Part shown: one piece after another, positions 1 through 64,000 of the stretch
Numbering within the stretch: the first letter of the stretch is position 1
Layout: each line of letters starts with the position of its first letter
DNA from: Chromobacterium piscinae
GTDB lineage: Bacteria > Pseudomonadota > Gammaproteobacteria > Burkholderiales > Chromobacteriaceae
DNA: 64,000 nt
Assembly: GCF_021129175.1 (NCBI RefSeq)
Contig: NZ_JAJOHV010000002.1
Span: 1-64,000, forward strand
Direction: 5' to 3'
Position numbers and translations under genes: made by a program
Notes under the pieces: model-generated
Seen by the model: only the letters and a program-made list of their open reading frames with translations
What the model was told of the DNA's origin: nothing
Databases searched by the model: none

Positions 1-178
1 CGCGATGCTGGACGGCGACCTGGCGCCCGCTCGGGCCTACGCCAAGCGCGCCGACGACTGTTTCCGCCGCTACCTGTCGGAGCGGCGGCGGCATTACCGG
101 CAGGAAAACCGCTGGCCGGAGCGGCCGTTCTGGCAGCGCCGCGCCTTCGCGCCCGCGGCGCTGGCCGTTCCCGCCTGA
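1..178 (+). CDS. C-terminal end of an unrecognised protein (5' end outside window)
   Basis: An open frame enters from the left edge (frame starting at base 2) and ends at TGA 176-178, giving 58 residues. The peptide is rich in Arg, Tyr and Trp (for example RADDCFRRYLSERRRHYR and WPERPFWQRR) and ends in an Ala/Pro-rich tail. I do not recognise a family from this fragment. A strong hairpin with a short T-run follows 21 bases after the stop, which supports this being the true 3' end of a plus-strand gene. It converges on vioE. Function unknown; the reading frame itself is fairly safe. Confidence 0.6.
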   Translation, partial: AMLDGDLAPARAYAKRADDCFRRYLSERRRHYRQENRWPERPFWQRRAFAPAALAVPA

Positions 179-199
179 CTCCCATCCAGCAACGACAAC

Positions 200-230
200 G
201 GGGCTGCCCGAAAGCAGCCCCGCTTTTCTG
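200..230 (+). terminator. Rho-independent terminator, convergent with vioE
   Basis: GGGGCTGC (200-207) pairs perfectly with GCAGCCCC (214-221) around a six-base loop and is followed by GCTTTTCTG. The T-run is on the plus-strand side, so it mainly serves the upstream plus-strand gene. The same hairpin also lies just beyond the vioE stop at 244 and could stall transcripts of the vio operon, though there is no clear T-run in that direction. Confidence 0.75.
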
Positions 231-243
231 CCCGATCCGAACG

Positions 244-819
244 TTAGCGGTTAGCGGCGAAGATCGCGTCGGGAATTTCGGCCTGGCTGACATTGGGGAA
301 ATCGCGCAGCGACGCGCGCGACGCCTCGTCCCCGGTCACCATCCTCAGCGGCTCGCCGCTGGCGGCGTCCAGATACAGCGTGGACGGCCCCTTGCCCGGA
401 CGCTCGTAGCGCCAGCCGTCGGCCTCGCGGCCCAGCACCTCGCGGCGGCCGATGAAGCGAGCGCCCAGCCGGCGCAGCACGTCGCGCGGCAGGAACAGCT
501 CGGCGAACGGGCCGGTCTCGTCGTCCAGCGGATGCTCGCACAGCTGCTCGCCGGCGGCAGTCCGCTCGCGGCCATAGGCCACCTTCTGCTTCCAGGTGCG
601 GCCGCTGGCGGCGTTGCCGACCTCGGACATCCACAGCCGGTAGCCGGTGTCGCGCTCCGACCAAGGATTGAACAGGCCGTCGATGCGGCAAACATCGCGC
701 TCGTAGTCGAACCAGCAGTAGCCGGACGTCAGCTGGTCATCCGGCAGCATCGGACTCCAGTACGACACGTAGGCGCTGCTCCAGCGCGCCGGCAGCAGCG
801 GCGGTTCCCGGTTTTCCAT
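244..819 (-). CDS. vioE: violacein biosynthesis protein VioE (prodeoxyviolacein-forming)
   Basis: 191 residues, the usual VioE length. VioE is a cofactor-free enzyme with a lipoprotein-carrier-like fold. It takes the unstable indole-3-pyruvate imine dimer made by VioA and VioB and performs the 1,2-indole shift giving protodeoxyviolaceinate; without it the dimer drifts to chromopyrrolic acid. Residues reported as important (Tyr17, Ser19, Glu66, Arg172) are all present at those exact positions. The start ATG (819) is preceded by a strong GAGGGGGCCGC ribosome site, eight bases after the vioD stop. It is the last gene of the operon. From memory it differs at several positions from the ATCC 12472 protein, so this may be another strain or species. 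Confidence 0.97.
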   Translation of the reverse strand: MENREPPLLPARWSSAYVSYWSPMLPDDQLTSGYCWFDYERDVCRIDGLFNPWSERDTGYRLWMSEVGNAASGRTWKQKVAYGRERTAAGEQLCEHPLDDETGPFAELFLPRDVLRRLGARFIGRREVLGREADGWRYERPGKGPSTLYLDAASGEPLRMVTGDEASRASLRDFPNVSQAEIPDAIFAANR

Positions 820-828
820 GCGGCCCCC

Positions 829-1950
829 TCAGCGTTGCAGCGCGTAGCGCAGATTCTGCGCCAGCGCTTCCGGCATCGGCGGCAGCGACTTGCGGCGCGC
901 GTCGAAGCTCTGCACGAACTCGGCGCTGGACAGGTGCATGCGCTCGTCCACCGTCTCGAACCAGACCCGGCTGTTGTCGGCGTGGCCGCGGAACAGCTGG
1001 ACCAGCGGCAGCGCGCGCTCTTCGAAGCTCCTCAGCGCGGCCGGCACGTCGGCTTCGGTGCACAGCGCCTTCACCAGCAGCTGCGCCACCACCACCGCCA
1101 TCGTGGTGCCATGGCCGATGGAGAAGTGGCCGGACTGCAGCGCGTCGCCCAGCAGCACCAGCTTGCCGTCGTGGCAGCGGTCGTGGCTCAGCGTCATGAA
1201 ATTGCGCCAGCCGAGTCCGGGCTGGTTCACTAGGCCGTGGCCCCCCAGCTCGGCCTGGAACACCTTGGCCACGAATTCGGCCGACGCTTCGTCGGACATC
1301 TCGCCCAAGCGGGCGCGGACGTAGGTTTCCTCGCTGCACTCGACGACGAAGGTGCTCATCGTGTCGGAATACTTGTAGGCATGGGCGATGAAGATGTCCT
1401 TGCCGTGGGTGCGGAACACCAGGTTCATCTGGTCGAACAACTGGCTGGTGCCGTACCAGATGTACTTGTTGCGACCATAGTCCACTTGCGGGGCCAGCGC
1501 CTCGGTGAAGTGGGAAGTTTTGTGATTGACGCCGTTGGCCAACACCACCAGATCATAGTCGGCCAGCGGCAGCTCGCCGTGCTCCAGCAGCGGCGATTCG
1601 AAGCGGATGGAGATGCCCTGCGAGCGGCACTTGTCGCGCAAGGCATGCACCAGGCCGCGGCGCTCCACGCCGCACAGCAGCACGCCGGTGCTCATCAGGC
1701 TGGGCTCGTTGTGGTGAACCAGCTTGAAGTCTTCCAGGAACTGCGGATTCAGCTTTTCCGGCGCGTCCAGATAGGACAGCGGATTGGCCGGATGCTGGCC
1801 AGGCCGTCCGGGCAGCACCACGCCCCAGCCCAGCACGTCCTGCCCGTCGCTCTTCTCGACGATGTCTATCGCCCACTGCGGACGCGCCTGTTTCAGTTGG
1901 CTGGCGAACACCAAGCCGGCCGGACCCGCGCCGATAACCAGAACTTTCAT
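829..1950 (-). CDS. vioD: FAD-dependent monooxygenase VioD (protodeoxyviolaceinate 5-hydroxylase)
   Basis: 373 residues. Class A flavoprotein monooxygenase that hydroxylates one indole ring of protodeoxyviolaceinic acid at C5, using NAD(P)H and O2; its activity separates the violacein branch from deoxyviolacein. The dinucleotide-binding motif GAGPAG is at residues 7-12, and the second FAD motif GDALQSGHFSIGHG lies near residue 270, as usual for this group. The start chosen is the ATG at 1950, whose A is shared with the vioC stop (TGATG), which implies translational coupling. A longer upstream reading adds nine residues inside vioC and is not needed. Confidence 0.96.
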   Translation of the reverse strand: MKVLVIGAGPAGLVFASQLKQARPQWAIDIVEKSDGQDVLGWGVVLPGRPGQHPANPLSYLDAPEKLNPQFLEDFKLVHHNEPSLMSTGVLLCGVERRGLVHALRDKCRSQGISIRFESPLLEHGELPLADYDLVVLANGVNHKTSHFTEALAPQVDYGRNKYIWYGTSQLFDQMNLVFRTHGKDIFIAHAYKYSDTMSTFVVECSEETYVRARLGEMSDEASAEFVAKVFQAELGGHGLVNQPGLGWRNFMTLSHDRCHDGKLVLLGDALQSGHFSIGHGTTMAVVVAQLLVKALCTEADVPAALRSFEERALPLVQLFRGHADNSRVWFETVDERMHLSSAEFVQSFDARRKSLPPMPEALAQNLRYALQR

Positions 1951-3239
1951 CAGTTGACCCTTCCTATCTTGTACCAAACGTTCTGCTTTCTCTGGATCTG
2001 CTGCAGCCTGTCGTACGGTTCCGACGTGAAATACAGCTTCTCCGCCATATCCGGCGGGTAAAGGCCGGGAAACTTGCTATGCATGTAGCGGGTGTAGCGG
2101 GCCCGCATGAAAAAGACCGGATTGGAGCAGCTGAGCACGTCGTAGTTAGCGCGCGCCATGTCCTGCATCGCGTCGGCCTGCACCTTGCGCAACTGGGTGA
2201 ACTCGGGAAAGGCCTTGTCCTGGTCGCCCTGATGCCGGTCCAGCAGCTCGATGAAGGTGCGCGCGTCTTCCAGCGCCATATTCATGCCCTGGCCGAGGAA
2301 AGGCGCGGTGGCGTGGGCGGCGTCGCCCAGCAGCAGCACATTGCCTTTGTAGTGGAAGGTGCTGGAGCGGACGTTGATCAGGTCGTTGCTGGGCTTGGCC
2401 AGGAACTGGCGCAGCATCTCGTCGCGCGCGTCCTGCGGCAGCCCGCCGAAGTAACGGTCGAAGAAAGCGCGCATCGTCGGCTCGTCGGTGGTGGTCAGGC
2501 TGGGGCTGCCGCTGTAGGGCAGGCAGACCGCGATGCTGACGCTGCCGTCCGGGATGGTGGCGGCGCGGCCGGCGAACAGGCCGCCGGAGTCCATGCCGAA
2601 GAAGTACAGCGTGTCCTTGCGGTAGCCCAGCGCCTGGGCGTCCGGCAGCACCAGCGTCTTGTAGCCGTGGCGGAAGAAGGTCTGCTGGAATTCGAAACGG
2701 CGCAGGCCGCTCTGCATCGCCTGCCGCACCGCCGAATGCGCGCCGTCGGCGCCGACGATCATGTCGCCCTGCAGCCGCTGCGGCTGGCCGTCCCGGCCCT
2801 GGATCAGCACCGACTTGCCGTCCAGATCCACATCCAGGCATTTGTGCTCGAAGTAGTAGCGGACGCCGGCCAGATTGGCGTATTTGTTCAGCAGCTTCTG
2901 GAACGCCGCGCGGTTGAGCGACAGCGGACGGAAATCCTCCAGCGGCTTCAACGGCCGCATCCGGTGCTGGCCGCCGACCGAGAACGCCATCGCCACGATG
3001 GGTTCGCCGCAAGCCTCCAGCTCCGCGCGCGGAATGCCGGCGGCCAGCACCGACTTGATGCCGCGCACCGTCATGCTGACGCCTATCGCCCGCGAGCTGA
3101 CCACGTCGACATAAGACGACAGGTCCTGCAGCGGATCGCCGCGCTTTTCCACCACATGGACCTCGTAGCCGCGCTTCGCCAGGTAGATGGCGGTCAAACC
3201 GCCGGCGAGCCCGCCTCCGACTATGATTGCTTTTTTCAT
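1950..3239 (-). CDS. vioC: FAD-dependent monooxygenase VioC
   Basis: 429 residues. Flavin monooxygenase that oxidises the second indole to the 2-oxindole, giving violacein from proviolacein, or deoxyviolacein when it acts alone. It starts MKKAIIVGGGLAGG (Rossmann glycines at residues 8-14). The FAD ribityl-binding motif GDAAHATAPFLGQG is near residue 305. The start ATG (3239) is one base after the vioB TGA (TGAAATG), so no independent ribosome site is needed; its own stop overlaps the vioD start. It is homologous to VioD but longer. Confidence 0.96.
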   Translation of the reverse strand: MKKAIIVGGGLAGGLTAIYLAKRGYEVHVVEKRGDPLQDLSSYVDVVSSRAIGVSMTVRGIKSVLAAGIPRAELEACGEPIVAMAFSVGGQHRMRPLKPLEDFRPLSLNRAAFQKLLNKYANLAGVRYYFEHKCLDVDLDGKSVLIQGRDGQPQRLQGDMIVGADGAHSAVRQAMQSGLRRFEFQQTFFRHGYKTLVLPDAQALGYRKDTLYFFGMDSGGLFAGRAATIPDGSVSIAVCLPYSGSPSLTTTDEPTMRAFFDRYFGGLPQDARDEMLRQFLAKPSNDLINVRSSTFHYKGNVLLLGDAAHATAPFLGQGMNMALEDARTFIELLDRHQGDQDKAFPEFTQLRKVQADAMQDMARANYDVLSCSNPVFFMRARYTRYMHSKFPGLYPPDMAEKLYFTSEPYDRLQQIQRKQNVWYKIGRVN

Positions 3240-3240
3240 T

Positions 3241-6237
3241 TCAGGCCTCTCTAGAAAGCTTTCCACAAGCCAAGTCCAGCATCTGCCGGCGGTAGAAATC
3301 CAGCAGCTCCAATTGCGCGTCGGGCAGCCAGCCCGGCGCCAGCGCCGACGCGCGCTCCTGCAGCCGCTCGCAGCGCCGCGCCAGCATCCGGCAGCCCAGC
3401 GCGTAGTCGTCGTAGCTGCGGGTGTCCACCGGGCCGGGCAACGGCGGGCCGGCGGTGCGCCCGGCGATGCCCGACGGCAGATTCATCAGCGCGCAGGACA
3501 GCGGCCGGAGCAGGCCGGTCATCAGGTCGATCGCCGCGTTCATCAGCCGCGAACGCCTGAGGCTGCCCAACGGCTTCACCGCGAAATGCTGCGCCATCAT
3601 CGCGAACATCAGTTCGTACACGCCTTGGTACAAGCCCATCAGCGCCCGCGCCCGCTCGTCTTCGACGCGCTGGCAGCCCGGCTCCTCGTCCAGCACCGGA
3701 TTGCGCAGCGCCGGCAGCGCCGGTTCGAACGGCGCGGGCTGCGCCATGATCCGGCCGGCAAGCTCGCGCAGCCGCTGGAAATGGGAATGCTCGTAGTGCG
3801 GCGAGTCCAGCGCCCCGCCCTCGCCCTGGTCGGTGACGAAGGCGATGCCGAACAGCGCGCTGTCGCGGTCGAACACCTCCAACTGGTAGCCGGGATTCGC
3901 GCGGTTGGTCAGTTCGTTGAGGAAAAGATGGTGTTCGCCGCCGCGCTTGCCCGCCTCGCCGTCGAACAGGTCGGGCAGATCGAGGAAGGCCTGGCGGATC
4001 GCGGCGTAGAAATCGGCGATGGACTTGCCCGGCGCCGGGATGAAATGCGGCCATTCCAGCCGGACGAAACGCGCCAGCGCCGACTCGGAGAACGGCTCCA
4101 GCGCGAACTCGGTGTCCAGGCCGAACGCCTGCCGCGCCGCCTCGCCCATCAGCGGCGCGCCGGCGTAAAACGGCTCGCCCAGCGCCATCAACAGATTGTT
4201 CACCACCAGATAGTGGATCATCTCCTCGTGGGCGATCTCCAGCAGCGCGGCGCGGATGCCGCCGTCGCGGCGCCGGTCTCCGCTTCCGCAGGCCAACAAC
4301 AGCTGCTCCGGCGTCCATGCGCCGTCAGCCACGCGCTGCTGGCCCTGAGCGTAATTGGGAATGGAATAGGCGGCGTACAGATACTGCAGCATCACCGACA
4401 GCTCCAGATCCACTGCCTTGCGCAGCTCGGCCGCCAGCTCCGCCTTGCTCTCGATGCGCGCCGGGCCGGCCGGCGGCGGCGCCTGCAGCCTGGCCTCGCC
4501 CTCGACATGGGCCAGATACTTGAGGAACAGCCTGGCCTTGGGCGCCGACAACTCGCGGGTGCTGGGCATGTAGTAGCTCTTGTTCCGGTTCTGCGGATCG
4601 CACATCTGCCACATCAGTCTGGCGTAGGTCTCGCACTTGCAGCGGTCGGCCAGGCTGAACACCTTGTCGGACATGAACGGGTAGATCAGCTCGTAGTAGG
4701 CCATCACGTGCCGGTACAGGAAGGCGTAATCGACCTCGTCCACCGTCGCGTCATCCAGTTCCCAGTCGTCCGGCAGCACCCGCAGCTGGATCGCCTCCTC
4801 GCCGTCGCCGAGCACGATCCGCGCCGGGCCGGGCCGCAGGCCGGTCAGCCGCCACTCGGCGGCGATACCGTCCTGGCGCGCCTCCACGCAGGCCAGACCC
4901 ATGCCCTCGATCCGGTAGGGAATGGTCGCCCGCTCGCGGGCCTCGCCGCGGAAATAGCTGAGCAGCGCGATGTTTTCCGGAAAGAAACAGCCATGGCGGC
5001 GGTCCGGCGCCTCCAGATAAAGATTGGCGGCGTCTGACTGCGTGACCCAGTCCTGCTCGCGCCACTCGGCCAGCTCGCTGAACAGCGTCAGCGAGCCCCT
5101 GGGCTCGCGCAGCAGCGGCACGTCGACGATGCCGTGGTTCGTCCAGTAATCCTGGTACAGCGCCTGCGGCACCCGCGCCAACAGCGCGCCGTCCTCGTCG
5201 CGCAGCAGCAGGTCGCCCAGCGGCAGCTTGGCGCCCAGCTCGGGCGTGAGCCTGTCCGGCGCGGACGGTTGCGCCGTGCGGGTGGAAAACGGGATCGCGC
5301 AGGCCAGATTCAGTGCCGCGCAGCCGCCGCCCACGCGCAGCGTCAGATCGCCCAACCCTGGTTGGCGCGGCCTCAGCAACCGGCCGGCCGGATAGCTGGC
5401 CAGCTCGCCGCGCCGCCACAGGCCAACCACGCCGACCATGTCGTGGAATACCGGCGAATTGGGTTGCGGCGGCGTCGACATATTGAACAGCGCGTACTGT
5501 ACCGTCAGGCCGAGCGCGTCGTCGTCCTCCAGCGCCAGCTGCAGCCTGCGCCAGGCCTCGGAATCGAACTGCCTGGGATGGAACAGGAAATGCGGATGGC
5601 TCTTGGGCACGGAAAACTGGAACAGCCGCGCCGTGCCGAACTCCTCGTCCAGGAAATGGCCGCCGCGCTCGGCCACATGGCCGCCGCGCGTCCAGCGCGC
5701 GCCGTGGCTATCGTCGATGTCGGCGGTGAACATCCAGGGCGTGCCCGGCCCGGCCCCGGCCGGGCTGATGGTGAATTGGCCGGCGTAGATCTGCACCGCG
5801 TCGCGGCGGGTGGGATCGTTGTCCACCCAGCGCGCGCGGTTGAAGGTGGTGCGCAGGTAGTCGTTGTAATGCCCCCACAGCGCCAGCCTGGCGCCGACCA
5901 GGCCGTCGCCGCGGTCCGGCTCGCCGCCGTCCAACTGCACATGGCTGACGGTGACGCTTTCCCAGGAAAAATGATTGTTGCCGGCCGCGTTGTAACCTTC
6001 CGCCAAGCCGAACGGCCCTTCTGGATCAGGCCGGCCGTCCAGGCCGAAGCGCGGCTGCAGCGACTGCAGGTGATGGTGGAATTCGGTCGGATGGCGCGCC
6101 AGGTCGAACGGCTCGCCATTGATCGACACCGCGTTGCGGGCCATGTCGATCTGGCCGTGCGGATCGCGGTTGGCGGTGGGCGCGTTGACTCGCGCCCAGC
6201 CGCGGAAATGGATGCGTGGAAAATCCAGAATGCTCAT
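3241..6237 (-). CDS. vioB: iminophenyl-pyruvate dimer synthase VioB
   Basis: 998 residues, the family length. Heme-containing enzyme that oxidatively couples two molecules of VioA-produced indole-3-pyruvate imine into the dimer passed to VioE. The N-terminus (MSILDFPRIHFRGWARVN) and a large N-terminal region precede a ferritin-like stretch around residues 590-700, with ELSVMLQYLYAAYSIPN and EIAHEEMIHYLVVNNLLMAL carrying the Glu/His residues typical of VioB. GGGAGA lies five to nine bases before the ATG. An 83-base spacer with a GC hairpin separates it from vioA; downstream it is coupled to vioC. Confidence 0.97.
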   Translation of the reverse strand: MSILDFPRIHFRGWARVNAPTANRDPHGQIDMARNAVSINGEPFDLARHPTEFHHHLQSLQPRFGLDGRPDPEGPFGLAEGYNAAGNNHFSWESVTVSHVQLDGGEPDRGDGLVGARLALWGHYNDYLRTTFNRARWVDNDPTRRDAVQIYAGQFTISPAGAGPGTPWMFTADIDDSHGARWTRGGHVAERGGHFLDEEFGTARLFQFSVPKSHPHFLFHPRQFDSEAWRRLQLALEDDDALGLTVQYALFNMSTPPQPNSPVFHDMVGVVGLWRRGELASYPAGRLLRPRQPGLGDLTLRVGGGCAALNLACAIPFSTRTAQPSAPDRLTPELGAKLPLGDLLLRDEDGALLARVPQALYQDYWTNHGIVDVPLLREPRGSLTLFSELAEWREQDWVTQSDAANLYLEAPDRRHGCFFPENIALLSYFRGEARERATIPYRIEGMGLACVEARQDGIAAEWRLTGLRPGPARIVLGDGEEAIQLRVLPDDWELDDATVDEVDYAFLYRHVMAYYELIYPFMSDKVFSLADRCKCETYARLMWQMCDPQNRNKSYYMPSTRELSAPKARLFLKYLAHVEGEARLQAPPPAGPARIESKAELAAELRKAVDLELSVMLQYLYAAYSIPNYAQGQQRVADGAWTPEQLLLACGSGDRRRDGGIRAALLEIAHEEMIHYLVVNNLLMALGEPFYAGAPLMGEAARQAFGLDTEFALEPFSESALARFVRLEWPHFIPAPGKSIADFYAAIRQAFLDLPDLFDGEAGKRGGEHHLFLNELTNRANPGYQLEVFDRDSALFGIAFVTDQGEGGALDSPHYEHSHFQRLRELAGRIMAQPAPFEPALPALRNPVLDEEPGCQRVEDERARALMGLYQGVYELMFAMMAQHFAVKPLGSLRRSRLMNAAIDLMTGLLRPLSCALMNLPSGIAGRTAGPPLPGPVDTRSYDDYALGCRMLARRCERLQERASALAPGWLPDAQLELLDFYRRQMLDLACGKLSREA

Positions 6238-6297
6238 GTGTCTCCCGAGCGGTCATGGCTGACGGCCGCCGCCCGGACATCGGGCAGCGACGCGGGA

Positions 6298-6314
6298 CGG
6301 CGGCCTAGCCGCCG
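6298..6314 (-). promoter_or_regulatory. intercistronic hairpin between vioA and vioB
   Basis: CGGCGGC (6298-6304), a three-base loop CTA, then GCCGCCG (6308-6314) form a perfect 7-bp stem seven bases beyond the vioA stop. There is no T-run on either side, so it is unlikely to be a classical terminator. It could protect the vioA 3' end or tune the vioA:vioB ratio. This is the only non-overlapping junction with a substantial spacer in the operon. Confidence 0.5.
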
Positions 6315-6320
6315 CCACGT

Positions 6321-7577
6321 TCAAGCGGAGAGGCGTTGCAACAGCAGCCTGCTGGCCTCGCGGGCGCTGAGCAGGCCGCCCTCCATCCAGCCGCAGTGCG
6401 TGGTGTAGGCATCCGAGCAGGCGATGATGCCGCTGTCGCGATGGCTCAGCGCGGACGGGTGATCGATGCCGCTGTCCCGGCAGAATTCGACGCCGTGCGC
6501 CCAGTACTTGTGCACGTGGACGCGAGGCTGGGGAATGCGCTCGCGGGCGATGCCCAGCGCGCTGGCCAGATGGGTGCGGATCTGCTCCAGATAGCCGTCC
6601 TCGCCTTCCGCCACGCAGCCGCGCCAGTAATCGGCCATTTCGCTGTCGGTGTAGAAGAACAGGTATTTGTCGCCCTTGAAGTAGATCTTGCGCAGCGGGT
6701 TGTCGACGATCAGCACCTGGTCGTCCAGCTTGTAATCCAGCCACCAGGGCTCGCTATAGGTCAGGAAACCCTTGAATAGGGGCAGCGAGCCGTAGCGCGC
6801 GCCGCTCCACGCCTCGGGAAAATTGACGTTGAGCCCGGCCATCGCCGACGGCGGGACCGCCAGGATCAAGTGGCGGGCGCGGTGCTCCAGCTTCCAGCCG
6901 TCGTCGCCGGCCAGTTGCAGCCGGTAACCATCGCCGTCGGCCTCGACCGAAACCAGGCGATAGCCCAGGCTGAAGCGGGCGCCGGCGGCCTTGACCTTGG
7001 TCTTGATCTGCTGGATCAGGCCATCGAAGCCCTGCTCCGCCGAAAACCACTGATTGGCGTCGTTGTCGGTCACGCTCTGGATTTCCGGATGCTTGCCGAC
7101 GATGTCGTAAGCCATCTCGGCTGAGATGTCGGGCAGGAACAAGGCGTCATAACCCATCGAGCGTATCATGCCGACCGCGCTCTCCTTGCCCTGGTAGCGG
7201 CTGACGAACTGGAGAAAGGATTCCTTGCCGTGCTCTTCCAGCCTGGAGGACAACTCGCTCATCGCCCGCTTCAGCTTCTGCTGGGTATGATTTTTGAATT
7301 TCAGCTGGGTGAACGGATAGACTTCGCTCTTCTGGCTGTAATGCTGCATCGCGCTCTGGAAGTGCGGGTGCAGCTGCGGCGAGTAGCGCCCGGCGCCCAA
7401 TTCTATCGCGGCCTTGCCGTCCAGCGTTTTCGAGCGGATGCGGCCTCCCGCCTCCTGCTGCATGTCGAAGACGCGCAGCGACAGGCCGCGACAGGCAGGC
7501 GAGTCGAGCAGATGGCTGGCGCAGGTCAGGCCGCTGATGCCGGCGCCGACAATGCAGATATCGGAAGAATGCTTCAT
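6321..7577 (-). CDS. vioA: L-tryptophan oxidase VioA
   Basis: 418 residues. FAD-dependent L-amino-acid oxidase of the amine-oxidase fold; it converts L-Trp to indole-3-pyruvate imine, the first step of violacein synthesis. The FAD-binding motif GAGISG is at residues 11-16, followed by the RIRS segment ([16 protein letters not shown]) typical of this group. The ATG at 7577 is used because it matches the known VioA N-terminus ([13 protein letters not shown]) and is preceded by AAAGGGA at a suitable distance; an in-frame extension upstream has no ribosome site. It is the first gene of the operon, with about 308 bases of non-coding DNA upstream holding several regulatory palindromes. Confidence 0.97.
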
Positions 7578-7731
7578 CGCGAATGTCCCTTTGACTGTTC
7601 GGTTCACGCCCGCCGAGCGGCAACGGCGGACTGGCATGGACGGCGTAATGCTTGGCACTCTCGCCTCGGAATCGGGATGCAGCCTCTTGTATCCTCGTCA
7701 TGACCGGCTTTCCGGCATGAAATTTATAAAG

Positions 7732-7743
7732 CATTTACATTTT
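7732..7743 (-). repeat. AT-rich 12-mer shared by vioA and nuclease leaders (copy 1)
   Basis: The 12-mer CATTTACATTTT (plus strand) occurs here, 155 bases upstream of vioA, and again at 9501-9512, 86 bases upstream of the next minus-strand gene. Both copies lie inside very AT-rich tracts that contain TTAATTTTA-like sequence. Around this copy, GCATTTA (7731-7737) and TAAATGC (7750-7756) form a 7-bp inverted repeat. Role unknown; an AT-rich silencer target or a shared promoter element are both possible. Confidence 0.35.
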
Positions 7744-7777
7744 TAAAATTAAATGCCTTTGTAATTTTAAGCCACGG

Positions 7778-7793
7778 TAGTTCAATCGAACTA
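7778..7793. promoter_or_regulatory. 16-bp inverted repeat in the vioA control region
   Basis: TAGTTC (7778-7783), four bases, then GAACTA (7788-7793). Six-base perfect arms give an operator-like site about 200 bases upstream of vioA, between the larger palindrome and the AT-rich leader. No regulator can be assigned from sequence alone. Confidence 0.4.
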
Positions 7794-7801
7794 ATTCATC
7801 A

Positions 7802-7824
7802 ACCGTATTGTCTGACAATACGGT
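7802..7824. promoter_or_regulatory. 23-bp perfect palindrome upstream of vioA (operator candidate)
   Basis: ACCGTATTGTC (7802-7812) and GACAATACGGT (7814-7824) are exact reverse complements around a single T at 7813. It lies five bases from the CviR-type box, on its vioA-proximal side. Perfect 11-bp arms with a one-base centre are typical of dimeric repressor operators (TetR, MarR or GntR-like), not of a terminator, since no T-run follows. The closeness to the activator box suggests a second input on violacein expression. The regulator is unknown. Confidence 0.6.
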
Positions 7825-7829
7825 CGATC

Positions 7830-7845
7830 CTGTTCAAAGGGTCAG
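7830..7845 (-). promoter_or_regulatory. CviR (LuxR-type) box of the vioA promoter
   Basis: Read on the minus strand this is CTGACCCTTTGAACAG, i.e. CTG-N10-CAG with near-symmetric halves CTGACC and GAACAG. This fits the lux-box-like consensus described for the CviR quorum-sensing activator, which is known to bind upstream of vioA in C. violaceum. Its edge is 252 bases from the vioA ATG, so either the promoter has a long leader or the box acts from a distance. A clear -35/-10 pair was not found at the canonical spacing. Confidence 0.7.
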
Positions 7846-7865
7846 GGCATGACGTTGAGAAACGG

Positions 7866-7893
7866 AGACAAAAGGCCGCCTGGGATCAGCGGC
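7866..7893 (-). terminator. terminator of the nuclease-like gene, overlapping its stop
   Basis: On the minus strand GCCGC (7893-7889), a nine-base loop holding the TGA stop, GCGGC (7879-7875), then CCTTTTGTC. The stem is short (5 bp) but GC-only and followed by a T-run. It would separate this gene from the vioA control region that starts about 20 bases further on. Confidence 0.5.
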
Positions 7894-9415
7894 GTTTGGC
7901 GTACGACAATTGTCCGCGCCAGTCCAGATACTGGAGCGCCGCGCCTATCCTCACCCGAAAGCGTTCGCCATCCCCAGAGGTCGGCTGCCACAGGTAGAGC
8001 TGGTCGGCATGGCTGCCGCCGGCCCAGGCGGTCAGGTAGTAGTCGGCCGCGCGCGCCCAATCCTTGAACGACACCACGTCGCCATCCTGCAGGCAGCCTT
8101 CCAGCCGGCTGTGATTGACCAGCCGCAGCTCGGAGGAACGGTTCAGCGGCCCCTGAGCGGTGTAGTAGGCGTACTGGTTGCCACCCGCCGTCCCCCACCA
8201 AGTCCAGAACCAGCCGGGACGATCAGCTCGCTCCAGCCTCACGTATTCGCCTGAGCGCACGCAGCCGTTATCGCGCATGGAGAAATTATTGGACAGATTG
8301 AAGCGCGCCCGCGCGCCCGCCGCTGCGGCGTCGGTCTTCAGCCAGCCGTCGTTGGCGTCTCCAGCCTGCACATAGCGGCCGCTGGCCAGGTTCTGCAGGG
8401 AGACCTGGCGGTAGGCGCCCGGCTGCGCGGTCAGCGAGCGGGTCGGCGTGGCGGCGTCGGCCCAGGCGAAAGCCTGCACCGGGTAGTGATCGCTGAAATC
8501 GGTATAGGCGTAGGTCTGCTTCGCCACCGCCGATTGCGCCGTCCACTGCGGCGACGGCGCGTCCAGCGCCTGGTTGTGCCAGACCGAGGGCTGGCGATGG
8601 CCTTTCAGCGTCAGGATGTAATCCAGGTATTCCGGCGCGTCGCCGCCGCGCGCGCCGTAGCGCTCCAGCGCGATGCCGTTGCCGGCGGTGTCGAAGCTGT
8701 GCGGCATGCCGGCGTAACGCGGCTCGCCGGCCTGCAGGATGTCCAGCATCGCCCGGTATTCGGCGCTCTTGTAGCGGTCGATGTTCATGTCGCCGGCGAC
8801 GATCACCGTCTCCTCTACCGGCAGATGGCGCGACTGCACCCAGGCGGCGATCTCGCGCAGCTGCGCCTGGCGCACGCCGATGTCGGCGTGATTGGCGCAG
8901 CCGCTGTCTTCCGACTGCAGATGGGTGCCGATCACATGATAAAACTGGCCGTTCACGGCTATCCTGGCGTAAGCGAAGCCCTTCAGCGCCTGCCCGTCCC
9001 AGCTGCAGCCGGGCGTCTGGAACAGGTACTGCCGCTTCTCGACGATGGGCCAGCGGCTGGCGATGGCGACGCCGCCGTCTTCCGGCTTCATGCCGTTCCA
9101 GCCTTCGGTGCCGTCCCACCCCTGCTGCGAACGGCCTATCACCGGCGTCTGATAGGGAAAGCGCGGCTTGAGCAAGGCCTGCAGCCGCTCGGACGCGGCG
9201 TTGTCCTGCAATTCCTGGAACACCAGCACGTCCTGCGACTGGAGAATGGGCGAAGCCGCCATCAGCTCGACCCGCCTCATCTGGCCGTAGTTGGGATACA
9301 AGGCCTGCGGCAGCAGCATCGCGTTCCAGGTGGCGAGCTTCAAATCGTCGGGATAAGCGGCATGGGAAGCGGCAGGCAACAGCGCCGCGCACAGCAGAAA
9401 ACGCCAGGCTTTCAT
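7886..9415 (-). CDS. secreted endonuclease/exonuclease/phosphatase-fold enzyme, sphingomyelinase C-like
   Basis: 509 residues from the ATG at 9415 (AAAGGATG ribosome site). An N-terminal signal peptide ends near ASHA. Residues about 22-305 form a DNase-I/neutral sphingomyelinase domain: KLATWNAMLLPQ, catalytic Glu in VFQELQDN, Asp-Asn in VAGDMNIDRY, and the terminal SDHYPV triad. The C-terminal third (about 320-509) looks like a beta-trefoil or lectin-like domain (ASGRYVQAGDANDGWLK, then a segment rich in Trp and Tyr). Such enzymes cleave sphingomyelin (haemolysins) or DNA outside the cell; the sequence does not settle which. It lies directly upstream of the vioA control region in the same direction, but with its own terminator. 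Confidence 0.75.
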   Translation of the reverse strand: MKAWRFLLCAALLPAASHAAYPDDLKLATWNAMLLPQALYPNYGQMRRVELMAASPILQSQDVLVFQELQDNAASERLQALLKPRFPYQTPVIGRSQQGWDGTEGWNGMKPEDGGVAIASRWPIVEKRQYLFQTPGCSWDGQALKGFAYARIAVNGQFYHVIGTHLQSEDSGCANHADIGVRQAQLREIAAWVQSRHLPVEETVIVAGDMNIDRYKSAEYRAMLDILQAGEPRYAGMPHSFDTAGNGIALERYGARGGDAPEYLDYILTLKGHRQPSVWHNQALDAPSPQWTAQSAVAKQTYAYTDFSDHYPVQAFAWADAATPTRSLTAQPGAYRQVSLQNLASGRYVQAGDANDGWLKTDAAAAGARARFNLSNNFSMRDNGCVRSGEYVRLERADRPGWFWTWWGTAGGNQYAYYTAQGPLNRSSELRLVNHSRLEGCLQDGDVVSFKDWARAADYYLTAWAGGSHADQLYLWQPTSGDGERFRVRIGAALQYLDWRGQLSYAKRR

Positions 9416-9500
9416 CGGACATCCTTTAGTGGGTGAAGGAAGCGGCAAAGGCTGGATCAGTTTTCTTTCACTATGGTTAATTACTCTAAAATTAATATTC

Positions 9501-9512
9501 CATTTACATTTT
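9501..9512 (-). repeat. AT-rich 12-mer shared with the vioA leader (copy 2)
   Basis: Second copy of CATTTACATTTT (plus strand), 86 bases upstream of the secreted nuclease-like gene, in a tract of about 70 bases that is mostly A and T (9455-9525). See the copy at 7732. The 177-base interval 9416-9592 holds no gene; this AT-rich tract is the most likely promoter region. Confidence 0.35.
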
Positions 9513-9592
9513 CAATGCATGCTCGCCTCGCCAGGACTGTTCATGAAAACGCTGGGCCGCGGCTGCCGTTTTGCCCCCCATCCTGAGAAATG

Positions 9593-9622
9593 AAAAAAGC
9601 CGCCATCCCTGGGGACGGCGGC
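9593..9622 (-). terminator. terminator of the cytochrome b561-YceI operon
   Basis: On the minus strand GCCGCC (9622-9617) pairs with GGCGGC (9604-9599), extended inwards by GTCC/GGGA-type pairs, followed by TTTTTT (9598-9593). A canonical Rho-independent terminator 27 bases beyond the yceI stop. Confidence 0.85.
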
Positions 9623-9648
9623 TTCGCTGCTAATGCGAGCGGCGCGGC

Positions 9649-10227
9649 TTATTCGTGGATGGCTTCCACGGCGATGTCGATGGTGACCTCGTCGCCCACG
9701 TACGGGGCGTATTTGCCGGCGTTGAATTCGGTGCGCTTGATCTTGACGCTGGCGTTGGCGCCGATGGCGTCTTTCTTCAGCATCGGGTGCTCTTTGTTGG
9801 TGAAGCTGGACAACGCCAGGGTCACCGGCTTGGTCACGCCCTTGATGGTCAGATTGCCTTCCACCGCGGTCGGCTTGTCGCCGTCGAACAGCACCTTGGT
9901 GGACTTGAAGGTGGCGGTCGGGAACTTGGCGGTATCGAAGAAATCGGCGCCCTGGATGTGGCCGTTGAATACCGGGTAGCCGGTATCCACCGACTTCATG
10001 TCGATGGTGACGTCGACGGAGCCGGTCTTGGCTTCCTTGTCCAGCACGATCTTGCCGCTGGTCTTGTCGAAGCGGCTCAGCTGGGTGGAGAAGCCCAGGT
10101 GGCTGTACGAGAAGCGCGGGAAGGTATGGGTGCCGTCGATCACATAAGTTTCCGGCTTGGCCAGCGCGGCGCTGCTGAAGCCGGCGACGGCCACGGCAGC
10201 CAGGGTCAGGCGGGTCAGTTTGTTCAT
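9649..10227 (-). CDS. YceI family periplasmic protein (first copy)
   Basis: 192 residues. The signal peptide ends at AALA before KPETYVIDGTHTFPRFSYSHLGFSTQ. The rest is a single YceI lipocalin-like barrel, with the typical DGTHTFPRFSYSHLG opening and the IKGVTKPVTLALSSF and IKRTEFNAGKYAP strands. YceI proteins bind long lipids or isoprenoid quinones in the periplasm; E. coli YceI is induced by high pH. GAGGAAG before the ATG (10227) sets the start; a longer in-frame extension runs into the neighbouring gene and lacks a ribosome site. It follows a second yceI by 31 bases and a cytochrome b561 gene, the same pairing as yceI-yceJ in E. coli, so an electron-transfer or quinone-handling role is inferred. 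Confidence 0.9.
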   Translation of the reverse strand: MNKLTRLTLAAVAVAGFSSAALAKPETYVIDGTHTFPRFSYSHLGFSTQLSRFDKTSGKIVLDKEAKTGSVDVTIDMKSVDTGYPVFNGHIQGADFFDTAKFPTATFKSTKVLFDGDKPTAVEGNLTIKGVTKPVTLALSSFTNKEHPMLKKDAIGANASVKIKRTEFNAGKYAPYVGDEVTIDIAVEAIHE

Positions 10228-10258
10228 GGCTTCTTCCTCGGTTTGGTTTGGGCGGCGC

Positions 10259-10828
10259 TTACTTGGCGCGCGCCAGCAGATGGAACTTGATCTGGATTTC
10301 ATTGGCCACGGTGCCGAAATCCTTCCAGTCGCCTTCGCCGATGGCGAAGTCGGCGCGCTTGATGGCGAACGCGCCGTCGAAAGTCGCGGCATTGCCCTGC
10401 GGCGTCATCGTGGCGACCGCGCTGACCGGCTGGGTGCGGCCCTTGATGGTCAGCTTGCCGTCCACCTGGAAGCGGTTGCCGCCCAGCGGCTTGATGGCGC
10501 TGGAAACGAAGCGGGCATTCGGATACTGCTTGGTATTGAACCAATCCTTGTCCGCCACCTGCTCGTTGGCCTCGGCCGAGCCGGTATCGATGCTGGCCAG
10601 GCTGACGTCCAGCTGCGCCTTGGCGGCGGCCGGCTTGGCCGGGTCGAAACTCAGCTGGGCGGAAAACTTCTTGAAGTGGCCCTGCATGCCCACGCCCATC
10701 TGCTTGTAGCCGAAGGCGATATTGCTCTTGTCCTGCTGGATCGCGGTGTATTCCACGGCCTGAGCCGCCAGCGGCGCGGCCAACAGGCCGCCCAGCAGCA
10801 GCGGCATGGCGATGCGTTTGATATCCAT
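10259..10828 (-). CDS. YceI family periplasmic protein (second, divergent copy)
   Basis: 189 residues; signal peptide ends at AAQA before VEYTAIQQDKSNIAFGYKQMGVGMQGHFKKF. The YceI barrel has the central IKGRTQPVSAVATMTPQ strand and the IKRADFAIGEGDWKDFG motif near the C-terminus. It is only distantly similar to the adjacent copy and has GEGDWKDFG where the first has NAGKYAPYVG, so the pair may bind different ligands. GGAGACCTCACC precedes the ATG (10828). It lies between the cytochrome b561 gene (20-base gap) and the other yceI (31-base gap), evidently one transcript. Confidence 0.9.
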   Translation of the reverse strand: MDIKRIAMPLLLGGLLAAPLAAQAVEYTAIQQDKSNIAFGYKQMGVGMQGHFKKFSAQLSFDPAKPAAAKAQLDVSLASIDTGSAEANEQVADKDWFNTKQYPNARFVSSAIKPLGGNRFQVDGKLTIKGRTQPVSAVATMTPQGNAATFDGAFAIKRADFAIGEGDWKDFGTVANEIQIKFHLLARAK

Positions 10829-10847
10829 GGTGAGGTCTCCGGAGGGG

Positions 10848-11390
10848 TCAGGATTTGATGCGCCAGGGCAGCATGCGCGTCAGCACATCGTCCCTATCGA
10901 TCAGGTGGTGCTTGAGCGCGGCGGCGACGTGTCCCGCCACCACCGCGGCCAACAGATAGTTGAGCAGGCCATGCAGGCGCTGCAGGCTTTCGCCCAGCGC
11001 CTGGTCCGGCGCGATCAGGTCCGGCAGCGGCAACATGCCGAAGTAGACAGTCTGCACGCCCTTGGCCGAGCTCATCAGCCAGCCGGACAGCGGAATGGCG
11101 ACCATCAGCAGATACAGCATCAGGTGGCCCGCGTGGGCCATCGCCCGCATCGGCTTGCCCATGCCCGACGGCAGCGCCGGCGGCCGATGGCCGAAGCGCC
11201 AGACCAGCCTCAGCCACACCAGCAGGAACACGGTGACGCCAGCCCATTTGTGCCAGGAGTAGATCTTCAGCTTCAACGGCGAAAACGGCAGGCCGTGCAT
11301 GTAGAAGCCCACCCCGAACAGACAGACGAGCATGACCGCCATCAGCCAGTGCAGCAGGATGGCGGTAGAGGTGTAACGCGTTTGCGACAT
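10848..11390 (-). CDS. cytochrome b561 family membrane protein
   Basis: 180 residues with four predicted membrane helices (about 11-31, 47-65, 86-108, 141-162). Conserved His in HWLMAVM (helix 1), SWHKWAG (helix 2), HAGHLMLYLLM (helix 3) and the last helix (RLHGLL, AGHVAAALKHH) are the expected ligands of two b hemes. Family members move electrons between quinol and periplasmic acceptors; the E. coli protein CybB oxidises superoxide to O2 and passes the electron to ubiquinone. It is first in an operon with two yceI genes. A 15-bp perfect palindrome lies 140 bases upstream. Confidence 0.88.
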   Translation of the reverse strand: MSQTRYTSTAILLHWLMAVMLVCLFGVGFYMHGLPFSPLKLKIYSWHKWAGVTVFLLVWLRLVWRFGHRPPALPSGMGKPMRAMAHAGHLMLYLLMVAIPLSGWLMSSAKGVQTVYFGMLPLPDLIAPDQALGESLQRLHGLLNYLLAAVVAGHVAAALKHHLIDRDDVLTRMLPWRIKS

Positions 11391-11530
11391 GGACAGCCTC
11401 TTGGTGAATTCAACGAAAAGCCGGCTTCCCCCATTCAGCCATGGCCTTGCCGTGACGCGGGGGATGCCGCTTGCTTAAAACTCTAAGCGCTTTTCATTGC
11501 GCGAAATAGACGGCGCAGGCAAATTCATCA

Positions 11531-11545
11531 TTTCCTGTCAGGAAA
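11531..11545. promoter_or_regulatory. 15-bp perfect palindrome upstream of the cytochrome b561 operon
   Basis: TTTCCTG (11531-11537), T, CAGGAAA (11539-11545). It sits in the 331-base non-coding interval 11391-11721, which otherwise holds only AT-richer sequence around 11485-11570 and no convincing promoter pair. It could serve the minus-strand operon or the plus-strand small gene. The core CTGTCAG resembles the core of the palindrome at 12697. Confidence 0.4.
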
Positions 11546-11721
11546 CAATCAAAGGGAACCATTTTCCTTCCGTTCGCTCGGCCCTTGCCTGCCCCTGGCT
11601 GGGAAATACCGACAGCATCGCAGATCATGCCCCCTCGCGGCAAACATCCCGCAGGCCAGGCAGCTACCGCGTCCCTGGCCCCGCTGCTAAGCTGGACGGT
11701 ATCGACGCTTTCTTCTCCGCC

Positions 11722-11913
11722 ATGCACCCGAACCCCGCCGAGCGACGCGGCGCCCCGCTTTGCCGACGCTGCCGCCATTACTTCGTCACCCACGACCCGC
11801 GCTTCCCTTACGGTTGCCGGGCGATGGGCTTCTCCAGCAAGCGCGCGCCCTGCCTGGACGTGCGGGAGGCCTCAGGCCAGCCGTGCATGCGTTTTCAGCC
11901 CAAGACCGGCTGA
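11722..11913 (+). CDS. small Cys-rich conserved protein (CxxCxxYFVT...PYGC type)
   Basis: 63 residues. The pattern LCRRCRHYFVTHDPRFPYGC, then RAMGFSSKR, then SGQPCMRF is that of a short protein widespread in proteobacteria and often of unknown function. Four Cys in C-X2-C...C...C spacing suggest a metal site or disulfides. A longer frame is open from 11497, but only the part from 11722 matches the family. No strong ribosome site is visible. Its last 19 bases overlap the 3' end of the convergent methyltransferase gene. Confidence 0.6.
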   Translation: MHPNPAERRGAPLCRRCRHYFVTHDPRFPYGCRAMGFSSKRAPCLDVREASGQPCMRFQPKTG

Positions 11914-12659
11914 TCGCCGTCCCGGATCAGCGTCAGGATGATCTCCTCGCTGTCCTCGCTGTCCTCGCGCCACTCGCCGCCCCTCCAGTCGCCATGCAGC
12001 GCCAGCACGCGCAGCCCTTCCGACTCCAGCTCGGCGCTCAGCGCCGCCAAACCGCAAAAGCGCAGCCGGGCATCCGCCTCCAGCGCCCAGTCCTGATCGA
12101 TGAAACGGTAGCGGCTGCGGTAAGACACCAAACCGTTCCGTTCCGACAACAAGCTCTGGCTGAGCTCCACCTCGCCCCAGCGCGGATGCGCCGCCCGGCG
12201 CGGCGCGGCGTTCTCCCAGCGTAGCCAGGCCCGGGCGGCCGGATTGCGCGTCTCGAACGCGAAACGGCCGCCCCGCGCCAGATGACGCCGAACCTGGCGG
12301 AATACCGCCCGCCTGTCGGTTTCGGTCAGAAATGACTGGAAAGCGTGGCCGGCGCAATAAATCAGGTCGAAGCGCCGGCTCAACTCAAAATTCCGCGCGT
12401 CGTCCTGCCGCCATTCAACCTGTTCGCCGCCAGGTCTGGCCCGGGCGATGTCCAGCATCGCCCTCGCCGGATCCAGGCCGACCACCTCGGCCCGCTCCGC
12501 CATCTTCGCCGCCAGCAGGCCGGTGCCGCAGCCCAGATCCAGCGTGCTTCCCACCGCCGGCGAACACAGGCCCAGATAAAAATCGTTGTCCTCGCCCCAG
12601 GCGTTGAACAGGTCATAGACCTCGGCCAGCAAAGGCTCTCCGTACAATGACTCACTCAT
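11895..12659 (-). CDS. class I SAM-dependent methyltransferase
   Basis: 254 residues. SAM-binding motif I is LDLGCGTGLLA (about residues 40-50), then VVGLDPA (motif II) and RRFDLIYCAGHAFQSFLTE (post-II). The rest is a C-terminal beta-rich half ending in SEEIILTLIRDGD. The substrate cannot be told from sequence; the shape resembles small-molecule methyltransferases. AAAGGT precedes the ATG (12659); an in-frame extension to 12812 runs through the promoter region and is rejected. A perfect 19-bp palindrome lies 37 bases upstream, so the gene is probably under a dedicated repressor. Confidence 0.8.
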   Translation of the reverse strand: MSESLYGEPLLAEVYDLFNAWGEDNDFYLGLCSPAVGSTLDLGCGTGLLAAKMAERAEVVGLDPARAMLDIARARPGGEQVEWRQDDARNFELSRRFDLIYCAGHAFQSFLTETDRRAVFRQVRRHLARGGRFAFETRNPAARAWLRWENAAPRRAAHPRWGEVELSQSLLSERNGLVSYRSRYRFIDQDWALEADARLRFCGLAALSAELESEGLRVLALHGDWRGGEWREDSEDSEEIILTLIRDGDQPVLG

Positions 12660-12696
12660 GCAAATACCTTTTCCATCGTCATAATGCCTCGGCAAA

Positions 12697-12715
12697 TCGA
12701 TTCTGACAGAATCGA
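12697..12715. promoter_or_regulatory. 19-bp perfect palindrome upstream of the methyltransferase
   Basis: TCGATTCTG (12697-12705), A, CAGAATCGA (12707-12715). Nine-base perfect arms with a one-base centre and no T-run mark it as an operator candidate. It lies in the 262-base divergent region between the methyltransferase and yjcH-actP-acs, 37 bases from the methyltransferase start and about 205 from yjcH, so it probably controls the former. Confidence 0.55.
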
Positions 12716-12921
12716 ACGCGCCGCGGACGGAAAATCGCGCGCTCGTCAGCGAATACCGAGCAAACATTCCACAGCAAACTATTGATTTTTGTATTGTTTT
12801 ACAGGCAATCATCGGTCTGGCTAATTCAAAGCATCAGAAAATACGATTAGCATCCCTCCGGCTTCCTCTTTTATTTTTTCAGCAGCGCCACACGAGCGCA
12901 GCACCCCCAAAGGAGGATGTC

Positions 12922-13230
12922 ATGAATGAGGAGACTCTGAAGAAGATCCAGTCCAATCCGAAGTATCTGGAACTGGTCCACAAGAAAACCAGCCTCGGCT
13001 GGACGCTGGCCATCGTCATGCTGGTCATTTACTACGGCTTCATCCTGGTCCTGGCTTTCGCCCCGTCCTTGCTGGGCACGCCGCTATACCAGGGCGCCAC
13101 CATGACCGTGGGCATCCCGGTCGGCGTGTTCATCATCCTGTCCGCCTTCGTGCTGACCGGCATTTACGTGCGCCGCGCCAACCAGGAGTTCGACCCGTTG
13201 ACCCAGCAGATCGTCGAGGAGGCCAAATAA
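12922..13230 (+). CDS. yjcH: DUF485 inner-membrane protein YjcH
   Basis: 102 residues, two membrane helices (about 28-50 and 62-85) and a typical DUF485 N-terminus (ILNPKYLEL-like: [19 protein letters not shown]). It is the small partner encoded ahead of the acetate permease in the acs-yjcH-actP locus of E. coli; its molecular role is not settled. A very strong AAAGGAGG ribosome site precedes the ATG. Its TAA overlaps the actP ATG (TAATG), coupling the two. Confidence 0.9.
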
Positions 13231-14909
13231 TGCGGCAAACCAAACTGAAACTCGCCGCCGGCGCGGCGGCGTTGCTGCCCGCGCTCGCCTGCGCGGCCGG
13301 CGCGATTGAAGGCGATGTCAAACAGCAGGCCACCAACTGGCACGCCATCATCATGTTCTTCCTGTTCGTGGCCTTCACGCTGGGCATCACCTACTGGGCG
13401 GCGCGCCGCACCAAGTCGGCCAGCGACTTCTACGCCGCCGGCGGCGGCATCACCGGTTTCCAGAACGGTCTGGCGATCGCCGGCGACTACATGTCGGCGG
13501 CGTCCTTCCTCGGCATTTCCGCCCTGGTGTTCGACAAGGGCTATGACGGCCTGATCTACTCGATGGGCTTCCTGGTGGGCTGGCCCATCATCCTGTTCCT
13601 GGTGGCCGAGCGGCTGCGCAACCTCGGCAAGTACACCTTCGCCGACGTGGCCTCCTACCGGCTGGGCCAGACGCCGGTGCGCAGCTTCGCCGCGCTGTCG
13701 ACGCTGGTGGTGGTGGCGATCTACCTGATCGCGCAGATGGTCGGCGCCGGCAAGCTGATCCAGCTGTTGTTCGGCATGAGCTACAGCTCGGCGGTGCTGC
13801 TGGTTGGCGTGCTAATGGTCTGTTACGTGCTGTTCGGCGGCATGCTGGCCACCACCTGGGTGCAGATCATCAAGGCGGTGCTGCTGCTGTCCGGCGCCAC
13901 CTTCATGGCCATCATGGTGCTGTCCACCGTCGGTTTCAGTCCGGAAATGATGTTCGAAAAAGCCGTGGCCGCGCACGGCAAGGGCGCCGCCATCATGGCG
14001 CCGGGCAAGGCTGACCCGATCGACTCCATCTCGCTGGGTCTGGCGCTAATGTTCGGCACCGCCGGCCTGCCGCACATCCTGATGCGCTTCTTCACCGTGG
14101 CGGACGCCAAGGAAGCCCGCAAATCGGTGTTCTTCGCCACCGGCTTCATCGGCTACTTCTACATCCTGACCTTCATCATCGGCTTCGGCGCCATCATGCT
14201 GGTGCTGAACCAACCGGGCATGATGGAGACCGTGGTCAAGAACGGCAAATCGGTCACCCAACTGGTCGGCGGCAGCAATATGGCGGCCATCCACTTGGCA
14301 GACGCCGTCGGCGGCGACATCTTCCTGGGCTTCATCTCCGCGGTGGCCTTCGCCACCATCCTGGCGGTGGTGGCCGGACTGGCCCTGTCCGGCGCGTCGG
14401 CGGTGTCGCACGACCTGTACGCCAGCGTGATCAAGCACGGCAAGGCCAACGAGGCCGACGAGATCCGCGTCTCCAAGATCACCACCGTGGTGCTGGGCGT
14501 AGTGGCCATCGTGCTGGGCCTAGTGTTCGAGAAGCAGAACATCGCCTTCATGGTGGGCCTCGCCTTCTCCATCGCCGCCTCGGCAAACTTCCCGGTGCTG
14601 TTCCTGTCGATGTTCTGGAAGGGCCTGACCACCCGCGGCGCGGTCATCGGCGGACTGGTGGGCCTGCTGACCGCGGTGGTGCTGATCGTGCTGGGCCCCG
14701 CGGTGTGGGTGGAAGTGCTGAAGCACGAGCACGCCGTGTTCCCGTACAAGAACCCCGCCATCTTCTCGATGACGCTGGCCTTCGTGGTCACCTGGCTGGT
14801 TTCGACGCTTGACACCTCCCGCCAGGCGGAAGAAGAAAAAGCCAAGTTCGACGCGCAGTACGTGCGGGCGATGACCGGCATCGGGGCCAGTGGCGCCAGC
14901 AAGCACTAA
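13230..14909 (+). CDS. actP: acetate/cation symporter ActP
   Basis: 559 residues of the sodium:solute symporter family. An N-terminal cleavable segment (ending near ALACA) is followed by about 13 membrane helices. Diagnostic segments are [23 protein letters not shown] (residues about 66-88), [11 protein letters not shown], and the long [18 protein letters not shown] motif. It imports acetate and other short carboxylates with a cation. The gene lies between yjcH and acs, so uptake and activation of acetate are co-transcribed, the usual arrangement in proteobacteria although here acs is last. Confidence 0.93.
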
Positions 14910-14983
14910 ATGTCATCATCATTGACATTCCGCGCGCCGGATGACGGCGCGCGGCGATAACACTAAAGACTTTGGAGAAACGC

Positions 14984-16948
14984 ATGTCCACGCTAGATTC
15001 CATCCTCAAGGAAACCCGCAGCTTCGCCCCGTCGGAAGAGTTTCGCCGCAAGGCGTCCATCAGCGGCATCGAGGCCTACCACGCGCTGTGCGAGCAGGCG
15101 GACGATCATTACCTGTCGTTCTGGGGGGATCTGGCGCGCGAACTGATCACCTGGAAAAAACCGTTTTCCCGCGTGCTGGACGACAGCCAGGCGCCCTTCT
15201 TCAAGTGGTTCGACGACGGCGTGCTCAACGCGTCCTACAACTGCCTGGACCGCCACCTGGCCAGCAACGCCAACAAGATCGCCATCATCTTCGAGGCCGA
15301 CGACGGCGAAGTCACCCGCGTCACCTACTCCGAACTGCACCGCCGCGTCTGCCAGTTCGCCAACGGCCTGAAAAGCCTGGGCGTCAAGAAAGGCGACCGC
15401 GTGGTGGTGTACATGCCGATGGGCATCGAGGCGGTGGTGACGATGCAGGCCTGCGCCCGCATCGGCGCCATCCACTCGGTAGTGTTCGGCGGCTTCTCCG
15501 CCGGCGCGGTGCGCGACCGCATCCAGGATGCCGGCGCCACCCTGGTTGTCACCGCCAACGAAAGCGTGCGCGGCGGCAAAAGCGTGCCGCTGAAGGCTAC
15601 CGTCGACGAGGCGCTGAAGCTGGAAGGCGCGGAATCGGTGAAGAACGTGGTGGTCTACCAGCGCACCAACGGCGGCGCCGACTGGACCGACGGCCGCGAC
15701 GTCTGGTGGCACAAGCTGATCGAAGGCCAGAGCGAGGCCTGCGAGCCGGAATGGATGGGCGCCGAAGACCCGCTGTTCATCCTCTATACCTCCGGCTCCA
15801 CCGGCAAGCCCAAAGGCATCCAGCACAGCACCGCCGGCTACCTGCTGGGCGCGCTCAACAGCTTCCGCTGGGTGTTCGACTACAAGCCCAACGATGTCTT
15901 CTGGTGCACCGCCGACGTCGGCTGGATCACCGGCCACAGCTATGTCTGCTACGGTCCGCTGGCCAACGGCGCCACCCAGGTGATCTTCGAGGGCGTGCCC
16001 ACTTATCCGGACGCCGGCCGCTTCTGGCGCATGATAGAGCAGCACAAGGTGTCCATCTTCTACACCGCCCCCACCGCGATCCGCTCGCTGATCAAGCTGG
16101 GCGCGGATCTGCCCAAGCAGTACGACTTGTCGTCCTTGCGCGTGCTGGGCACCGTCGGCGAGCCGATCAATCCGGAAGCCTGGATCTGGTACCACGAAAC
16201 CGTCGGCGGCGGCCGTTGCCCCATCGTCGACACCTGGTGGCAGACGGAAACCGGCTCGGCGATGATCGCCCCGCTGCCGGGCGCCGTCGCCACCAAGCCC
16301 GGCTCGTGCACGCTGCCGCTGCCGGGCGTGATCGCCGACATCGTCGACGAGTCCGGCGCCCAGGTGGAGCCGGGCCGCGGCGGCTTCCTGGTGATCAAGA
16401 AACCGTTCCCCAGCCTGGTTCGCACCATCTGGAACGACCCGGAGCGCTTCAAGAAAACCTATTTCCCCGACGAGTTCGACGGCAAGTACTATCTGGCCGG
16501 CGACTCCGCCCACCGCGACGAGAGCGGCTACTTCTGGATCATGGGCCGCATCGACGACGTGCTGAACGTGTCCGGCCACCGCCTGGGCACGATGGAGATC
16601 GAATCGGCGCTGGTGGCCAACCCTCTGGTCGCCGAAGCCGCCGTAGTCGGCAAGCCGCACGAGGTCAAGGGCGAGGCGGTGGTGGCCTTCGTGGTGCTGA
16701 AGGGCGAGCGTCCTCAGGGCGACGCCGCCAAGGCGGTGGCGGCCGAGCTGAAAAACTGGGTGGCGCACGAGATCGGCAAGATCGCGCAGCCGGACGACAT
16801 CCGCTTCGGCGAAAACCTGCCCAAGACCCGTTCCGGCAAGATCATGCGCCGCCTGCTGCGCTCCATCGCCAAGGGCGAGGAAATCACTCAGGACGTGTCC
16901 ACGCTGGAGAATCCGCAAATTCTGGCCCAACTGCAGCAGCCGCTGTAA
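14984..16948 (+). CDS. acs: acetyl-CoA synthetase
   Basis: 654 residues, close to the 652 of E. coli Acs. AMP-forming ligase making acetyl-CoA from acetate, ATP and CoA. The ATP-loop [15 protein letters not shown], the WWQTETGS motif, [20 protein letters not shown] (hinge) and the C-terminal [11 protein letters not shown] with the regulatory acetylatable Lys are all present. The ATG at 14984 is chosen over an upstream TTG because GGAG lies seven bases before it. It is separated from actP by 74 bases and followed by a strong terminator. Together with aceB at 37405 it supports growth on acetate. Confidence 0.96.
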
Positions 16949-16968
16949 TGCATTTGAAGAGCTTGCTT

Positions 16969-16997
16969 GGCCGTCGCCCGCGCGACGGCCTTTTTTT
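16969..16997 (+). terminator. terminator of yjcH-actP-acs
   Basis: GGCCGTCGC (16969-16977) and GCGACGGCC (16982-16990) form a 9-bp stem with a four-base loop, followed by seven T. A canonical Rho-independent terminator 20 bases after the acs stop. Confidence 0.92.
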
Positions 16998-17102
16998 CAT
17001 TCCATCCTCCCCGTCCTTCGCTACTCCGCGCCGCCGTAGTATGCGAAACTGCTTGTCATGAATGACAATCGCGTTGCGCCGCCAGCCGGAAATGCCCTAA
17101 CG

Positions 17103-18050
17103 ATGAAAAGCCGCCTCCCTCTCGCCGCGCTGGCCGCCGCCAGCCTGTTCGCGACAACCCACGCACGCGCCGACGAAGGCGGAGTCAGCTTCTGGCTCCC
17201 GGGCCAAATCGGCACCTTCGCCGCCGTCCGGAACGACCCCGGCTGGTCGTGGACCTTCAGCGGCTACCACGCCTACGCCAATTCTGACACCCGCAAGCGG
17301 AACAAAAACGGGCGGGTGCGGGACAGCGCCCTGAGCACGCCCAGCGATACCCTGTTCATCGCGCCCGCCTACACCTTCGCCGCGCCGGTGGCCGGCGCGC
17401 AGGCCGCGCTCTCTCTGACCGGGCTGTACGGCCGCACCGACGTCTACGACAATGAGTCCGTCACCTCGGCGCGCGGTCGGACCCGTTCCGCCAGCAGCGA
17501 CGACAGCCGCTCAGGCATAGGCGACCTGTACCCGATGGCGACGCTGAAATGGACGCTGGGCAGCCACAACTACCTGGCTTACGCGACGATAGGCGTGCCG
17601 ACAGGCGACTATGACGTCAACCGCGCCGCCAACCTCGGCCTCAACCACTGGTCGTACGACGCCGGCGGCGGCTACACCTATCTCAACGAGAGCAGCGGCA
17701 CCGAGTTTTCAGCCGTGCTGGGCCTGACCCTCAATCAGAAAAATCCGGACACCGGCTACCGCAATGGCGCCGATGCCCATCTGGACGTGTCGCTGTCGCA
17801 GTTTCTGAACGAGGATTTCCACATCGGCTTGGTCGGTTACGCCTACCACCAGCTCAACAACGACTCCGCGCCCGGCATCGCCAACAAGAACCTGAAATCG
17901 CAGGTGGCCGCCCTGGGGCCCCAGGCCGGTTATTTCTTCAAGGTGGGCAAGAACAAGTGGTACGCCAATCTGAAGGCCTACGATGAATTCGACGCCAAGA
18001 ACCGCACCGCCGGCTGGAATGCTTGGCTGTCGCTGTTCGTGCCAATTTGA
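17103..18050 (+). CDS. outer-membrane beta-barrel protein, SphA / phenol MetA-degradation family
   Basis: 315 residues from the ATG at 17103, where the signal peptide MKSRLPLAALAAASL begins (cleavage near ARADE). A 45-base in-frame extension upstream is possible, but it precedes the signal peptide and has no better ribosome site. The mature part has alternating amphipathic strands with GVSFWLPGQIGTFAAV at the start and ends in LSLFVPI, a pattern of the transporter-like family (PF13557) found in hydrocarbon and aromatic degradation clusters. Its role here is unknown; neighbours give no catabolic context. Confidence 0.72.
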   Translation: MKSRLPLAALAAASLFATTHARADEGGVSFWLPGQIGTFAAVRNDPGWSWTFSGYHAYANSDTRKRNKNGRVRDSALSTPSDTLFIAPAYTFAAPVAGAQAALSLTGLYGRTDVYDNESVTSARGRTRSASSDDSRSGIGDLYPMATLKWTLGSHNYLAYATIGVPTGDYDVNRAANLGLNHWSYDAGGGYTYLNESSGTEFSAVLGLTLNQKNPDTGYRNGADAHLDVSLSQFLNEDFHIGLVGYAYHQLNNDSAPGIANKNLKSQVAALGPQAGYFFKVGKNKWYANLKAYDEFDAKNRTAGWNAWLSLFVPI

Positions 18051-18258
18051 TTGCCCAGCGCATGGGCAAGCGCGAGCCTGTCGGGCTATCACGCTCCCGT
18101 CTTCATTCCGCAGGCCCCCGCATAGGGAAGAATGGCTTCCCAGGCTTTCCGCCAATGTTGGCCCAAGCCCTCGGAATGCCAGCTCCGCCCGCAGACTTGT
18201 CCCCCTCTGGCAAACACATGGCAAAAACCTGCAACCTCCAAATGAAAGCCTGTAGCCA

Positions 18259-18969
18259 ATGACGCCTTCCCCGCCAGACTTCACTACCCTGAATGAAACA
18301 GAACTGGCTCGCCTTGACGCTCTCCTCGACAGCGCTAATGAGAAATGGCCGTCGTTCTACGCGAATCGGCAACGCCCCTGCCCCTTCTTCGTCGACGCGC
18401 CGGACGAAAACCTCGCAGGCTGGCTGGATGCTGGCCGCATTGCGCCGGGACTAGCCATAGACCTGGGCTGCGGCCACGGCCGCAACGCCTTGCACCTGGC
18501 CGGCAAGGGATTTCGCGTTCGGGCCGTGGACTTCTCCGAATCCGCCATCGCCTGGGCCCGCGAGCGCGTCGCCGCCAGCGGGCAGCGCGTCGAAATCATC
18601 CAGGCCTCGGTATTCGAGTTTCCATTCGAGGAAGGTACGGCCGATCTGGTCTACGACGGCGGCTGCTTCCATCACCTCGCTCCGCATCGCCGCCATCAAT
18701 ACATGGCGCGCGTCGCCCGCATGCTGAGACCGGGCGGTCATTTCGGCCTGGTGTGCTTCGCGCCGTCGGGCGGCAGCGGATTCAACGACGCCGAGGTATA
18801 CGAGAAAAACAGCCTGGGCGGCGGGCTGGGGTACGACGAACGGCGCTTGCGCGAGTTATGGTCGCCATGGCTGGAAATAGAGACCATCGCGCCGATGCGG
18901 GAGATGCCCGCATCCAGCCAGCTGTTCGGCAAGGACTTTCTGATGACGATGCTGGCGCGCAAAAAATAG
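18259..18969 (+). CDS. class I SAM-dependent methyltransferase
   Basis: 236 residues. SAM motif I LAIDLGCGHGRNALHLAGKGFRV (broken here as IDLGCGHGRN then HLAGKGF), motif II RAVDFSE, motif III ADLVYDGGCFHHLAPHRR and motif IV LRPGGHFGLVCF. The GHGRNA and HHLAPHRR patterns resemble the TehB/thiopurine-methyltransferase-like group, which act on small soft nucleophiles such as tellurite or thiols, but this is only similarity of pattern. The N-terminus is preceded by a 208-base non-coding gap without a clear ribosome site. A perfect bidirectional hairpin follows. Confidence 0.78.
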   Translation: MTPSPPDFTTLNETELARLDALLDSANEKWPSFYANRQRPCPFFVDAPDENLAGWLDAGRIAPGLAIDLGCGHGRNALHLAGKGFRVRAVDFSESAIAWARERVAASGQRVEIIQASVFEFPFEEGTADLVYDGGCFHHLAPHRRHQYMARVARMLRPGGHFGLVCFAPSGGSGFNDAEVYEKNSLGGGLGYDERRLRELWSPWLEIETIAPMREMPASSQLFGKDFLMTMLARKK

Positions 18970-19000
18970 GGCGGAAGCCCGGCGATATCGGGCTTCCGCC
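18970..19000. terminator. bidirectional terminator between methyltransferase and chemoreceptor
   Basis: GGCGGAAGCCCG (18970-18981) and CGGGCTTCCGCC (18989-19000) make a perfect 12-bp stem with a seven-base loop, between two convergent stops. T-rich sequence follows weakly on the plus side (GCTGTTTGC); on the minus side CCTATTTTTT follows. Confidence 0.85.
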
Positions 19001-19023
19001 GCTGTTTGCAACTACGCCCCGGC

Positions 19024-20913
19024 TCACTCCAGCCGGAACCGCCCTATCATCTTGTCCTGCTCGGCCACGTCGGCTGCAGTGTCGTTGCAGTGCTGCAGCT
19101 GCACCTGGGCCGCGTCGCTGACGCGTTGGCCGATGTGCTGGATATTGCCGGCACTGTCGTTTATTTCCTGCGTCATCCGGCTCTGGCGGTCGACCGCGCC
19201 TGCGATCTCGCCGTTCTTGGCGTTGATGTCGGAAATCACGTCCTGGATGCGCAGCAGCATCTCGCTGATCTGCTCGGCGTCCTTCACAGTGCTGCTGGCG
19301 CGCTCGCGGCTTTCATCCATCTTCTGCCTCGCCTCCCCGACCCCGCGCTGCAACTGCTCTATCATGGTGCGGATCTCCTGCGTCGCCTGCTGAGTCTGCG
19401 ACGCCAGCTTGCGCACCTCGTCCGCCACCACCGCGAAGCCGCGCCCCATCTCCCCGGCCCGCGCCGCCTCGATCGCAGCGTTCAAGGCCAGCAGATTGGT
19501 TTGCTCGGCCACGCCGGTGATCACCCGGACGATGGACTCGATGTTCTTGCTGAACTCGGCCAGCTCGTTCATCGAGCGGGAGGTTTCATCCAGCGTGTCG
19601 GCCAGACGGCGTATCGACTGGCTGGATTGGGTCACCAGCGACACCCGGCTGCCGGTCTCCTCATGCGCCAGCCGCGCGGACTCGGCCACCGCGCCGGCGC
19701 TGGACGTCATCTCTCCGGCGGCTTCGGCCATCTGGCGGATGGCCGCCACCAATTGCTCCAGCTCCTGCTGCAGCCGGCTGGCCTCGCCGCTGCTCTGACG
19801 CGCCTCTCCGGCGCTTTGTTCGGCACCCTGGGAAACCCGGGTCGCGATCTGGCGGATATCGCCGATCAGCCGCTGCAGATAGGCGATGAAACGGTTCAGC
19901 TCCCGCGCCACTTCGCCGAACTCGTCATTGGACGATTCGTCTACGCGGCGGGTCAGGTCGCCGTTGCCGCTGTTGAGCTCGGCCAGCGACAACTTCAGCT
20001 GCTGCAACGGGCGGCGCAGTATTTGCTGCATCAGCGTGCTCAATATCGCCATGCTCAGCACCACGCCGATCACCGCGCCCCAGAAGCCGCGCCAGCCTAT
20101 CTGCCTGGCTTCGGCCATCACCTTGTCCTCGTCCAGCACCACCCCCACCAGCCACTTGGCCGGCTGCAGACGGTCCAGCGGGTGGAAGGCCACCATTAGC
20201 CGCTTGCCCCCGACCTCGAGCTCCTGCACTTTGTCATCCAGCGTAGGCGCGGTGCCGCCGAACAGCTCGGCGACGCTCTTACCGTTCAGCTTGGCGTCGG
20301 GATGGCTGATGATCTTGCCGTCGGACGACAGCAGAAAGGCGTAGCCCGCGCCGTTGAACGTAGCGGTATTCAGCGCGTCCGACACCGACTTCAGGCTCAA
20401 ATCGCCGCCGAAAGCGCCTTTGAACGCGCCCTTGTCGGTCAGCTTGGCCACCACCGAAATCAGGATCTCGCCGGACGCGGCGTCAGGGTAGGGGTCGGTC
20501 AGGCCGACCCCGGCGGCGGCCTTGGCCACCGGGTACCACGGCCGCTTACGGGCGTCCCAGGTCGGCGGCGGATTCCACGACGAATCGTTGGAGATCTTCT
20601 TGCCGTCGGTATCCAGCCCGCCGAAGATCAGCTTGAATTCCTTCTTCAGCATCGGGCGCTGGAACACTTCCAAGATGCGCTCGCCGCTGAAATTGGAATC
20701 TATGGTCTCCGACATCAGCTGGATTTGCGCCAACTTGCCGTTCAGCCAGTTGGCGATCTGCTCGGCCAGCACCTGGCTGGTCTGGACCACCTCCTGCTCC
20801 TTGCCGCTGCGTATGCTGTCGGCGACGCTCAGGTATTGCAGCCACGACAGCGTGGACAAGGTGGCGGCCAGCACCAGCGCGGAAATCAGGCCGGCTTTGT
20901 GAGCGATTTTCAT
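19024..20913 (-). CDS. methyl-accepting chemotaxis protein with periplasmic dCache domain
   Basis: 629 residues. First membrane helix about 7-27, periplasmic double-Cache sensor about 33-280 (with [27 protein letters not shown] and the [14 protein letters not shown] strand typical of dCache_1), second helix about 287-308, HAMP, then the cytoplasmic signalling domain with the hairpin tip [19 protein letters not shown]. dCache_1 receptors often bind amino acids or small organic acids, but the ligand cannot be read off. There is no C-terminal CheR pentapeptide (ends IGRFRLE). The start at 20913 places the first helix at the N-terminus; an alternative ATG 36 bases upstream is possible. Confidence 0.9.
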
Positions 20914-21016
20914 GACAGGCTGCCTGGGGAAAGTGAGTATTTTCACCATAGCGCACCTGTACATACGTCCAAGCCATCTTGTTCATTTTTTTACAAAAAC
21001 CGCCCGACCAGCCCTG

Positions 21017-21562
21017 CTAGCCAAGCGACACCCGGCCCACCCGGTAAAGCTCGCGCGCGCCGCCTCCATCGGGCTCGAACGGGCGTCGCGACAAGCTCAG
21101 GCGGACCAAGGTCCAGCTCGCGGGATCGAAGGCTGCGGCGACAGCCAGCACATCCTCACCGCCGCGCCAGCCTTCCTGAACGTCTATCAGCGCACCCATG
21201 CCCGTCGAAGCCGCCATCGGCAGCTTCTCCACCATCGCATAGCGAGCCTCAGCCACGTCGCCGCTCCATTGGCCGAACCAGGCAAACGCGCTCTCCACCG
21301 CCGGCCTGCCAAACGACGCGCACAGCGCGGCAAAACCCGGGCCGGATAGGAAGTCGCGCATACCTTCGGAAGTTCGCCACAGGTAGAACGGCGCGTAGGC
21401 GTTCGCCGCCGCGCCATCCTCGCCCGCGCGGCTGTACAAATAGGCTTTGAGGCCCAGCCCCGGCAGACCGTCGGTCAGATGGCCGCGCTCGGCGATGCGG
21501 CGCTCGATGATTTCCATCGGATAATCGGCCGGCAGCGCGATCCGGTAGCGCATGGCTATCAT
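21017..21562 (-). CDS. DUF4865 family protein
   Basis: 181 residues. MRYRIALPADYPMEIIERRIAERGHLTDGLPGLGLKAYL matches the opening I recall for DUF4865 (parts: RYRIALPADYPMEIIERRI and GLGLKAYL), a small family that looks like a two-lobed dimeric alpha-beta-barrel and is repeatedly found next to tautomerase and LysR genes. Function is not known. Its ATG overlaps the stop of the preceding tautomerase gene by four bases (ATGA), so the two are co-translated. It ends the three-gene operon. Confidence 0.75.
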   Translation of the reverse strand: MIAMRYRIALPADYPMEIIERRIAERGHLTDGLPGLGLKAYLYSRAGEDGAAANAYAPFYLWRTSEGMRDFLSGPGFAALCASFGRPAVESAFAWFGQWSGDVAEARYAMVEKLPMAASTGMGALIDVQEGWRGGEDVLAVAAAFDPASWTLVRLSLSRRPFEPDGGGARELYRVGRVSLG

Positions 21563-21963
21563 GGCCGCAGTGCCTCCGGCGGCAATTGCGACGCCTGGCG
21601 GCCATGGCTGAACGACCAGTTGTCCATCTCGCCATCAATCAACACCACCATCAGATCGGCGGGCGCCAGGCCCGGCGACGCGCTCAAGCGTTCGGCCATC
21701 CTGGCATAGAGCGCCGCCTTGGCCTCTTTAGTCCGCGGCCGCCCCAGATGCAGCGTCACCAGCACGAAGTCGTCGGAACGCGGGCCGCCGCCGTAATCCG
21801 GATCGATGATCATCTCTTCGGCCTCATGCTGATGGATCACTTGGAAACGATCCTTGGGCGGCACGGCGATGCACTCCACCATGGCTTGATGAATGCCGTC
21901 GGCCAGCGCGCGCAGGTATTGCGGCGGCTTGCCTTTGCGCAGGGAAATGCGGGCATAGGGCAT
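21559..21963 (-). CDS. tautomerase family protein (MIF/4-oxalocrotonate-tautomerase superfamily)
   Basis: 134 residues. It starts MPYARISLRKGK, so Pro2 would be the catalytic N-terminal proline after Met removal, followed by the beta-alpha-beta pattern with LRALADGIHQAMVECIAVPPKDRFQVIHQH and a C-terminal VVLIDGEMDNWSFSHG. This matches the longer tautomerase group (PF14552). Such enzymes interconvert enol and keto acids or dehalogenate haloacrylates. The gap to the upstream CMD gene is ten bases; the stop overlaps DUF4865. Confidence 0.85.
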   Translation of the reverse strand: MPYARISLRKGKPPQYLRALADGIHQAMVECIAVPPKDRFQVIHQHEAEEMIIDPDYGGGPRSDDFVLVTLHLGRPRTKEAKAALYARMAERLSASPGLAPADLMVVLIDGEMDNWSFSHGRQASQLPPEALRP

Positions 21964-21973
21964 GGCGTTCTCC

Positions 21974-22288
21974 TTATTCAGCTTGCGGGGTCAAAACCGC
22001 GTCCAATTGCTCAAGCGCGGCGGTGGCGGATGGCCAGCCGACATAGAAGGCCAGGTGGGTCAGCAGCTCGCCCAGTTCTTCAGCGCTCAAGCCGTTCTCC
22101 AAGCCGCGGCGCAAGTGGAAGTCCAGCGCATGCGGCCGGGCTTGGCCGATCAGGGCGGCAATGGTGGCCAGGCTGCGTTCGCGCGGACTCAAGCCCGGCC
22201 GCCGCCAGACATCGTCGAACAAGACCTGGCTGGTCAATTCCGCCAGTTTGGGGGCCAGCCGGGGCATGGCATTTCTGTGGGTAAACAT
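21974..22288 (-). CDS. carboxymuconolactone decarboxylase (CMD) family protein
   Basis: 104 residues. VLFDDVWRRPGLSPRERSLATIAALIGQ and LRRGLENGLSAEELGELLTHLAFYVGWPSA are the two conserved CMD segments (shown here in two parts: RPGLSPRERSLATIAALI, GLSAEELGELLTHLAFYVGW). The usual CxxC of AhpD-type peroxidases is absent, so a decarboxylase-like or cofactor-free role is likelier. AAGGAGCCAGGA before the ATG (22288) sets the start. First gene of the CMD-tautomerase-DUF4865 operon, divergent from a LysR regulator. Confidence 0.85.
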   Translation of the reverse strand: MFTHRNAMPRLAPKLAELTSQVLFDDVWRRPGLSPRERSLATIAALIGQARPHALDFHLRRGLENGLSAEELGELLTHLAFYVGWPSATAALEQLDAVLTPQAE

Positions 22289-22393
22289 TCCTGGCTCCTT
22301 GGATTGGGATGGCCATTGCACTGTAAACCAATCACACAATCCTTAAAATCAGATATATTTTTACAAATAGTTCCAAATTTCAGGATTATCATC
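22289..22393. promoter_or_regulatory. divergent promoter region of the LysR gene and the CMD operon
   Basis: 105 bases, notably AT-rich between 22324 and 22382. GATTGG (22302-22307) and CCAATC (22328-22333) form an inverted repeat. A LysR regulator placed this way normally binds between the two starts; the exact box cannot be decided by eye. Confidence 0.45.
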
Positions 22394-23290
22394 ATGAGAC
22401 GAACTTTATTGGATCTGGACGTGCTGGCCAGCCTGGCCAGCGGCGTAGAGCTGGGCAGCTTCGCCCGCGCCGCCGACAGGCTGGGCCGCTCCACCTCTGC
22501 CGTCAGCGCCCAGATGAAAAAGCTGGAGGAGCAGGCCGGCGTGGCCATCCTGCGCAAGAGCGGCCGCGGCCTGGAGCTGACGCCCGCCGGCGAAGTGCTG
22601 CTGTCCTACGCCCGCCGGCTGCTGGAACTGAACGACGAGGCGGTGGAAGCGACGCGCGGCGCTTCGCTGGCCGGCTGCGTGCGCCTGGGCCTGGCCGAGG
22701 ACTTCGGCGAGGGCCTGCTGCCGCAGGCGCTGGGGCGCTTCGCCCGCGCCTGTTCCGACGTCCGGGTGGAGATGCGGGTGGCCCGCAGCCAGGAATTGCA
22801 GCAGTTGGTGATGGCCGGGGAGCTGGATCTGGCGCTGGCTTGGGATTCAGGTCCACGCGCCCCGCACAGCGCCGCCATCGGCCGCTACGCCGTGCACTGG
22901 ATTGGTCCGGCCAGCGGCCAGCTCGCGCCCGGCCCGCTTCCGCTGGCGCTGTTCGATCCGCCCTGCGTCATCCGCGCCCAGGCATGCGGCGCTCTGGACC
23001 GGGCTGGCCGCCCCTGGCGCATGGCGGCCAGCGGCAGCAGCTTGGCCGGACTGTGGTCGGCGGTGCGCGCCGGGCTGGGCGTCACCGCCCGCACCGCCAT
23101 CCAGCTGCCGTCCGGCCTGCGGATACTGGACCCGGCCCTGCACGACCTGCCGCCTCTGCCCGCCATCGACCTGCTGCTGTGCCGCGCCGAATCCCGTCCC
23201 GCAGCCCCGGCGCAGCGGCTGCACGACATTCTGCTGGCGCAATTGACCGCCCCGGGTGTTGAAGCGGAGGCGCTTAACATCGATAATTAA
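22394..23290 (+). CDS. LysR-family transcriptional regulator
   Basis: 298 residues. The N-terminal winged helix (LLDLDVLASLASGVELGSF ARAADRLGRSTSAVSAQMKKLE, residues about 4-44) is typical of LysR, with the SAVS recognition helix. The C-terminal effector-binding domain is shorter in its second half than in most members. AGGAT lies before the ATG (22394). It is divergent from the CMD-tautomerase-DUF4865 operon and by position is its regulator, likely responding to the substrate of that pathway. Confidence 0.88.
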   Translation: MRRTLLDLDVLASLASGVELGSFARAADRLGRSTSAVSAQMKKLEEQAGVAILRKSGRGLELTPAGEVLLSYARRLLELNDEAVEATRGASLAGCVRLGLAEDFGEGLLPQALGRFARACSDVRVEMRVARSQELQQLVMAGELDLALAWDSGPRAPHSAAIGRYAVHWIGPASGQLAPGPLPLALFDPPCVIRAQACGALDRAGRPWRMAASGSSLAGLWSAVRAGLGVTARTAIQLPSGLRILDPALHDLPPLPAIDLLLCRAESRPAAPAQRLHDILLAQLTAPGVEAEALNIDN

Positions 23291-23315
23291 CGGTTTTTGA
23301 AGCGGAATTCGAAGC

Positions 23316-24089
23316 ATGCCCGTGATCAGTCTCGTCGAACGGATCGACGCCCTGCTGCCCCAGACCCAGTGCGGACAATGCAGCCACGCCGGCTGCCGCC
23401 CGTACGCGGAAGCGCTGGCGGAAGGCCGCGACCCGATCAACCGCTGCCCGCCGGGCGGCGAGGACGGCATCCGGGCGCTGGCGGAGCTGCTGGGCCAGCC
23501 GGCCATCCCCTTCGACCCCGCCGGCCCGCAGCCCAAGCCGCGCGCGCTGGCCGTGATCCGCGAAGACAGCTGCATCGGCTGTACGCTGTGCATCCAGGCC
23601 TGTCCGGTGGACGCCATCGTCGGCGCGGCCAAGCAGATGCACACCGTGATCGCCGACGAATGCACCGGCTGCGAACTGTGCCTGGCGCCCTGTCCGGTCG
23701 ATTGCATCGACCTCGTCCCGGTAGCCGATCCGGCCGACGGCGAACGCGAACGGGTGATGGCGCGCGCCGCCCTGGCTCGCAAGCGCTACGACGCCCGCCA
23801 GGCGCGCAAGGACCGCGACGCCGCCGACAAAGCCAAGCGCCTGGCCGAGCGCGCTGCGGTGGCCGCGCCCGCATCGTCTACCGCGCCTGCAGCCAGCCAG
23901 GCCCCCACAGCCGCCGCGAGCGCCGCCGACAAGAACGAGCTGATCCGCAAGGCGATGGAGCGCGCCAAGCAACAGGCGCCGGTGGCCGCCACCGCGTCCG
24001 CCGACAAGATGGCGGTGATACGCGCCGCGATGGAGCGCGCCGCCGCCATGAAGGCCGCCCAGCAAGAAGCAGACAAGGACAAAGAGTGA
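23316..24089 (+). CDS. RnfB-like ferredoxin with Ala/Lys-rich C-terminal repeats
   Basis: 257 residues. An N-terminal 4Fe-4S motif ([16 protein letters not shown], then NRCPPGG) is followed by two CxxCxxCxxxCP ferredoxin clusters ([14 protein letters not shown] and [14 protein letters not shown], about residues 87-133). The C-terminal half is charged and contains two related units, [16 protein letters not shown] and [17 protein letters not shown]. It lacks the hydrophobic N-terminal anchor of full RnfB, and no other rnf genes are nearby, so it acts alone as a soluble electron carrier or as part of an Rnf complex encoded elsewhere. Its stop overlaps the GTG start of nth; rnf and nth are also linked in E. 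coli. Confidence 0.85.
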
Positions 24090-24718
24090 ACGCCGCCACA
24101 CGCCAAGAAATCTTCCGCCGCCTGCGCGACGACAACCCGCACCCGACCACCGAACTGGAATATACGACGCCGTTCGAGCTGCTGATCTCGGTGCTGCTGT
24201 CGGCCCAGGCGACCGACGTCGGCGTCAACAAGGCGACGCGCCGGCTGTACCCGGTGGCCAACACTCCAACCGCGATGCTGGCGCTGGGCGAGGAAGGCCT
24301 GACCGAATACATCAAGACCATAGGCCTGTACAAGACCAAGGCCAGGAACGTGATCGCCACCTGCAGGCTGCTGCTGGAAAAACACGGCGGCGAGGTGCCG
24401 CAGACGCGCGAGGCGCTGGAGGCCCTGCCCGGGGTCGGCCGCAAGACCGCCAACGTGGTGCTCAACACCGCCTTCGGCCAGCCCACCATCGCGGTGGACA
24501 CCCATATCTTCCGCGTGTCCAACCGCACCCGCATCGCGCCGGGCAAGGACGTGCGCGAGGTGGAGGACAAGCTGGAGCGTTTCGTGCCCGCCGAATTCAA
24601 GCTGGACGCGCATCACTGGCTGATCCTGCTGGGGCGCTACGTATGCAAGGCCAGGAAGCCGGAATGCCACCGCTGCGTGATCGCGGACCTCTGCGAATAC
24701 CCGGCAAAACCGTTATGA
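24086..24718 (+). CDS. nth: endonuclease III (DNA glycosylase/AP lyase)
   Basis: 210 residues (211 in E. coli). Base-excision repair enzyme removing oxidised pyrimidines. The helix-hairpin-helix [14 protein letters not shown] with catalytic Lys, the catalytic Asp in AVDTHIFRV, and the C-terminal iron-sulfur loop with Cys spacing C-X6-C-X2-C-X5-C ([17 protein letters not shown]) are all intact. The start is a GTG at 24086 inside the rnfB stop (GTGA), so translation is coupled. An iron-sulfur ferredoxin directly ahead of an iron-sulfur glycosylase suggests shared expression. Confidence 0.95.
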
Positions 24719-24825
24719 TAAAAATAGAGTCGAAATTCGATATCGATGACAGAAAACGGCTTGTATATTCCACAGTTCGCCCCAATATGCCTTTTCGAAT
24801 CAGCCAGCTACCAAGAGGATTGCCT

Positions 24826-26313
24826 GTGACAACGAGTCTTCGCATCATGGCCGGCGCCCTGCTCGCGGCGTCGTTACTGTCCGGCTGCGACAGGATCGAG
24901 CAGTTTGTCAAAGGCAGCAGCCAGCCAGCCCCCGTCGCCATTCCTGCCCAGCAGGACGGCCGCGTAGCCATGCTGCTGCCCGACTTCACTCAGCTGGTCA
25001 GCCGCGACGGCCCGGCCGTGGTCAACATCCAGGCCACCCGCGAAGGCGGCGGAGCCGCTCCGCAGCAAAGCGGCAACATGCCCTTCCCAGTGCCGGAAGA
25101 CGACCCGCTGTACGACTTCTTCCGCCGCTTCATGCCCAATCAGCCGCCCCAGCAGGAGCAAGGACCGGAGGAAAGCGTGTCCTACGGCTCCGGCTTCATC
25201 ATCAGCAGCGACGGCTTCATCCTGACCAATGCCCACGTGGTGGCCGACGGCGGCCAGATTCGCGTCACGCTGACCGACAAGCGCGAACTGCGCGCCAAGC
25301 TGATGGGCCTGGACAAGCGCAGCGACGTCGCGCTGCTGAAGGTGGCCGCGGCCGACCTGCCGGTGGCCAAGATAGGCAACCCGGCCGATCTCAAGGTAGG
25401 CGAATGGGTGGCCGCCATCGGCGCGCCGTTCGGCTTCGACAACACCGTCACCGCCGGCATCGTCTCCGCCAAAGGCCGCAGCCTGCCGGACGAGACGCTG
25501 GTGCCCTTCATCCAGACCGACGTGGCGATCAACCCCGGCAACTCCGGCGGCCCGCTGTTCAACTTGCGCGGCGAAGTGGTCGGCATCAACTCGCAGATCT
25601 ACAGCCGCTCCGGCGGCTTCATGGGCATTTCCTTCGCCATTCCCATCGATTTGGCGATGCAGGTGGCCGACCAGCTGAAGACCAAGGGCAAGGTCAGCCG
25701 CGGCCAGTTGGGCGTCAACATTCAGGAAGTGACCCAGGAGCTGGCGCAATCGTTCGGCCTGCAGCGCCCGTCCGGCGCGCTGGTGGTGCGCGTCGATCCC
25801 AAGGGTCCTGCCGCCAAGGCCGGCCTGCAAGCCGGCGACATCATCCTGAAGCTCAACAACCAGTCCATCGACAGCTCCAAGGACCTGCCGATGCTGGTGG
25901 GCTCGCTGGGCCCCGGCACCAAGATCAAGCTGGTGGTGTGGCGCAAGGGCTTCGAGAAGACGATGGAAGCCACGCTGGTGGAACAGGCGCCGGAGCCGGG
26001 CAACACCACGAAGCCGGCCAGCGACAACTCGCCGCAGGGCTACCAATTCGGCAAGCTGGGCCTGACGCTGAGCGAGCTGACGACCGACCAGCGCGCCGAC
26101 CTCGGCATCCGTGGCGGCCTGCTGATCCAGAAATCGCAAGGCCCGGCCGCGCGCTCCGGCCTGATGCCCGGCGACATCATCCTGGGGCTGAACCAGAACG
26201 ACATCACCAGCATCAACGCCTTCGAAAAAGCGCTGGCCGGCGCCGGCGGCCACGCCGCGCTGCTGGTGCGCCGCGGCGAGGCGGTGCTCTACATCGCGCT
26301 GCGCACCGACTGA
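24826..26313 (+). CDS. HtrA/DegP-type periplasmic serine protease, lipoprotein form
   Basis: 495 residues from the GTG at 24826, preceded by AAGAGGAT. A lipobox LLSGC puts the lipidated Cys at residue 21, and the next residue is Asp, the classic inner-membrane retention signal of the Lol system. Trypsin-like domain with His137 (LTNAHVV), Asp167 (SDVALL) and Ser240 (NPGNSGGPLF); then two PDZ domains (about 290-380 and 405-490). HtrA proteases degrade or refold misfolded envelope proteins. MucD/DegP relatives normally have a cleaved signal peptide instead, so anchoring to the inner membrane is a distinguishing prediction. Confidence 0.9.
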   Translation: MTTSLRIMAGALLAASLLSGCDRIEQFVKGSSQPAPVAIPAQQDGRVAMLLPDFTQLVSRDGPAVVNIQATREGGGAAPQQSGNMPFPVPEDDPLYDFFRRFMPNQPPQQEQGPEESVSYGSGFIISSDGFILTNAHVVADGGQIRVTLTDKRELRAKLMGLDKRSDVALLKVAAADLPVAKIGNPADLKVGEWVAAIGAPFGFDNTVTAGIVSAKGRSLPDETLVPFIQTDVAINPGNSGGPLFNLRGEVVGINSQIYSRSGGFMGISFAIPIDLAMQVADQLKTKGKVSRGQLGVNIQEVTQELAQSFGLQRPSGALVVRVDPKGPAAKAGLQAGDIILKLNNQSIDSSKDLPMLVGSLGPGTKIKLVVWRKGFEKTMEATLVEQAPEPGNTTKPASDNSPQGYQFGKLGLTLSELTTDQRADLGIRGGLLIQKSQGPAARSGLMPGDIILGLNQNDITSINAFEKALAGAGGHAALLVRRGEAVLYIALRTD

Positions 26314-26335
26314 GCCTTGCCCCGCTCCGACGGAA

Positions 26336-26363
26336 AACGCCGCCTTCCGGGCGGCGTTTTTTT
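26336..26363 (+). terminator. terminator after the HtrA gene
   Basis: AACGCCGCC (26336-26344) pairs with GGCGGCGTT (26350-26358), five-base loop, followed by a run of seven T starting at 26357. Canonical Rho-independent terminator 22 bases after the stop. Confidence 0.92.
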
Positions 26364-26431
26364 GTCCATCGCAAACCGTCTATAAATCCGGCATGACAAA
26401 CGCTTTCCGCCGAGCGCGGAGGGAGGATGCG

Positions 26432-27091
26432 ATGGGCAAGCTGCGCGTAGCCTGCTTTTCCCTGTCCATAGACGGTTTCGGCGCGGGACCGGCGCAAAGC
26501 CTCGACCACCCGCTGGGCATCGGCGGCATGGCGCTGCACCAGTGGGCGTTCGCCACCGCCGCCTTCCAGCGCCTGCACGGCGGCGGCATAGGCGGCGAGA
26601 CTGGAGTGGACAATGGCTTCATCGAACGGGGTTTCGACAATGTCGGCGCATGGATATTGGGACGCAATATGTTCGGCCCGCTGCGCGGGCCATGGCCGGA
26701 TCTGGAATGGAAGGGGTGGTGGGGCGAGGAGCCGCCCTACCACACGCAAGTGTTCGTGCTGACCCATCATCCACGCCCCACTCTCGTCATGAAGGGTGGA
26801 ACGACTTTCCACTTCGTATCCGATGGCGTCCTCTCGGCCCTGGAGCGGGCCCGCAAAGCGGCCGGCGGCCGGGACGTGAGGCTGGGCGGCGGCGTCGACG
26901 CGGTGCGGCAATACCTGCGCGCCGGCCTGATCGACGAGCTGCACCTGGCCATCGCGCCCACGCTGCTGGGAAGCGGCGAAGCCTTGTTCGCCGGGCTGGA
27001 TCTTCCCGCGCTCGGCTACCAGTGCGAGGAGCTAGTGCCGGGCGAGCGGGCCTCCCACCTGCTGCTGCGCCGACTCTGCGAGCCAGCCTGA
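26432..27091 (+). CDS. dihydrofolate reductase family protein (RibD C-terminal domain)
   Basis: 219 residues. Starts KLRVACFSLSIDGFGAGP, then GRNMFGPLRGPWP, then VFVLTHHPRP, and GGGVDAVRQYLRAGLIDELHLAIAPTLLG; these are the conserved segments of the RibD-C / YyaP reductase family (NADPH-dependent, substrate unknown). The ATG at 26432 is preceded by GGAGGGAGGATGCG, a near-ideal ribosome site, so the earlier in-frame ATG at 26393 is rejected. It stands alone between two strong terminators. Confidence 0.85.
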   Translation: MGKLRVACFSLSIDGFGAGPAQSLDHPLGIGGMALHQWAFATAAFQRLHGGGIGGETGVDNGFIERGFDNVGAWILGRNMFGPLRGPWPDLEWKGWWGEEPPYHTQVFVLTHHPRPTLVMKGGTTFHFVSDGVLSALERARKAAGGRDVRLGGGVDAVRQYLRAGLIDELHLAIAPTLLGSGEALFAGLDLPALGYQCEELVPGERASHLLLRRLCEPA

Positions 27092-27102
27092 GGCGGAAAC
27101 AA

Positions 27103-27128
27103 AAAGCGGAGCCCATGGGCTCCGCTTT
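27103..27128. terminator. bidirectional terminator, perfect 26-bp palindrome
   Basis: AAAGCGGAGCCCA (27103-27115) and TGGGCTCCGCTTT (27116-27128) are exact reverse complements. On the minus strand it is followed by TTTTTGTTT, so it ends the convergent transporter transcript well; on the plus strand CTTTATCC follows. Confidence 0.88.
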
Positions 27129-27146
27129 ATCCGAACACTGCCCGGA

Positions 27147-28544
27147 TCAGGCCGGATTGTGCAACAACGAGTTGCGCCGCGAGTACCCGAAGTACACCAC
27201 CAGGCCGATGATCAGCCAGGCGGCGAAGCAGGTCCAGGTCAACAGCGACAGCTGGGTCATCAGGAAGCCGCAGCACAGGATGGCCAGCGCCGGGATGGTA
27301 GGCACCGCCGGGCAGACGAACTTGCGCGGCAGGTCCGGCTCGCGCTTGCGCAGCACGATCACCGACAGCGCGATCAGCGCGAACGCCGCCAGCGTGCCGA
27401 TGTTCACCAGCTCGGCCAGCGTGTGCAGAGGCACAAAGCCCGCCAGCAGCGCGATGATGGTGCCGATCAGCCAGGTGGCCTTGTATGGGGTGCCATACTT
27501 CGGGTTCACCTCGGAGAAGATCTTGGGCAGCAGGCCGTCGCGGCTCATCGCGAACAGGATGCGGGTCTGGCCGTAGGTCATCACCAGGATCACCGTCATC
27601 ATGCCCAGGATGGCGCCCAGATCGACGAAGCCCGCGAACCAGTCCAGCTTGGCCACTTGCAGCGCCAGCGACACCGGGTGGTCGACGCCGGCGAACTGCA
27701 TATAGGGCACGATGCCGGTCATGATGGCGGCCACCACCACGTACAGGATAGAGCACACCGCCAGCGACCAGATCACGCCGCGCGGAATGTCCTTGGCCGG
27801 GTTCTTCACTTCTTCAGCCGCGCAGGTGACCGCGTCGAAGCCGATGAAGCTGAAGAACACGATGGCCGCGCCGTGGAACACGCCGGAGAAGCCGAACGGC
27901 AGCGCCGGCTCCCAGTTGGCAGGCTTCACGTGCCACACCCCGATGGCGATGAACAGCACCACCACCGCCACCTTGATCAGCACCACGATGTTGTTGACGC
28001 GCTTGGATTCCTTGATGCCGAAGGCCAGCAGCGCGGTGATGATCATCGCGATGCAAAAGGCCGGCAGATTGAACAAGGTTTCCTTGCCCGGCACCGAGCC
28101 GGCGGCGGCGGTGAGCGCCTGCGGCAGCGTGACGCCGAAACCGGACAGCAGGCTCTGGAAGTAGCCGGACCAGCCGACCGACACCGCCGACGAGGCCAGC
28201 AGGTATTCCAGCAGCAGGTCCCAGCCTATGATCCAGGCGATCAGTTCGCCCAGCGTGGCGTAAGCGTAGGTGTAGGTGGAGCCGGAAATCGGCAGCATGG
28301 AAGCGAATTCGGCATAGCACATCGCCGCGAAGCCGCAGGCGAAGGCGCTGATGACGAAGGAAAGCACCAGGCCGGGGCCGGCGATGGTGGCGCCGGTGCC
28401 GGTGAGCACGAAAATCCCGGTGCCGATGATGGCGCCGATGCCCAGCATGGTAAGGTCGAACGCGGAGAGCTCTTTTCTCAATCCGCGCGAAGTCTGAGCG
28501 GCGGCCAACATGCCTTGCACGCTCTTCTTGCGCATCAAACTCAT
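27147..28544 (-). CDS. APC-superfamily amino acid permease (YfnA/CAT type)
   Basis: 465 residues with about 12 membrane helices. The N-terminal KKSVQGMLA...LRKELSAFDLTMLGIGAIIGTGIFVLTG (shown in part) is the hallmark of the cationic-amino-acid-transporter-like branch of APC permeases; helix 1 carries GIGAIIGTGIF and helix 6 has FFSFIGFDAV. Likely imports one or more amino acids with protons; the substrate is not evident. GGGATAG precedes the ATG (28544). A 274-base non-coding region lies upstream. Confidence 0.88.
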   Translation of the reverse strand: MSLMRKKSVQGMLAAAQTSRGLRKELSAFDLTMLGIGAIIGTGIFVLTGTGATIAGPGLVLSFVISAFACGFAAMCYAEFASMLPISGSTYTYAYATLGELIAWIIGWDLLLEYLLASSAVSVGWSGYFQSLLSGFGVTLPQALTAAAGSVPGKETLFNLPAFCIAMIITALLAFGIKESKRVNNIVVLIKVAVVVLFIAIGVWHVKPANWEPALPFGFSGVFHGAAIVFFSFIGFDAVTCAAEEVKNPAKDIPRGVIWSLAVCSILYVVVAAIMTGIVPYMQFAGVDHPVSLALQVAKLDWFAGFVDLGAILGMMTVILVMTYGQTRILFAMSRDGLLPKIFSEVNPKYGTPYKATWLIGTIIALLAGFVPLHTLAELVNIGTLAAFALIALSVIVLRKREPDLPRKFVCPAVPTIPALAILCCGFLMTQLSLLTWTCFAAWLIIGLVVYFGYSRRNSLLHNPA

Positions 28545-28738
28545 TGTCTACTATCCCGTATCTTGCCCGCACCGGCCCGCGCCGCCGTACATGGCGGCGG
28601 CGCTGAAACGACAAGACGCCCGCGGTCCAGGCGGGCGCCTCATACTCGGATTCGGCTGTTGTGATCTGATTTGTCCCTCTGCGGCTGCCCTGTCTTGTCT
28701 GCCATGTGCAGGCCATGCTCGCGGAGGCCATCGATACT

Positions 28739-28756
28739 ACCGCAGGAGGCTGCGGT
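28739..28756. promoter_or_regulatory. 18-bp inverted repeat upstream of the permease
   Basis: ACCGCAG (28739-28745), GAGG, CTGCGGT (28750-28756). Seven-base perfect arms in the 274-base non-coding interval 28545-28818, about 195 bases upstream of the permease start. No T-run follows, so an operator is likelier than a terminator. The stretch 28757-28818 is AT-rich and otherwise featureless. Confidence 0.35.
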
Positions 28757-28818
28757 CACAATACGGGAAAACACCAATAGCTTACAAGAAAATAATCAAT
28801 AGTCATAATAAAAACCAA

Positions 28819-29265
28819 TCACGGCAGCGGCATCCTGTCCACCAGCCTGCGGACGGCCTGCTCCAGCTTGGCGCGGCGGTTGTCGCCATCGCCCAGCCGC
28901 TCCCGGCCGCTCCACAATACCGCGCCATCCTCGCCCTTCACCGTCAGGCTGAGCTCGGCCCACTGCTCCAGCCGGTACGGCGGCTGCCGCCAGTAACCGT
29001 CGTAACGCCAATCCATCGGTTGATCCACCCACTGCTGCCGCTGCTCCTCGGCGAAACACAGCCGCCAGCCCGGCGGCGGCCCCTCCTCCAGCCCGCGCAG
29101 CGCCAGCCTGGCGGCCAGCCAGCCATGCCAGTCGGCGCCGTCGCCGTCGGGCAGACACTCCAGCCGGACGCGAGGCGCCGATGCCGCGGAGTCGCCGATA
29201 TCCGCCCAGGCCAAGCCGGAAACCAACAGCAAGGCGGCCAAACCGCCCGTCAGCAAACCGCTCAT
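28819..29265 (-). CDS. small secreted protein, DUF4136-like C-terminus
   Basis: 148 residues from the ATG at 29265, preceded by GGGAGAGGG; an upstream ATG at 29289 lacks a ribosome site. A signal peptide MSGLLTGGLAALLLVSGLAWA is followed by a mature domain. The end LTVKGEDGAVLWSGRERLGDGDNRRAKLEQAVRRLVDRMP resembles DUF4136 envelope proteins (part: DGAVLWSGRERLGD, AVRRLVDRMP). Function unknown. It follows the LamB-like porin by 112 bases with a hairpin between them. Confidence 0.6.
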   Translation of the reverse strand: MSGLLTGGLAALLLVSGLAWADIGDSAASAPRVRLECLPDGDGADWHGWLAARLALRGLEEGPPPGWRLCFAEEQRQQWVDQPMDWRYDGYWRQPPYRLEQWAELSLTVKGEDGAVLWSGRERLGDGDNRRAKLEQAVRRLVDRMPLP

Positions 29266-29311
29266 CGCCCTCTCCCGATATTTCGTCATGCCAGACAGAC
29301 TCCCCCCAAAC

Positions 29312-29341
29312 GACAAAGTGCCGCGACTCTCGCCGCGGCAC
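29312..29341 (-). terminator. hairpin after the LamB-like porin gene
   Basis: On the minus strand GTGCCGCG (29341-29334), eight-base loop, CGCGGCAC (29325-29318), then TTTGTCG. An 8-bp GC stem with a short T-run 37 bases beyond the porin stop; probably a partial or full terminator of the tre operon. Confidence 0.6.
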
Positions 29342-29377
29342 CGTAAACAATCGTTTGCAAAACCGCTCAAGCCGCGC

Positions 29378-30646
29378 TTACCACCACGCCTCCAGCTGCA
29401 CGCCGAAGGTATTGGCGTGGGTGCGGCCATTGGCGGCGAAGGTGGTCAGATTGGCCTGCGCCGCCGCGTTGTTCCAGTTGTAATGGCTGGCGTAAACCCG
29501 CAGTTCCGGCCGAGTCCAGAAGTCGGTATTGGGCGAGAACGCCACCGCTAGCGTCGCCTTGTTCAGCTGCTGCGCCGGCTGATCGTCGGCATTGCGCCGG
29601 GTCAGGCCGATCTCGGTCAGCAATTTGACGTTGGCCGCCACGCCGTAGGACAAGCGGCCGCCAAGGGTTGAATCGCGGTACTTGGCGGCGTTGTCCGGCG
29701 CCGTCGTCTGCCAGCCCAGCACCGCCTGGCCGCCAAAGCGTCCGCGCTGCCAGTCCACCACTTCGGCGACGCGGTTCTGCCGCGCGCCGGCCTGCGCCGC
29801 GCCGCTGCTGTCCAGATTGTAGAACTGGCCGGACAGCGAGGCGTGGCCGGTGGACGTTTGCAGAAACAGCGAATTGTTGACGCCCTGAGCCAGGAAATCC
29901 TTTTGATTGTGCAGCAGGCCCAGCGCCGCGCCGGGCTTGCCGATGGCGAAATCGCCTCCTATCGCCGCGCCAGTCAAGGTCAGCTTGCCGCCGGGGTTGG
30001 TCTCTATGCCGGTCAGCTGGAAGTTGGCGCGGCGCGCGTTGTTGGGGGTGGCATTGTTGTTGGCGTAGCTGCCGGACGAGGACACCGACAGGTTCAGCTT
30101 GGCCTTGCCGACAGCGATACCGTCCACGCCGGCGCCGTAGTTGTCGCCATCCTGCATCAGCCAGTTGTCCAGGATGTGGATGTCCTGGACGCGGTGGTAG
30201 CGCTGGCCGGCCCACAGCGTCAGGTTGGGCGCGAATTCCAGCCCGCTGATGTAGCCATAGACCTGCGAGGCGCTGGTCTTGCCGTTGTAGATGGTGGGCA
30301 TAACATAAGCGCCCCAGCTGACGCCGTTGCCCAGCGTCCATTTCTTGCCGACGCCGAACTCGATATAGGTGTCGCCTTCGTTGCCCAGACGGTAGTGCTG
30401 CAGATCGCCGCCCAGCTGGTACTGGCCCTTGGGCAGATTGTCGCCGGCGCTGCCGTAGAAGCCGCTGCGCAGATAGCCGTCAAACTGGAAGCCCATGTCG
30501 TCCAGCGCCTTCTTCACCGCGCCGCTCAGTTGCTCGGCGCCAATCTGCGGCGCCGGCGCGGCGGCGGGCGCATCCTCCGCCCAGGCCGGCAGGCCATGCC
30601 CCAGCGGCAGCAGCACGCACAGCCAGCTTATCGTTTTCGTCCTCAT
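29378..30646 (-). CDS. LamB/maltoporin-family carbohydrate porin
   Basis: 422 residues. Signal peptide ends near PAWAED; the short acidic/Ala spacer is followed by FDGYLRSGFYGSAGDN, the usual first strand of sugar porins, and 18-strand barrel features (GYISGLEFAPNLTLWAGQRYHR; QDIHILDNW). The last residue is Trp after EAWW, an outer-membrane insertion signal. AAGGAGACAAGA precedes the ATG (30646). By location after treB-treC it is inferred to admit trehalose. It is slightly shorter than E. coli LamB (446). Confidence 0.85.
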   Translation of the reverse strand: MRTKTISWLCVLLPLGHGLPAWAEDAPAAAPAPQIGAEQLSGAVKKALDDMGFQFDGYLRSGFYGSAGDNLPKGQYQLGGDLQHYRLGNEGDTYIEFGVGKKWTLGNGVSWGAYVMPTIYNGKTSASQVYGYISGLEFAPNLTLWAGQRYHRVQDIHILDNWLMQDGDNYGAGVDGIAVGKAKLNLSVSSSGSYANNNATPNNARRANFQLTGIETNPGGKLTLTGAAIGGDFAIGKPGAALGLLHNQKDFLAQGVNNSLFLQTSTGHASLSGQFYNLDSSGAAQAGARQNRVAEVVDWQRGRFGGQAVLGWQTTAPDNAAKYRDSTLGGRLSYGVAANVKLLTEIGLTRRNADDQPAQQLNKATLAVAFSPNTDFWTRPELRVYASHYNWNNAAAQANLTTFAANGRTHANTFGVQLEAWW

Positions 30647-30703
30647 TCTTGTCTCCTTATCCTTGTAGATGGTCGCGCGCCAGGCGCGGACAAAGCTCCG
30701 CCC

Positions 30704-30723
30704 TGCCGGCCTGGCGGCCGGCA
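30704..30723 (-). promoter_or_regulatory. intercistronic hairpin between treC and the porin gene
   Basis: TGCCGGCC (30704-30711), TGGC, GGCCGGCA (30716-30723): a perfect 8-bp GC stem in the 104-base gap between treC and the porin. It has no T-run and lies about 60 bases before the porin start. Likely an mRNA stabiliser or processing site that lets the porin be expressed at a different level from the enzymes. Confidence 0.5.
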
Positions 30724-30750
30724 TGAAAGCGGTATTGGGTGCGGGGGCGG

Positions 30751-32400
30751 TTAAGAGACGCTTGGCGGCGCGGCCCGGTACAGCAGCGAATGCCAGGGCC
30801 TCAGCTGGCCGTCGACATGCGGCGGGTAGTTGGACAGCAGCAGTTCCAGCGTCCAGCCCTCCGGCACGGCGTCCGGCAGAGGCCGGTAATGGATGTTGTC
30901 GGCGCCGAAGTGGTTGATCACCAGCAGCATTTCGTCATCGCAACGGCGGGTGTAGACCCACAGGCTGGAGTGGTCCGGCGTCAGACAGCGGTAATCGCCG
31001 TCGGCGAACACCCGGTACTGCTTGCGCAGCTGGATCAAGCGCCGGTAGTGATGCAGCGCGGAATGCTTGTCGCCGATGGCGGCGGCGACATTGATCTCGG
31101 CCGCGGCCGCCGCCACGGCCAGCCACGGCTCGACCGCGCTGAAGCCGGCGTGCGGACCGTCGTCCCACTGCATCGGGGTGCGGGCGTTGTCGCGCGAGCG
31201 CTGGCGTATCACCGCCATCGCGTCGTCATCGGAGAAGCCCTCTTCCAGCAACTGCCGATAGGCGTTCAGGCTTTCCACGTCGCGCAGCTGGCCGATGTCG
31301 CCGAAGCCGGGATCAGCCATGGCTATCTCCTCGCCCTGGTAGATATAGGGCGTGCCCTGCAGCCCGTGCAGCGCGGTGGCCAGCATCTTGGCGGACTCGG
31401 TCCGATAGCGGCCATCGTCGCCGAAGCGCGACAAGGCGCGCGGCTGGTCGTGGTTGCACCAGAACAAGGCGTTCCAGCCACCGCCGGCGTGCATGCCGCT
31501 TTGCCAATCGGACAGGATGCGCTTGAGCGCGATGAAATCCACCGTCCCCGGCCGCCACTTCTCGCCGTCCGGGTAGTCCACCTTCAGATGGTGGAAGTTG
31601 AAGGTCATGCTCAGCTCGCCCCGCTCCGGCCGGCTGTAGGCGATGCAATGCTCCAGCGAGGTGGACGACATCTCGCCCACGGTCAGCAAGTCGTGGCCAT
31701 CGAACACCTCGCGGTGCATCTGCTGCAGGTATTCATGCACGCGCGGGCCGTCGGTGTAGAAATGGCGGCCGTCGCTGTCGTCCTCGGAAAACGCCGGGTC
31801 CTTGGAGATCAGGTTGATCACATCCAGCCGGAAGCCGGCCACGCCCTTGTCGCGCCAGAAACGCATCATCTCGAACACCGCCTGGCGCAATGCCGGGCTT
31901 TCCCAGTTCAGATCGGCCTGGGTCTTGTCGAACAGATGCAGGTAATACTGGCCGCTGGCATCATCCTTCTCCCAAGCGTTGCCGCCGAATTTGGACTGCC
32001 AGTTATTGGGCGCGTCGCGCCAGATGTAGAAGTCGCGGTAGGGGTTGTCCCTGCCCTTCAAGGCCTCGCGGAACCAGGCGTGTTCAGTGGAGGTGTGGTT
32101 GACCACGATGTCCAGCATCACGCCGATGCCGCGCCGCTTGGCCTCCGCCAGCAGCAGCTCGAAATCCGCCATGCTGCCGTAGGCCGGATCGATGCTGTAA
32201 TAGTCGCTGACGTCGTAGCCGTTGTCGTGCTGCGGCGAGCGATAGAACGGCGTCAGCCACAGGTAGTCCACCCCCAGCCAGGCCAGGTAATCCAGCCGGT
32301 CCACCACGCCCAACAGGTCGCCGGTGGCTTGGTTGCGATGGCTGCTGAAGCTCTTGGGGTAGATCTGGTACACCACCGCCTGTTTCATGTCCTTAAGCAT
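30751..32400 (-). CDS. treC: trehalose-6-phosphate hydrolase (GH13)
   Basis: 549 residues. Alpha-amylase-fold glucosidase splitting trehalose-6-phosphate into glucose and glucose-6-phosphate in the cytoplasm. VVYQIYPKSFSS opening, DIVVNHTSTEHAWF, nucleophile Asp in GFRLDVINLISKD, acid/base Glu in LLTVGEMSST, and the third Asp in NHDQPRALSRFG. ARTPMQWDDGPHAGFS is shared with other TreC/oligo-1,6-glucosidases. The start at 32400 overlaps the treB stop by eight bases and is preceded by GAGG; an internal ATG at 32388 with AAGGAC too close to it is the alternative. Confidence 0.93.
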   Translation of the reverse strand: MLKDMKQAVVYQIYPKSFSSHRNQATGDLLGVVDRLDYLAWLGVDYLWLTPFYRSPQHDNGYDVSDYYSIDPAYGSMADFELLLAEAKRRGIGVMLDIVVNHTSTEHAWFREALKGRDNPYRDFYIWRDAPNNWQSKFGGNAWEKDDASGQYYLHLFDKTQADLNWESPALRQAVFEMMRFWRDKGVAGFRLDVINLISKDPAFSEDDSDGRHFYTDGPRVHEYLQQMHREVFDGHDLLTVGEMSSTSLEHCIAYSRPERGELSMTFNFHHLKVDYPDGEKWRPGTVDFIALKRILSDWQSGMHAGGGWNALFWCNHDQPRALSRFGDDGRYRTESAKMLATALHGLQGTPYIYQGEEIAMADPGFGDIGQLRDVESLNAYRQLLEEGFSDDDAMAVIRQRSRDNARTPMQWDDGPHAGFSAVEPWLAVAAAAAEINVAAAIGDKHSALHHYRRLIQLRKQYRVFADGDYRCLTPDHSSLWVYTRRCDDEMLLVINHFGADNIHYRPLPDAVPEGWTLELLLSNYPPHVDGQLRPWHSLLYRAAPPSVS

Positions 32401-33847
32401 GCTGCGCGGCCTCGTCTTGGGAAACCGCGGCCAGTTGGCGGCGCGCCAGCAGCCAGGTCAGGCCGAAGGGCAGGATCAAGGCCACCAGCGTGCCCACGAG
32501 GAACAGCGGGATGTGCTGCGGAATGATGGAGATGAAGGCCGGCAGGCCGCCCACGCCGATCGCCGACGCCTTGACGTGGCCCAGGCTGATCAGCACCGCA
32601 GCCGAGGCCGAGCCGGCCAGCGCCGCGTAAAACGGCAGCTTGTAGCGCAGATTGACGCCGAACATCGCCGGCTCGGTGATGCCGAAGAAGGCCGACACCG
32701 CCGAAGTGGACGCCATATTCTTGTCGTTGGCGTTCCTGGCCAGCCAGAACATCGCCAGCGCGGCGCTGCCCTGGGCGATATTGGACAGCGCGATCATCGG
32801 CCAGATGAAGGTGCCGCCCTGGCTGGCGATCAGCTGCAGGTCCACCGCGATGAACATGTGGTGCATGCCGGTCAGCACCAGCGGCGCGTACAGCGCGCCG
32901 AACAGCGCCGCGCCCAGCCACGGCGCCATGTTGAACACGTAAACCAGCGCGTCGGTGACGGCGATGCCCAGGTGGCGGGCCAGCGGGCCGATCACCGCCA
33001 GCGCCAGGAAGCCGCTGACCGCGATGGTGACGATGGGCACCACCAAGAGCTGCACCGCGTTGGGCACCCTGGGCTTCAGCCACAGCTCGACCCGGCACAT
33101 CACCCAGGCAGCGGCCAGGATGGGCAGGATCTGGCCCTGGTAGCCCACCTTCTCGATATGCAGGCCGAACAGGTCGAAGTACGGCACTGACGCGCCATCC
33201 AGCCCGGCCGCGGCCTTGCCGTAGCTCCAGGCGTTGAGCAAGTCCGGATGCACCAGCAGCAGGCCCAGCACGATGCCGAGAATCTCGCTGCCGCCAAAGC
33301 GCTTGGCGGCCGACCAGCCCACCAGCGCCGGCAAAAACACGAAAGAGGTGTTGGCCATCATATTGATCAGCCCCCACAAGCCCGACAGGCCTGGATAGGC
33401 GTCCAGCAGGCTCTTGCCTTCGATGAACATGCCCTTGGCGCCCAACAGATTGTTGGCTCCCATCAGCAAGCCGGCGATGACGATGGCCGGCAGGATGGGC
33501 ATGAACACGTCCGAGAACACCTTGACCAGCTGCTGCAGCCGACTCTGCTTGGCGTCGCCGCTGGCCTTGACGTCGGCGATGGTGGCACGCGCCACGCCGC
33601 CCTGCTTCACCATCTCGGCGTAGACGCGGTCCACGTCGCCGGCGCCGATGACGATCTGGAACACTCCGGCATTGCTGAAATGGCCCTTCACCAGCGCCAC
33701 CTGGCGCAGCGCGTCCCCGTTCACCTTGGATTCGTCGAGCAATGAAATGCGCAGCCGGGTGAGGCAGTGCGCCGCCTGGCGGATATTGGCCGCGCCGCCG
33801 ATGCTTTCCAGTATCTGCGCGGCGATCGCTTGGTAGTCGTGACTCAT
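32393..33847 (-). CDS. treB: PTS trehalose-specific EIIBC component
   Basis: 484 residues. The N-terminal EIIB domain has the phosphorylated Cys28 in AAHCLTRLRISL; the membrane EIIC domain (about 105-475) has about 10 helices with the GITEPAMFGVNLRYKLPF and HHMFIAVD signatures. There is no EIIA domain, so phosphate must come from a separate EIIA-Glc-type protein, as in E. coli. Transports trehalose and phosphorylates it to trehalose-6-phosphate for TreC. GGGGAGAGACG precedes the ATG (33847). Confidence 0.93.
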   Translation of the reverse strand: MSHDYQAIAAQILESIGGAANIRQAAHCLTRLRISLLDESKVNGDALRQVALVKGHFSNAGVFQIVIGAGDVDRVYAEMVKQGGVARATIADVKASGDAKQSRLQQLVKVFSDVFMPILPAIVIAGLLMGANNLLGAKGMFIEGKSLLDAYPGLSGLWGLINMMANTSFVFLPALVGWSAAKRFGGSEILGIVLGLLLVHPDLLNAWSYGKAAAGLDGASVPYFDLFGLHIEKVGYQGQILPILAAAWVMCRVELWLKPRVPNAVQLLVVPIVTIAVSGFLALAVIGPLARHLGIAVTDALVYVFNMAPWLGAALFGALYAPLVLTGMHHMFIAVDLQLIASQGGTFIWPMIALSNIAQGSAALAMFWLARNANDKNMASTSAVSAFFGITEPAMFGVNLRYKLPFYAALAGSASAAVLISLGHVKASAIGVGGLPAFISIIPQHIPLFLVGTLVALILPFGLTWLLARRQLAAVSQDEAAQHA

Positions 33848-33885
33848 CGTCTCTCCCCTGTCCCTTGTCGCGGCGGTGGATTCGC

Positions 33886-33940
33886 TTCCGGCACAATGCC
33901 GGAAATCCGCCTGTTCGTGGCGATTGTCTGCATGACAATC
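33886..33940 (-). promoter_or_regulatory. two hairpins in the treB 5' leader
   Basis: TTCCGGCA (33886-33893), CAA, TGCCGGAA (33897-33904) is a perfect 8-bp stem with a three-base loop. GATTGTC (33922-33928), five bases, GACAATC (33934-33940) is a second inverted repeat at the predicted 5' end of the mRNA. Both would lie in the roughly 90-base untranslated leader and may stabilise the transcript. Neither is followed by a T-run. Confidence 0.45.
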
Positions 33941-33946
33941 AAGGGC

Positions 33947-33975
33947 AAATTAACTCGTACATACAAGATGGTCAA
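33947..33975 (-). promoter_or_regulatory. sigma-70 promoter of the treBC operon
   Basis: On the minus strand, -35 TTGACC (33975-33970), a 17-base spacer and -10 TAATTT (33952-33947). The spacing is ideal and the match good. It lies about 100 bases upstream of treB. A TreR-like operator fills the spacer. Confidence 0.7.
33954..33967. promoter_or_regulatory. TreR-like operator 1 (inside the promoter spacer)
   Basis: CTCGTACATACAAG, near-palindromic with arms CTCGTA / TACAAG. It resembles the TTGTATATACAA-type boxes of GntR-family TreR repressors and sits exactly between -35 and -10 of the treB promoter, where a bound repressor would exclude RNA polymerase. Confidence 0.7.
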
Positions 33976-33977
33976 CG

Positions 33978-33991
33978 CTCGTATGTACGAG
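33978..33991. promoter_or_regulatory. TreR-like operator 2 (upstream of -35)
   Basis: CTCGTATGTACGAG, perfect 6-bp arms around TG. It lies two bases upstream of the -35 box and is centred 24 bases from operator 1, about 2.3 helical turns. Together the two sites flank and fill the promoter. Confidence 0.7.
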
Positions 33992-34217
33992 TTTGCGAAA
34001 AGTCAAACCGACTGCCGCCATTTCGCAACAGAGGGAAAAGCAAAGGCCCAGGCGGATCACTCCGCGCCGGGCCGGTCTCATTCATCTGTTCTGCAATCAA
34101 CGGTGGATCGTCCCTGCGGGGCATCCCCCTACAAAAGACCATCTGCGGTAAGCGCGGAATCTCGGCAAAGCCGGGGGTTCCGCCGAGTTGCAATTTCATG
34201 ACTATATCAAGGGTACG

Positions 34218-34289
34218 TGGTAACCTTTTGGTCAAGAGGGATGCTACGCCGGCAAGCAGGCTTCACGCCCCTTACCTCCAACATTAGGC
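34218..34289 (+). other. attC-like recombination site (integron cassette boundary), degenerate
   Basis: The left part has GGTAAC (34219-34224), then TTTTGGTCAAGAGGGA; the right part has CCCCTTACCTCCAAC followed by ATTAGGC (34283-34289). This mirrors the usual attC layout, in which TAAC plus TTCAAGAGGGA on the left pairs with CCCCTTAACTTCAAC plus GTTAGGC on the right around a variable loop (here about 26 bases). The core G of GTTAGGC is A here and the left core is poor, so the site looks decayed. The preceding 34000-34217 holds no gene I can support. Confidence 0.5.
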
Positions 34290-34298
34290 TGCACTCCC

Positions 34299-34574
34299 AT
34301 GAGCATGTTTGCACATCAAGTAGAGCTCATTGAATCATCCGAAAACAGAGCGCTCTATCGATTTTCCCCTGATCTTCTACATGCACCAAATGCACGCGGG
34401 GTCGTAGAGGTTACACACCTTGATTGGACATATATGCTGATTGAAGCATCAAACGGAGAAGAGCTTGGGGCTGTATCATCAGACACCGGCTGTTTAAGAC
34501 GCTTGGTCCCAAGAATCAAAGAATCCTACAACAGGGAAAAGAGTTGGCCTTTGAAATGTTGGTTCACCGCTTAG
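34299..34574 (+). CDS. hypothetical cassette-type protein
   Basis: 91 residues, no recognised family. It begins MSMFAHQVELIESSENR and has a tryptophan-containing middle (VTHLDWTYMLIEASNG). The ATG is ten bases after the right core of an attC-like site, there is no Shine-Dalgarno sequence, and the stop is 41 bases before a second attC-like site: the exact compact layout of integron gene cassettes. Base and codon use is far more AT-rich than its neighbours, a sign of transfer. It is oriented against the tre operon. No promoter is visible, so expression is uncertain. Confidence 0.55.
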   Translation: MSMFAHQVELIESSENRALYRFSPDLLHAPNARGVVEVTHLDWTYMLIEASNGEELGAVSSDTGCLRRLVPRIKESYNREKSWPLKCWFTA

Positions 34575-34615
34575 ATAAGTTCTATGCAACTCTCACATTG
34601 CAATAAACCATACCG

Positions 34616-34704
34616 GCCTAACAATTTGCTTAAACCGACGACCAAAATTTACGCCTTTGGTTTCTCTCAGTCGCTACGTTCCTTCAGCGCAGCTTAGCTT
34701 AGTT
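34616..34704 (+). other. second attC-like site, left half well preserved
   Basis: GCCTAAC (34616-34622) fits the RYYYAAC inverse core; it is followed by AATTTGCTTAAACCGACG, close to the AATTCGTTCAAGCCGACG left arm of many class 1 cassette sites. ACCAAA (about 34641) and TTTGGT (about 34656) could form the variable loop stem. On the right, GCAGCTTAGCT resembles GCGGCTTAACT, but the GTTAGGC core is not recognisable (TTAGTTC instead). This suggests a partially deleted or mutated site. Confidence 0.45.
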
Positions 34705-34742
34705 CAAAAAATTAACCATACAAAATAACCACAGAGATTGCC

Positions 34743-35369
34743 ATGCAATTAAAAATCTTTATTGCTCTCACGTTTTCGCTATTTACTCAGACAACGGTCG
34801 CAGGGGAAACAAGAGAGAAATTGATATTAGATCAATACCCAAGTGATACGCCATGGCAAGAGGTAACAAACAAATTCAATGGCGATCAATGGCTTCGTGA
34901 GCAAATACCCTCTGATCAAAAAATTGAAACGCATAAGGATATACTCACTGCGCAGTCCTTCCCCCAGCAAAAGACTACTGAACCTTCATCTTTCTTAAAG
35001 GGAATGTTTTCACGCGTGAGCGAAGCATGTGACCATGTAAGAGTTAATGGACCAAAGGAACAACAAGAAGGTGGGTACACAGTTGCTTACGCTCAAATCT
35101 ATTGCGGCAAACAAAAAGGCGCAGACTTTGGCGTAAATATGTTTTTCAAAGCAATAAAGGGGAGTGACGCTCTTTACGTCGTCCAAAGAGAATTTCGTGT
35201 ACCCCAATCAGAGATAAGTGGAGTGACAAGCTTCACTAAAGATCAAATGGAACAAATGCTGTCGCTAATAAAGGGACAGTCGGTTGCCAACGGCTACCTA
35301 GTCAAATCTGTCTATTTGTGCGGTGAATTATCAACCGACAAACGTTGCGAGACACATCAAGTTCATTGA
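34743..35369 (+). CDS. hypothetical secreted protein in the AT-rich insertion
   Basis: 208 residues. A signal peptide (MQLKIFIALTFSLFTQTTVA) is followed by a charged mature region; four Cys (one in SEACDHV, one in YCGKQKG, two in LCGELSTDKRC) may form disulfides. I recognise no family. A weak AGAG lies before the ATG (34743). Like the preceding ORF it is AT-rich and reads against the tre operon, so it is probably acquired DNA; whether it belongs to the cassette array is unclear because no attC-like site follows it. Confidence 0.55.
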   Translation: MQLKIFIALTFSLFTQTTVAGETREKLILDQYPSDTPWQEVTNKFNGDQWLREQIPSDQKIETHKDILTAQSFPQQKTTEPSSFLKGMFSRVSEACDHVRVNGPKEQQEGGYTVAYAQIYCGKQKGADFGVNMFFKAIKGSDALYVVQREFRVPQSEISGVTSFTKDQMEQMLSLIKGQSVANGYLVKSVYLCGELSTDKRCETHQVH

Positions 35370-35404
35370 GCTACCGCGCCACCCTGAATATCACAAAGCC
35401 CGTA

Positions 35405-35433
35405 GGATGGATGCCTCAGAGAGGCGATCCACC
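35405..35433. repeat. palindromic repeat-like element (GGATGGAT...ATCCACC)
   Basis: GGAT (35409-35412) plus GCCTC (35413-35417), loop AGA, GAGGC (35421-35425), one bulged G, ATCC (35427-35430). The form GTAGGATGGAT...GATCCACC resembles short dispersed repeats common in beta- and gammaproteobacterial intergenic DNA. Only one copy is seen in this window. The rest of 35370-35590 holds no gene; this stretch marks the right flank of the AT-rich insertion. Confidence 0.45.
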
Positions 35434-35590
35434 ACTTTGTTGGTTGAAAGGTAGGTCGGCAGGTCCGCAAAATAGGGGGTAGACCACAATTTCCATCAAT
35501 TCAGCCAGATGAAATTAAACGTGGCCTGCCCCTTCCCCACCCAAAGTCCGGTTACACAAACTCTGCACACCCTCGCCCTGAGGGAAAATG

Positions 35591-36295
35591 CTAGCGCCTC
35601 GCAATATCCGTAAAATAAAACTTGTCCAGCCGATGCCGCGACTCGGTGTATTCGAACAGCCGTCCGTCGTAAAGGTGGGTCAGGTTTTTGACCACGATCA
35701 CGTGGTCCATGCCGTTCAGGTCCAGGTAGCGGCGGTCGTCGTCGCTGCAGGGCTGGGCTTCGATGATGCGCTGGGCGTAGCTGATGGTCAGCCCCAGATC
35801 CTGCTCGATGTAGCGGTAGATGGAGCCGGCGGCGATGTCCGCGTTCAGGCCCGGCACCAGGCCGGCGACGAAGTGGTTGATGTCCAGGATCACGTTCTCG
35901 CCGTCGATATTGCGCACCCGCTTGATCTTGACCATGGCGGTGCCCTCGGCCAGGCCGGTGGCCTGGGCCAGCGCCGCGTCGGCCGGCAGCTGCGCCAGCT
36001 CCGCCACCCGCGACACCACCTTGCGCCCCATGCGCTCGTTCATTTCCTGGAAGCTGACGATGCCGCTGAGCTGGAATTCGATATTGCCCGGCTTGAGCAC
36101 GAACATGCCCTTGCCGTGGATTTTCTGCACATAGCCGCGCTCCTGCAGCATGTCCACCGCCTTGCGCACGGTGCCGCGGCTGGCGTCGTAGTGGTGCATC
36201 AGCTCGGACTCTGACGGGATGCGCTCGCCCTGGGCGTAGCGCCGGTTGTCGATGTCGGCGACGATGTCGGAATAGATTTGATGGTATTTGTTCAC
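35591..36295 (-). CDS. treR: GntR-family trehalose operon repressor
   Basis: 234 residues. N-terminal winged helix (MNKYHQIYSDIVADIDNRRY...SESELMHHYDASRGTVRKAVDMLQERGY, in parts) then a UTRA effector domain (about 90-230). The opening, the KIHGKGMFVL hairpin and the SGIVSFQEM stretch strongly resemble Bacillus subtilis TreR, a repressor relieved by trehalose-6-phosphate. Two operators of the right type lie in front of treB. E. coli TreR is a LacI-type protein, so this locus uses the GntR version. The gene is in the same direction as treBC but 1.74 kb upstream, with foreign-looking DNA between. Confidence 0.85.
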   Translation of the reverse strand: MNKYHQIYSDIVADIDNRRYAQGERIPSESELMHHYDASRGTVRKAVDMLQERGYVQKIHGKGMFVLKPGNIEFQLSGIVSFQEMNERMGRKVVSRVAELAQLPADAALAQATGLAEGTAMVKIKRVRNIDGENVILDINHFVAGLVPGLNADIAAGSIYRYIEQDLGLTISYAQRIIEAQPCSDDDRRYLDLNGMDHVIVVKNLTHLYDGRLFEYTESRHRLDKFYFTDIARR

Positions 36296-36382
36296 GTTGT
36301 TTGTCTTCTTGTGCTCGCGGCCCCTGCGCGGCGAGGCCCTACCTTAGCAAGCCGCGGCCGGCGCGGCAAACCGGCGCCGCGC

Positions 36383-37279
36383 TCAATCCCAATAGCCCGG
36401 CGCGGCGTAGGCGGCCTTCAAATGCTCGATGAAATGCCGCACCCTGGCCGGCAGCAGCTTGCGCTGCGGCACCACCGCGTACACCGGGTAATCCGGCGAC
36501 GAGAAATCGTCGAGCACCGTCGCCAGCCGGCCTTCGGACAAATCGTCCTTCACCTCCCACAGCGAGCGCCAGGCCAGGCCCAGACCCTGCAGCGCCCAGT
36601 CGTGCAACACCGCGCCGTCGTTGCACTCCAGCGCGCCCGACACCTTCAGGTTCACCGGCTTGCCGTCCACCACGAAGCTCCAGCCGCGGCTCTGGCTTTC
36701 GCCCAGCGACAGGCACTGGTGATGCTGCAGATCCTCCAGCGTGCGCGGCGCGCCTTGAGCTGCCAGATAGGCCGGGGACGCCACCACCACCCGATGGTTT
36801 TCCGCCAGCCGGATCGCCACCAGGCCGGAGTCGGACAGATCGGAGATCCGGATCGCGCAGTCGACGCGGTCGCGCTGCAGGTCCACCAGCCGATCGGACA
36901 GGTCCAGCGTCACCTTCACTTCCGGGTGCAGGCGCTGAAAGGCGGCAAGATGGGGCGCCACGTGGCGGCGGCCGAAACCAGCCGGCGCGGACAAGCGCAG
37001 ATGGCCGCGGGCCTTGCCGCTGCCGGACGCCGCCGCGGCCTCCGCCTCTGTCAGATCGGCCAGTATCCGCTGGCAGTCTTCATAAAACGCTTCGCCCTCC
37101 TGCGTCGGCGTGACGCTGCGGGTGGTGCGCGCCAACAGGCGCACGCCCAACCGCTCTTCCAACGCGTCCAGACGCCGCCCCACCATGGCCGGCACCACGC
37201 CCAATTGCCGCGCCGCGGCCGACAAGCTGCCCAGCCCCACCACGGCGACAAAGGTCTCCAGTTGCTTCAGCTCGCTCAT
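36383..37279 (-). CDS. LysR-family transcriptional regulator
   Basis: 298 residues. Winged helix LKQLETFVAVVGLGSLSAAARQLGV (part: FVAVVGLGSLSAAARQL) followed by the long linker helix and a substrate-binding domain (about 92-298) with the LRLSAPAGFGRRHVAPHLA opening common in the CrgA/DmlR-like LysR subgroup. It is divergent from aceB across 125 bases that include an AT-rich inverted repeat, so it probably regulates malate synthase or itself. LysR control of aceB is not the usual IclR scheme of enterics. Confidence 0.85.
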   Translation of the reverse strand: MSELKQLETFVAVVGLGSLSAAARQLGVVPAMVGRRLDALEERLGVRLLARTTRSVTPTQEGEAFYEDCQRILADLTEAEAAAASGSGKARGHLRLSAPAGFGRRHVAPHLAAFQRLHPEVKVTLDLSDRLVDLQRDRVDCAIRISDLSDSGLVAIRLAENHRVVVASPAYLAAQGAPRTLEDLQHHQCLSLGESQSRGWSFVVDGKPVNLKVSGALECNDGAVLHDWALQGLGLAWRSLWEVKDDLSEGRLATVLDDFSSPDYPVYAVVPQRKLLPARVRHFIEHLKAAYAAPGYWD

Positions 37280-37290
37280 TAGCTACCTAA

Positions 37291-37332
37291 AAGTAAAAAA
37301 TGTTGTGCAATTCATGCCATTTCTTTTTACTT
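37291..37332. promoter_or_regulatory. AT-rich inverted repeat in the lysR-aceB divergent promoter
   Basis: AAGTAAAAA (37291-37299) and TTTTTACTT (37324-37332) are exact reverse complements separated by 24 bases, in a conspicuously AT-rich stretch between the two starts. This is the expected place for the divergent LysR protein to bind, though the spacing is longer than a simple T-N11-A box. Confidence 0.5.
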
Positions 37333-37404
37333 GGATGGCGAATAGACTGTCAAACATTGCATTGCAGCATCATCATGTCATCTTCTCTACACAGGAGCGC
37401 GCGC

Positions 37405-39000
<1,596 letters not shown>

Positions 39001-39019
39001 TTGGCTCTCCGGCGATCCG

Positions 39020-39051
39020 AACGGCCCCCTCCGGGGCCGTTTGGCATTTTT
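39020..39051 (+). terminator. terminator of aceB
   Basis: AACGGCCCC (39020-39028), CTCC, GGGGCCGTT (39033-39041), then TGGCATTTTT. A 9-bp stem with the T-run offset by a few bases. Confidence 0.82.
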
Positions 39052-39145
39052 CCCCACGCTTGAGGCGTTCGCCGGCACGGAACCCGCGCTTGCCAAGCCG
39101 ATCGAAGCGGAGTCTACTTCCATCACATTCAGCCAAGGAGCCGAA

Positions 39146-39841
39146 ATGAGAAAAAACCGAATCAAGCCCATGCTGTTGTGTTTCATGCTGGCAGGCGCCG
39201 CGCCGCTGGCCTCAGCCGCCGACGGCGTGCAGCTCAATTTGTCGGCCAGCGCCCAGCGCGACGTGGCCAACGACCAGATCAGCGCCACCCTGTATGTGCA
39301 ACAAAGCAACAACCAGGCCGCGGTGCTGGCCGATAGACTGAACAAGGCCACCGCCAACGGCATGGCCATCGGCCGCGGCTACAAGGACGTGCAGCTATCC
39401 AGCGGCAGCTACAGCACCTGGCCCAGCTACGACAAGAACGGCAAGATCACTGGCTGGCAAGGCCGTTCCGAGATCCAGCTGAAGAGCAAGGACTTCGCCC
39501 AGGCCGCCGAGCTGATCTCCAAGCTGCAGCAGACCATGCTGCTGGAGGGCGTGCAATTCGGCGTCTCCGACGAGGCCCGCCGCAAGGCCGAGCAAAGCAT
39601 GATTCCCGAGGCCATCTCCAATCTGAAGAACCAAGCGGAAGTGGCTGCGCGCGCGCTGGGCAAGAACACGGTCAACATCCAGCAGCTGGACATCGGCCAG
39701 CAAAACCACGGTTTCCGGCCGCCTGTCATGATGATGAAGGCGGCGATGGCGGGGGCAGAGTCCAGCGTCAGCCAGCCCGACCTGCAGCCGGGCCAGACCC
39801 AGCTGCAACTGCAAGTCAGCGGCAAGGTTGAACTCAAGTAA
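39146..39841 (+). CDS. SIMPL-domain (DUF541) periplasmic protein
   Basis: 231 residues from the ATG at 39146 (AAGGAG ribosome site). Signal peptide ends near PLASA. The mature part has the family opening QLNLSASAQRDVANDQISATLYVQ and VQFGVSDEARRKAEQSMIPEAI (given in part), matching DUF541 proteins such as E. coli YggE, linked to oxidative-stress tolerance. A C-terminal run of Gln-rich strands ends in KVELK. It stands alone between terminators. Confidence 0.82.
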   Translation: MRKNRIKPMLLCFMLAGAAPLASAADGVQLNLSASAQRDVANDQISATLYVQQSNNQAAVLADRLNKATANGMAIGRGYKDVQLSSGSYSTWPSYDKNGKITGWQGRSEIQLKSKDFAQAAELISKLQQTMLLEGVQFGVSDEARRKAEQSMIPEAISNLKNQAEVAARALGKNTVNIQQLDIGQQNHGFRPPVMMMKAAMAGAESSVSQPDLQPGQTQLQLQVSGKVELK

Positions 39842-39885
39842 GGCTTTCAGCCCCCGCCCGCTTGCGCTAAAGTAAGCACTGCGCT

Positions 39886-39910
39886 CGCCGGCCCCGTCTC
39901 GGGGCCGGCG
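39886..39910 (+). terminator. hairpin after the SIMPL-domain gene
   Basis: CGCCGGCCCC (39886-39895), GTCTC, GGGGCCGGCG (39901-39910): a perfect 10-bp GC stem 44 bases beyond the stop, followed by TCATCTT only. A probable terminator with a poor T-run. Confidence 0.6.
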
Positions 39911-39942
39911 TCATCTTCCGATCCCTCGCCATCGCTCCTAAC

Positions 39943-40554
39943 ATGAAACTGATCGCCTCTTTGACCAGCCCCTATGCCCGCAAGGTGCGCATCGTGCTGG
40001 CTGAAAAGAAAATCGACTGCCCGCTGGAGGAGGACGTGCCCTGGAACGCGGACACTCGCGTCACCGAGTACAACCCTCTGGGCAAGGTGCCGGTGCTTGA
40101 GCTGGACGACGGCTCCACCTTGTACGACTCCCGCGTGATCGTCGAATACCTGGAAAACAGCTCGCCGGTGTCGCGGCTGCTGCCGCAGGACAACCGACAA
40201 ATCATTCTCACCCGCCGCTGGGAGGCGCTGGCCGACGGCATCATCGACGCGATGGTGGCCATCGTGCTGGAGCGCCGCCGCCCGCCGGAGAAGCAGATGG
40301 AGGAAGTGGTGGAGCGCCAGCGCGGCAAGATCCTGCGCGGGCTGGCGACGCTGTCGGAGGATCTGGGCGAAAAACCATGGTGCACCAGCCACGGCTACAG
40401 CTTGGCCGACATCGCCGTCGGCTGCTGCCTGGGTTACCTGGATTTCCGCGCGCCGGAAATCGACTGGCGCGCCGCCCACCCCAATCTGGACGGGCTGCTG
40501 CAGCGCCTGCATACCCGCCAGTCCTTCCAGGACACCGAGCCGCCGGCAGCCTGA
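39943..40554 (+). CDS. glutathione S-transferase family protein
   Basis: 203 residues. N-terminal thioredoxin fold MKLIASLTSPYARKVRIVLAEK with catalytic Ser near residue 9 (SPYARKVR), then NPLGKVPVLELDDG and LYDSRVIVEYLE, the glutathione-binding segments. The C-terminal all-helical domain has LADGIIDAMVA and YSLADIAVGCCLGYLDFR. It resembles E. coli YibF. Substrate unknown. Its transcript ends at the hairpin 40575-40600. Confidence 0.88.
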   Translation: MKLIASLTSPYARKVRIVLAEKKIDCPLEEDVPWNADTRVTEYNPLGKVPVLELDDGSTLYDSRVIVEYLENSSPVSRLLPQDNRQIILTRRWEALADGIIDAMVAIVLERRRPPEKQMEEVVERQRGKILRGLATLSEDLGEKPWCTSHGYSLADIAVGCCLGYLDFRAPEIDWRAAHPNLDGLLQRLHTRQSFQDTEPPAA

Positions 40555-40574
40555 ACCTGGCCTGCGAAACGGAA

Positions 40575-40600
40575 AAACGCCACCGCCCGCGGTGGCGTTT
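40575..40600. terminator. bidirectional terminator between GST and DUF1345 genes
   Basis: AAACGCCACCGC (40575-40586), CC, GCGGTGGCGTTT (40589-40600): perfect 12-bp arms. T-runs are present on both strands (GTTTCGC plus; TTTTTCC minus). Confidence 0.9.
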
Positions 40601-40615
40601 CGCATTGTCGGCCGC

Positions 40616-41293
40616 TCAGATCAAGCCGGCGGCGATGTTGATCATCAAGGCCAGCACGGTGGCGTTGAAGAAAAAGGCCAGCACGCAGTGCACGGTGCCG
40701 GTGCGGCGCTGGCTGCCGTCGGTGAAGCTGACGTCGGCGGTCTGGCCCGAGGTGCCGATGATGAAGGCGAAATACAGGAAGTCCTCATAATCCGGCTGCC
40801 GGGTGCCGGGAAACTCCAACCCTCCCGGCAGGCCATGCGCCTCCCTGGCGTAGAAGCCGCGCGCGTAGTGCAGCGCGAACATCACATGGGTGAACGCCCA
40901 CGACGACAGCAGCGTCAACACCGCCAGCGCGATATGAGCGGCGCGCGGCCAGCCATGCATGTCCTTCACCACCGCCAGCTCCATCACGATGGCCGAGAGA
41001 CTGGCCGCCGCCGCCAGACACACCAGCAGCAACACCAGCCACTGCCCCTCGTCCTCCACCCTAGCCCAGTGCCGTATCGGCTTGCGCCCGGACCCAAACA
41101 TCATCCAACCGACCAGCGCCAGGTACAGCCAGGCGCCGGCGTTCCAACCGACGATATAGCGCGTGATGTCGTGCATCGCCACGACATGCGACAAGACCGC
41201 GATCGCCAGCAGGCCGAACAACGCCGACCAGGCCAGCCTGGGCCGCGCCAGCACCATGCGCGCCAGAATGAAACGGCGAAGCAAGCTCGTCAT
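40616..41293 (-). CDS. DUF1345 inner-membrane protein
   Basis: 225 residues from the ATG at 41293 (GGGAGGG about nine bases upstream). Five to six hydrophobic segments; RARPRLAWSALFGLLA-type start, then YIVGWNAGAWLYLALVGWMM, and near the end DYEDFLYFAFIIGTSGQTADV, the DUF1345 signature. Function unknown. It stands alone. Confidence 0.82.
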   Translation of the reverse strand: MTSLLRRFILARMVLARPRLAWSALFGLLAIAVLSHVVAMHDITRYIVGWNAGAWLYLALVGWMMFGSGRKPIRHWARVEDEGQWLVLLLVCLAAAASLSAIVMELAVVKDMHGWPRAAHIALAVLTLLSSWAFTHVMFALHYARGFYAREAHGLPGGLEFPGTRQPDYEDFLYFAFIIGTSGQTADVSFTDGSQRRTGTVHCVLAFFFNATVLALMINIAAGLI

Positions 41294-41452
41294 CACTGAA
41301 TACCCTCCCGTGTCGAATGCGCGCAACACGCGCGCCCCAGACTATTGGGCGGGCGCTGCCGCAGATTAAATTCATATTGCATAAAATATTTCTCTTTTCG
41401 ATTCAGTTACAGCAGAATTCAGATTACAAGCACAAGAACCATTGGAGAGATC

Positions 41453-42220
41453 ATGAGCTCGGCACTCGCCGCCCACCACCCACAGACCCCGCCCCATCCC
41501 GAACCGCAGCTGGAGCAGATCTGCCGGCGCCTGGCGCTGCACGACTTCTGCCTGCTGCCGGCGGAGCAAAGCCGTCCCCTACTGCAACGCTTCCCGGGCG
41601 CATTGGCTGACTGGACGGCCTTTCAGGACAGTTGGAACCATCTGCAGCAAGACAAGTTCATGGCGGATGGCGGGCGCTACCGCAAACGGCTGCACGCGAC
41701 GCTCAGCGCCGAGCCGTCCGCGCGCCAGGCGCGCGCCGAAGCCCACCGTCCGCACTACCAAAGCAAACTGTACAACCCGCTCAACGGCGGCGTGCCTCGC
41801 CATTTCGAGCCGATACGCAACGAGATCCTGAACGGCCCCACCATGCAGGCCGCGCTGGGCCTGGGCTGCGCCGTCTTCGGCCAATTATCGCCGTACACGC
41901 CGTGGCACATCGAAGCGCACCAATTCCGCATCGAAACGCGGAACCGCCAGCCCGGCTGGCCCACGCCGGAAGGCGTCCACCGCGACGGCGTGCACTTCCT
42001 GATGATGATGATGGTCAAGCGCCACAATCTGGTGAACGGCGCCACCGAGTTATTCAACCAGGAAAAGCAGCCGCTCACCTCGTTCACTCTGACCAATCCG
42101 CTGGACATCGCGCTGGTCAACGACGAGCGCGTGCTGCACGGCGTCACCCCGATCAGCCAGCTGGACCCCTCCCGCGACGGCAGCCGCGACGTGCTGCTGA
42201 TCAGCTTCCGCCGCCGCTGA
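41453..42220 (+). CDS. 2-oxoglutarate/Fe(II)-dependent dioxygenase (PF10014 type)
   Basis: 255 residues from the ATG at 41453 (TTGGAGAGATC). The jelly-roll core has HRDGVHFLMMMMVKRHNL, supplying the His-X-Asp iron ligands, and NDERVLHGVTPI with the distal His; RDVLLISFRRR closes the fold with an Arg for 2-oxoglutarate. Relatives of this family hydroxylate free amino acids (for example isoleucine 4-hydroxylase in Bacillus), so an amino-acid-hydroxylating role is plausible. It is 143 bases upstream of a periplasmic binding-like gene, without clear operon evidence. Confidence 0.78.
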   Translation: MSSALAAHHPQTPPHPEPQLEQICRRLALHDFCLLPAEQSRPLLQRFPGALADWTAFQDSWNHLQQDKFMADGGRYRKRLHATLSAEPSARQARAEAHRPHYQSKLYNPLNGGVPRHFEPIRNEILNGPTMQAALGLGCAVFGQLSPYTPWHIEAHQFRIETRNRQPGWPTPEGVHRDGVHFLMMMMVKRHNLVNGATELFNQEKQPLTSFTLTNPLDIALVNDERVLHGVTPISQLDPSRDGSRDVLLISFRRR

Positions 42221-42363
42221 CCTTCTCCGGCCATCCAATCCTCGCCGGGAGCTAGGCGCGCCGGCGCGGCATCGGGATATTTGCCAGTCACGCCAAATGG
42301 TAATCTTCTTGGCCTATGCTGATGTAAACAATGGCGACGACAAGCCGGATGGAGTGGACCGTG

Positions 42364-43098
42364 ATGAGAAGCATGCTGGCGCTGATGGCGGCCTGCTGGT
42401 TCGGCTGCGCGCCGGCGGCGGAGCTCCATGCCTATACCGAAGACGTTCCGCCGCTGAACTACCTGGACAACGGCAGCGTGAAGGGTTACTCCACCGAGGT
42501 GCTGCAGCTGGTGGCGCGCGAGGCAGGGCTGAATCTGACGATAGAGGTGCTGCCCTGGCTGCGCGCCTACGCCAAGGCTAGGGATACCCCGGGAGGCCTG
42601 CTCTATACCGTGGTGCGCACGCCGGAGCGCGAGGCCCAGTTCCAGTGGGTGGGCCCCATCGGCTCGCGCCGCATCTACATGTACCGCCTGGACAAGCGCG
42701 GCGACATCCGCGTCGACACCGCCAGCGACCTAGTGCGCTACCGCAACGGCGTGCTGGCCGGCTCCGCCTCCGCCAACCAGCTGCAAGCGCTGGGTCTGCA
42801 AAACGGCCAGAACCTGGACCTGGGCCAGAGCGACGCCATCAATCTAAAAAAACTGCTGTTGAAGCGGGTGGATCTGGTGGCCATGCTGGACTGGGCCATG
42901 GCCTGGCAGATGCGCCAGCAACGGCTGCCGGAAAAGAACGTTTCCCCCGCCTGGCTGCTGGACGGCAAGCTGCAGTACTGGTTCGCCCTGAATCCGCAGA
43001 CGCCGCCGGAACAGACGGCCCGGCTGCAAGCCGCGCTGGAACGGGTGCGCGCCGACGGACGGCTGCAAGCCATCCGCCGCCGTTATCGCGACGACTGA
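42364..43098 (+). CDS. periplasmic substrate-binding-like protein (SBP_bac_3 type)
   Basis: 244 residues. The ATG at 42364 has GGAG nine bases upstream. Signal peptide ends near APAAE. ELHAYTEDVPPLNYLDNGSVKGYSTEVLQ (in part: EDVPPLNYLDNGSVKGY) and ARLQAALERVRADGRLQAIRRRY are usual for the amino-acid-binding family 3. No permease or ATPase gene is adjacent, so it may work in signalling or with a transporter encoded elsewhere. It resembles the orphan binding proteins common in Chromobacterium. Confidence 0.8.
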   Translation: MRSMLALMAACWFGCAPAAELHAYTEDVPPLNYLDNGSVKGYSTEVLQLVAREAGLNLTIEVLPWLRAYAKARDTPGGLLYTVVRTPEREAQFQWVGPIGSRRIYMYRLDKRGDIRVDTASDLVRYRNGVLAGSASANQLQALGLQNGQNLDLGQSDAINLKKLLLKRVDLVAMLDWAMAWQMRQQRLPEKNVSPAWLLDGKLQYWFALNPQTPPEQTARLQAALERVRADGRLQAIRRRYRDD

Positions 43099-43111
43099 GC
43101 TTCCAAAGCAA

Positions 43112-43142
43112 AACGCCCCGGCGGCCATCCGCTCGGGGCGTT
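43112..43142. terminator. bidirectional terminator
   Basis: AACGCCCCG (43112-43120) and CGGGGCGTT (43134-43142) form the outer stem; GCGG/CCGC inside extend it. The minus-strand side is followed by TTTTGCTTT, serving the convergent small gene; the plus-strand side has only TTGCT. Confidence 0.82.
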
Positions 43143-43160
43143 GCTATCACGAAGCAGGAC

Positions 43161-43442
43161 TTACTCGGCGCCCAGCGCCTTCAACAGCGCATCCGGCGAC
43201 TCCGCCCCAGCCATCGCCTCCCGCAAGCGGTTGAACGCCTCGGCGGCTTTTTCAGGATGCTTGGCGAACGGCACCAGACCGTCATGGCTCCAGCCGGCGG
43301 CGGCCAGCGCCTGCTTGCGGAAATTCATGCCATCGTTCCCGCCTCCGCCCATCGCGACCAGCGCCTGCTCGATCAGCGTATGCGGCAGCGGCGTGCGGCT
43401 GAGGGTAACGAAATGCTTGCTTTGGATCTCATCGAAATGCAT
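43161..43442 (-). CDS. hypothetical protein
   Basis: 93 residues from the ATG at 43442, preceded by GGGGAAGG. It starts MHFDEIQSKHFVTLSRTPLPHTLIEQALVA and has a helix-rich end (KAAEAFNRLREAMAG). No family recognised. The good ribosome site and a shared terminator support it as a real gene. It is 123 bases downstream of the DUF465 gene in the same direction. Confidence 0.6.
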   Translation of the reverse strand: MHFDEIQSKHFVTLSRTPLPHTLIEQALVAMGGGGNDGMNFRKQALAAAGWSHDGLVPFAKHPEKAAEAFNRLREAMAGAESPDALLKALGAE

Positions 43443-43565
43443 GGAAACCTTCCCCGGGGCATAGAGTTGTTTTATTAGTATTAGTCTCAACTCTGCCGAT
43501 TTGCAGGCCGGAAATCGCAAAACCGGCGCAAACGCCGGCTTTCGGATCGCCGCTTCGCCTGCGAA

Positions 43566-43781
43566 TCAGGAGGCGCGGGCCTTCAGCAACGTGTAAAGCT
43601 CGTCCTTCAGCTTCAGTTTTTCCTTCTTCAGCGTTTCTATCTCTTCATGCGTCGCCGACAGGATGCGCTCTTCCATATTCTTGATCTGCTGGTCCAGCTG
43701 ATTATGCTTGTCGAACAGACGGGCGAAATGCGTGTCCTCGGTTTTCAGGCGGGTGATCAGTTCGCGGTATTCGGGAAACAT
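43566..43781 (-). CDS. DUF465 (YdcH family) small protein
   Basis: 71 residues. MFPEYRELITRLKTEDTHFARLFDKHNQLDQQI (in part: MFPEYRELITRLK, HFARLFDKHNQLD) and LKKEKLKLKDEL are the DUF465 signature, a two-helix coiled coil. The AAGGAG ribosome site sits directly against an upstream ATG (43787) but seven bases from the ATG at 43781, which therefore is the likely start. Function unknown, common near cell-division or stress genes. Confidence 0.85.
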   Translation of the reverse strand: MFPEYRELITRLKTEDTHFARLFDKHNQLDQQIKNMEERILSATHEEIETLKKEKLKLKDELYTLLKARAS

Positions 43782-43971
43782 CGGCATCTCCTTCACGGTG
43801 GGTGGGGCCGGCGCCGCCGGCCATGACTTCATGCTAACGCCCGTGCGCCCGGCTTCATTTGATCTGTCTCAGGCATTGCCGCATCGCTAAATCTGCGCTC
43901 CTTGTCATCCTTCCGGCATTTGCCGCGTTAAACCCGACAGCAAGCATGGTTAAAATCAGGACAAGCCCGAC

Positions 43972-44997
43972 ATGCCCGATACCCGTCTCCCGACACCGCC
44001 TCTCCCCTCCCCGCTGGCCGCGCTGCGGAAGCGGCTGGACTACACGCTGGAACTGCTGGGCATGCGCGGCAAGGGCTTGGCGCTGCTCGCCAGCATCGTC
44101 GCCATCCTCTGGCTGGCCTCCGGCGTCTACCGCGTGGAGCCGGACGAGCAGGGCGTGGTGCAGCGCTTCGGCCGCTGGACCGACACCACCTCCGCCGGCC
44201 TGCACTACCACCTGCCCTGGCCGGTGGAAACCATCCAGCTGCCCAAGGTCACCCAGATCAAGCAGCTGAAACTGGCCAATCTATATGAAAGCGGCCCGCC
44301 CGACGCCGCCGACCCGCGCGAAAAACAGATGCTCACCGGCGACGAGAACATCGTCGAGGCCGACTGCGCCGTATTCTGGCGCATCAAGGACGCCGGCCAA
44401 TTCCTGTTCCGCGCCAACAAGCCGGAAGAAGCGCTGCGCATCACCGCCGAGGGCGCGCTGCGCGAGGTGGTCTCCCGCACGCCCATCCAGGCGGCGATGT
44501 CCAACCGCCGCCAACAAGTGGCCGAAGAAGCCCTCAGCCTGATCCAGCAACGGCTGGACGCCCAGCAGGCCGGCATCCTGATCACTCAGGTGCAGCTTCA
44601 GCGGGTGGACCCGCCGGCGGCGGTGATCGACGCCTTCAACGACGTGCAGCGCGCCCGCGCCGACCAGGAGCGCGCCCGCAACGAAGCCCAGGCCTACAGC
44701 AACGACATCCTGCCCAAGGCGCGCGGCGAGGCCGAGCGCATCCGCCAGGAGGCCGAGGCCTACCGCAGCCAGGTGGTGAACCTGGCCCAGGGCGAGGCTA
44801 AGCGCTTCGACTCGGTGTACCAGACCTACGCCCAGGCCAAGGATGTCACCGCATGGCGGCTGTATCTGGAAAGCATGGACGACATGCTGAAGAAAGCCAG
44901 CAAGGTGGTGATAGACGGCTCAGGCAAGAGCGGCGCCGGCGTGCTGCCGCTATTGCAACTGCAAGACAAGCCCAAGGCCGGCAAGGAGAACCGCTGA
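43972..44997 (+). CDS. hflK: FtsH-protease modulator HflK
   Basis: 341 residues. One N-terminal membrane helix (about 35-52) then a periplasmic SPFH/prohibitin domain with GVVQRFGRWTDTTSAGLHYHLPWPVE, and a long coiled-coil tail (RARADQERARNEAQAYSND). HflK pairs with HflC to form the large cage around FtsH in the inner membrane. Usually the N-terminus of HflK is Gly-rich; here it is Pro-rich and short. TGATG overlap with hflC couples them. It heads a four-gene unit; hfq and hflX, the usual neighbours, are absent. Confidence 0.9.
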   Translation: MPDTRLPTPPLPSPLAALRKRLDYTLELLGMRGKGLALLASIVAILWLASGVYRVEPDEQGVVQRFGRWTDTTSAGLHYHLPWPVETIQLPKVTQIKQLKLANLYESGPPDAADPREKQMLTGDENIVEADCAVFWRIKDAGQFLFRANKPEEALRITAEGALREVVSRTPIQAAMSNRRQQVAEEALSLIQQRLDAQQAGILITQVQLQRVDPPAAVIDAFNDVQRARADQERARNEAQAYSNDILPKARGEAERIRQEAEAYRSQVVNLAQGEAKRFDSVYQTYAQAKDVTAWRLYLESMDDMLKKASKVVIDGSGKSGAGVLPLLQLQDKPKAGKENR

Positions 44998-45875
44998 TGG
45001 ACAAGCAATGGCGCGGAATCGGCTGGGCGGCGGGCCTGGCGGCGCTCTGGCTGGCGCTGTCGGCCCAATATACGTTGAACGAGGGACAGAAGGCGCTGGT
45101 GGTGCGCCTGGGCGCGCCGGTCAACGTGGACGGCGAGCCGGGGCTGAAATTCAAGCTGCCGCTGGTGGACAGCGTGCAGTACTACGATACGCGGCTGCAG
45201 ATGCTGGCCCCGCCGCCGGAGCAAGTGATCCTGGGCGACGAGAAGCGGCTGGAGGTGGAAACCTACACCCGCTACCGCATCGCCGACACCCTGCGCTTCT
45301 ATCAGGCGCTGCGCACCGAGGAACAGGCCCGCGCCCAGCTGACGCAACTGGTCAGCACCTCGCTGCGGCGCGAGCTGGGCAAGGCGCCGCTGACCGATCT
45401 GCTGTCTCCCGGCCGCCGCGCCATCGTCGCCCGCATCCAGCAGGAGGTGGCGGAGCGCGCCCGTCCGCTGGGCCTGGAGGTGACCGAGGTGCAGCTGCAC
45501 CGCGCCGACCTGCCGCTGGAGACCAGCCAGGCCATCTACGACCGGATGAAATCGGCCCGCCAGCAGGAGGCCAAGGAATTGCGCGCCCAGGGCGCGGAAT
45601 GGGCGCAGCAGATCCAGGCCAAGGCCGAGCGAGACCGCACCGTGATCCTGTCCGAGGCGCAGCGGCAAAGCGCCATCATCCACGGCGAGGCCGACGCCGA
45701 CGCCGGCCGCACCCTGGCCCAGGCCTTCAGCAAGGACCCGAAGTTCTACAAGTTCTACCGCTCGCTGCAGACCTATCGCCAGTCGCTGGCCGACTCCGCG
45801 CCGACCCTGGTGCTGTCGCCCGACTCCGCGCTGCTGCATGACCTGAAAACCGGCCCCGCGGGCGGCAAACCGTGA
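44997..45875 (+). CDS. hflC: FtsH-protease modulator HflC
   Basis: 292 residues. Membrane helix at about 8-24, SPFH domain with EGQKALVVRLGAPV and EKRLEVETYTRYRIADTLRFYQAL (in part), and the C-terminal KDPKFYKFYRSLQTYRQSL typical of HflC. Partner of HflK. Its ATG shares a base with the hflK stop; its own stop overlaps the GTG start of the Nramp gene by four bases, which is unusual as hflC normally ends its operon. Confidence 0.9.
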   Translation: MDKQWRGIGWAAGLAALWLALSAQYTLNEGQKALVVRLGAPVNVDGEPGLKFKLPLVDSVQYYDTRLQMLAPPPEQVILGDEKRLEVETYTRYRIADTLRFYQALRTEEQARAQLTQLVSTSLRRELGKAPLTDLLSPGRRAIVARIQQEVAERARPLGLEVTEVQLHRADLPLETSQAIYDRMKSARQQEAKELRAQGAEWAQQIQAKAERDRTVILSEAQRQSAIIHGEADADAGRTLAQAFSKDPKFYKFYRSLQTYRQSLADSAPTLVLSPDSALLHDLKTGPAGGKP

Positions 45876-47125
45876 GCGGGGCCAATATGTCGCTGCAAGC
45901 CTCCACGCTGCGCCGGCTGCGCCACCTGCTGGCCGCGCTCGGCCCCGGCCTGGTTGTGATGCTGGCCGACACCGAAACCGGCAGCGTGATCGCCGCCGCC
46001 CAGAGCGGCGCGCACTGGGGCTACCGCATGCTGCCGTTGCTGTTCGTGCTGATCCCCTTCCTGTATCTGGCGCAGGAGCTGACGATACGGCTGGCGCTGG
46101 GCACCGGGCTCAGCTATGGCGAGCTGGTGCGCCGGCGCTGGGGCCGCCGCGCCGAGCTGGCCTCCGCCGCCGTGCTGCTGCTGAGCTGCCTGGGCGCGCT
46201 GGCGACCCAGCTGGCGGGTCTGGCCGGCATCGGCCAGCTGTTCGGCATCCCGGCCTGGCAGACAATAACCCTGCTGTGCGCGCTGATCCTGGCCATGGTG
46301 TGCAGCGGCAGCTACCGCTCGGTGGAGCGCATCGCCATCTGCCTGGGCGTATTCGAACTGGCCTTCCTAGCCGAAGCCTGGCTGGCCCACCCCGATCCGG
46401 GCCAGATCGCGGCGCAGCTGTCCAGCCTGCCGCTGGGCAGCCACGATTTCCTGCTGCTGGCCGCCGCCAATATCGGCACCTGCGTGATGCCGTGGACGCT
46501 CAGCTATCAGCAGTCGGCGATGCTGGACAAGGGGCTGACGCTGGACGACCTGAAGCCGGCGCGGATAGACACGCTGCTGGGCGCCGTGCTGTGCCAGATC
46601 ATCACCGCCGGCATCCTGATCGCCGCCGCCGCGGCCTTCGGCAACGGCGCGGGCGGCCAGAGCCTGGACACCATCCCCGAGATCGCCGGCGGCTTCACCC
46701 GCCTGCTCGGCCCCACCGGCGGCCGCCTGCTGTTCGCGCTCGCGCTGGGCGGCGGCGCGCTGGTCGCCGCCATCGTGGTCTGCCTGACCAGCGCGTGGAC
46801 GCTGGGCGAACTGGCCGGCCAGCGCGACTCGCTGGAAAAGCATCCGCTGGACGCGCCCTGGTTCTACGGCGGCTTCGCCGCGATGCTGGCCGGCGCCGGC
46901 GCGCTGGTGGCCTCCGGCGTCAATCTGGTCAAACTGTCCATCGCCACCTCGGTCGCCAACGCGCTCTTGCTGCCCGTGATGCTAGCCGGGTTGTACTGGC
47001 TGGCCTGCCGCGAGCTGCCCGCGCCGCTGGCGCCCAGCCGCCGCTACCGGATGGCGCTGGCGCCGCTGTTGCTGCTGCTCGCCGGCTTCAGCCTCTACGC
47101 CGGCATCGTCGGCAGCCTGGGCTGA
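45872..47125 (+). CDS. Nramp-family divalent metal transporter, non-canonical metal site
   Basis: 417 residues from the GTG at 45872 (GTGA overlap with hflC); an ATG at 45887 is the alternative. About 11 helices. Helix 1 has GPGLVVMLADTETGSV, where the usual DPGN metal motif is DTET (Asp33 kept, Asn replaced by Thr36); helix 6 has CVMPWTLSYQQS where MPHN is usual, so the Met is kept and His-Asn lost. These substitutions suggest altered metal selectivity, perhaps away from Mn/Fe, as in known Nramp outgroups. By context it works with TerC and HflKC. Confidence 0.82.
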   Translation: MSGANMSLQASTLRRLRHLLAALGPGLVVMLADTETGSVIAAAQSGAHWGYRMLPLLFVLIPFLYLAQELTIRLALGTGLSYGELVRRRWGRRAELASAAVLLLSCLGALATQLAGLAGIGQLFGIPAWQTITLLCALILAMVCSGSYRSVERIAICLGVFELAFLAEAWLAHPDPGQIAAQLSSLPLGSHDFLLLAAANIGTCVMPWTLSYQQSAMLDKGLTLDDLKPARIDTLLGAVLCQIITAGILIAAAAAFGNGAGGQSLDTIPEIAGGFTRLLGPTGGRLLFALALGGGALVAAIVVCLTSAWTLGELAGQRDSLEKHPLDAPWFYGGFAAMLAGAGALVASGVNLVKLSIATSVANALLLPVMLAGLYWLACRELPAPLAPSRRYRMALAPLLLLLAGFSLYAGIVGSLG

Positions 47126-47144
47126 CGCTCCTCAAGGAATACGA

Positions 47145-48219
47145 TATGGAACCCGACAGCCTCGCCCACTCGCTGAGCCTGACCTTCCAGGTCTCCTTTC
47201 TGGATCTGATCCTCAGCGGCGACAACGCGCTGGTGATCGCGCTGGCCTGCCGCGCGCTGCCGGACGCGCTGCGCCGCCGCGCCGTGCTGTGGGGCACCGG
47301 CCTCGCCATCATCTTGCGCGCGTTGCTGGCCGCAGCCGCCGGCGCGCTGCTACAGGTGCCGATGCTGAAGCTGGCGGGCGCGGTCGCCCTGCTGGTCATC
47401 GCCATCCAGCTGCTGCTGGGCGGCGATGAAGACGGCGGCGGCGGTGCGCTATCCGAAAAGGCCGGCCACAGCCAACAGTTGTGGAACGCGGTGATGCTGG
47501 TGGTGGGGGCCGATCTGGCGCTGAGCCTGGACAATGTGGTGGCGCTGGCCGCCGCGGCCCAGGGCAGCGTGTTGTTCCTGCTGCTGGGGCTGGCGCTCAG
47601 CGTGCCCTTGCTGATGTACGGCAGCCTGCTGCTGTCGCGCTTGATGGACGACTACCCGCTGCTGATCCCGGCCGGCGCCGCCGTGCTGGGCTGGCTGGCC
47701 GGCGGCCTGGCCGCCGGCGACGCGCTGTGGGGCGACTGGGTGGCCAGCCAGGCGCCGGCCCTGCTGGTCGTGGCGCCGCTTATGGGCGCGGGCTTCGTGC
47801 TGCTGCAAAGCCGCATCGTCCGTGAACAGCGGGCCAAGCTGCCCGCCGCGCCGCCCCCCCTGCCGCTGTTCGCTCCCCTGGCCCGCAAGCTGGCCAGCCT
47901 GGGCGATGCCGGCGCACGCGCCGCTCCGGAGGAAGCCACTCCGGCTTCGGTGCCTGTCGAGACGCTGGCCGCCCGCACCTTTGCCGCGCCCGCAGAAACC
48001 GCCATCGCGTCTGAAACGCTTTCACCCCCGATCCCTGGCCCGGCCGAGCCGCTACAAAACGGCGAACGGAACGACGCCCGCCTCAGCCTCGCGCTCAAGC
48101 TGCTGGTCGGCCTCGCCGCGGCGCTAGGCGCGCTGGTGCTGCTGTGGTTGGCCTGGCATCTGCTCAGCCAGGGCCTGCTGCCCGCGCCTCACCATCGCGC
48201 GCCGTCTCCCCACCCCTGA
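47145..48219 (+). CDS. TerC-family membrane protein with extended C-terminus
   Basis: 357 residues. AAGGAATACGAT precedes the ATG (47145), 19 bases after the Nramp stop. Seven helices with the two Asp-Asn motifs of TerC proteins, LILSGDNALVIALA and LALSLDNVVALAAA. TerC/Alx/YoaE proteins export Mn2+ or supply metal to secreted metalloproteins. A long Ala/Pro-rich linker (about 225-320) and an extra C-terminal helix (about 325-345) go beyond the usual 200-230 residues. Last gene of the unit hflK-hflC-Nramp-TerC. Confidence 0.82.
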
Positions 48220-48241
48220 TATCTGGTATGTATCTGGTATG
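48220..48241. repeat. two tandem copies of an 11-mer
   Basis: TATCTGGTATG occurs twice head to tail (48220-48230, 48231-48241), immediately after the TerC stop. Probably a small slippage duplication; too short to be a functional array. Confidence 0.7.
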
Positions 48242-48263
48242 CAACAGTTTCAGGACAGACTCA

Positions 48264-48279
48264 CTGACCTGATGACCAG
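48264..48279 (+). promoter_or_regulatory. CviR-type (LuxR) box candidate upstream of the chitinase
   Basis: CTGACCTGATGACCAG: CTG-N10-CAG with halves CTGACC and GACCAG, matching the vioA box (CTGACC...GAACAG) in 11 of 12 arm bases. It is 322 bases upstream of the chitinase start. Chitinase activity is quorum-controlled in C. violaceum, so this is a plausible CviR target, but the distance is long and a terminator-like hairpin lies between. Confidence 0.5.
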
Positions 48280-48482
48280 CTGGCCTTGAAACCAAGGTCG
48301 GCGCCAATACGCCCGGCCTCTCCCCTTCCCTATCCCCGGCCAGCGCCTCAAGGCTTGCAGAATCTTGCCCCACAAGCCTTTATCCATCCCAACCAAAGAC
48401 AATGTCATTTAGTGCTTTTCCTCTAACCATCAAGATTGATTAATAAATCAAATTCAATCTGAAAGTTATTAATTACAAGATT

Positions 48483-48513
48483 GACCTGTAAAAAAGTACA
48501 GGGTCATTTTTTA
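48483..48513 (+). terminator. terminator-like hairpin between TerC and chitinase genes
   Basis: GACCTGTA (48483-48490), AAAAAG, TACAGGGTC (48497-48505, one bulged G), then ATTTTTTA. A stem of about 8 bp with a six-T run. It either ends the hflK-terC transcript or, if the chitinase promoter lies near the CviR-type box, acts as an attenuator. The remainder of 48242-48601 is AT-rich and contains no gene. Confidence 0.65.
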
Positions 48514-48601
48514 TCCTAGTCGCTACATTCCAATTTGCAATACCACTTCAATACAACTCACAACGCTTGTTTCGCACCCAATCACAATAGGGAGATATCG
48601 A

Positions 48602-50983
48602 GTGAGCAAGACCCTGATGCTTGTGAAAAGCGGCCTCGCGGCCGGTGCCATAGGCGGCGTCGCGCTGGTGGCCGGCACCGTGCCGTCCGGCGCCCCGTTC
48701 CCCGCGGCGCATTCCTCCTATCTGCTCAAGACCGCAGACAGCAGCTGCGCCGACCCTGCCTGGAACGCCACCGCCGTCTACACCGGCGGCCAGCGCGTCA
48801 GCTACCAGAACCAGACCTGGCAAGCCAAGTGGTGGACCCAGGGCAATACGCCGTCAGCCGGCGACGCCAGCCCCTGGCAACTGATCGGCCAATGCGGCGG
48901 CGGCAATCCCAACCCGCCGCCCGACCCGCCGCTGGTTCAGGTTCCGCCGCCGACCGGCAACGCGCTGTGCCGGCCCGAGGCGCTGGCTCAGACCCAGGGC
49001 GTGGACGTCCCCTACTGCGCGGTTTACAAGCAGGGCGGCGCGGAACAGCTGGCCAACGGCAGCCGCCGCCGCATCATCGGCTACTTCACCAGCTGGCGTA
49101 CCGGCAAGGATGGCAGCCCGGCCTACCTAGCCAGCGACATCCCCTGGAACAAGCTCACCCACATCAACTACGCCTTCGCCCACGTCGACGGCGGCAACAA
49201 GCTGTCGGTCAACGAAACCGCGCCGGGCAACCCGGCCACCGACATGAGCTGGTCGGGCGTGGCCGGCGCAGAGATGGACGCCAGCCTGCCGTACAAGGGC
49301 CACTTCAACCTGCTGACCCAGTACAAGCGCAAGTATCCCGGCGTGAAGACGCTGATTTCGGTGGGCGGCTGGGCCGAAACCGGCGGCTACTTCGACGCCA
49401 GCGGCAAACGCGTCGCCAGCGGCGGCTTCTACAGCATGACCGTCAACGCCGACGGCACCGTCAACCAGGCCGGCATCAACGCCTTCTCCGACTCCGCCGT
49501 CGCCTTCCTGCGCAAGTACGGCTTCGACGGCGTTGACATCGACTTCGAATACCCGACCTCGATGAACAATGCCGGCAACCCGCTGGACTGGAGCTTCTCC
49601 AACGCCCGGCTGGGCTCGCTGACCAAGGGCTATGTGGCGCTGCTGCAGACGCTGCGCGACCGCTTGGACCGCGCCGCCGCCCAGGACGGCCGCTACTACC
49701 AGATCACCGCTGCGGTGCCGGCCTCCGGCTACCTGCTGCGCGGCATGGAAACCTTCCAGGGCCTGAAGTATCTCGACTTCGTCAACGTGATGTCCTACGA
49801 CCTGCACGGCGCGTGGAACCGCTTCGTCGGCCCCAACGCCGCGCTGTACGACGACGGCAAGGACGCGGAACTGGCGTTCTGGAACGTGTACAGCACGCCG
49901 CAGTACGGCAATATCGGCTACCTGAACACCGACTGGGCTTACCACTACTACCGCGGCGGCCTGCCCGCCTCGCGCGTCAACATGGGCGTGCCCTACTACA
50001 CCCGCGGCTGGAAAAACGTCAGCGGCGGCAGCAACGGCCTGTGGGGCAGCTCGGTGGGCAGCAACTGCCCGGCCGGCTTGACCGAATGCGGCGACGGCGC
50101 GGTGGGCATAGACAACATCTGGCACGATCTGGACGACAGCGGCAAGGAGATCCCGGGCGGCTCCAACCCGATGTGGCACGCCAAGAACCTGGAGAAAGGC
50201 CTGGCCGGCAGCTACCTCGCCGCCTACGGCATCGACCCGACGCTGCCGATCAACCAGCTCACCGGCAGCTACCAGCGCAACTACAACGGCGCGCTGGCCG
50301 CGCCGTGGCTGTGGAACGCCGGCAAGAAGGTGTTCCTGTCCACCGAGGACGAGCAGTCGATCGCGCAGAAGGCCGCCTGGATAGACGCCAACAACGTCGG
50401 CGGCGTGATGTTCTGGGAACTGGCCGGCGACTATGACTGGAAAGCCCAGCGCAACAACGGCCAGGGCGAGTACTTCATCGGCACCACGCTGACCTCGCTG
50501 CTGTACAACACCTTCAGCCAGCCGCCCAAAGTCAGCGCCCGCCGCGCCGACGCCGCGCCGGCGCCGACCGCGGCGATAGACGTCGGCTTCAGCCTGGGCG
50601 GCTTCAAGCTGGGCGATCAGAATTATCCGATCAACCCCAAGCTGACCATCGTCAACCGCTCGCAAACCGCGCTGCCCGGCGGCACCGAGTTCCAGTTCGA
50701 CGTGCCGACCTCGGCGCCGGCCAATATCGCCGACCAATCCGGCTTCGGGCTCAAGGTGATCAGCGCCGGCCACAGCGGCAGCAACGTCGGCGGCTTGAAG
50801 GGCGATTTCAACCGCGTGTCGGTGAAGCTGCCCAGCTGGCAGAGCCTGGGAGCAGGACAAAGCGTGACGCTGGACGTGGTGTATTACCTGCCGATCTCCG
50901 GCCCCAGCCACTACACGGTGGGGCTGAACGGCAAGACCTACGCCATCCGCGACGAAGCGCCCTACCTGCCTTACCTGCGCTAA
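48602..50983 (+). CDS. secreted GH18 chitinase with N-terminal chitin-binding module
   Basis: 793 residues from a GTG (GGGAG seven bases upstream). An N-terminal export segment is followed by a CBM5/12-type chitin-binding module (about 58-98: WNATAVYTGGQRVSYQNQTW, WWTQGNTP). The catalytic GH18 domain (about 157-640) has DGVDIDFE at residues 309-316 with Glu316 as the proton donor, and MSYDLHGAWN near residue 400. A C-terminal beta-rich chitinase-associated domain (about 655-793) follows. Degrades chitin outside the cell to chito-oligosaccharides. A CviR-type box lies far upstream. Confidence 0.92.
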   Translation: MSKTLMLVKSGLAAGAIGGVALVAGTVPSGAPFPAAHSSYLLKTADSSCADPAWNATAVYTGGQRVSYQNQTWQAKWWTQGNTPSAGDASPWQLIGQCGGGNPNPPPDPPLVQVPPPTGNALCRPEALAQTQGVDVPYCAVYKQGGAEQLANGSRRRIIGYFTSWRTGKDGSPAYLASDIPWNKLTHINYAFAHVDGGNKLSVNETAPGNPATDMSWSGVAGAEMDASLPYKGHFNLLTQYKRKYPGVKTLISVGGWAETGGYFDASGKRVASGGFYSMTVNADGTVNQAGINAFSDSAVAFLRKYGFDGVDIDFEYPTSMNNAGNPLDWSFSNARLGSLTKGYVALLQTLRDRLDRAAAQDGRYYQITAAVPASGYLLRGMETFQGLKYLDFVNVMSYDLHGAWNRFVGPNAALYDDGKDAELAFWNVYSTPQYGNIGYLNTDWAYHYYRGGLPASRVNMGVPYYTRGWKNVSGGSNGLWGSSVGSNCPAGLTECGDGAVGIDNIWHDLDDSGKEIPGGSNPMWHAKNLEKGLAGSYLAAYGIDPTLPINQLTGSYQRNYNGALAAPWLWNAGKKVFLSTEDEQSIAQKAAWIDANNVGGVMFWELAGDYDWKAQRNNGQGEYFIGTTLTSLLYNTFSQPPKVSARRADAAPAPTAAIDVGFSLGGFKLGDQNYPINPKLTIVNRSQTALPGGTEFQFDVPTSAPANIADQSGFGLKVISAGHSGSNVGGLKGDFNRVSVKLPSWQSLGAGQSVTLDVVYYLPISGPSHYTVGLNGKTYAIRDEAPYLPYLR

Positions 50984-51189
50984 GCGCTCCGGACCCGCGC
51001 GCGCCGCGGGTCCAAACTAATCCCTTGTTCCTCCGCTTGCGGCCGGCTCATCCCGGCCGTCTTTTTTTCGTCATCCCATTGCATCACCTCGTTCAGGCGG
51101 CTCAAGGCCTCCTGAGGATCGATGCCGAACAAGCGGGGCTGGCGGCCCAGATAGTCCTGCAAAAAACGCGACAGCTCATCGTGCTCCAT
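50980..51189 (-). CDS. small hypothetical protein
   Basis: 69 residues. The ATG at 51189 has AGGAG seven bases upstream and is preferred over an extension to 51240. MEHDELSRFLQDYLGRQPRLFGIDPQEALSRLNEV suggests a helical protein; no family recognised. Its last bases overlap the convergent chitinase stop, and a GGACCCGCG/CGCGGGTCC hairpin (50991-51013) lies within its 3' end and could end the chitinase transcript. Divergent from the SgrR-family gene (86-base gap). Confidence 0.55.
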   Translation of the reverse strand: MEHDELSRFLQDYLGRQPRLFGIDPQEALSRLNEVMQWDDEKKTAGMSRPQAEEQGISLDPRRARVRSA

Positions 51190-51275
51190 CTTGAACTCCT
51201 CATGCTGGATGCCGTATTGTCGCCCTGATAACATGAACAAAAAATTGCTGACTTTTTCCTACAAATTTCCCCTTT

Positions 51276-52961
51276 ATGAGCCAAAGCCGCCTGTTGCAAC
51301 AATACAGCCGCCTGCGCCAGGGCTTTGCCGGCCAGGATGGCGAAGCCTCGCTGCAGCAGCTGGCCGACCTGCTGTGCTGCACCCGCCGCCACATGCGCAG
51401 CCTGCTGATCCAGATGCAGGGGCTGGGCTGGCTGGAATGGAATGCCCGCGCCGGACGCGGCAGCCGTTCCGGCCTGCGCTTCCTGCGCGGCATCGCCGAA
51501 CTGCAGCGCCAGCAAGCGGAACAGCTGCTGGAACAAGGGAAAGTGGAACAAGCGGTGGCGTTGCTGGACGATGACCCCAGGCAACTGGCGCCGCTGCTGC
51601 TGTCCCGCCTGGGCCACCGCTGGAGCCAGGAGCGCCAGGTGCTGGGCGTACCCTATTACCGGCCAATGCCCAATTTGATGCCCGGCACGCCGCTCAGACG
51701 CTCCGAACGCCATTTGGTGGCGCAAATCTTCAACGGTCTGACCCGGCTAAACGAGGAAAAAGGGGAAGTAGAAGGCGATCTCGCCCATCACTGGGAACAG
51801 CATTCGGAGCGGGAGTGGCATTTCCACCTGCGGCCGCGGGTACGCTGGCACGATGGCCGCGAGCTGAGCCTGGACGACATTGCCGCCACCCTGGAACGCT
51901 TGCGTACCCAGCCCCTGTTTTCCCATCTAACCGGCATGCGCCGGCTATCGCCGCGCAGCATCGCCATCCAGCTTTCCGAGCCCGATCCCCGGCTGCCGCG
52001 GCTACTGGCCGACCCCGCCGCGCTGGCGCTGCCGGCCGATCACGGCGACCGTCCCGGCTTCGCCTCGCATCCCGTCGGCACCGGCCCCTATCGCGTGGCG
52101 ATCAACGATGCGCACCGGCTGTCGCTGCAAGCCTTCGACGACTACTTCGGCCACCGCGCGCTGCTGGACCAGGTGGACATCTGGATGGTGCCCAAACTGG
52201 GAGACCAGCTGGAGCTGGACGTTCAGGGCATCTGCGATCTGACTGTGGAAATCAATCCTCGGCCGGCGCAGGAGCAAACCGAAATGTCGCTGGAAACCGG
52301 CGTCTATTTCCTGCTGTGCGACGGCCGCTCGCCCCTGATGCGGGACGACGCCGTCCGGCGATGGCTGGCCCAGGCGCTGACGCCGCTGGCCATCATGCAG
52401 CAGACTCCGCCCGCCGCCCGCCAGTTCTGGGTGGCCGCGGCCGGCCTGCTGCCGCGCTGGCACCACTGCCGGCCGGAGACGCCATCGCCGGCGCCGCGCC
52501 TCCCGGCGCTGCGGCTGGCTTATTACGAGCAGCACCCCGAATACCGGCAGATCGCCGCCGCCATCGCCGAATGCCTGGCGCCGCACGGCATCGCCGTTCA
52601 GCACCAGACCTGCAGCTATCAGGATTGGGAATGCGGAGAAAGAGAAGCGGATATGTGGTTGGGCACAGTCAACTTCAGCTGCGACATAGACTACGCGGTG
52701 CCGGCCTGGCTGCTGGGCACGCCGCTGCTGCGCCATTGCTTGGAGCCGGCGCTGCCGCTGGAGCAATGGCTGCGCGGCTGGCGCCGCGGCGAGGAGCAAG
52801 CCCACAGCCTTGCCGCCGAGACAGTGAGGCGGCACTGGATGCTGCCGCTGTTCCACAATTGGCTGCGCTTAAAGGGGCCGGGCCAGATCGAGGATTTCCG
52901 CCTCAACAGCATGGGCTGGTTCGACTTCAAATCGGTCTGGCTGCGCCCAGGAGAAACCTAG
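51276..52961 (+). CDS. SgrR-family transcriptional regulator
   Basis: 561 residues. An N-terminal SgrR_N winged helix (about 1-110: LQQLADLLCCTRRHMRSLLIQMQ) is joined to a periplasmic-binding-type domain of the SBP_bac_5 family (about 160-540). E. coli SgrR senses sugar-phosphate stress and activates the SgrS small RNA. Here the divergent space holds a short ORF and no evident SgrS-like RNA, so the target may differ. The ATG at 51276 has no strong ribosome site. Confidence 0.82.
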   Translation: MSQSRLLQQYSRLRQGFAGQDGEASLQQLADLLCCTRRHMRSLLIQMQGLGWLEWNARAGRGSRSGLRFLRGIAELQRQQAEQLLEQGKVEQAVALLDDDPRQLAPLLLSRLGHRWSQERQVLGVPYYRPMPNLMPGTPLRRSERHLVAQIFNGLTRLNEEKGEVEGDLAHHWEQHSEREWHFHLRPRVRWHDGRELSLDDIAATLERLRTQPLFSHLTGMRRLSPRSIAIQLSEPDPRLPRLLADPAALALPADHGDRPGFASHPVGTGPYRVAINDAHRLSLQAFDDYFGHRALLDQVDIWMVPKLGDQLELDVQGICDLTVEINPRPAQEQTEMSLETGVYFLLCDGRSPLMRDDAVRRWLAQALTPLAIMQQTPPAARQFWVAAAGLLPRWHHCRPETPSPAPRLPALRLAYYEQHPEYRQIAAAIAECLAPHGIAVQHQTCSYQDWECGEREADMWLGTVNFSCDIDYAVPAWLLGTPLLRHCLEPALPLEQWLRGWRRGEEQAHSLAAETVRRHWMLPLFHNWLRLKGPGQIEDFRLNSMGWFDFKSVWLRPGET

Positions 52962-52982
52962 GCCGCGCGGATGGCGGCCGGC

Positions 52983-53555
52983 TCAGTTGTACGGCAGCTC
53001 GTACACGTGCAGCGTCTGCAGGGCCAGCGGATTGACCGACTCCACCTTGCCGCTGCGGTAGTCGACGATCAGCGGATGTTTGGCCGGATCGCAGGTGGTC
53101 GCGACGCCGCCCGCCCTGTCGCCTCCCGAGATGTTCACCGAAGTCGGCCCGACGCCGGCCGGCTTGCGGCCCAGGTTGTTCAGTTCCAGCGCATTGGCCA
53201 GATCGCCGGACAGAAACAGCGAGCGCACGCCCTGAGGATGGTTGCGCACGCACAAGAAAGACTGGAAATAACGCACCTTGCGGTTGTTGATCAGGTAGAA
53301 GTCTTTGTCATAGATGGCTTCGTTGACCACGTAGGCCATGTCCTGCACCGCGCCCTCGGCCCCAGCGGCGTTGACGATGAACCGGCTGCCGGACTTCAGG
53401 CAGCCCAGGCGCTGGTCCAGCCACATGTCCTCCATTTCCGACGCCGCGCACTTGAGCGGCCCCTGATATGGCCTCACCGCCTCCGCGGCGAACGCCGGCA
53501 CAGCCAAACAGGCCGCCAACGGCAGCCACGACAGTATTTGCAATATCTTGTGCAT
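52983..53555 (-). CDS. hypothetical secreted protein
   Basis: 190 residues from the ATG at 53555. A signal peptide ends at AFA before AEAVRPYQGPLKCAASEMEDMW. Four Cys in the mature protein (LKCAAS, LGCLKS, FLCVRN, TTCDPAKH) could form two disulfides. No family recognised; the regular spacing of Cys and the GDLANALELNNLG segment suggest a compact extracellular domain. Convergent with the SgrR-family gene. Confidence 0.65.
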   Translation of the reverse strand: MHKILQILSWLPLAACLAVPAFAAEAVRPYQGPLKCAASEMEDMWLDQRLGCLKSGSRFIVNAAGAEGAVQDMAYVVNEAIYDKDFYLINNRKVRYFQSFLCVRNHPQGVRSLFLSGDLANALELNNLGRKPAGVGPTSVNISGGDRAGGVATTCDPAKHPLIVDYRSGKVESVNPLALQTLHVYELPYN

Positions 53556-54099
53556 TCGCCCACCACCCAAACAGAATACATGCGCCGCCCGGCCCGCATC
53601 TCTCTCAACGCTTCACCGGCCCCATATACCCCGCCAGGCCCACCCTCTTTATATGTTCCCTGGAAACAGGCAGCCGCCTCTTCCTCATATTCGCATTCGC
53701 GCAAACGCCCTCCCCAGAACGTCCGCCATGCAAAAACCAGCAATAAACCTTTTAGCATATTCCTGAGGCAACTTTATGTCATCAAAAATTTACAAACCAA
53801 TCGACGTGCATACGTCGCCATAACCTGCTGGAAACCCTTCTTCCGGAGCCCGCGGCAAGCCTCCTTCCAAGTACGGCTTGCGCTCCGCGCTTGCACAACC
53901 GGCCGGCGGCGAAACAAGGCCGGCCAATCGCAACGCGCTGAAATCGAAATAACGGCTTCTCCACTTCGGATTGAGCCGGGCAAGCGGCGTAATGCGACCA
54001 CCATCTCCCAAAAACCGCCACCGCAACTTTGCCTATAGTGAAATCCGACGCCCATATTCAAGGCACCCCGATTCTGCCATCCCCAAAAGGGAGAAACCC
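53556..54099. other. 544-base non-coding interval
   Basis: No gene supportable: short open frames on both strands lack coding character and ribosome sites. The sequence is less GC-rich than the genes, with AT-rich patches near 53650-53690 and 53735-53805. TATAGT near 54033 could be a -10 element for the chemoreceptor operon starting at 54100, but no matching -35 or sigma-28 element is convincing. Confidence 0.5.
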
Positions 54100-56085
54100 A
54101 TGCTGTCCAGGCTATCGATCGCCAGCAAGCTGCTATTGCTGCTGCTGCCCTTTTCCCTGGCCTTGGTAGGCCTCGCCGGCATTCTCTCGCTCGACCGCCT
54201 GCAAACCCTGAACGAGTTGCAACGTTCGGACCGACTGATCGCCATCGCCGGCGTCTCCAGCCAACTGATACACGACCTCCAAACCGAACGCGGCCTCAGC
54301 AACGGCTTCCTGAGCGGACAAGCCGCCGCGCCGCCCCCTCCCTTGCAGGCGGCTCGCGCCAACGGCGACAAGTCGCTGGCCGGCTTCGCCTCTGCCAGCG
54401 GCGAGCTGCGCGACAGCCGGCTGAAAGAACCGCTGGACGCGCTGAACAGCCAGCTGCAGGGCCTGGCTCAGTTGCGCGCGGACATCGAAAAGCGCGGCAT
54501 TCCGGCGCCTGACGCCTTCGCCGCCTACTCCAAGGACATCGACAGCCTGATCGGGCTGATCGCCCGGCTGGCGCAAGCCAACAACGACGGCGACCTGCTG
54601 CGCAGCACCATGGCTCTGCTCAACCTGCAGTGCGAAAAGGAGTTCGCCGGCCGGGAGCGAGGCTACGTCAACGGCCTGCTGCAAGGCGGCGTGCTCAACC
54701 AGCAAAGCCACGCGCAGGCGGCCAGCCTGATCGCCAAGCAGGACGCCTGCGCCAGCCAGTTCAAGCTGATAGCGGACGATGCCCTTCGCGCCCAGAAGGA
54801 AGCGCTGGACGGCGGCGACGAAAGCCGCGCGGTGCAGGCGCTGCGCGCCAAGGTGATGGGCCAGGTTCTGGGCCAACCGGTGGGCGTGGCGCCGGCAGCG
54901 TGGTTCCAGGCCACCACCAAGCGCATCGACGCGCTGAAGGGCGGGCAGGACCAACTGCTGCTGCAGATGGCGCAGATGGTGGCGGTCAAGGTGGCTCGGG
55001 CGCGCTCGGACCTGGCGCTGACGCTGGGCGGATCGGCGCTGGTGATCCTGCTGCTGTGCGGCCTGGGTTTCGCCATCTACCGCGGCATCCACGTGCCGGT
55101 GCAGCGGCTGGAAGTGCTGATGACGTCGATGAGCCAGGATTTCGACTTGCGCCCGCGGGCGGCAATCCGGGGTCATGACGAAATCGCCCGCATGGGACAC
55201 GCCTTCGACCATCTGGTGGATGCTTTCGCCCACACGCTGAACGAAGTCAACCGTAACGCCCACACCCTGGTGGACGCCGCCAACAGCATGCTGGACATCG
55301 CGGAGCGCGCGGCCAAAGCATCGGAAACCCAAAGCCAGTCGGCGACTGAAATCGCCGCCGCCGTCGAGCAGATGTCCGCCGGCATCGAGTCGGTCACCAA
55401 CAACACCCAGCAATCGCTAACCCTGGCTCAGCAGATGCAGCGCAGCGTCCACGACGGGCGCGAACGCATGAGCGACACCACTTCGGCCATGCACCAGACT
55501 TCGTCGGTGCTAGGCGACGCCGGCAGCCGCATCGAATCGCTGCAGCGCAAATCGGAGGACATCCGCTCCATCATCACCGCCATCCGCGAGATCGCCGACC
55601 AGACCAATCTGCTGGCGCTGAACGCCGCCATCGAGGCGGCGCGCGCCGGCGAGATGGGCCGGGGCTTCGCGGTAGTGGCCGACGAGGTGCGCAAACTGGC
55701 CGAGCGCACCGGCAAAGAGACACTAGACATCACCGCGCTGATCGAGGACATCCGCGGCGAAACGCAGACCGCCGCCCATCACATGCAGGAGGCCCAGGAC
55801 AGAATGGAATCCGGCCTGCAGCTGGTCAGCCGGACTGTCGACGACCTGGAGCAGATACACTCCGAAGCCGGCCACGCCGCCAACAAGAGTCAGGACACCG
55901 CCACAGCGATGGCCGAGCAGACCTCAGCCAGCAATGAGGTCGCCACCAATATCAGCGTGATCGCCTCGCTGGCCGAGGACAACGCCTCGTTGGTGCAGGA
56001 GGTGGCCAAACTGTCCGACCGGCTGAATGCGTCCGCCGGGGAACTGGTCCGGCTGGTGGACCGCTTCAAGCATCTCGCGGAATGA
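54100..56085 (+). CDS. methyl-accepting chemotaxis protein with NIT sensor
   Basis: 661 residues from the ATG at 54100 (AAAAGGGAG). Membrane helices at about 11-31 and 305-327 bracket a periplasmic NIT (nitrate/nitrite-sensing) domain: [18 protein letters not shown] and [17 protein letters not shown] are the family's conserved helices. HAMP follows, then the signalling domain with [22 protein letters not shown] receptors bind nitrate or nitrite in known cases. It is followed directly by another NIT receptor and a binding protein, so the three are probably one sensory unit. Confidence 0.9.
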
Positions 56086-56092
56086 CTCAGCC

Positions 56093-57940
56093 ATGCCCTA
56101 TCGTTTGAAATTAGTCCATCGACTGGTGCTGCTCACCGCGCCGCTGGCCATGCTGCTGCTGGCCGGCGGCGCCGCCTATACCGTTGATCGGCGGCATGCG
56201 GCCAGCCAGTTGCAACAGGATGTGACGCTGGCGGACAACGTGGTGCTGATTGGGGGCTTGATCCATGCGCTGCAAAGCGAGCGCGGCCTCAGCAACGGTT
56301 ATCTGAAAACCTCGGCGTCCATGCCGGAAGCGCTGCGCCAGCGGCGCGCGGAAGCCTCGGCGCTGCTGGACCAGCTGCGCCGACAGCCCGGCGATGGACT
56401 GAAGCCCCGACTGCGCGGCTTCATCGATAATAGCGTGCCCGCTGCGGACCACCTGGAGCGCCTGCGCGCGAGCGTCAATATCCGCCGCATCGCGCCGCTG
56501 GAAATGTTCGCCGCGTATTCGACGATGATAGAGCAGCTGTCGGGCGTGGTGGCGCTGTTCGACGCGCAAAGCGAGGACATCCGCGCCAGCGTGCAGCAAT
56601 GGTCGGCGCTGCAGTGCCAAAGCGAATACACCGGCCGGACTCGCGGCCTGGTCAACGGCGTGCTGTCGTCGGGCCGCATGACGGTGGCGGACCTTCGCCG
56701 AGTCAGCGGAGTGGTGTCGCAGGAAGCCTTGTGCGAACAGCTGTATCTGCAGCATGGCGGCAATCCATCCGCCCTGGCCCAGGCATTGCAGTCCACGCAC
56801 GGCTTCGAAGTCATGCGCGAGGCTCTGCTCGAACGCGAGCCCGGCGCGCTGGAGCCGCGGCTTTCTCCGGCCGTCTGGTTCAAGGCGGCCAGCGCGCGGC
56901 TCGACGCCTTGTATGGCTTGCAACGGCAATTGCTGGGCGACATCCGCCAGCGCGCGTCTGATCAGGCCGAACGCGCCCGCCGCCAGGGCTGGCTGGCGCT
57001 GGCCGGCTTGCTGGCCTTGCTGTTGCCGATAGGCGCGTCCATTCTGCTAGCCCGCGATGTCATCCGCACGCTGGGCGCGGAACCTGATGACGTCGCTCAG
57101 GGAATGCGCGAGCTGGCCGACGGCAAGCTGGATTTCGCCCTGCCGCTGGCCAAACGCGATACAAGCAGCCTCGCCGCCCACATCCGCAAGATGGGCGAAA
57201 AACTGTCCGCCGTGATTCTGCAGGTCCAGTCCGATGCAGACGCGGTGGCAAACGCCTCGCTGCAACTGAACAACGCTTCCCAAAGTCTGTCCGCCAGCGC
57301 CTGCGACACCTCGGCCAGCATCGAGCAGACTTGCATGACAGTGAACGAAGTCAGCCGCCAGATGTTCCACATGGCCGACCAGGCCAATCACACCGGCAGC
57401 ATCGCCAATGAAGCCGCCAGCCAGGCCGACGCCGGCAACCGCGTGGTCGGCGAGGCGATACAGGCGATGCGCCGCATCGCCCAGCGCACCGACATCATCG
57501 ACGACATCGCCTACCAGACCAACCTGCTGGCGCTCAACGCCGCCATCGAGGCCGCGCGCGCCGGCGAGGTGGGAAAAGGCTTCGCCGTGGTGGCCGACGA
57601 AGTGCGCAAGCTGGCGATACGCAGCCAGGATGCCGCCAAAGAAATCGGCCAGGTGGCCGCCCGTAGCGTGCAACTGGCGGAAAGCGCCGGCGCCAGCCTG
57701 AGCGCCATCGTTTCCTCCAGCCGCGAAACCCGGGAGCTGGTGGAAGGCATCTCCCGGGACGCGTCAGCCCAGGCCCGCCAGGTCGGCAACATCACCTCGG
57801 TGATGCAAGGCCTGAGCCATCTATCCCAGGACAACGCCGCCACCAGCGAAGAGCTGTCGGCGGCTGCGCATGAAACCGCCCAGCGCGCCGACAGCCTGCG
57901 CCGGCAGATGGAGTATTTCCACCAACCGCCGCCAAGCTGA
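56093..57940 (+). CDS. second methyl-accepting chemotaxis protein with NIT sensor
   Basis: 615 residues. The ATG at 56093 is seven bases after the stop of the first receptor. It has the same plan: helix about 11-30, NIT domain with [19 protein letters not shown] and [17 protein letters not shown], second helix about 303-322, then HAMP-like and signalling domains ([19 protein letters not shown]). Its NIT domain is clearly related to but diverged from the upstream one, so the pair may sense related ligands or different concentration ranges. Confidence 0.9.
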
Positions 57941-57991
57941 AACCCGCGCGGACTCGGACAGGATGCAACCGCCCCACATGGTCTCTCAGCA

Positions 57992-58915
57992 ATGAAGCCG
58001 ACGCCGCCGGATACATCGACGCAACCGCAGCCGCGCGCCATCTCCCCGACCCTCGGCTGGCTGGCCGCCATGCTCTGGTCCGCATGGACGGCGGCGGCGA
58101 TGGCGGCGGAGCCCGTCATCATCCATTACCCGGCGTTTCCCCAGGGGTCCGAAACCCGTTTCCAGCCTTATCTCGACCTGCTGCTCGAAGCCGTCGAGCA
58201 CACCAACGCCAAATACGGCCCCGCCACGCTGCGCCCCTCCGCCAGGCTGATGAACGAGGCCCGCTATCTGCAGGAGCTGCAACAGGGCAATCTCGACGTG
58301 ATCTGGAGCTCCACCACGGAAGAGCGCGAACGGCAAATGCTTGCCGTGCGCATCCCGCTGGACAAGGGCTTGCTCGGCTACCGGATCGCGCTGATCCCGG
58401 CCGACCGCCAGACGGCCGTCGCCGGCGTGCGCGACCTCGCCGGCCTGCGCCGCCTGCGCGTCGGCCAGGGGCTGGGCTGGGAAGACGTCCAGCTCTACCG
58501 CTACAACGGCATCAAGGTGACCGAAGCCGGCTACGAGCAACTGTTCTCCATGCTGGACAAAAAACGCTTCGACCTGTTTCCGCGCGGCATCGGCGAGGTC
58601 TTCCCCGAATTCGACAGCCGCGCGCCCATCTATCCCGGCCTGGCCGTGGACAAGACGCTGCTACTCTACTACCCGTGGCCCTATTACTTTTTCTTCAACC
58701 GCGAACACGGCGCCGAACTGGCAAAGCGGATAGAAGAAGGCTTGCGCCTGATGCTCAAGGACGGCTCCTATGACAGGTTTTTCCAGCAACATTACGGCGC
58801 GGCGATACGGCGCGCCGAGCTGGACAACCGGACGCTGATCCGGCTGGAAAATCCGATGCTGCCGAAAGACACGCCGTTGGACGACGCCAGGCTGTGGTAC
58901 CGGCCAGGCCGCTGA
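57992..58915 (+). CDS. periplasmic binding-like protein linked to the NIT receptors
   Basis: 307 residues. A signal/anchor segment (GWLAAMLWSAWTAAAMAAE) precedes a two-lobed binding fold (IIHYPAFPQGSETRFQPYLDLLLEAV, in part; LDVIWSSTTEERER; MLKDGSYDRFFQQHYGAAI). It is like transporter substrate-binding proteins, but no permease or ATPase gene is near. Placed 51 bases after two chemoreceptors, it may present a ligand to them, as in indirect-binding chemotaxis. No terminator is obvious before the tRNA gene 200 bases on. Confidence 0.72.
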   Translation: MKPTPPDTSTQPQPRAISPTLGWLAAMLWSAWTAAAMAAEPVIIHYPAFPQGSETRFQPYLDLLLEAVEHTNAKYGPATLRPSARLMNEARYLQELQQGNLDVIWSSTTEERERQMLAVRIPLDKGLLGYRIALIPADRQTAVAGVRDLAGLRRLRVGQGLGWEDVQLYRYNGIKVTEAGYEQLFSMLDKKRFDLFPRGIGEVFPEFDSRAPIYPGLAVDKTLLLYYPWPYYFFFNREHGAELAKRIEEGLRLMLKDGSYDRFFQQHYGAAIRRAELDNRTLIRLENPMLPKDTPLDDARLWYRPGR

Positions 58916-59115
58916 CAACGCGGGCGCGCCCCAGCCGTTTGGCCTCCCGCGCCGCGCGGAGCCCGCCCCGTCCGAAATGAATCCTTTCGCATCAAGCACT
59001 TAGAAAAGCAATGCGTGCCACCTTGGCGAAACCGAAGCCGAGTGGTGATTTTGCTGCGCCGCAAAATCTTGCCAATCCTGGCGAAACCCGCTAAATTCGT
59101 GGGCTCTAGAAGCGC

Positions 59116-59189
59116 GCGGGTGTAGCTCAATGGTAGAGCAGAAGCTTCCCAAGCTTACGACGAGGGTTCGATTCCCTTCACCCGCTCCA
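59116..59189 (+). tRNA. tRNA-Gly (anticodon CCC)
   Basis: 74 bases with encoded CCA. Acceptor GCGGGTG pairs with CACCCGC; D stem GCTC/GAGC; anticodon loop TTCCCAA; T arm GAGGG-TTCGATT-CCCTT. The anticodon stem has one mismatch (G27-A43), otherwise every stem pairs. It lies between the receptor cluster and the AsmA-family gene with no sign of an integrated element at its 3' end. Confidence 0.95.
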
Positions 59190-59244
59190 CAGGCTTCCCG
59201 CACCTCCCAGACAACTCCATGCATGGCCTCTCCGAGCGACCCCG

Positions 59245-61395
59245 ATGAAATTGAACTCCGGCCGGCTGTGGCTAAGAATCGCGACCTACGGCACCCTGGC
59301 CGTGGTCCTGCTGCTGGTATTGATCCGTGCGCTGATCTACTGGCAATTTGACGAAGCCGCCGTGCGCGGCAGCCTGACCCACGCCCTGCAAGACACCGGG
59401 CGCAGCGTCCGCATCGACGGCCGCATCACGCCCCAGGTTTTCCCCTATCCCGGCATTGAAATAGAAAAACTCAGCATCAGCGAACCCGGCAAGCCCGACG
59501 CCTTCGCCCGCGTGGAAATGCTGCGCGTGTCGCTGGCCTGGCTGCCGCTGCTGCTAGGCAACCGCGAAGTCAAGGCGCTGGATCTGTACGGACCCAGCGC
59601 CGGCGTCAGCCGCGGCCTGGACGGGCAACTGAACATCGCCGACCTGTTCCAGCGCCGCCGCCAGGACAGCTACACTCTCAAGCTTGACCGGCTGACCGTG
59701 CGCGAAGGCACGCTGCTGCTGTCCGACCAGCTCACCCACACCGACAAGCGGCTGGCCAGCATCAGCCTTGACGCCGACAACCTGCGCGGCACCGCCGACG
59801 TCAGCTTCGGCGCCATTCTGGACGATGACAAGCGTCCGGTGCGCCTGGCGCTGACCACTCCGCTGGCGATACAGGACGACCAAGTCAGCCTGCCCGAACT
59901 GGAGGCGGTGGCGATCAGCACCATCCCCGGCCTGGGCGAAACCAAACTGACCGTCGCCGGCCAGTACAAGCTCAACTTCGCTTCGCTGCAGGCCACCGGC
60001 AGCGACGTCACCGTCAGCTTCACCAGCGAACGCCCCAGCAGCGAGGTCAAGCTGACCTTGCCGCAGATCAACGCCAGCCTGCGCGAGCTGACCATGCCCT
60101 CCGGCACCCTCAGCGCCAAACTCAGCTACGCCCGCAGCCAGTACCAGCTGCAGGCGGCGCTGGACAACCTGAAGCTGAGCGAGGGCGGCCTCTACGCCGA
60201 CAAGCTGGACGGCGAGTTCAACTGGCTGGCCGGCTCCAGCAAGGTCAACGTCAAGCTGAACGCGCCGCTGTCGCTGGCCGGCATGAACCAGCTGCTGATG
60301 CAGCCGCTAAAGCTGACCAGCACCATCACCACGCCGGCGCTGCCGCGCGGCCGCCTGGTGGCCAGCATGGAAGGCGCACTGGACGGCGACATCGACGAGC
60401 CGCGCTTCAATCTGCGCGTCGCCGGCAAGCTGGACGGCTCCGACGTGTCCGCCACGCTGAGCCAGTACGGCCTGATCAAGCCGCGCCACGAAGCGATGCT
60501 GTCCATCGGCAAGCTGGACCTGAACCGCTACCTGCCCGAAACCCAGGGCGATCCAGTGGCGATCTTCCAGAACACCAATGAAATCCCGCTGGACTGGCTG
60601 GACTTCTTCGACCTGAACGGCAAGGTGGAGATAGGCGAACTGGCGATGGGCCGCTTCCGCATCAACCACATCACCAGCAATGTGCGCATCAACCCGCGCG
60701 CGCTGGAGCTGGACCAGATGTCCGCCGACATCTACGACGGCCGCCTGCAGGGCGACGCTTCGCTGAGCCGCCGTGACGTGCCGCATCTGCAAGTGAAGCA
60801 GACGCTGCAGGGCATGAAGATCCGCCCGCTACTGGTAGACCTGTTCAACTTCAACCGCCTGGACGGCAAAGGCAACGGCAAGATCGACATCAACGCCGAC
60901 GGCAAGTCCTTCGCCGAGCTGCGCAGCACGCTCAACGGCGACGCCTCCTTCAGCCTCAACAACGGCGCCCTGACCGGCATCGACCTGGTGGCGGCGCTGA
61001 AGAACCTGCCGGCCGAACTCAAAGAGTGGAACGCCGCCGCGCAAAACGACCAGAAAACCACCTTCTCCACGCTGTCTACCAGCTTCAAGCTGGACAGCGG
61101 CGTGGCGCGCAGCCAGGACCTGAAGCTGGCCTCGCAGCTGGTCAACGTCAACGGCGGCGGCAAGGTGGACCTGAAGCAGAGCATCGTCGACTACACGATG
61201 GACGTGCAGGCCAATCCGCAAGAGTTCGTCCGGCTGAAAGGCGTCAACGTGCCGCTGAAGATCACCGGCCCGCTCAACGCGCCGGTATACGCGCTGGACT
61301 TCAACGCTCTGGTCAAGGGCAAGAAGACCGAGGGCGAAAAGCAGCAGGCGCTGAAACAGCAGTTGCAGAAGCAGATCACCACCATCCTGCCCTGA
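59245..61395 (+). CDS. AsmA-family protein
   Basis: 716 residues. One N-terminal membrane helix (about 10-30) then a long periplasmic region of repeating beta structure: an AsmA N-terminal domain (DGRITPQVFPYPGIEIEKLS) and the conserved C-terminal part (NGKGKIDINADGKSFAELRSTLNGDASFSLNNGAL, in part). AsmA-like proteins bridge the envelope and are linked to lipid transport and outer-membrane assembly. The gene stands alone between the tRNA gene and a strong terminator. Confidence 0.9.
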   Translation: MKLNSGRLWLRIATYGTLAVVLLLVLIRALIYWQFDEAAVRGSLTHALQDTGRSVRIDGRITPQVFPYPGIEIEKLSISEPGKPDAFARVEMLRVSLAWLPLLLGNREVKALDLYGPSAGVSRGLDGQLNIADLFQRRRQDSYTLKLDRLTVREGTLLLSDQLTHTDKRLASISLDADNLRGTADVSFGAILDDDKRPVRLALTTPLAIQDDQVSLPELEAVAISTIPGLGETKLTVAGQYKLNFASLQATGSDVTVSFTSERPSSEVKLTLPQINASLRELTMPSGTLSAKLSYARSQYQLQAALDNLKLSEGGLYADKLDGEFNWLAGSSKVNVKLNAPLSLAGMNQLLMQPLKLTSTITTPALPRGRLVASMEGALDGDIDEPRFNLRVAGKLDGSDVSATLSQYGLIKPRHEAMLSIGKLDLNRYLPETQGDPVAIFQNTNEIPLDWLDFFDLNGKVEIGELAMGRFRINHITSNVRINPRALELDQMSADIYDGRLQGDASLSRRDVPHLQVKQTLQGMKIRPLLVDLFNFNRLDGKGNGKIDINADGKSFAELRSTLNGDASFSLNNGALTGIDLVAALKNLPAELKEWNAAAQNDQKTTFSTLSTSFKLDSGVARSQDLKLASQLVNVNGGGKVDLKQSIVDYTMDVQANPQEFVRLKGVNVPLKITGPLNAPVYALDFNALVKGKKTEGEKQQALKQQLQKQITTILP

Positions 61396-61413
61396 ACCGT
61401 CGAACAGCAACAA

Positions 61414-61442
61414 AAAAAGCCCCGGGTTTTCCGGGGCTTTTT
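61414..61442. terminator. bidirectional terminator between AsmA and KefB-type genes
   Basis: AAAAAGCCCCGG (61414-61425), GTTTT, CCGGGGCTTTTT (61431-61442). Both strands end in T-rich sequence. Convergent genes on either side. Confidence 0.92.
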
Positions 61443-61497
61443 CTTGCCGGCGGCGCAGCCGAAAGACAAGTCGCGCGGCAAGCTAGCATGGCGGTTA

Positions 61498-63468
61498 TCA
61501 GTCGCCCTGCAGTATCCGGGACTCGGCCAGCGCCAATTGCTCCGGCGTGCCCAGCAGTACCATCACGTCGTCCGGGGAAATCTCGAAGCTGTCGTCGAAA
61601 TCGGTTCGTCGCACCCGATTGCGGCGGATCGCCTTCAGCTCCACGCCCAGATCGTTGAGACCCAGCGCGCCCAGCGGCTGGCCGATGGCCGCCGCGCCGC
61701 CGCACACTTGCACGCTCAGCAAACGGGGCACCAGCGACTCTTCCAGGCTCTCCGTCTCGTCGCTGCTGCCGCGGAAAAAGCCGCGGAACAGGTCGTAGCG
61801 CTCCTCCCGCACCGCGCGGATGCGCCGCAGCACGCGGCTGGGCGGCACGCCCGCCTCCAGCAGCGCCTGCGAGGCCAGCATCAGGCTGCCCTCCATCACC
61901 TCGGCCACCACCTCGTCGGCGCCGGCCTGGCGCAACACGTCCAGCTCGCTCTCGTCTATCGTGCGCACGATCACCGGCAATTCCGGCCGCACTTCCCGCA
62001 CCGTGTGCAAAATGCGCAGCGCGGCGTGGGTGTCGGCGAAGGTCACCACCACCACCTTGGCCCGCATCAGGCCGGCGGCAAGCAGCACCTCCTTCTTGCC
62101 GGCGTCGCCGAACACCACCGGGTCGCCGGCCTCGCCCGCCTCCCTCACCCGCTCCGGATCCATGTCCAGCGCGAACATATTGATCTTCTCGGTTTCCAGC
62201 AACCGGGCCAAAGCCTGCCCGCTACGGCCGTAGCCGCAGATCAGCACGTGCTCGTCCTTGCTCATGCCGGCCACCAGCATCTGGTGCAGGTCCAGCGATT
62301 GCAGCATCCAGTCCTGCTTGATCAGCCTGCGGGTGATGCGCTCGCCGTGCATGATCAGGAAGGGCGCCGCCAGCATCGAAATCAGGATGGCGGCTATGGC
62401 CGCCTGGGCCATGGGCGCGGCCACCAGGCTCAGGTTCAGCGCCAGCGACAGCAGCACGAAGCCGAACTCGCCGCCCTGCGCCAGCGCCAGCGCCGAGCGC
62501 ATCGCGTCGTTGGAGCGGTGGCCGAACAATCGGCCCAGGCCGAACACTACCGCCAGCTTCAGCGGCAGCAGCAAGGCCAGCAGCAACAGCACCTCGCCAA
62601 AACGGCCGAACAATACCGACAGCTCCAGCTTCATGCCCACGGTGATGAAGAAGAAGCCCAGCAGGATGTCGCGGAAAGGCTTGATGTCCTCTTCCACCTG
62701 GTAGCGGTATTCGGTTTCGGAGATCAGCATGCCGGCGACGAAGGCGCCCAGCGCCAGGCTGAGGCCGGAGAGCTCGGTCATCCAGGCGATGCCCAGCGTC
62801 ACCAGCAGCACGTTGATCATGAACAGCTCGCCGGAACGCTGCCGCGCCACCAAGTGGAACCATGGCCGCACCAGGCGCTGGCCGAAGAACAGCAGCAGCG
62901 CCAGCACCACCAGCACCTTGCCGCCCGCCTTGGCCAGATCCAGCCACAGCGTGTCGCTGCCGCCGGCGAAGGCTGGCAGCATGATCAGCAGCGGCACCAC
63001 GGCGATGTCCTGGAACAGCAGCACGCCGATCGCCAACTGGCCGTGCGGCTGGTTCAACTCCAGTCTTTCCGCCAGCAGTTTGCTGACGATGGCGGTGGAC
63101 GACATCGCCAATGCGCCGCCGACGGCGAAACCAGTCAGCGGACTGCCGGTCAGATAGGCGATGGCCATCGCCACCAGCAGCATGGTCAGCGCCACCTGAG
63201 CGAAGCCCACGCCGAACACCAGTTGCCGCATCGCCCTCAGCCTGGGCAGGGAAAACTCCAGGCCGATGGTGAACATCATGAACACGATGCCGATTTCGCC
63301 GAGAAAAGCGGTTTCCTTGCCCTGCGGGATCAGGTTCATCACCCCCGGCCCAGTCAGAAAACCCACCACCAGGTAGCCGAGCATGGCCGGCACCTTCAGG
63401 CTTCGGCACAAGGTGACCACCAGCACGGCGGCCAACAGGACAAGGACGATGGGGGCCATGGAATGCAT
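61498..63468 (-). CDS. KefB/KefC-type monovalent cation:proton antiporter
   Basis: 656 residues. About 13 membrane helices of the CPA2 family (VPAMLGYLVVGFLTGPGVMNLIP near the start; GVLLFQDIAVVPLL), then an RCK nucleotide-binding domain (HVLICGYGRSGQALARLLE) and a C-terminal TrkA-C-type domain (about 565-656) with LNDLGVELKAIRRN. It expels K+ or Na+ in exchange for H+, and in Kef proteins is gated by glutathione adducts. The ATG at 63468 is chosen with little ribosome-site support; an ATG at 63459 is equally possible. Confidence 0.85.
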   Translation of the reverse strand: MHSMAPIVLVLLAAVLVVTLCRSLKVPAMLGYLVVGFLTGPGVMNLIPQGKETAFLGEIGIVFMMFTIGLEFSLPRLRAMRQLVFGVGFAQVALTMLLVAMAIAYLTGSPLTGFAVGGALAMSSTAIVSKLLAERLELNQPHGQLAIGVLLFQDIAVVPLLIMLPAFAGGSDTLWLDLAKAGGKVLVVLALLLFFGQRLVRPWFHLVARQRSGELFMINVLLVTLGIAWMTELSGLSLALGAFVAGMLISETEYRYQVEEDIKPFRDILLGFFFITVGMKLELSVLFGRFGEVLLLLALLLPLKLAVVFGLGRLFGHRSNDAMRSALALAQGGEFGFVLLSLALNLSLVAAPMAQAAIAAILISMLAAPFLIMHGERITRRLIKQDWMLQSLDLHQMLVAGMSKDEHVLICGYGRSGQALARLLETEKINMFALDMDPERVREAGEAGDPVVFGDAGKKEVLLAAGLMRAKVVVVTFADTHAALRILHTVREVRPELPVIVRTIDESELDVLRQAGADEVVAEVMEGSLMLASQALLEAGVPPSRVLRRIRAVREERYDLFRGFFRGSSDETESLEESLVPRLLSVQVCGGAAAIGQPLGALGLNDLGVELKAIRRNRVRRTDFDDSFEISPDDVMVLLGTPEQLALAESRILQGD

Positions 63469-63579
63469 CGGTGGTCGGGGCTCCAGGGAAAGAATCGGCA
63501 ACGGAAAACACGACCGCCAAGCAAAACTTGCACCAGCACCCGCGTCAATCGATTATAACCTTTGATATACTTTTGCCTT

Positions 63580-64000
63580 ATGGAAAAAAATCACACCAGC
63601 CGACTGGAAACGGCGCGCGAAGTGCTGCATGAAGAAGCGGCCGCGCTGGGCACCCTGGCCGAGCGCCTGAACGGCGAATTCCTGGACGCGGTGGAGATCA
63701 TCCTGGCCTGCGAAGGCCGCGTGATCGTCACCGGCATGGGCAAGTCCGGCCATGTGGGGCGCAAGATCGCCGCCACGCTGGCCAGCACCGGCACGCCGGC
63801 CTTCTTCGTGCACCCAGCCGAGGCCGCCCACGGCGACCTCGGCATGATCACCGGCGACGACGTGGTGATCGCGCTGTCCAACTCCGGCGAATCGGCCGAA
63901 GTGGTGTCGCTGCTGCCGGCGCTGAAGCTGAAGGGCGGCAAGCTGATCGCGGTGACCGGCCGGTCGGAATCCACGCTGTCCCAGGCCGCGGACATCCTGC
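63580..64000 (+). CDS. kdsD: D-arabinose-5-phosphate isomerase, KdsD/KpsF type (3' end outside window)
   Basis: The first 140 residues are present. SIS (sugar isomerase) domain with VTGMGKSGHVGRKIAATLASTGTPAFFVHP and the GDLGMIT, ALSNSGESAEVV segments typical of KdsD/KpsF (shown in part). It converts ribulose-5-phosphate to arabinose-5-phosphate, the first committed step toward Kdo and lipopolysaccharide. Divergent from the KefB-type gene; kdsC and lpt genes often follow, but they would lie beyond this window. The upstream TATACT-like sequences are too close to the start to call a promoter. Confidence 0.9.
   Translation, partial: MEKNHTSRLETAREVLHEEAAALGTLAERLNGEFLDAVEIILACEGRVIVTGMGKSGHVGRKIAATLASTGTPAFFVHPAEAAHGDLGMITGDDVVIALSNSGESAEVVSLLPALKLKGGKLIAVTGRSESTLSQAADIL

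Follow-up and report, generated by a model that had tools for sequence, protein, structure and literature searches.

A probable integron cassette remnant between treB and treR in Chromobacterium piscinae and candidate promoter-attI modules in the genus

What is the AT-rich DNA that lies between the trehalose genes treB and treR in Chromobacterium piscinae, and did an integron place it there? The insert occupies positions 34222 to 35472 of the 64,000-nucleotide stretch that we analysed (the window, from contig NZ_JAJOHV010000002.1). It has a GC content of 44.5% versus 64.8% across the window, and 3 of 1255 stretches of insert size are equally low in GC, starting at 34201, 34251 and 34301. An earlier note on this DNA had interpreted the insert as a remnant of integron cassettes. 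The parts on which that interpretation was built, two attC-like stretches, two ORFs, their spacing and the AT-richness, were all located as described. We refer to the window's own genome as G000 and to the compared genomes by other G-numbers.

The insert and its genes

The features of the locus are as follows (R1 and R2 are the attC models described below).

32393..33847, minus strand: left boundary gene, an ORF that we take to be treB, the PTS trehalose transporter; tblastn orthologues in 15 of 15 fetched loci
33848..34221: conserved left arm of the treB-treR interval, by blastn homology to relatives
34218..34289, plus strand: site 1, attC-derived, with a decayed hairpin (R1 16.9 bits, R2 31.4 bits, fold z +0.98)
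34222..35472: variable AT-rich insert, its cargo not common to the other filled genomes
34299..34574, plus strand: 91-residue ORF, a putative cassette gene
34616..34717, plus strand: site 2, a probable half-decayed attC (R2 13.6 bits, E 0.45; left half good, right half poor)
34743..35369, plus strand: 208-residue gene, a length attained by 0 of 1000 shuffles
35473..35590: conserved right arm, 92% identical to G008 from interval position 1626
35591..36295, minus strand: treR, GntR/UTRA regulator and right boundary gene (Pfam GntR and UTRA); orthologues in 15 of 15 fetched loci

The ATG of the 91-residue ORF (34299) is separated by 9 nt from the end of site 1 (34289), and its stop (34574) by 41 nt from site 2 (34616). 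Palindromic repeats are present in both arms of the interval (window positions 34098-34190 and about 35369-35450) and have many matches elsewhere in the genus. At Rfam gathering thresholds a tRNA is the sole match in the window.

Of 2000 shuffles of its segment, 15 yield an ORF as long as the 91-residue one. Among 84,980 species a pattern search returned no relative, and 369 genomes of the class contained, besides the ORF itself, two weak matches (E 0.005 and 0.008). Searches of Pfam, NCBIfam, PHROGs and PADLOC assigned it to no family at a convincing E-value, and no promoter-like match was found 5' of the ORF. The 208-residue protein, whose N-terminal stretch resembles a signal peptide by eye, has no family in Pfam, NCBIfam or PHROGs. 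A search of 72,556 plasmids gave no match. Among the 19 genus genomes the window's own is the only one with the 208-residue gene; the 42 other genomes of the family include four that have it. The closest relative, at 66-71% identity, has no attC nearby; it is carried by G601 and a Pseudogulbenkiania MAG, which have the same ORFs and look like a single record. A distant relative in G594, from another genus of the family (26-27% identity, E 6.7e-25), is flanked by two attC of an array in which R1 has eight matches at E≤2.3e-4, so that this protein family can occur in a cassette. The adjoining kilobase of that array carries an integrase gene, aligned over 330 residues at 67%. The G594 integron combines a long, apparently uninterrupted integrase match with at least eight similar attC. 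The predicted structure of the 208-residue protein (mean pLDDT 76.9) has a PsbP-like/Mog1-like fold, and a structure search gave five PDB matches at E≤0.001, the best being PsbP (E 1.2e-4, TM 0.40), a modest resemblance that says nothing sure about function.

Covariance models and folding of the two sites

We scored both sites with two covariance models of attC. The first, R1 (16 pairs), was trained on 19 attC of other genera only, from the same order and class, each within 12 kb of an uninterrupted integrase gene. These were hand-picked from 34 candidates found with a loosened attC pattern, and the 15 others were dropped as redundant or doubtful; a strict attC pattern on integron flanks had proved too tight and was replaced by the looser one. 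The second, R2, is a genus model built from 22 attC in 12 other genus loci, none of them at treB-treR, that were R1 matches at E≤0.006.

Site 1 (34220-34289) is the top match in the 64 kb by R1, run with filters off, at 16.9 bits and E 0.021, with the runner-up at 10.8 bits and E 0.91; these and all R2 E-values are rough, as the calibrations were short. R2 likewise places site 1 first in the window (31.4 bits, E 1.1e-5). Site 2 is absent among the 11 R1 matches at E≤10 in the window. By R2 it ranks second of nine window matches with a score that is not significant (13.6 bits, E 0.45); for a single strand of the 1.25-kb insert alone, we estimate that about 0.004 chance matches would be expected at this score. 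Neither model found an attC 3' of the 208-residue gene in the window.

Folded as single-stranded bottom strands, neither site exceeds its own shuffles (z +0.98 for site 1 and +0.95 for site 2; of 200 shuffles per site, 167 and 165 fold equally well), so that, judged by the bottom-strand hairpin of a functional attC, both look inactive. Better-scoring attC used for comparison gave z −2.20 (G008) and z −1.59 (contig C35 of G000). That both sites are chance resemblances and the insert is unrelated to integrons is highly improbable. The E-value of site 2 and the poor folding of both sites would fit such a reading, but site 1 reaches its E-value by a model that was not trained on it, and the two sites hold ranks 1 and 2 in the window, on the same strand and at cassette spacing. 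We conclude that site 1 is attC-derived, that site 2 is probably half an attC, and that both are decayed.

How far the insert fits the known classes differs from class to class. A cassette is an ORF followed by an attC with R''-L''-L'-R' arms. The proposed cassette layout stands as to the spacing of the 91-residue ORF, but the right arms of the site 2 that follows it are poor, so that the following attC is only half good. The window holds no complete integron (intI plus attI). The earlier assignment to the CALIN type agrees with the absence of an integrase, the significance of site 1 and the ORF in place, but is less firm as to the number of attC, since one site is significant and the other has E 0.45, where the IntegronFinder default is at least two attC per CALIN (according to the accessible part of PMC9024848).

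The treB-treR interval and a leader module across the genus

We compared the treB-treR intervals of 16 of the 19 genus genomes, including the window's (G010, G011 and G013 yielded none and were left out). The interval ranges from 239 to 16,583 bp. Six short intervals (239-485 bp) cluster in a tree of treB and treR, and the ten long, or filled, intervals span 1211 to 16,583 bp. By blastn the filled intervals have no common cargo beyond the flanks, the repeats and a leader sequence described below. Homology to the left flank of G000 stops at window positions 34220-34222 when six of the nine filled relatives are compared; with the other three it stops some 30 bp sooner. Right-side homology with G008 restarts at 35473. 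The interpretation as a cassette remnant is supported on both points by which the earlier note would have had it refuted, in that site 1 scores above background by R1 and R2 and the interval varies strongly in size, with none of the G000 cargo common to the ten filled genomes.

Intervals of three of the nine filled relatives (G008, G017 and G003) contain an attC at E<0.02 by R1 or R2. The intervals of G018, G014, G016, G007, G009 and G002 and the six short ones have no attC by R2 at E<0.1. The leader is present in four of the nine (G007, G018, G014 and G003). The gene behind the G018 leader encodes an AIPR/AbiU-like protein (2.1e-109 to AbiU), a candidate anti-phage gene. Among the other intervals, G017 encodes a WapI-like immunity protein and G008 a Bflower protein, and an HNH protein of G007 also matches type IV restriction enzymes, though more weakly; the cargo proteins of G014, G009, G003 and G016, together with a second G008 protein, have no Pfam family. 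The interval of G002 (C159) holds 16.6 kb of other genes, whose ORFs, judged by eye, resemble those for an outer-membrane efflux protein, a peptidase-type ABC exporter, an adaptor and a long calcium-repeat-like protein; not every insertion at treB-treR therefore looks cassette-like.

This G002 stretch, with its transporter and repeat-rich ORFs, is what could be expected if treB-treR were a general insertion hotspot filled by homologous recombination in the flanks, with site 1 a passenger in already decayed DNA and no integrase ever active at the spot. Several filled intervals without detectable attC and the recurrence of the palindromic flank repeats in the genus point the same way. We regard this reading as unlikely in view of the attC in three of the nine filled relatives and of the attI-promoter leader in four, each with a different gene behind it. 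It is decidedly unlikely that a cassette inserted directly at a non-classical genomic site (attG) between treB and treR, with no local attI. Direct insertion should leave a right half-core at the left junction, but nearly a whole attC stands there, and four relatives have the leader at the same spot. The sharp left boundary in six of nine relatives would suit an attG insertion, and such insertions, which resemble our case in being chromosomal cassettes outside an integron, have been described (Loot et al. 2024, as cited in the accessible parts of PMC12901181 and PMC12444791).

The leader comprises about 150 bp ahead of the first cargo gene and is common to the G007, G018, G014 and G003 intervals. 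As read from the sequence, it consists of the reversed first codons of an integrase, a promoter-like pair and a core, GGGTGGCTAATTACAAGTTAGGC, that differs between copies. A TTGACG-17-CAAAAT-like pair, a candidate promoter directed into the cassettes, is present in 12 of 16 aligned copies (simple pattern, spacer 17). At G002:C94 an N-terminal integrase remnant lies directly before the leader, and five attC (27.3 to 55.4 bits, all at E<1e-4) come after it; the leader thus lies there at the 5' end of an integrase and ahead of an attC array, as an attI-Pc region requires. Copies in G014 (C1:136 kb) and G007 (C1:538 kb) also adjoin an integrase remnant. Because integrase remnants adjoin it in these three genomes, we interpret the leader as the intI-attI junction of an old integron. 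We rejected the alternative of a plain promoter repeat, as the leader directly abuts integrase remnants in G002 and G014.

Of the 19 genus genomes, 10 carry the leader by a sequence profile built from 12 copies (R3), with 25 copies in all and up to seven per genome. Thirteen of the 25 lie outside the training set; one of these has the same module sequence as a training copy, and some are orthologues or earlier blast matches. R3, run with stricter filters on nine other genera of the family (42 genomes), found no copy. The window is without a leader copy (best R3 match E 2), and G000 has two elsewhere in its genome. In G000:C35:14000-22500 (3943-5117 of the piece) two leaders lie about 1 kb apart with an attC between them (R1 32.5 bits), and a different small ORF follows each.

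In the approximately 1.5 kb fetched on each side, tblastn found an integrase remnant at 4 of the 25 leader loci, corresponding to three places, and none in any of the 15 treB-treR loci or in the window. The statement of the earlier note that the window lacks an integrase gene is thus confirmed, and it extends to the G000 genome, where no integron integrase lies above the family cut-off (TIGR02249). The same is true of every leader-bearing genome; the assemblies are partly draft. The sole genus integrase above the cut-off is that of G012, a genome without a leader, and four stops interrupt it. In the G012 integron (C1:4556000-4575000), attC of 41.6 and 33.3 bits (R1) lie behind the stopped integrase; the treB-treR interval of this genome is short. 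Integrase remnants next to attI and attC arrays occur in G002, G014, G012 and G008. Further decayed integrase genes were seen at G008:C1:194000-203000, with attC behind, and in G004:C151, both at loci without a leader. In a genus-wide attC scan each genome gave 508 to 5481 candidates, of which 150 were scored; the scan missed known sites, and we drew no counts from it.

Exchange behind the leader and its precedents

We compared two other leader loci in four genomes each, 12 pairs in total. At the first (G008, G014, G018 and G007) upstream homology spans the leader and stops at most 9 nt from the core AAGTTA in all six pairs. At the second (G000 C35, G008, G017 and G011) homology stops within about 20 nt of the core in five of six pairs; in the remaining pair, G000 and G008, it runs through a common cassette and stops at the end of that cassette's attC. 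Homology restarts further downstream in 8 of the 12 pairs, and for the other four no restart is among the matches listed in the fetched pieces. The ORF behind the core differs between most leader copies, the exceptions being G000 and G008, which have the same ORF at the second locus, and G000 and G017, which have the same ORF behind their second copies. Such a footprint is what site-specific exchange at attI and attC would leave. Between G008 and G014, 224 bp are identical and end exactly at AAGTTA, in pieces otherwise 84-88% alike whose next longest identical run is 73 bp. The identical block (L123 3314-3537; reverse view of L122, 3578-3801) appears, in two different species, as if the module had been copied recently.

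We are fairly confident that the insert represents the remains of a decayed integron cassette array at a chromosomal landing site. The spot between treB and treR would have served as a landing site for cassettes in the ancestor of the ten genus genomes with filled intervals, where an integrase then in the cell or supplied in trans may have inserted and exchanged cassettes at the treB-treR attI. In the window's lineage a deletion reaching the left core of site 1 would have removed the leader and whatever preceded site 1. The attC hairpins would then have decayed, leaving the array fixed and no longer mobile.

What the window carries is most likely a CALIN-like remnant of a cassette, lying at one of several docking sites that stem from a lost integron and lack an integrase. 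More broadly, modules of about 150 bp combining attI and promoter, left by a dying integron at several conserved loci of the genus, may each have captured and expressed a different cassette with the integrase acting in trans, treB-treR being one such site and the window showing its terminal, fixed stage. Because only 8 of the 12 pairs gave matches on both flanks, we lowered our estimate for this broader scheme and consider the odds for and against it about even.

The closest precedent that we have seen is Xanthomonas, where integron activity has been progressively lost and CALINs occur at recurrent loci, as set out in the accessible part of PMC12444791. The insert is like a CALIN in having attC-derived sites and a small ORF with no integrase nearby, at chromosomal positions that recur as in Xanthomonas. 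It differs in having one significant attC, and four relatives have an attI-promoter leader, which is outside the CALIN definition. The integrase remnants that adjoin attI and attC arrays in the four genomes named above resemble a sedentary chromosomal integron in decay, whereas the module occurs at several loci per genome, mostly without a remnant in the fetched 1.5 kb. Delta-attI-type gene cassettes, as presented in the accessible part of PMC12901181, similarly place an attI away from its usual position beside intI, but they replace attC inside mobile integrons, whereas here whole promoter-attI modules are found at chromosomal loci. The gene-less promoter cassettes of Vibrio superintegrons (accessible part of PMC11014356) supply a promoter segment that drives downstream cassettes, as the promoter-like pair of the module may do; the module of this genus differs from them in its integrase 5' end and attI-like core.

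The authors of IntegronFinder state that descriptions of attI sites beyond class 1 are poor and that the program does not detect them (accessible part of PMC9024848), so modules of this kind would be overlooked. The literature that we searched, which omits most subscription journals, gave no description of dispersed promoter-attI modules and no paper on a Chromobacterium integron. The usual picture of an integron has a single integrase and a single attI, and cassettes found elsewhere are filed as CALINs. In Chromobacterium, promoter-attI modules, as we read them, recur in genomes without an integrase above the cut-off, and the gene behind them differs between species. The window's own element would be the ordinary end of such a system, a fixed remnant. 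If the modules still work, a single visiting integrase could load cassettes at several expressed positions of the chromosome.
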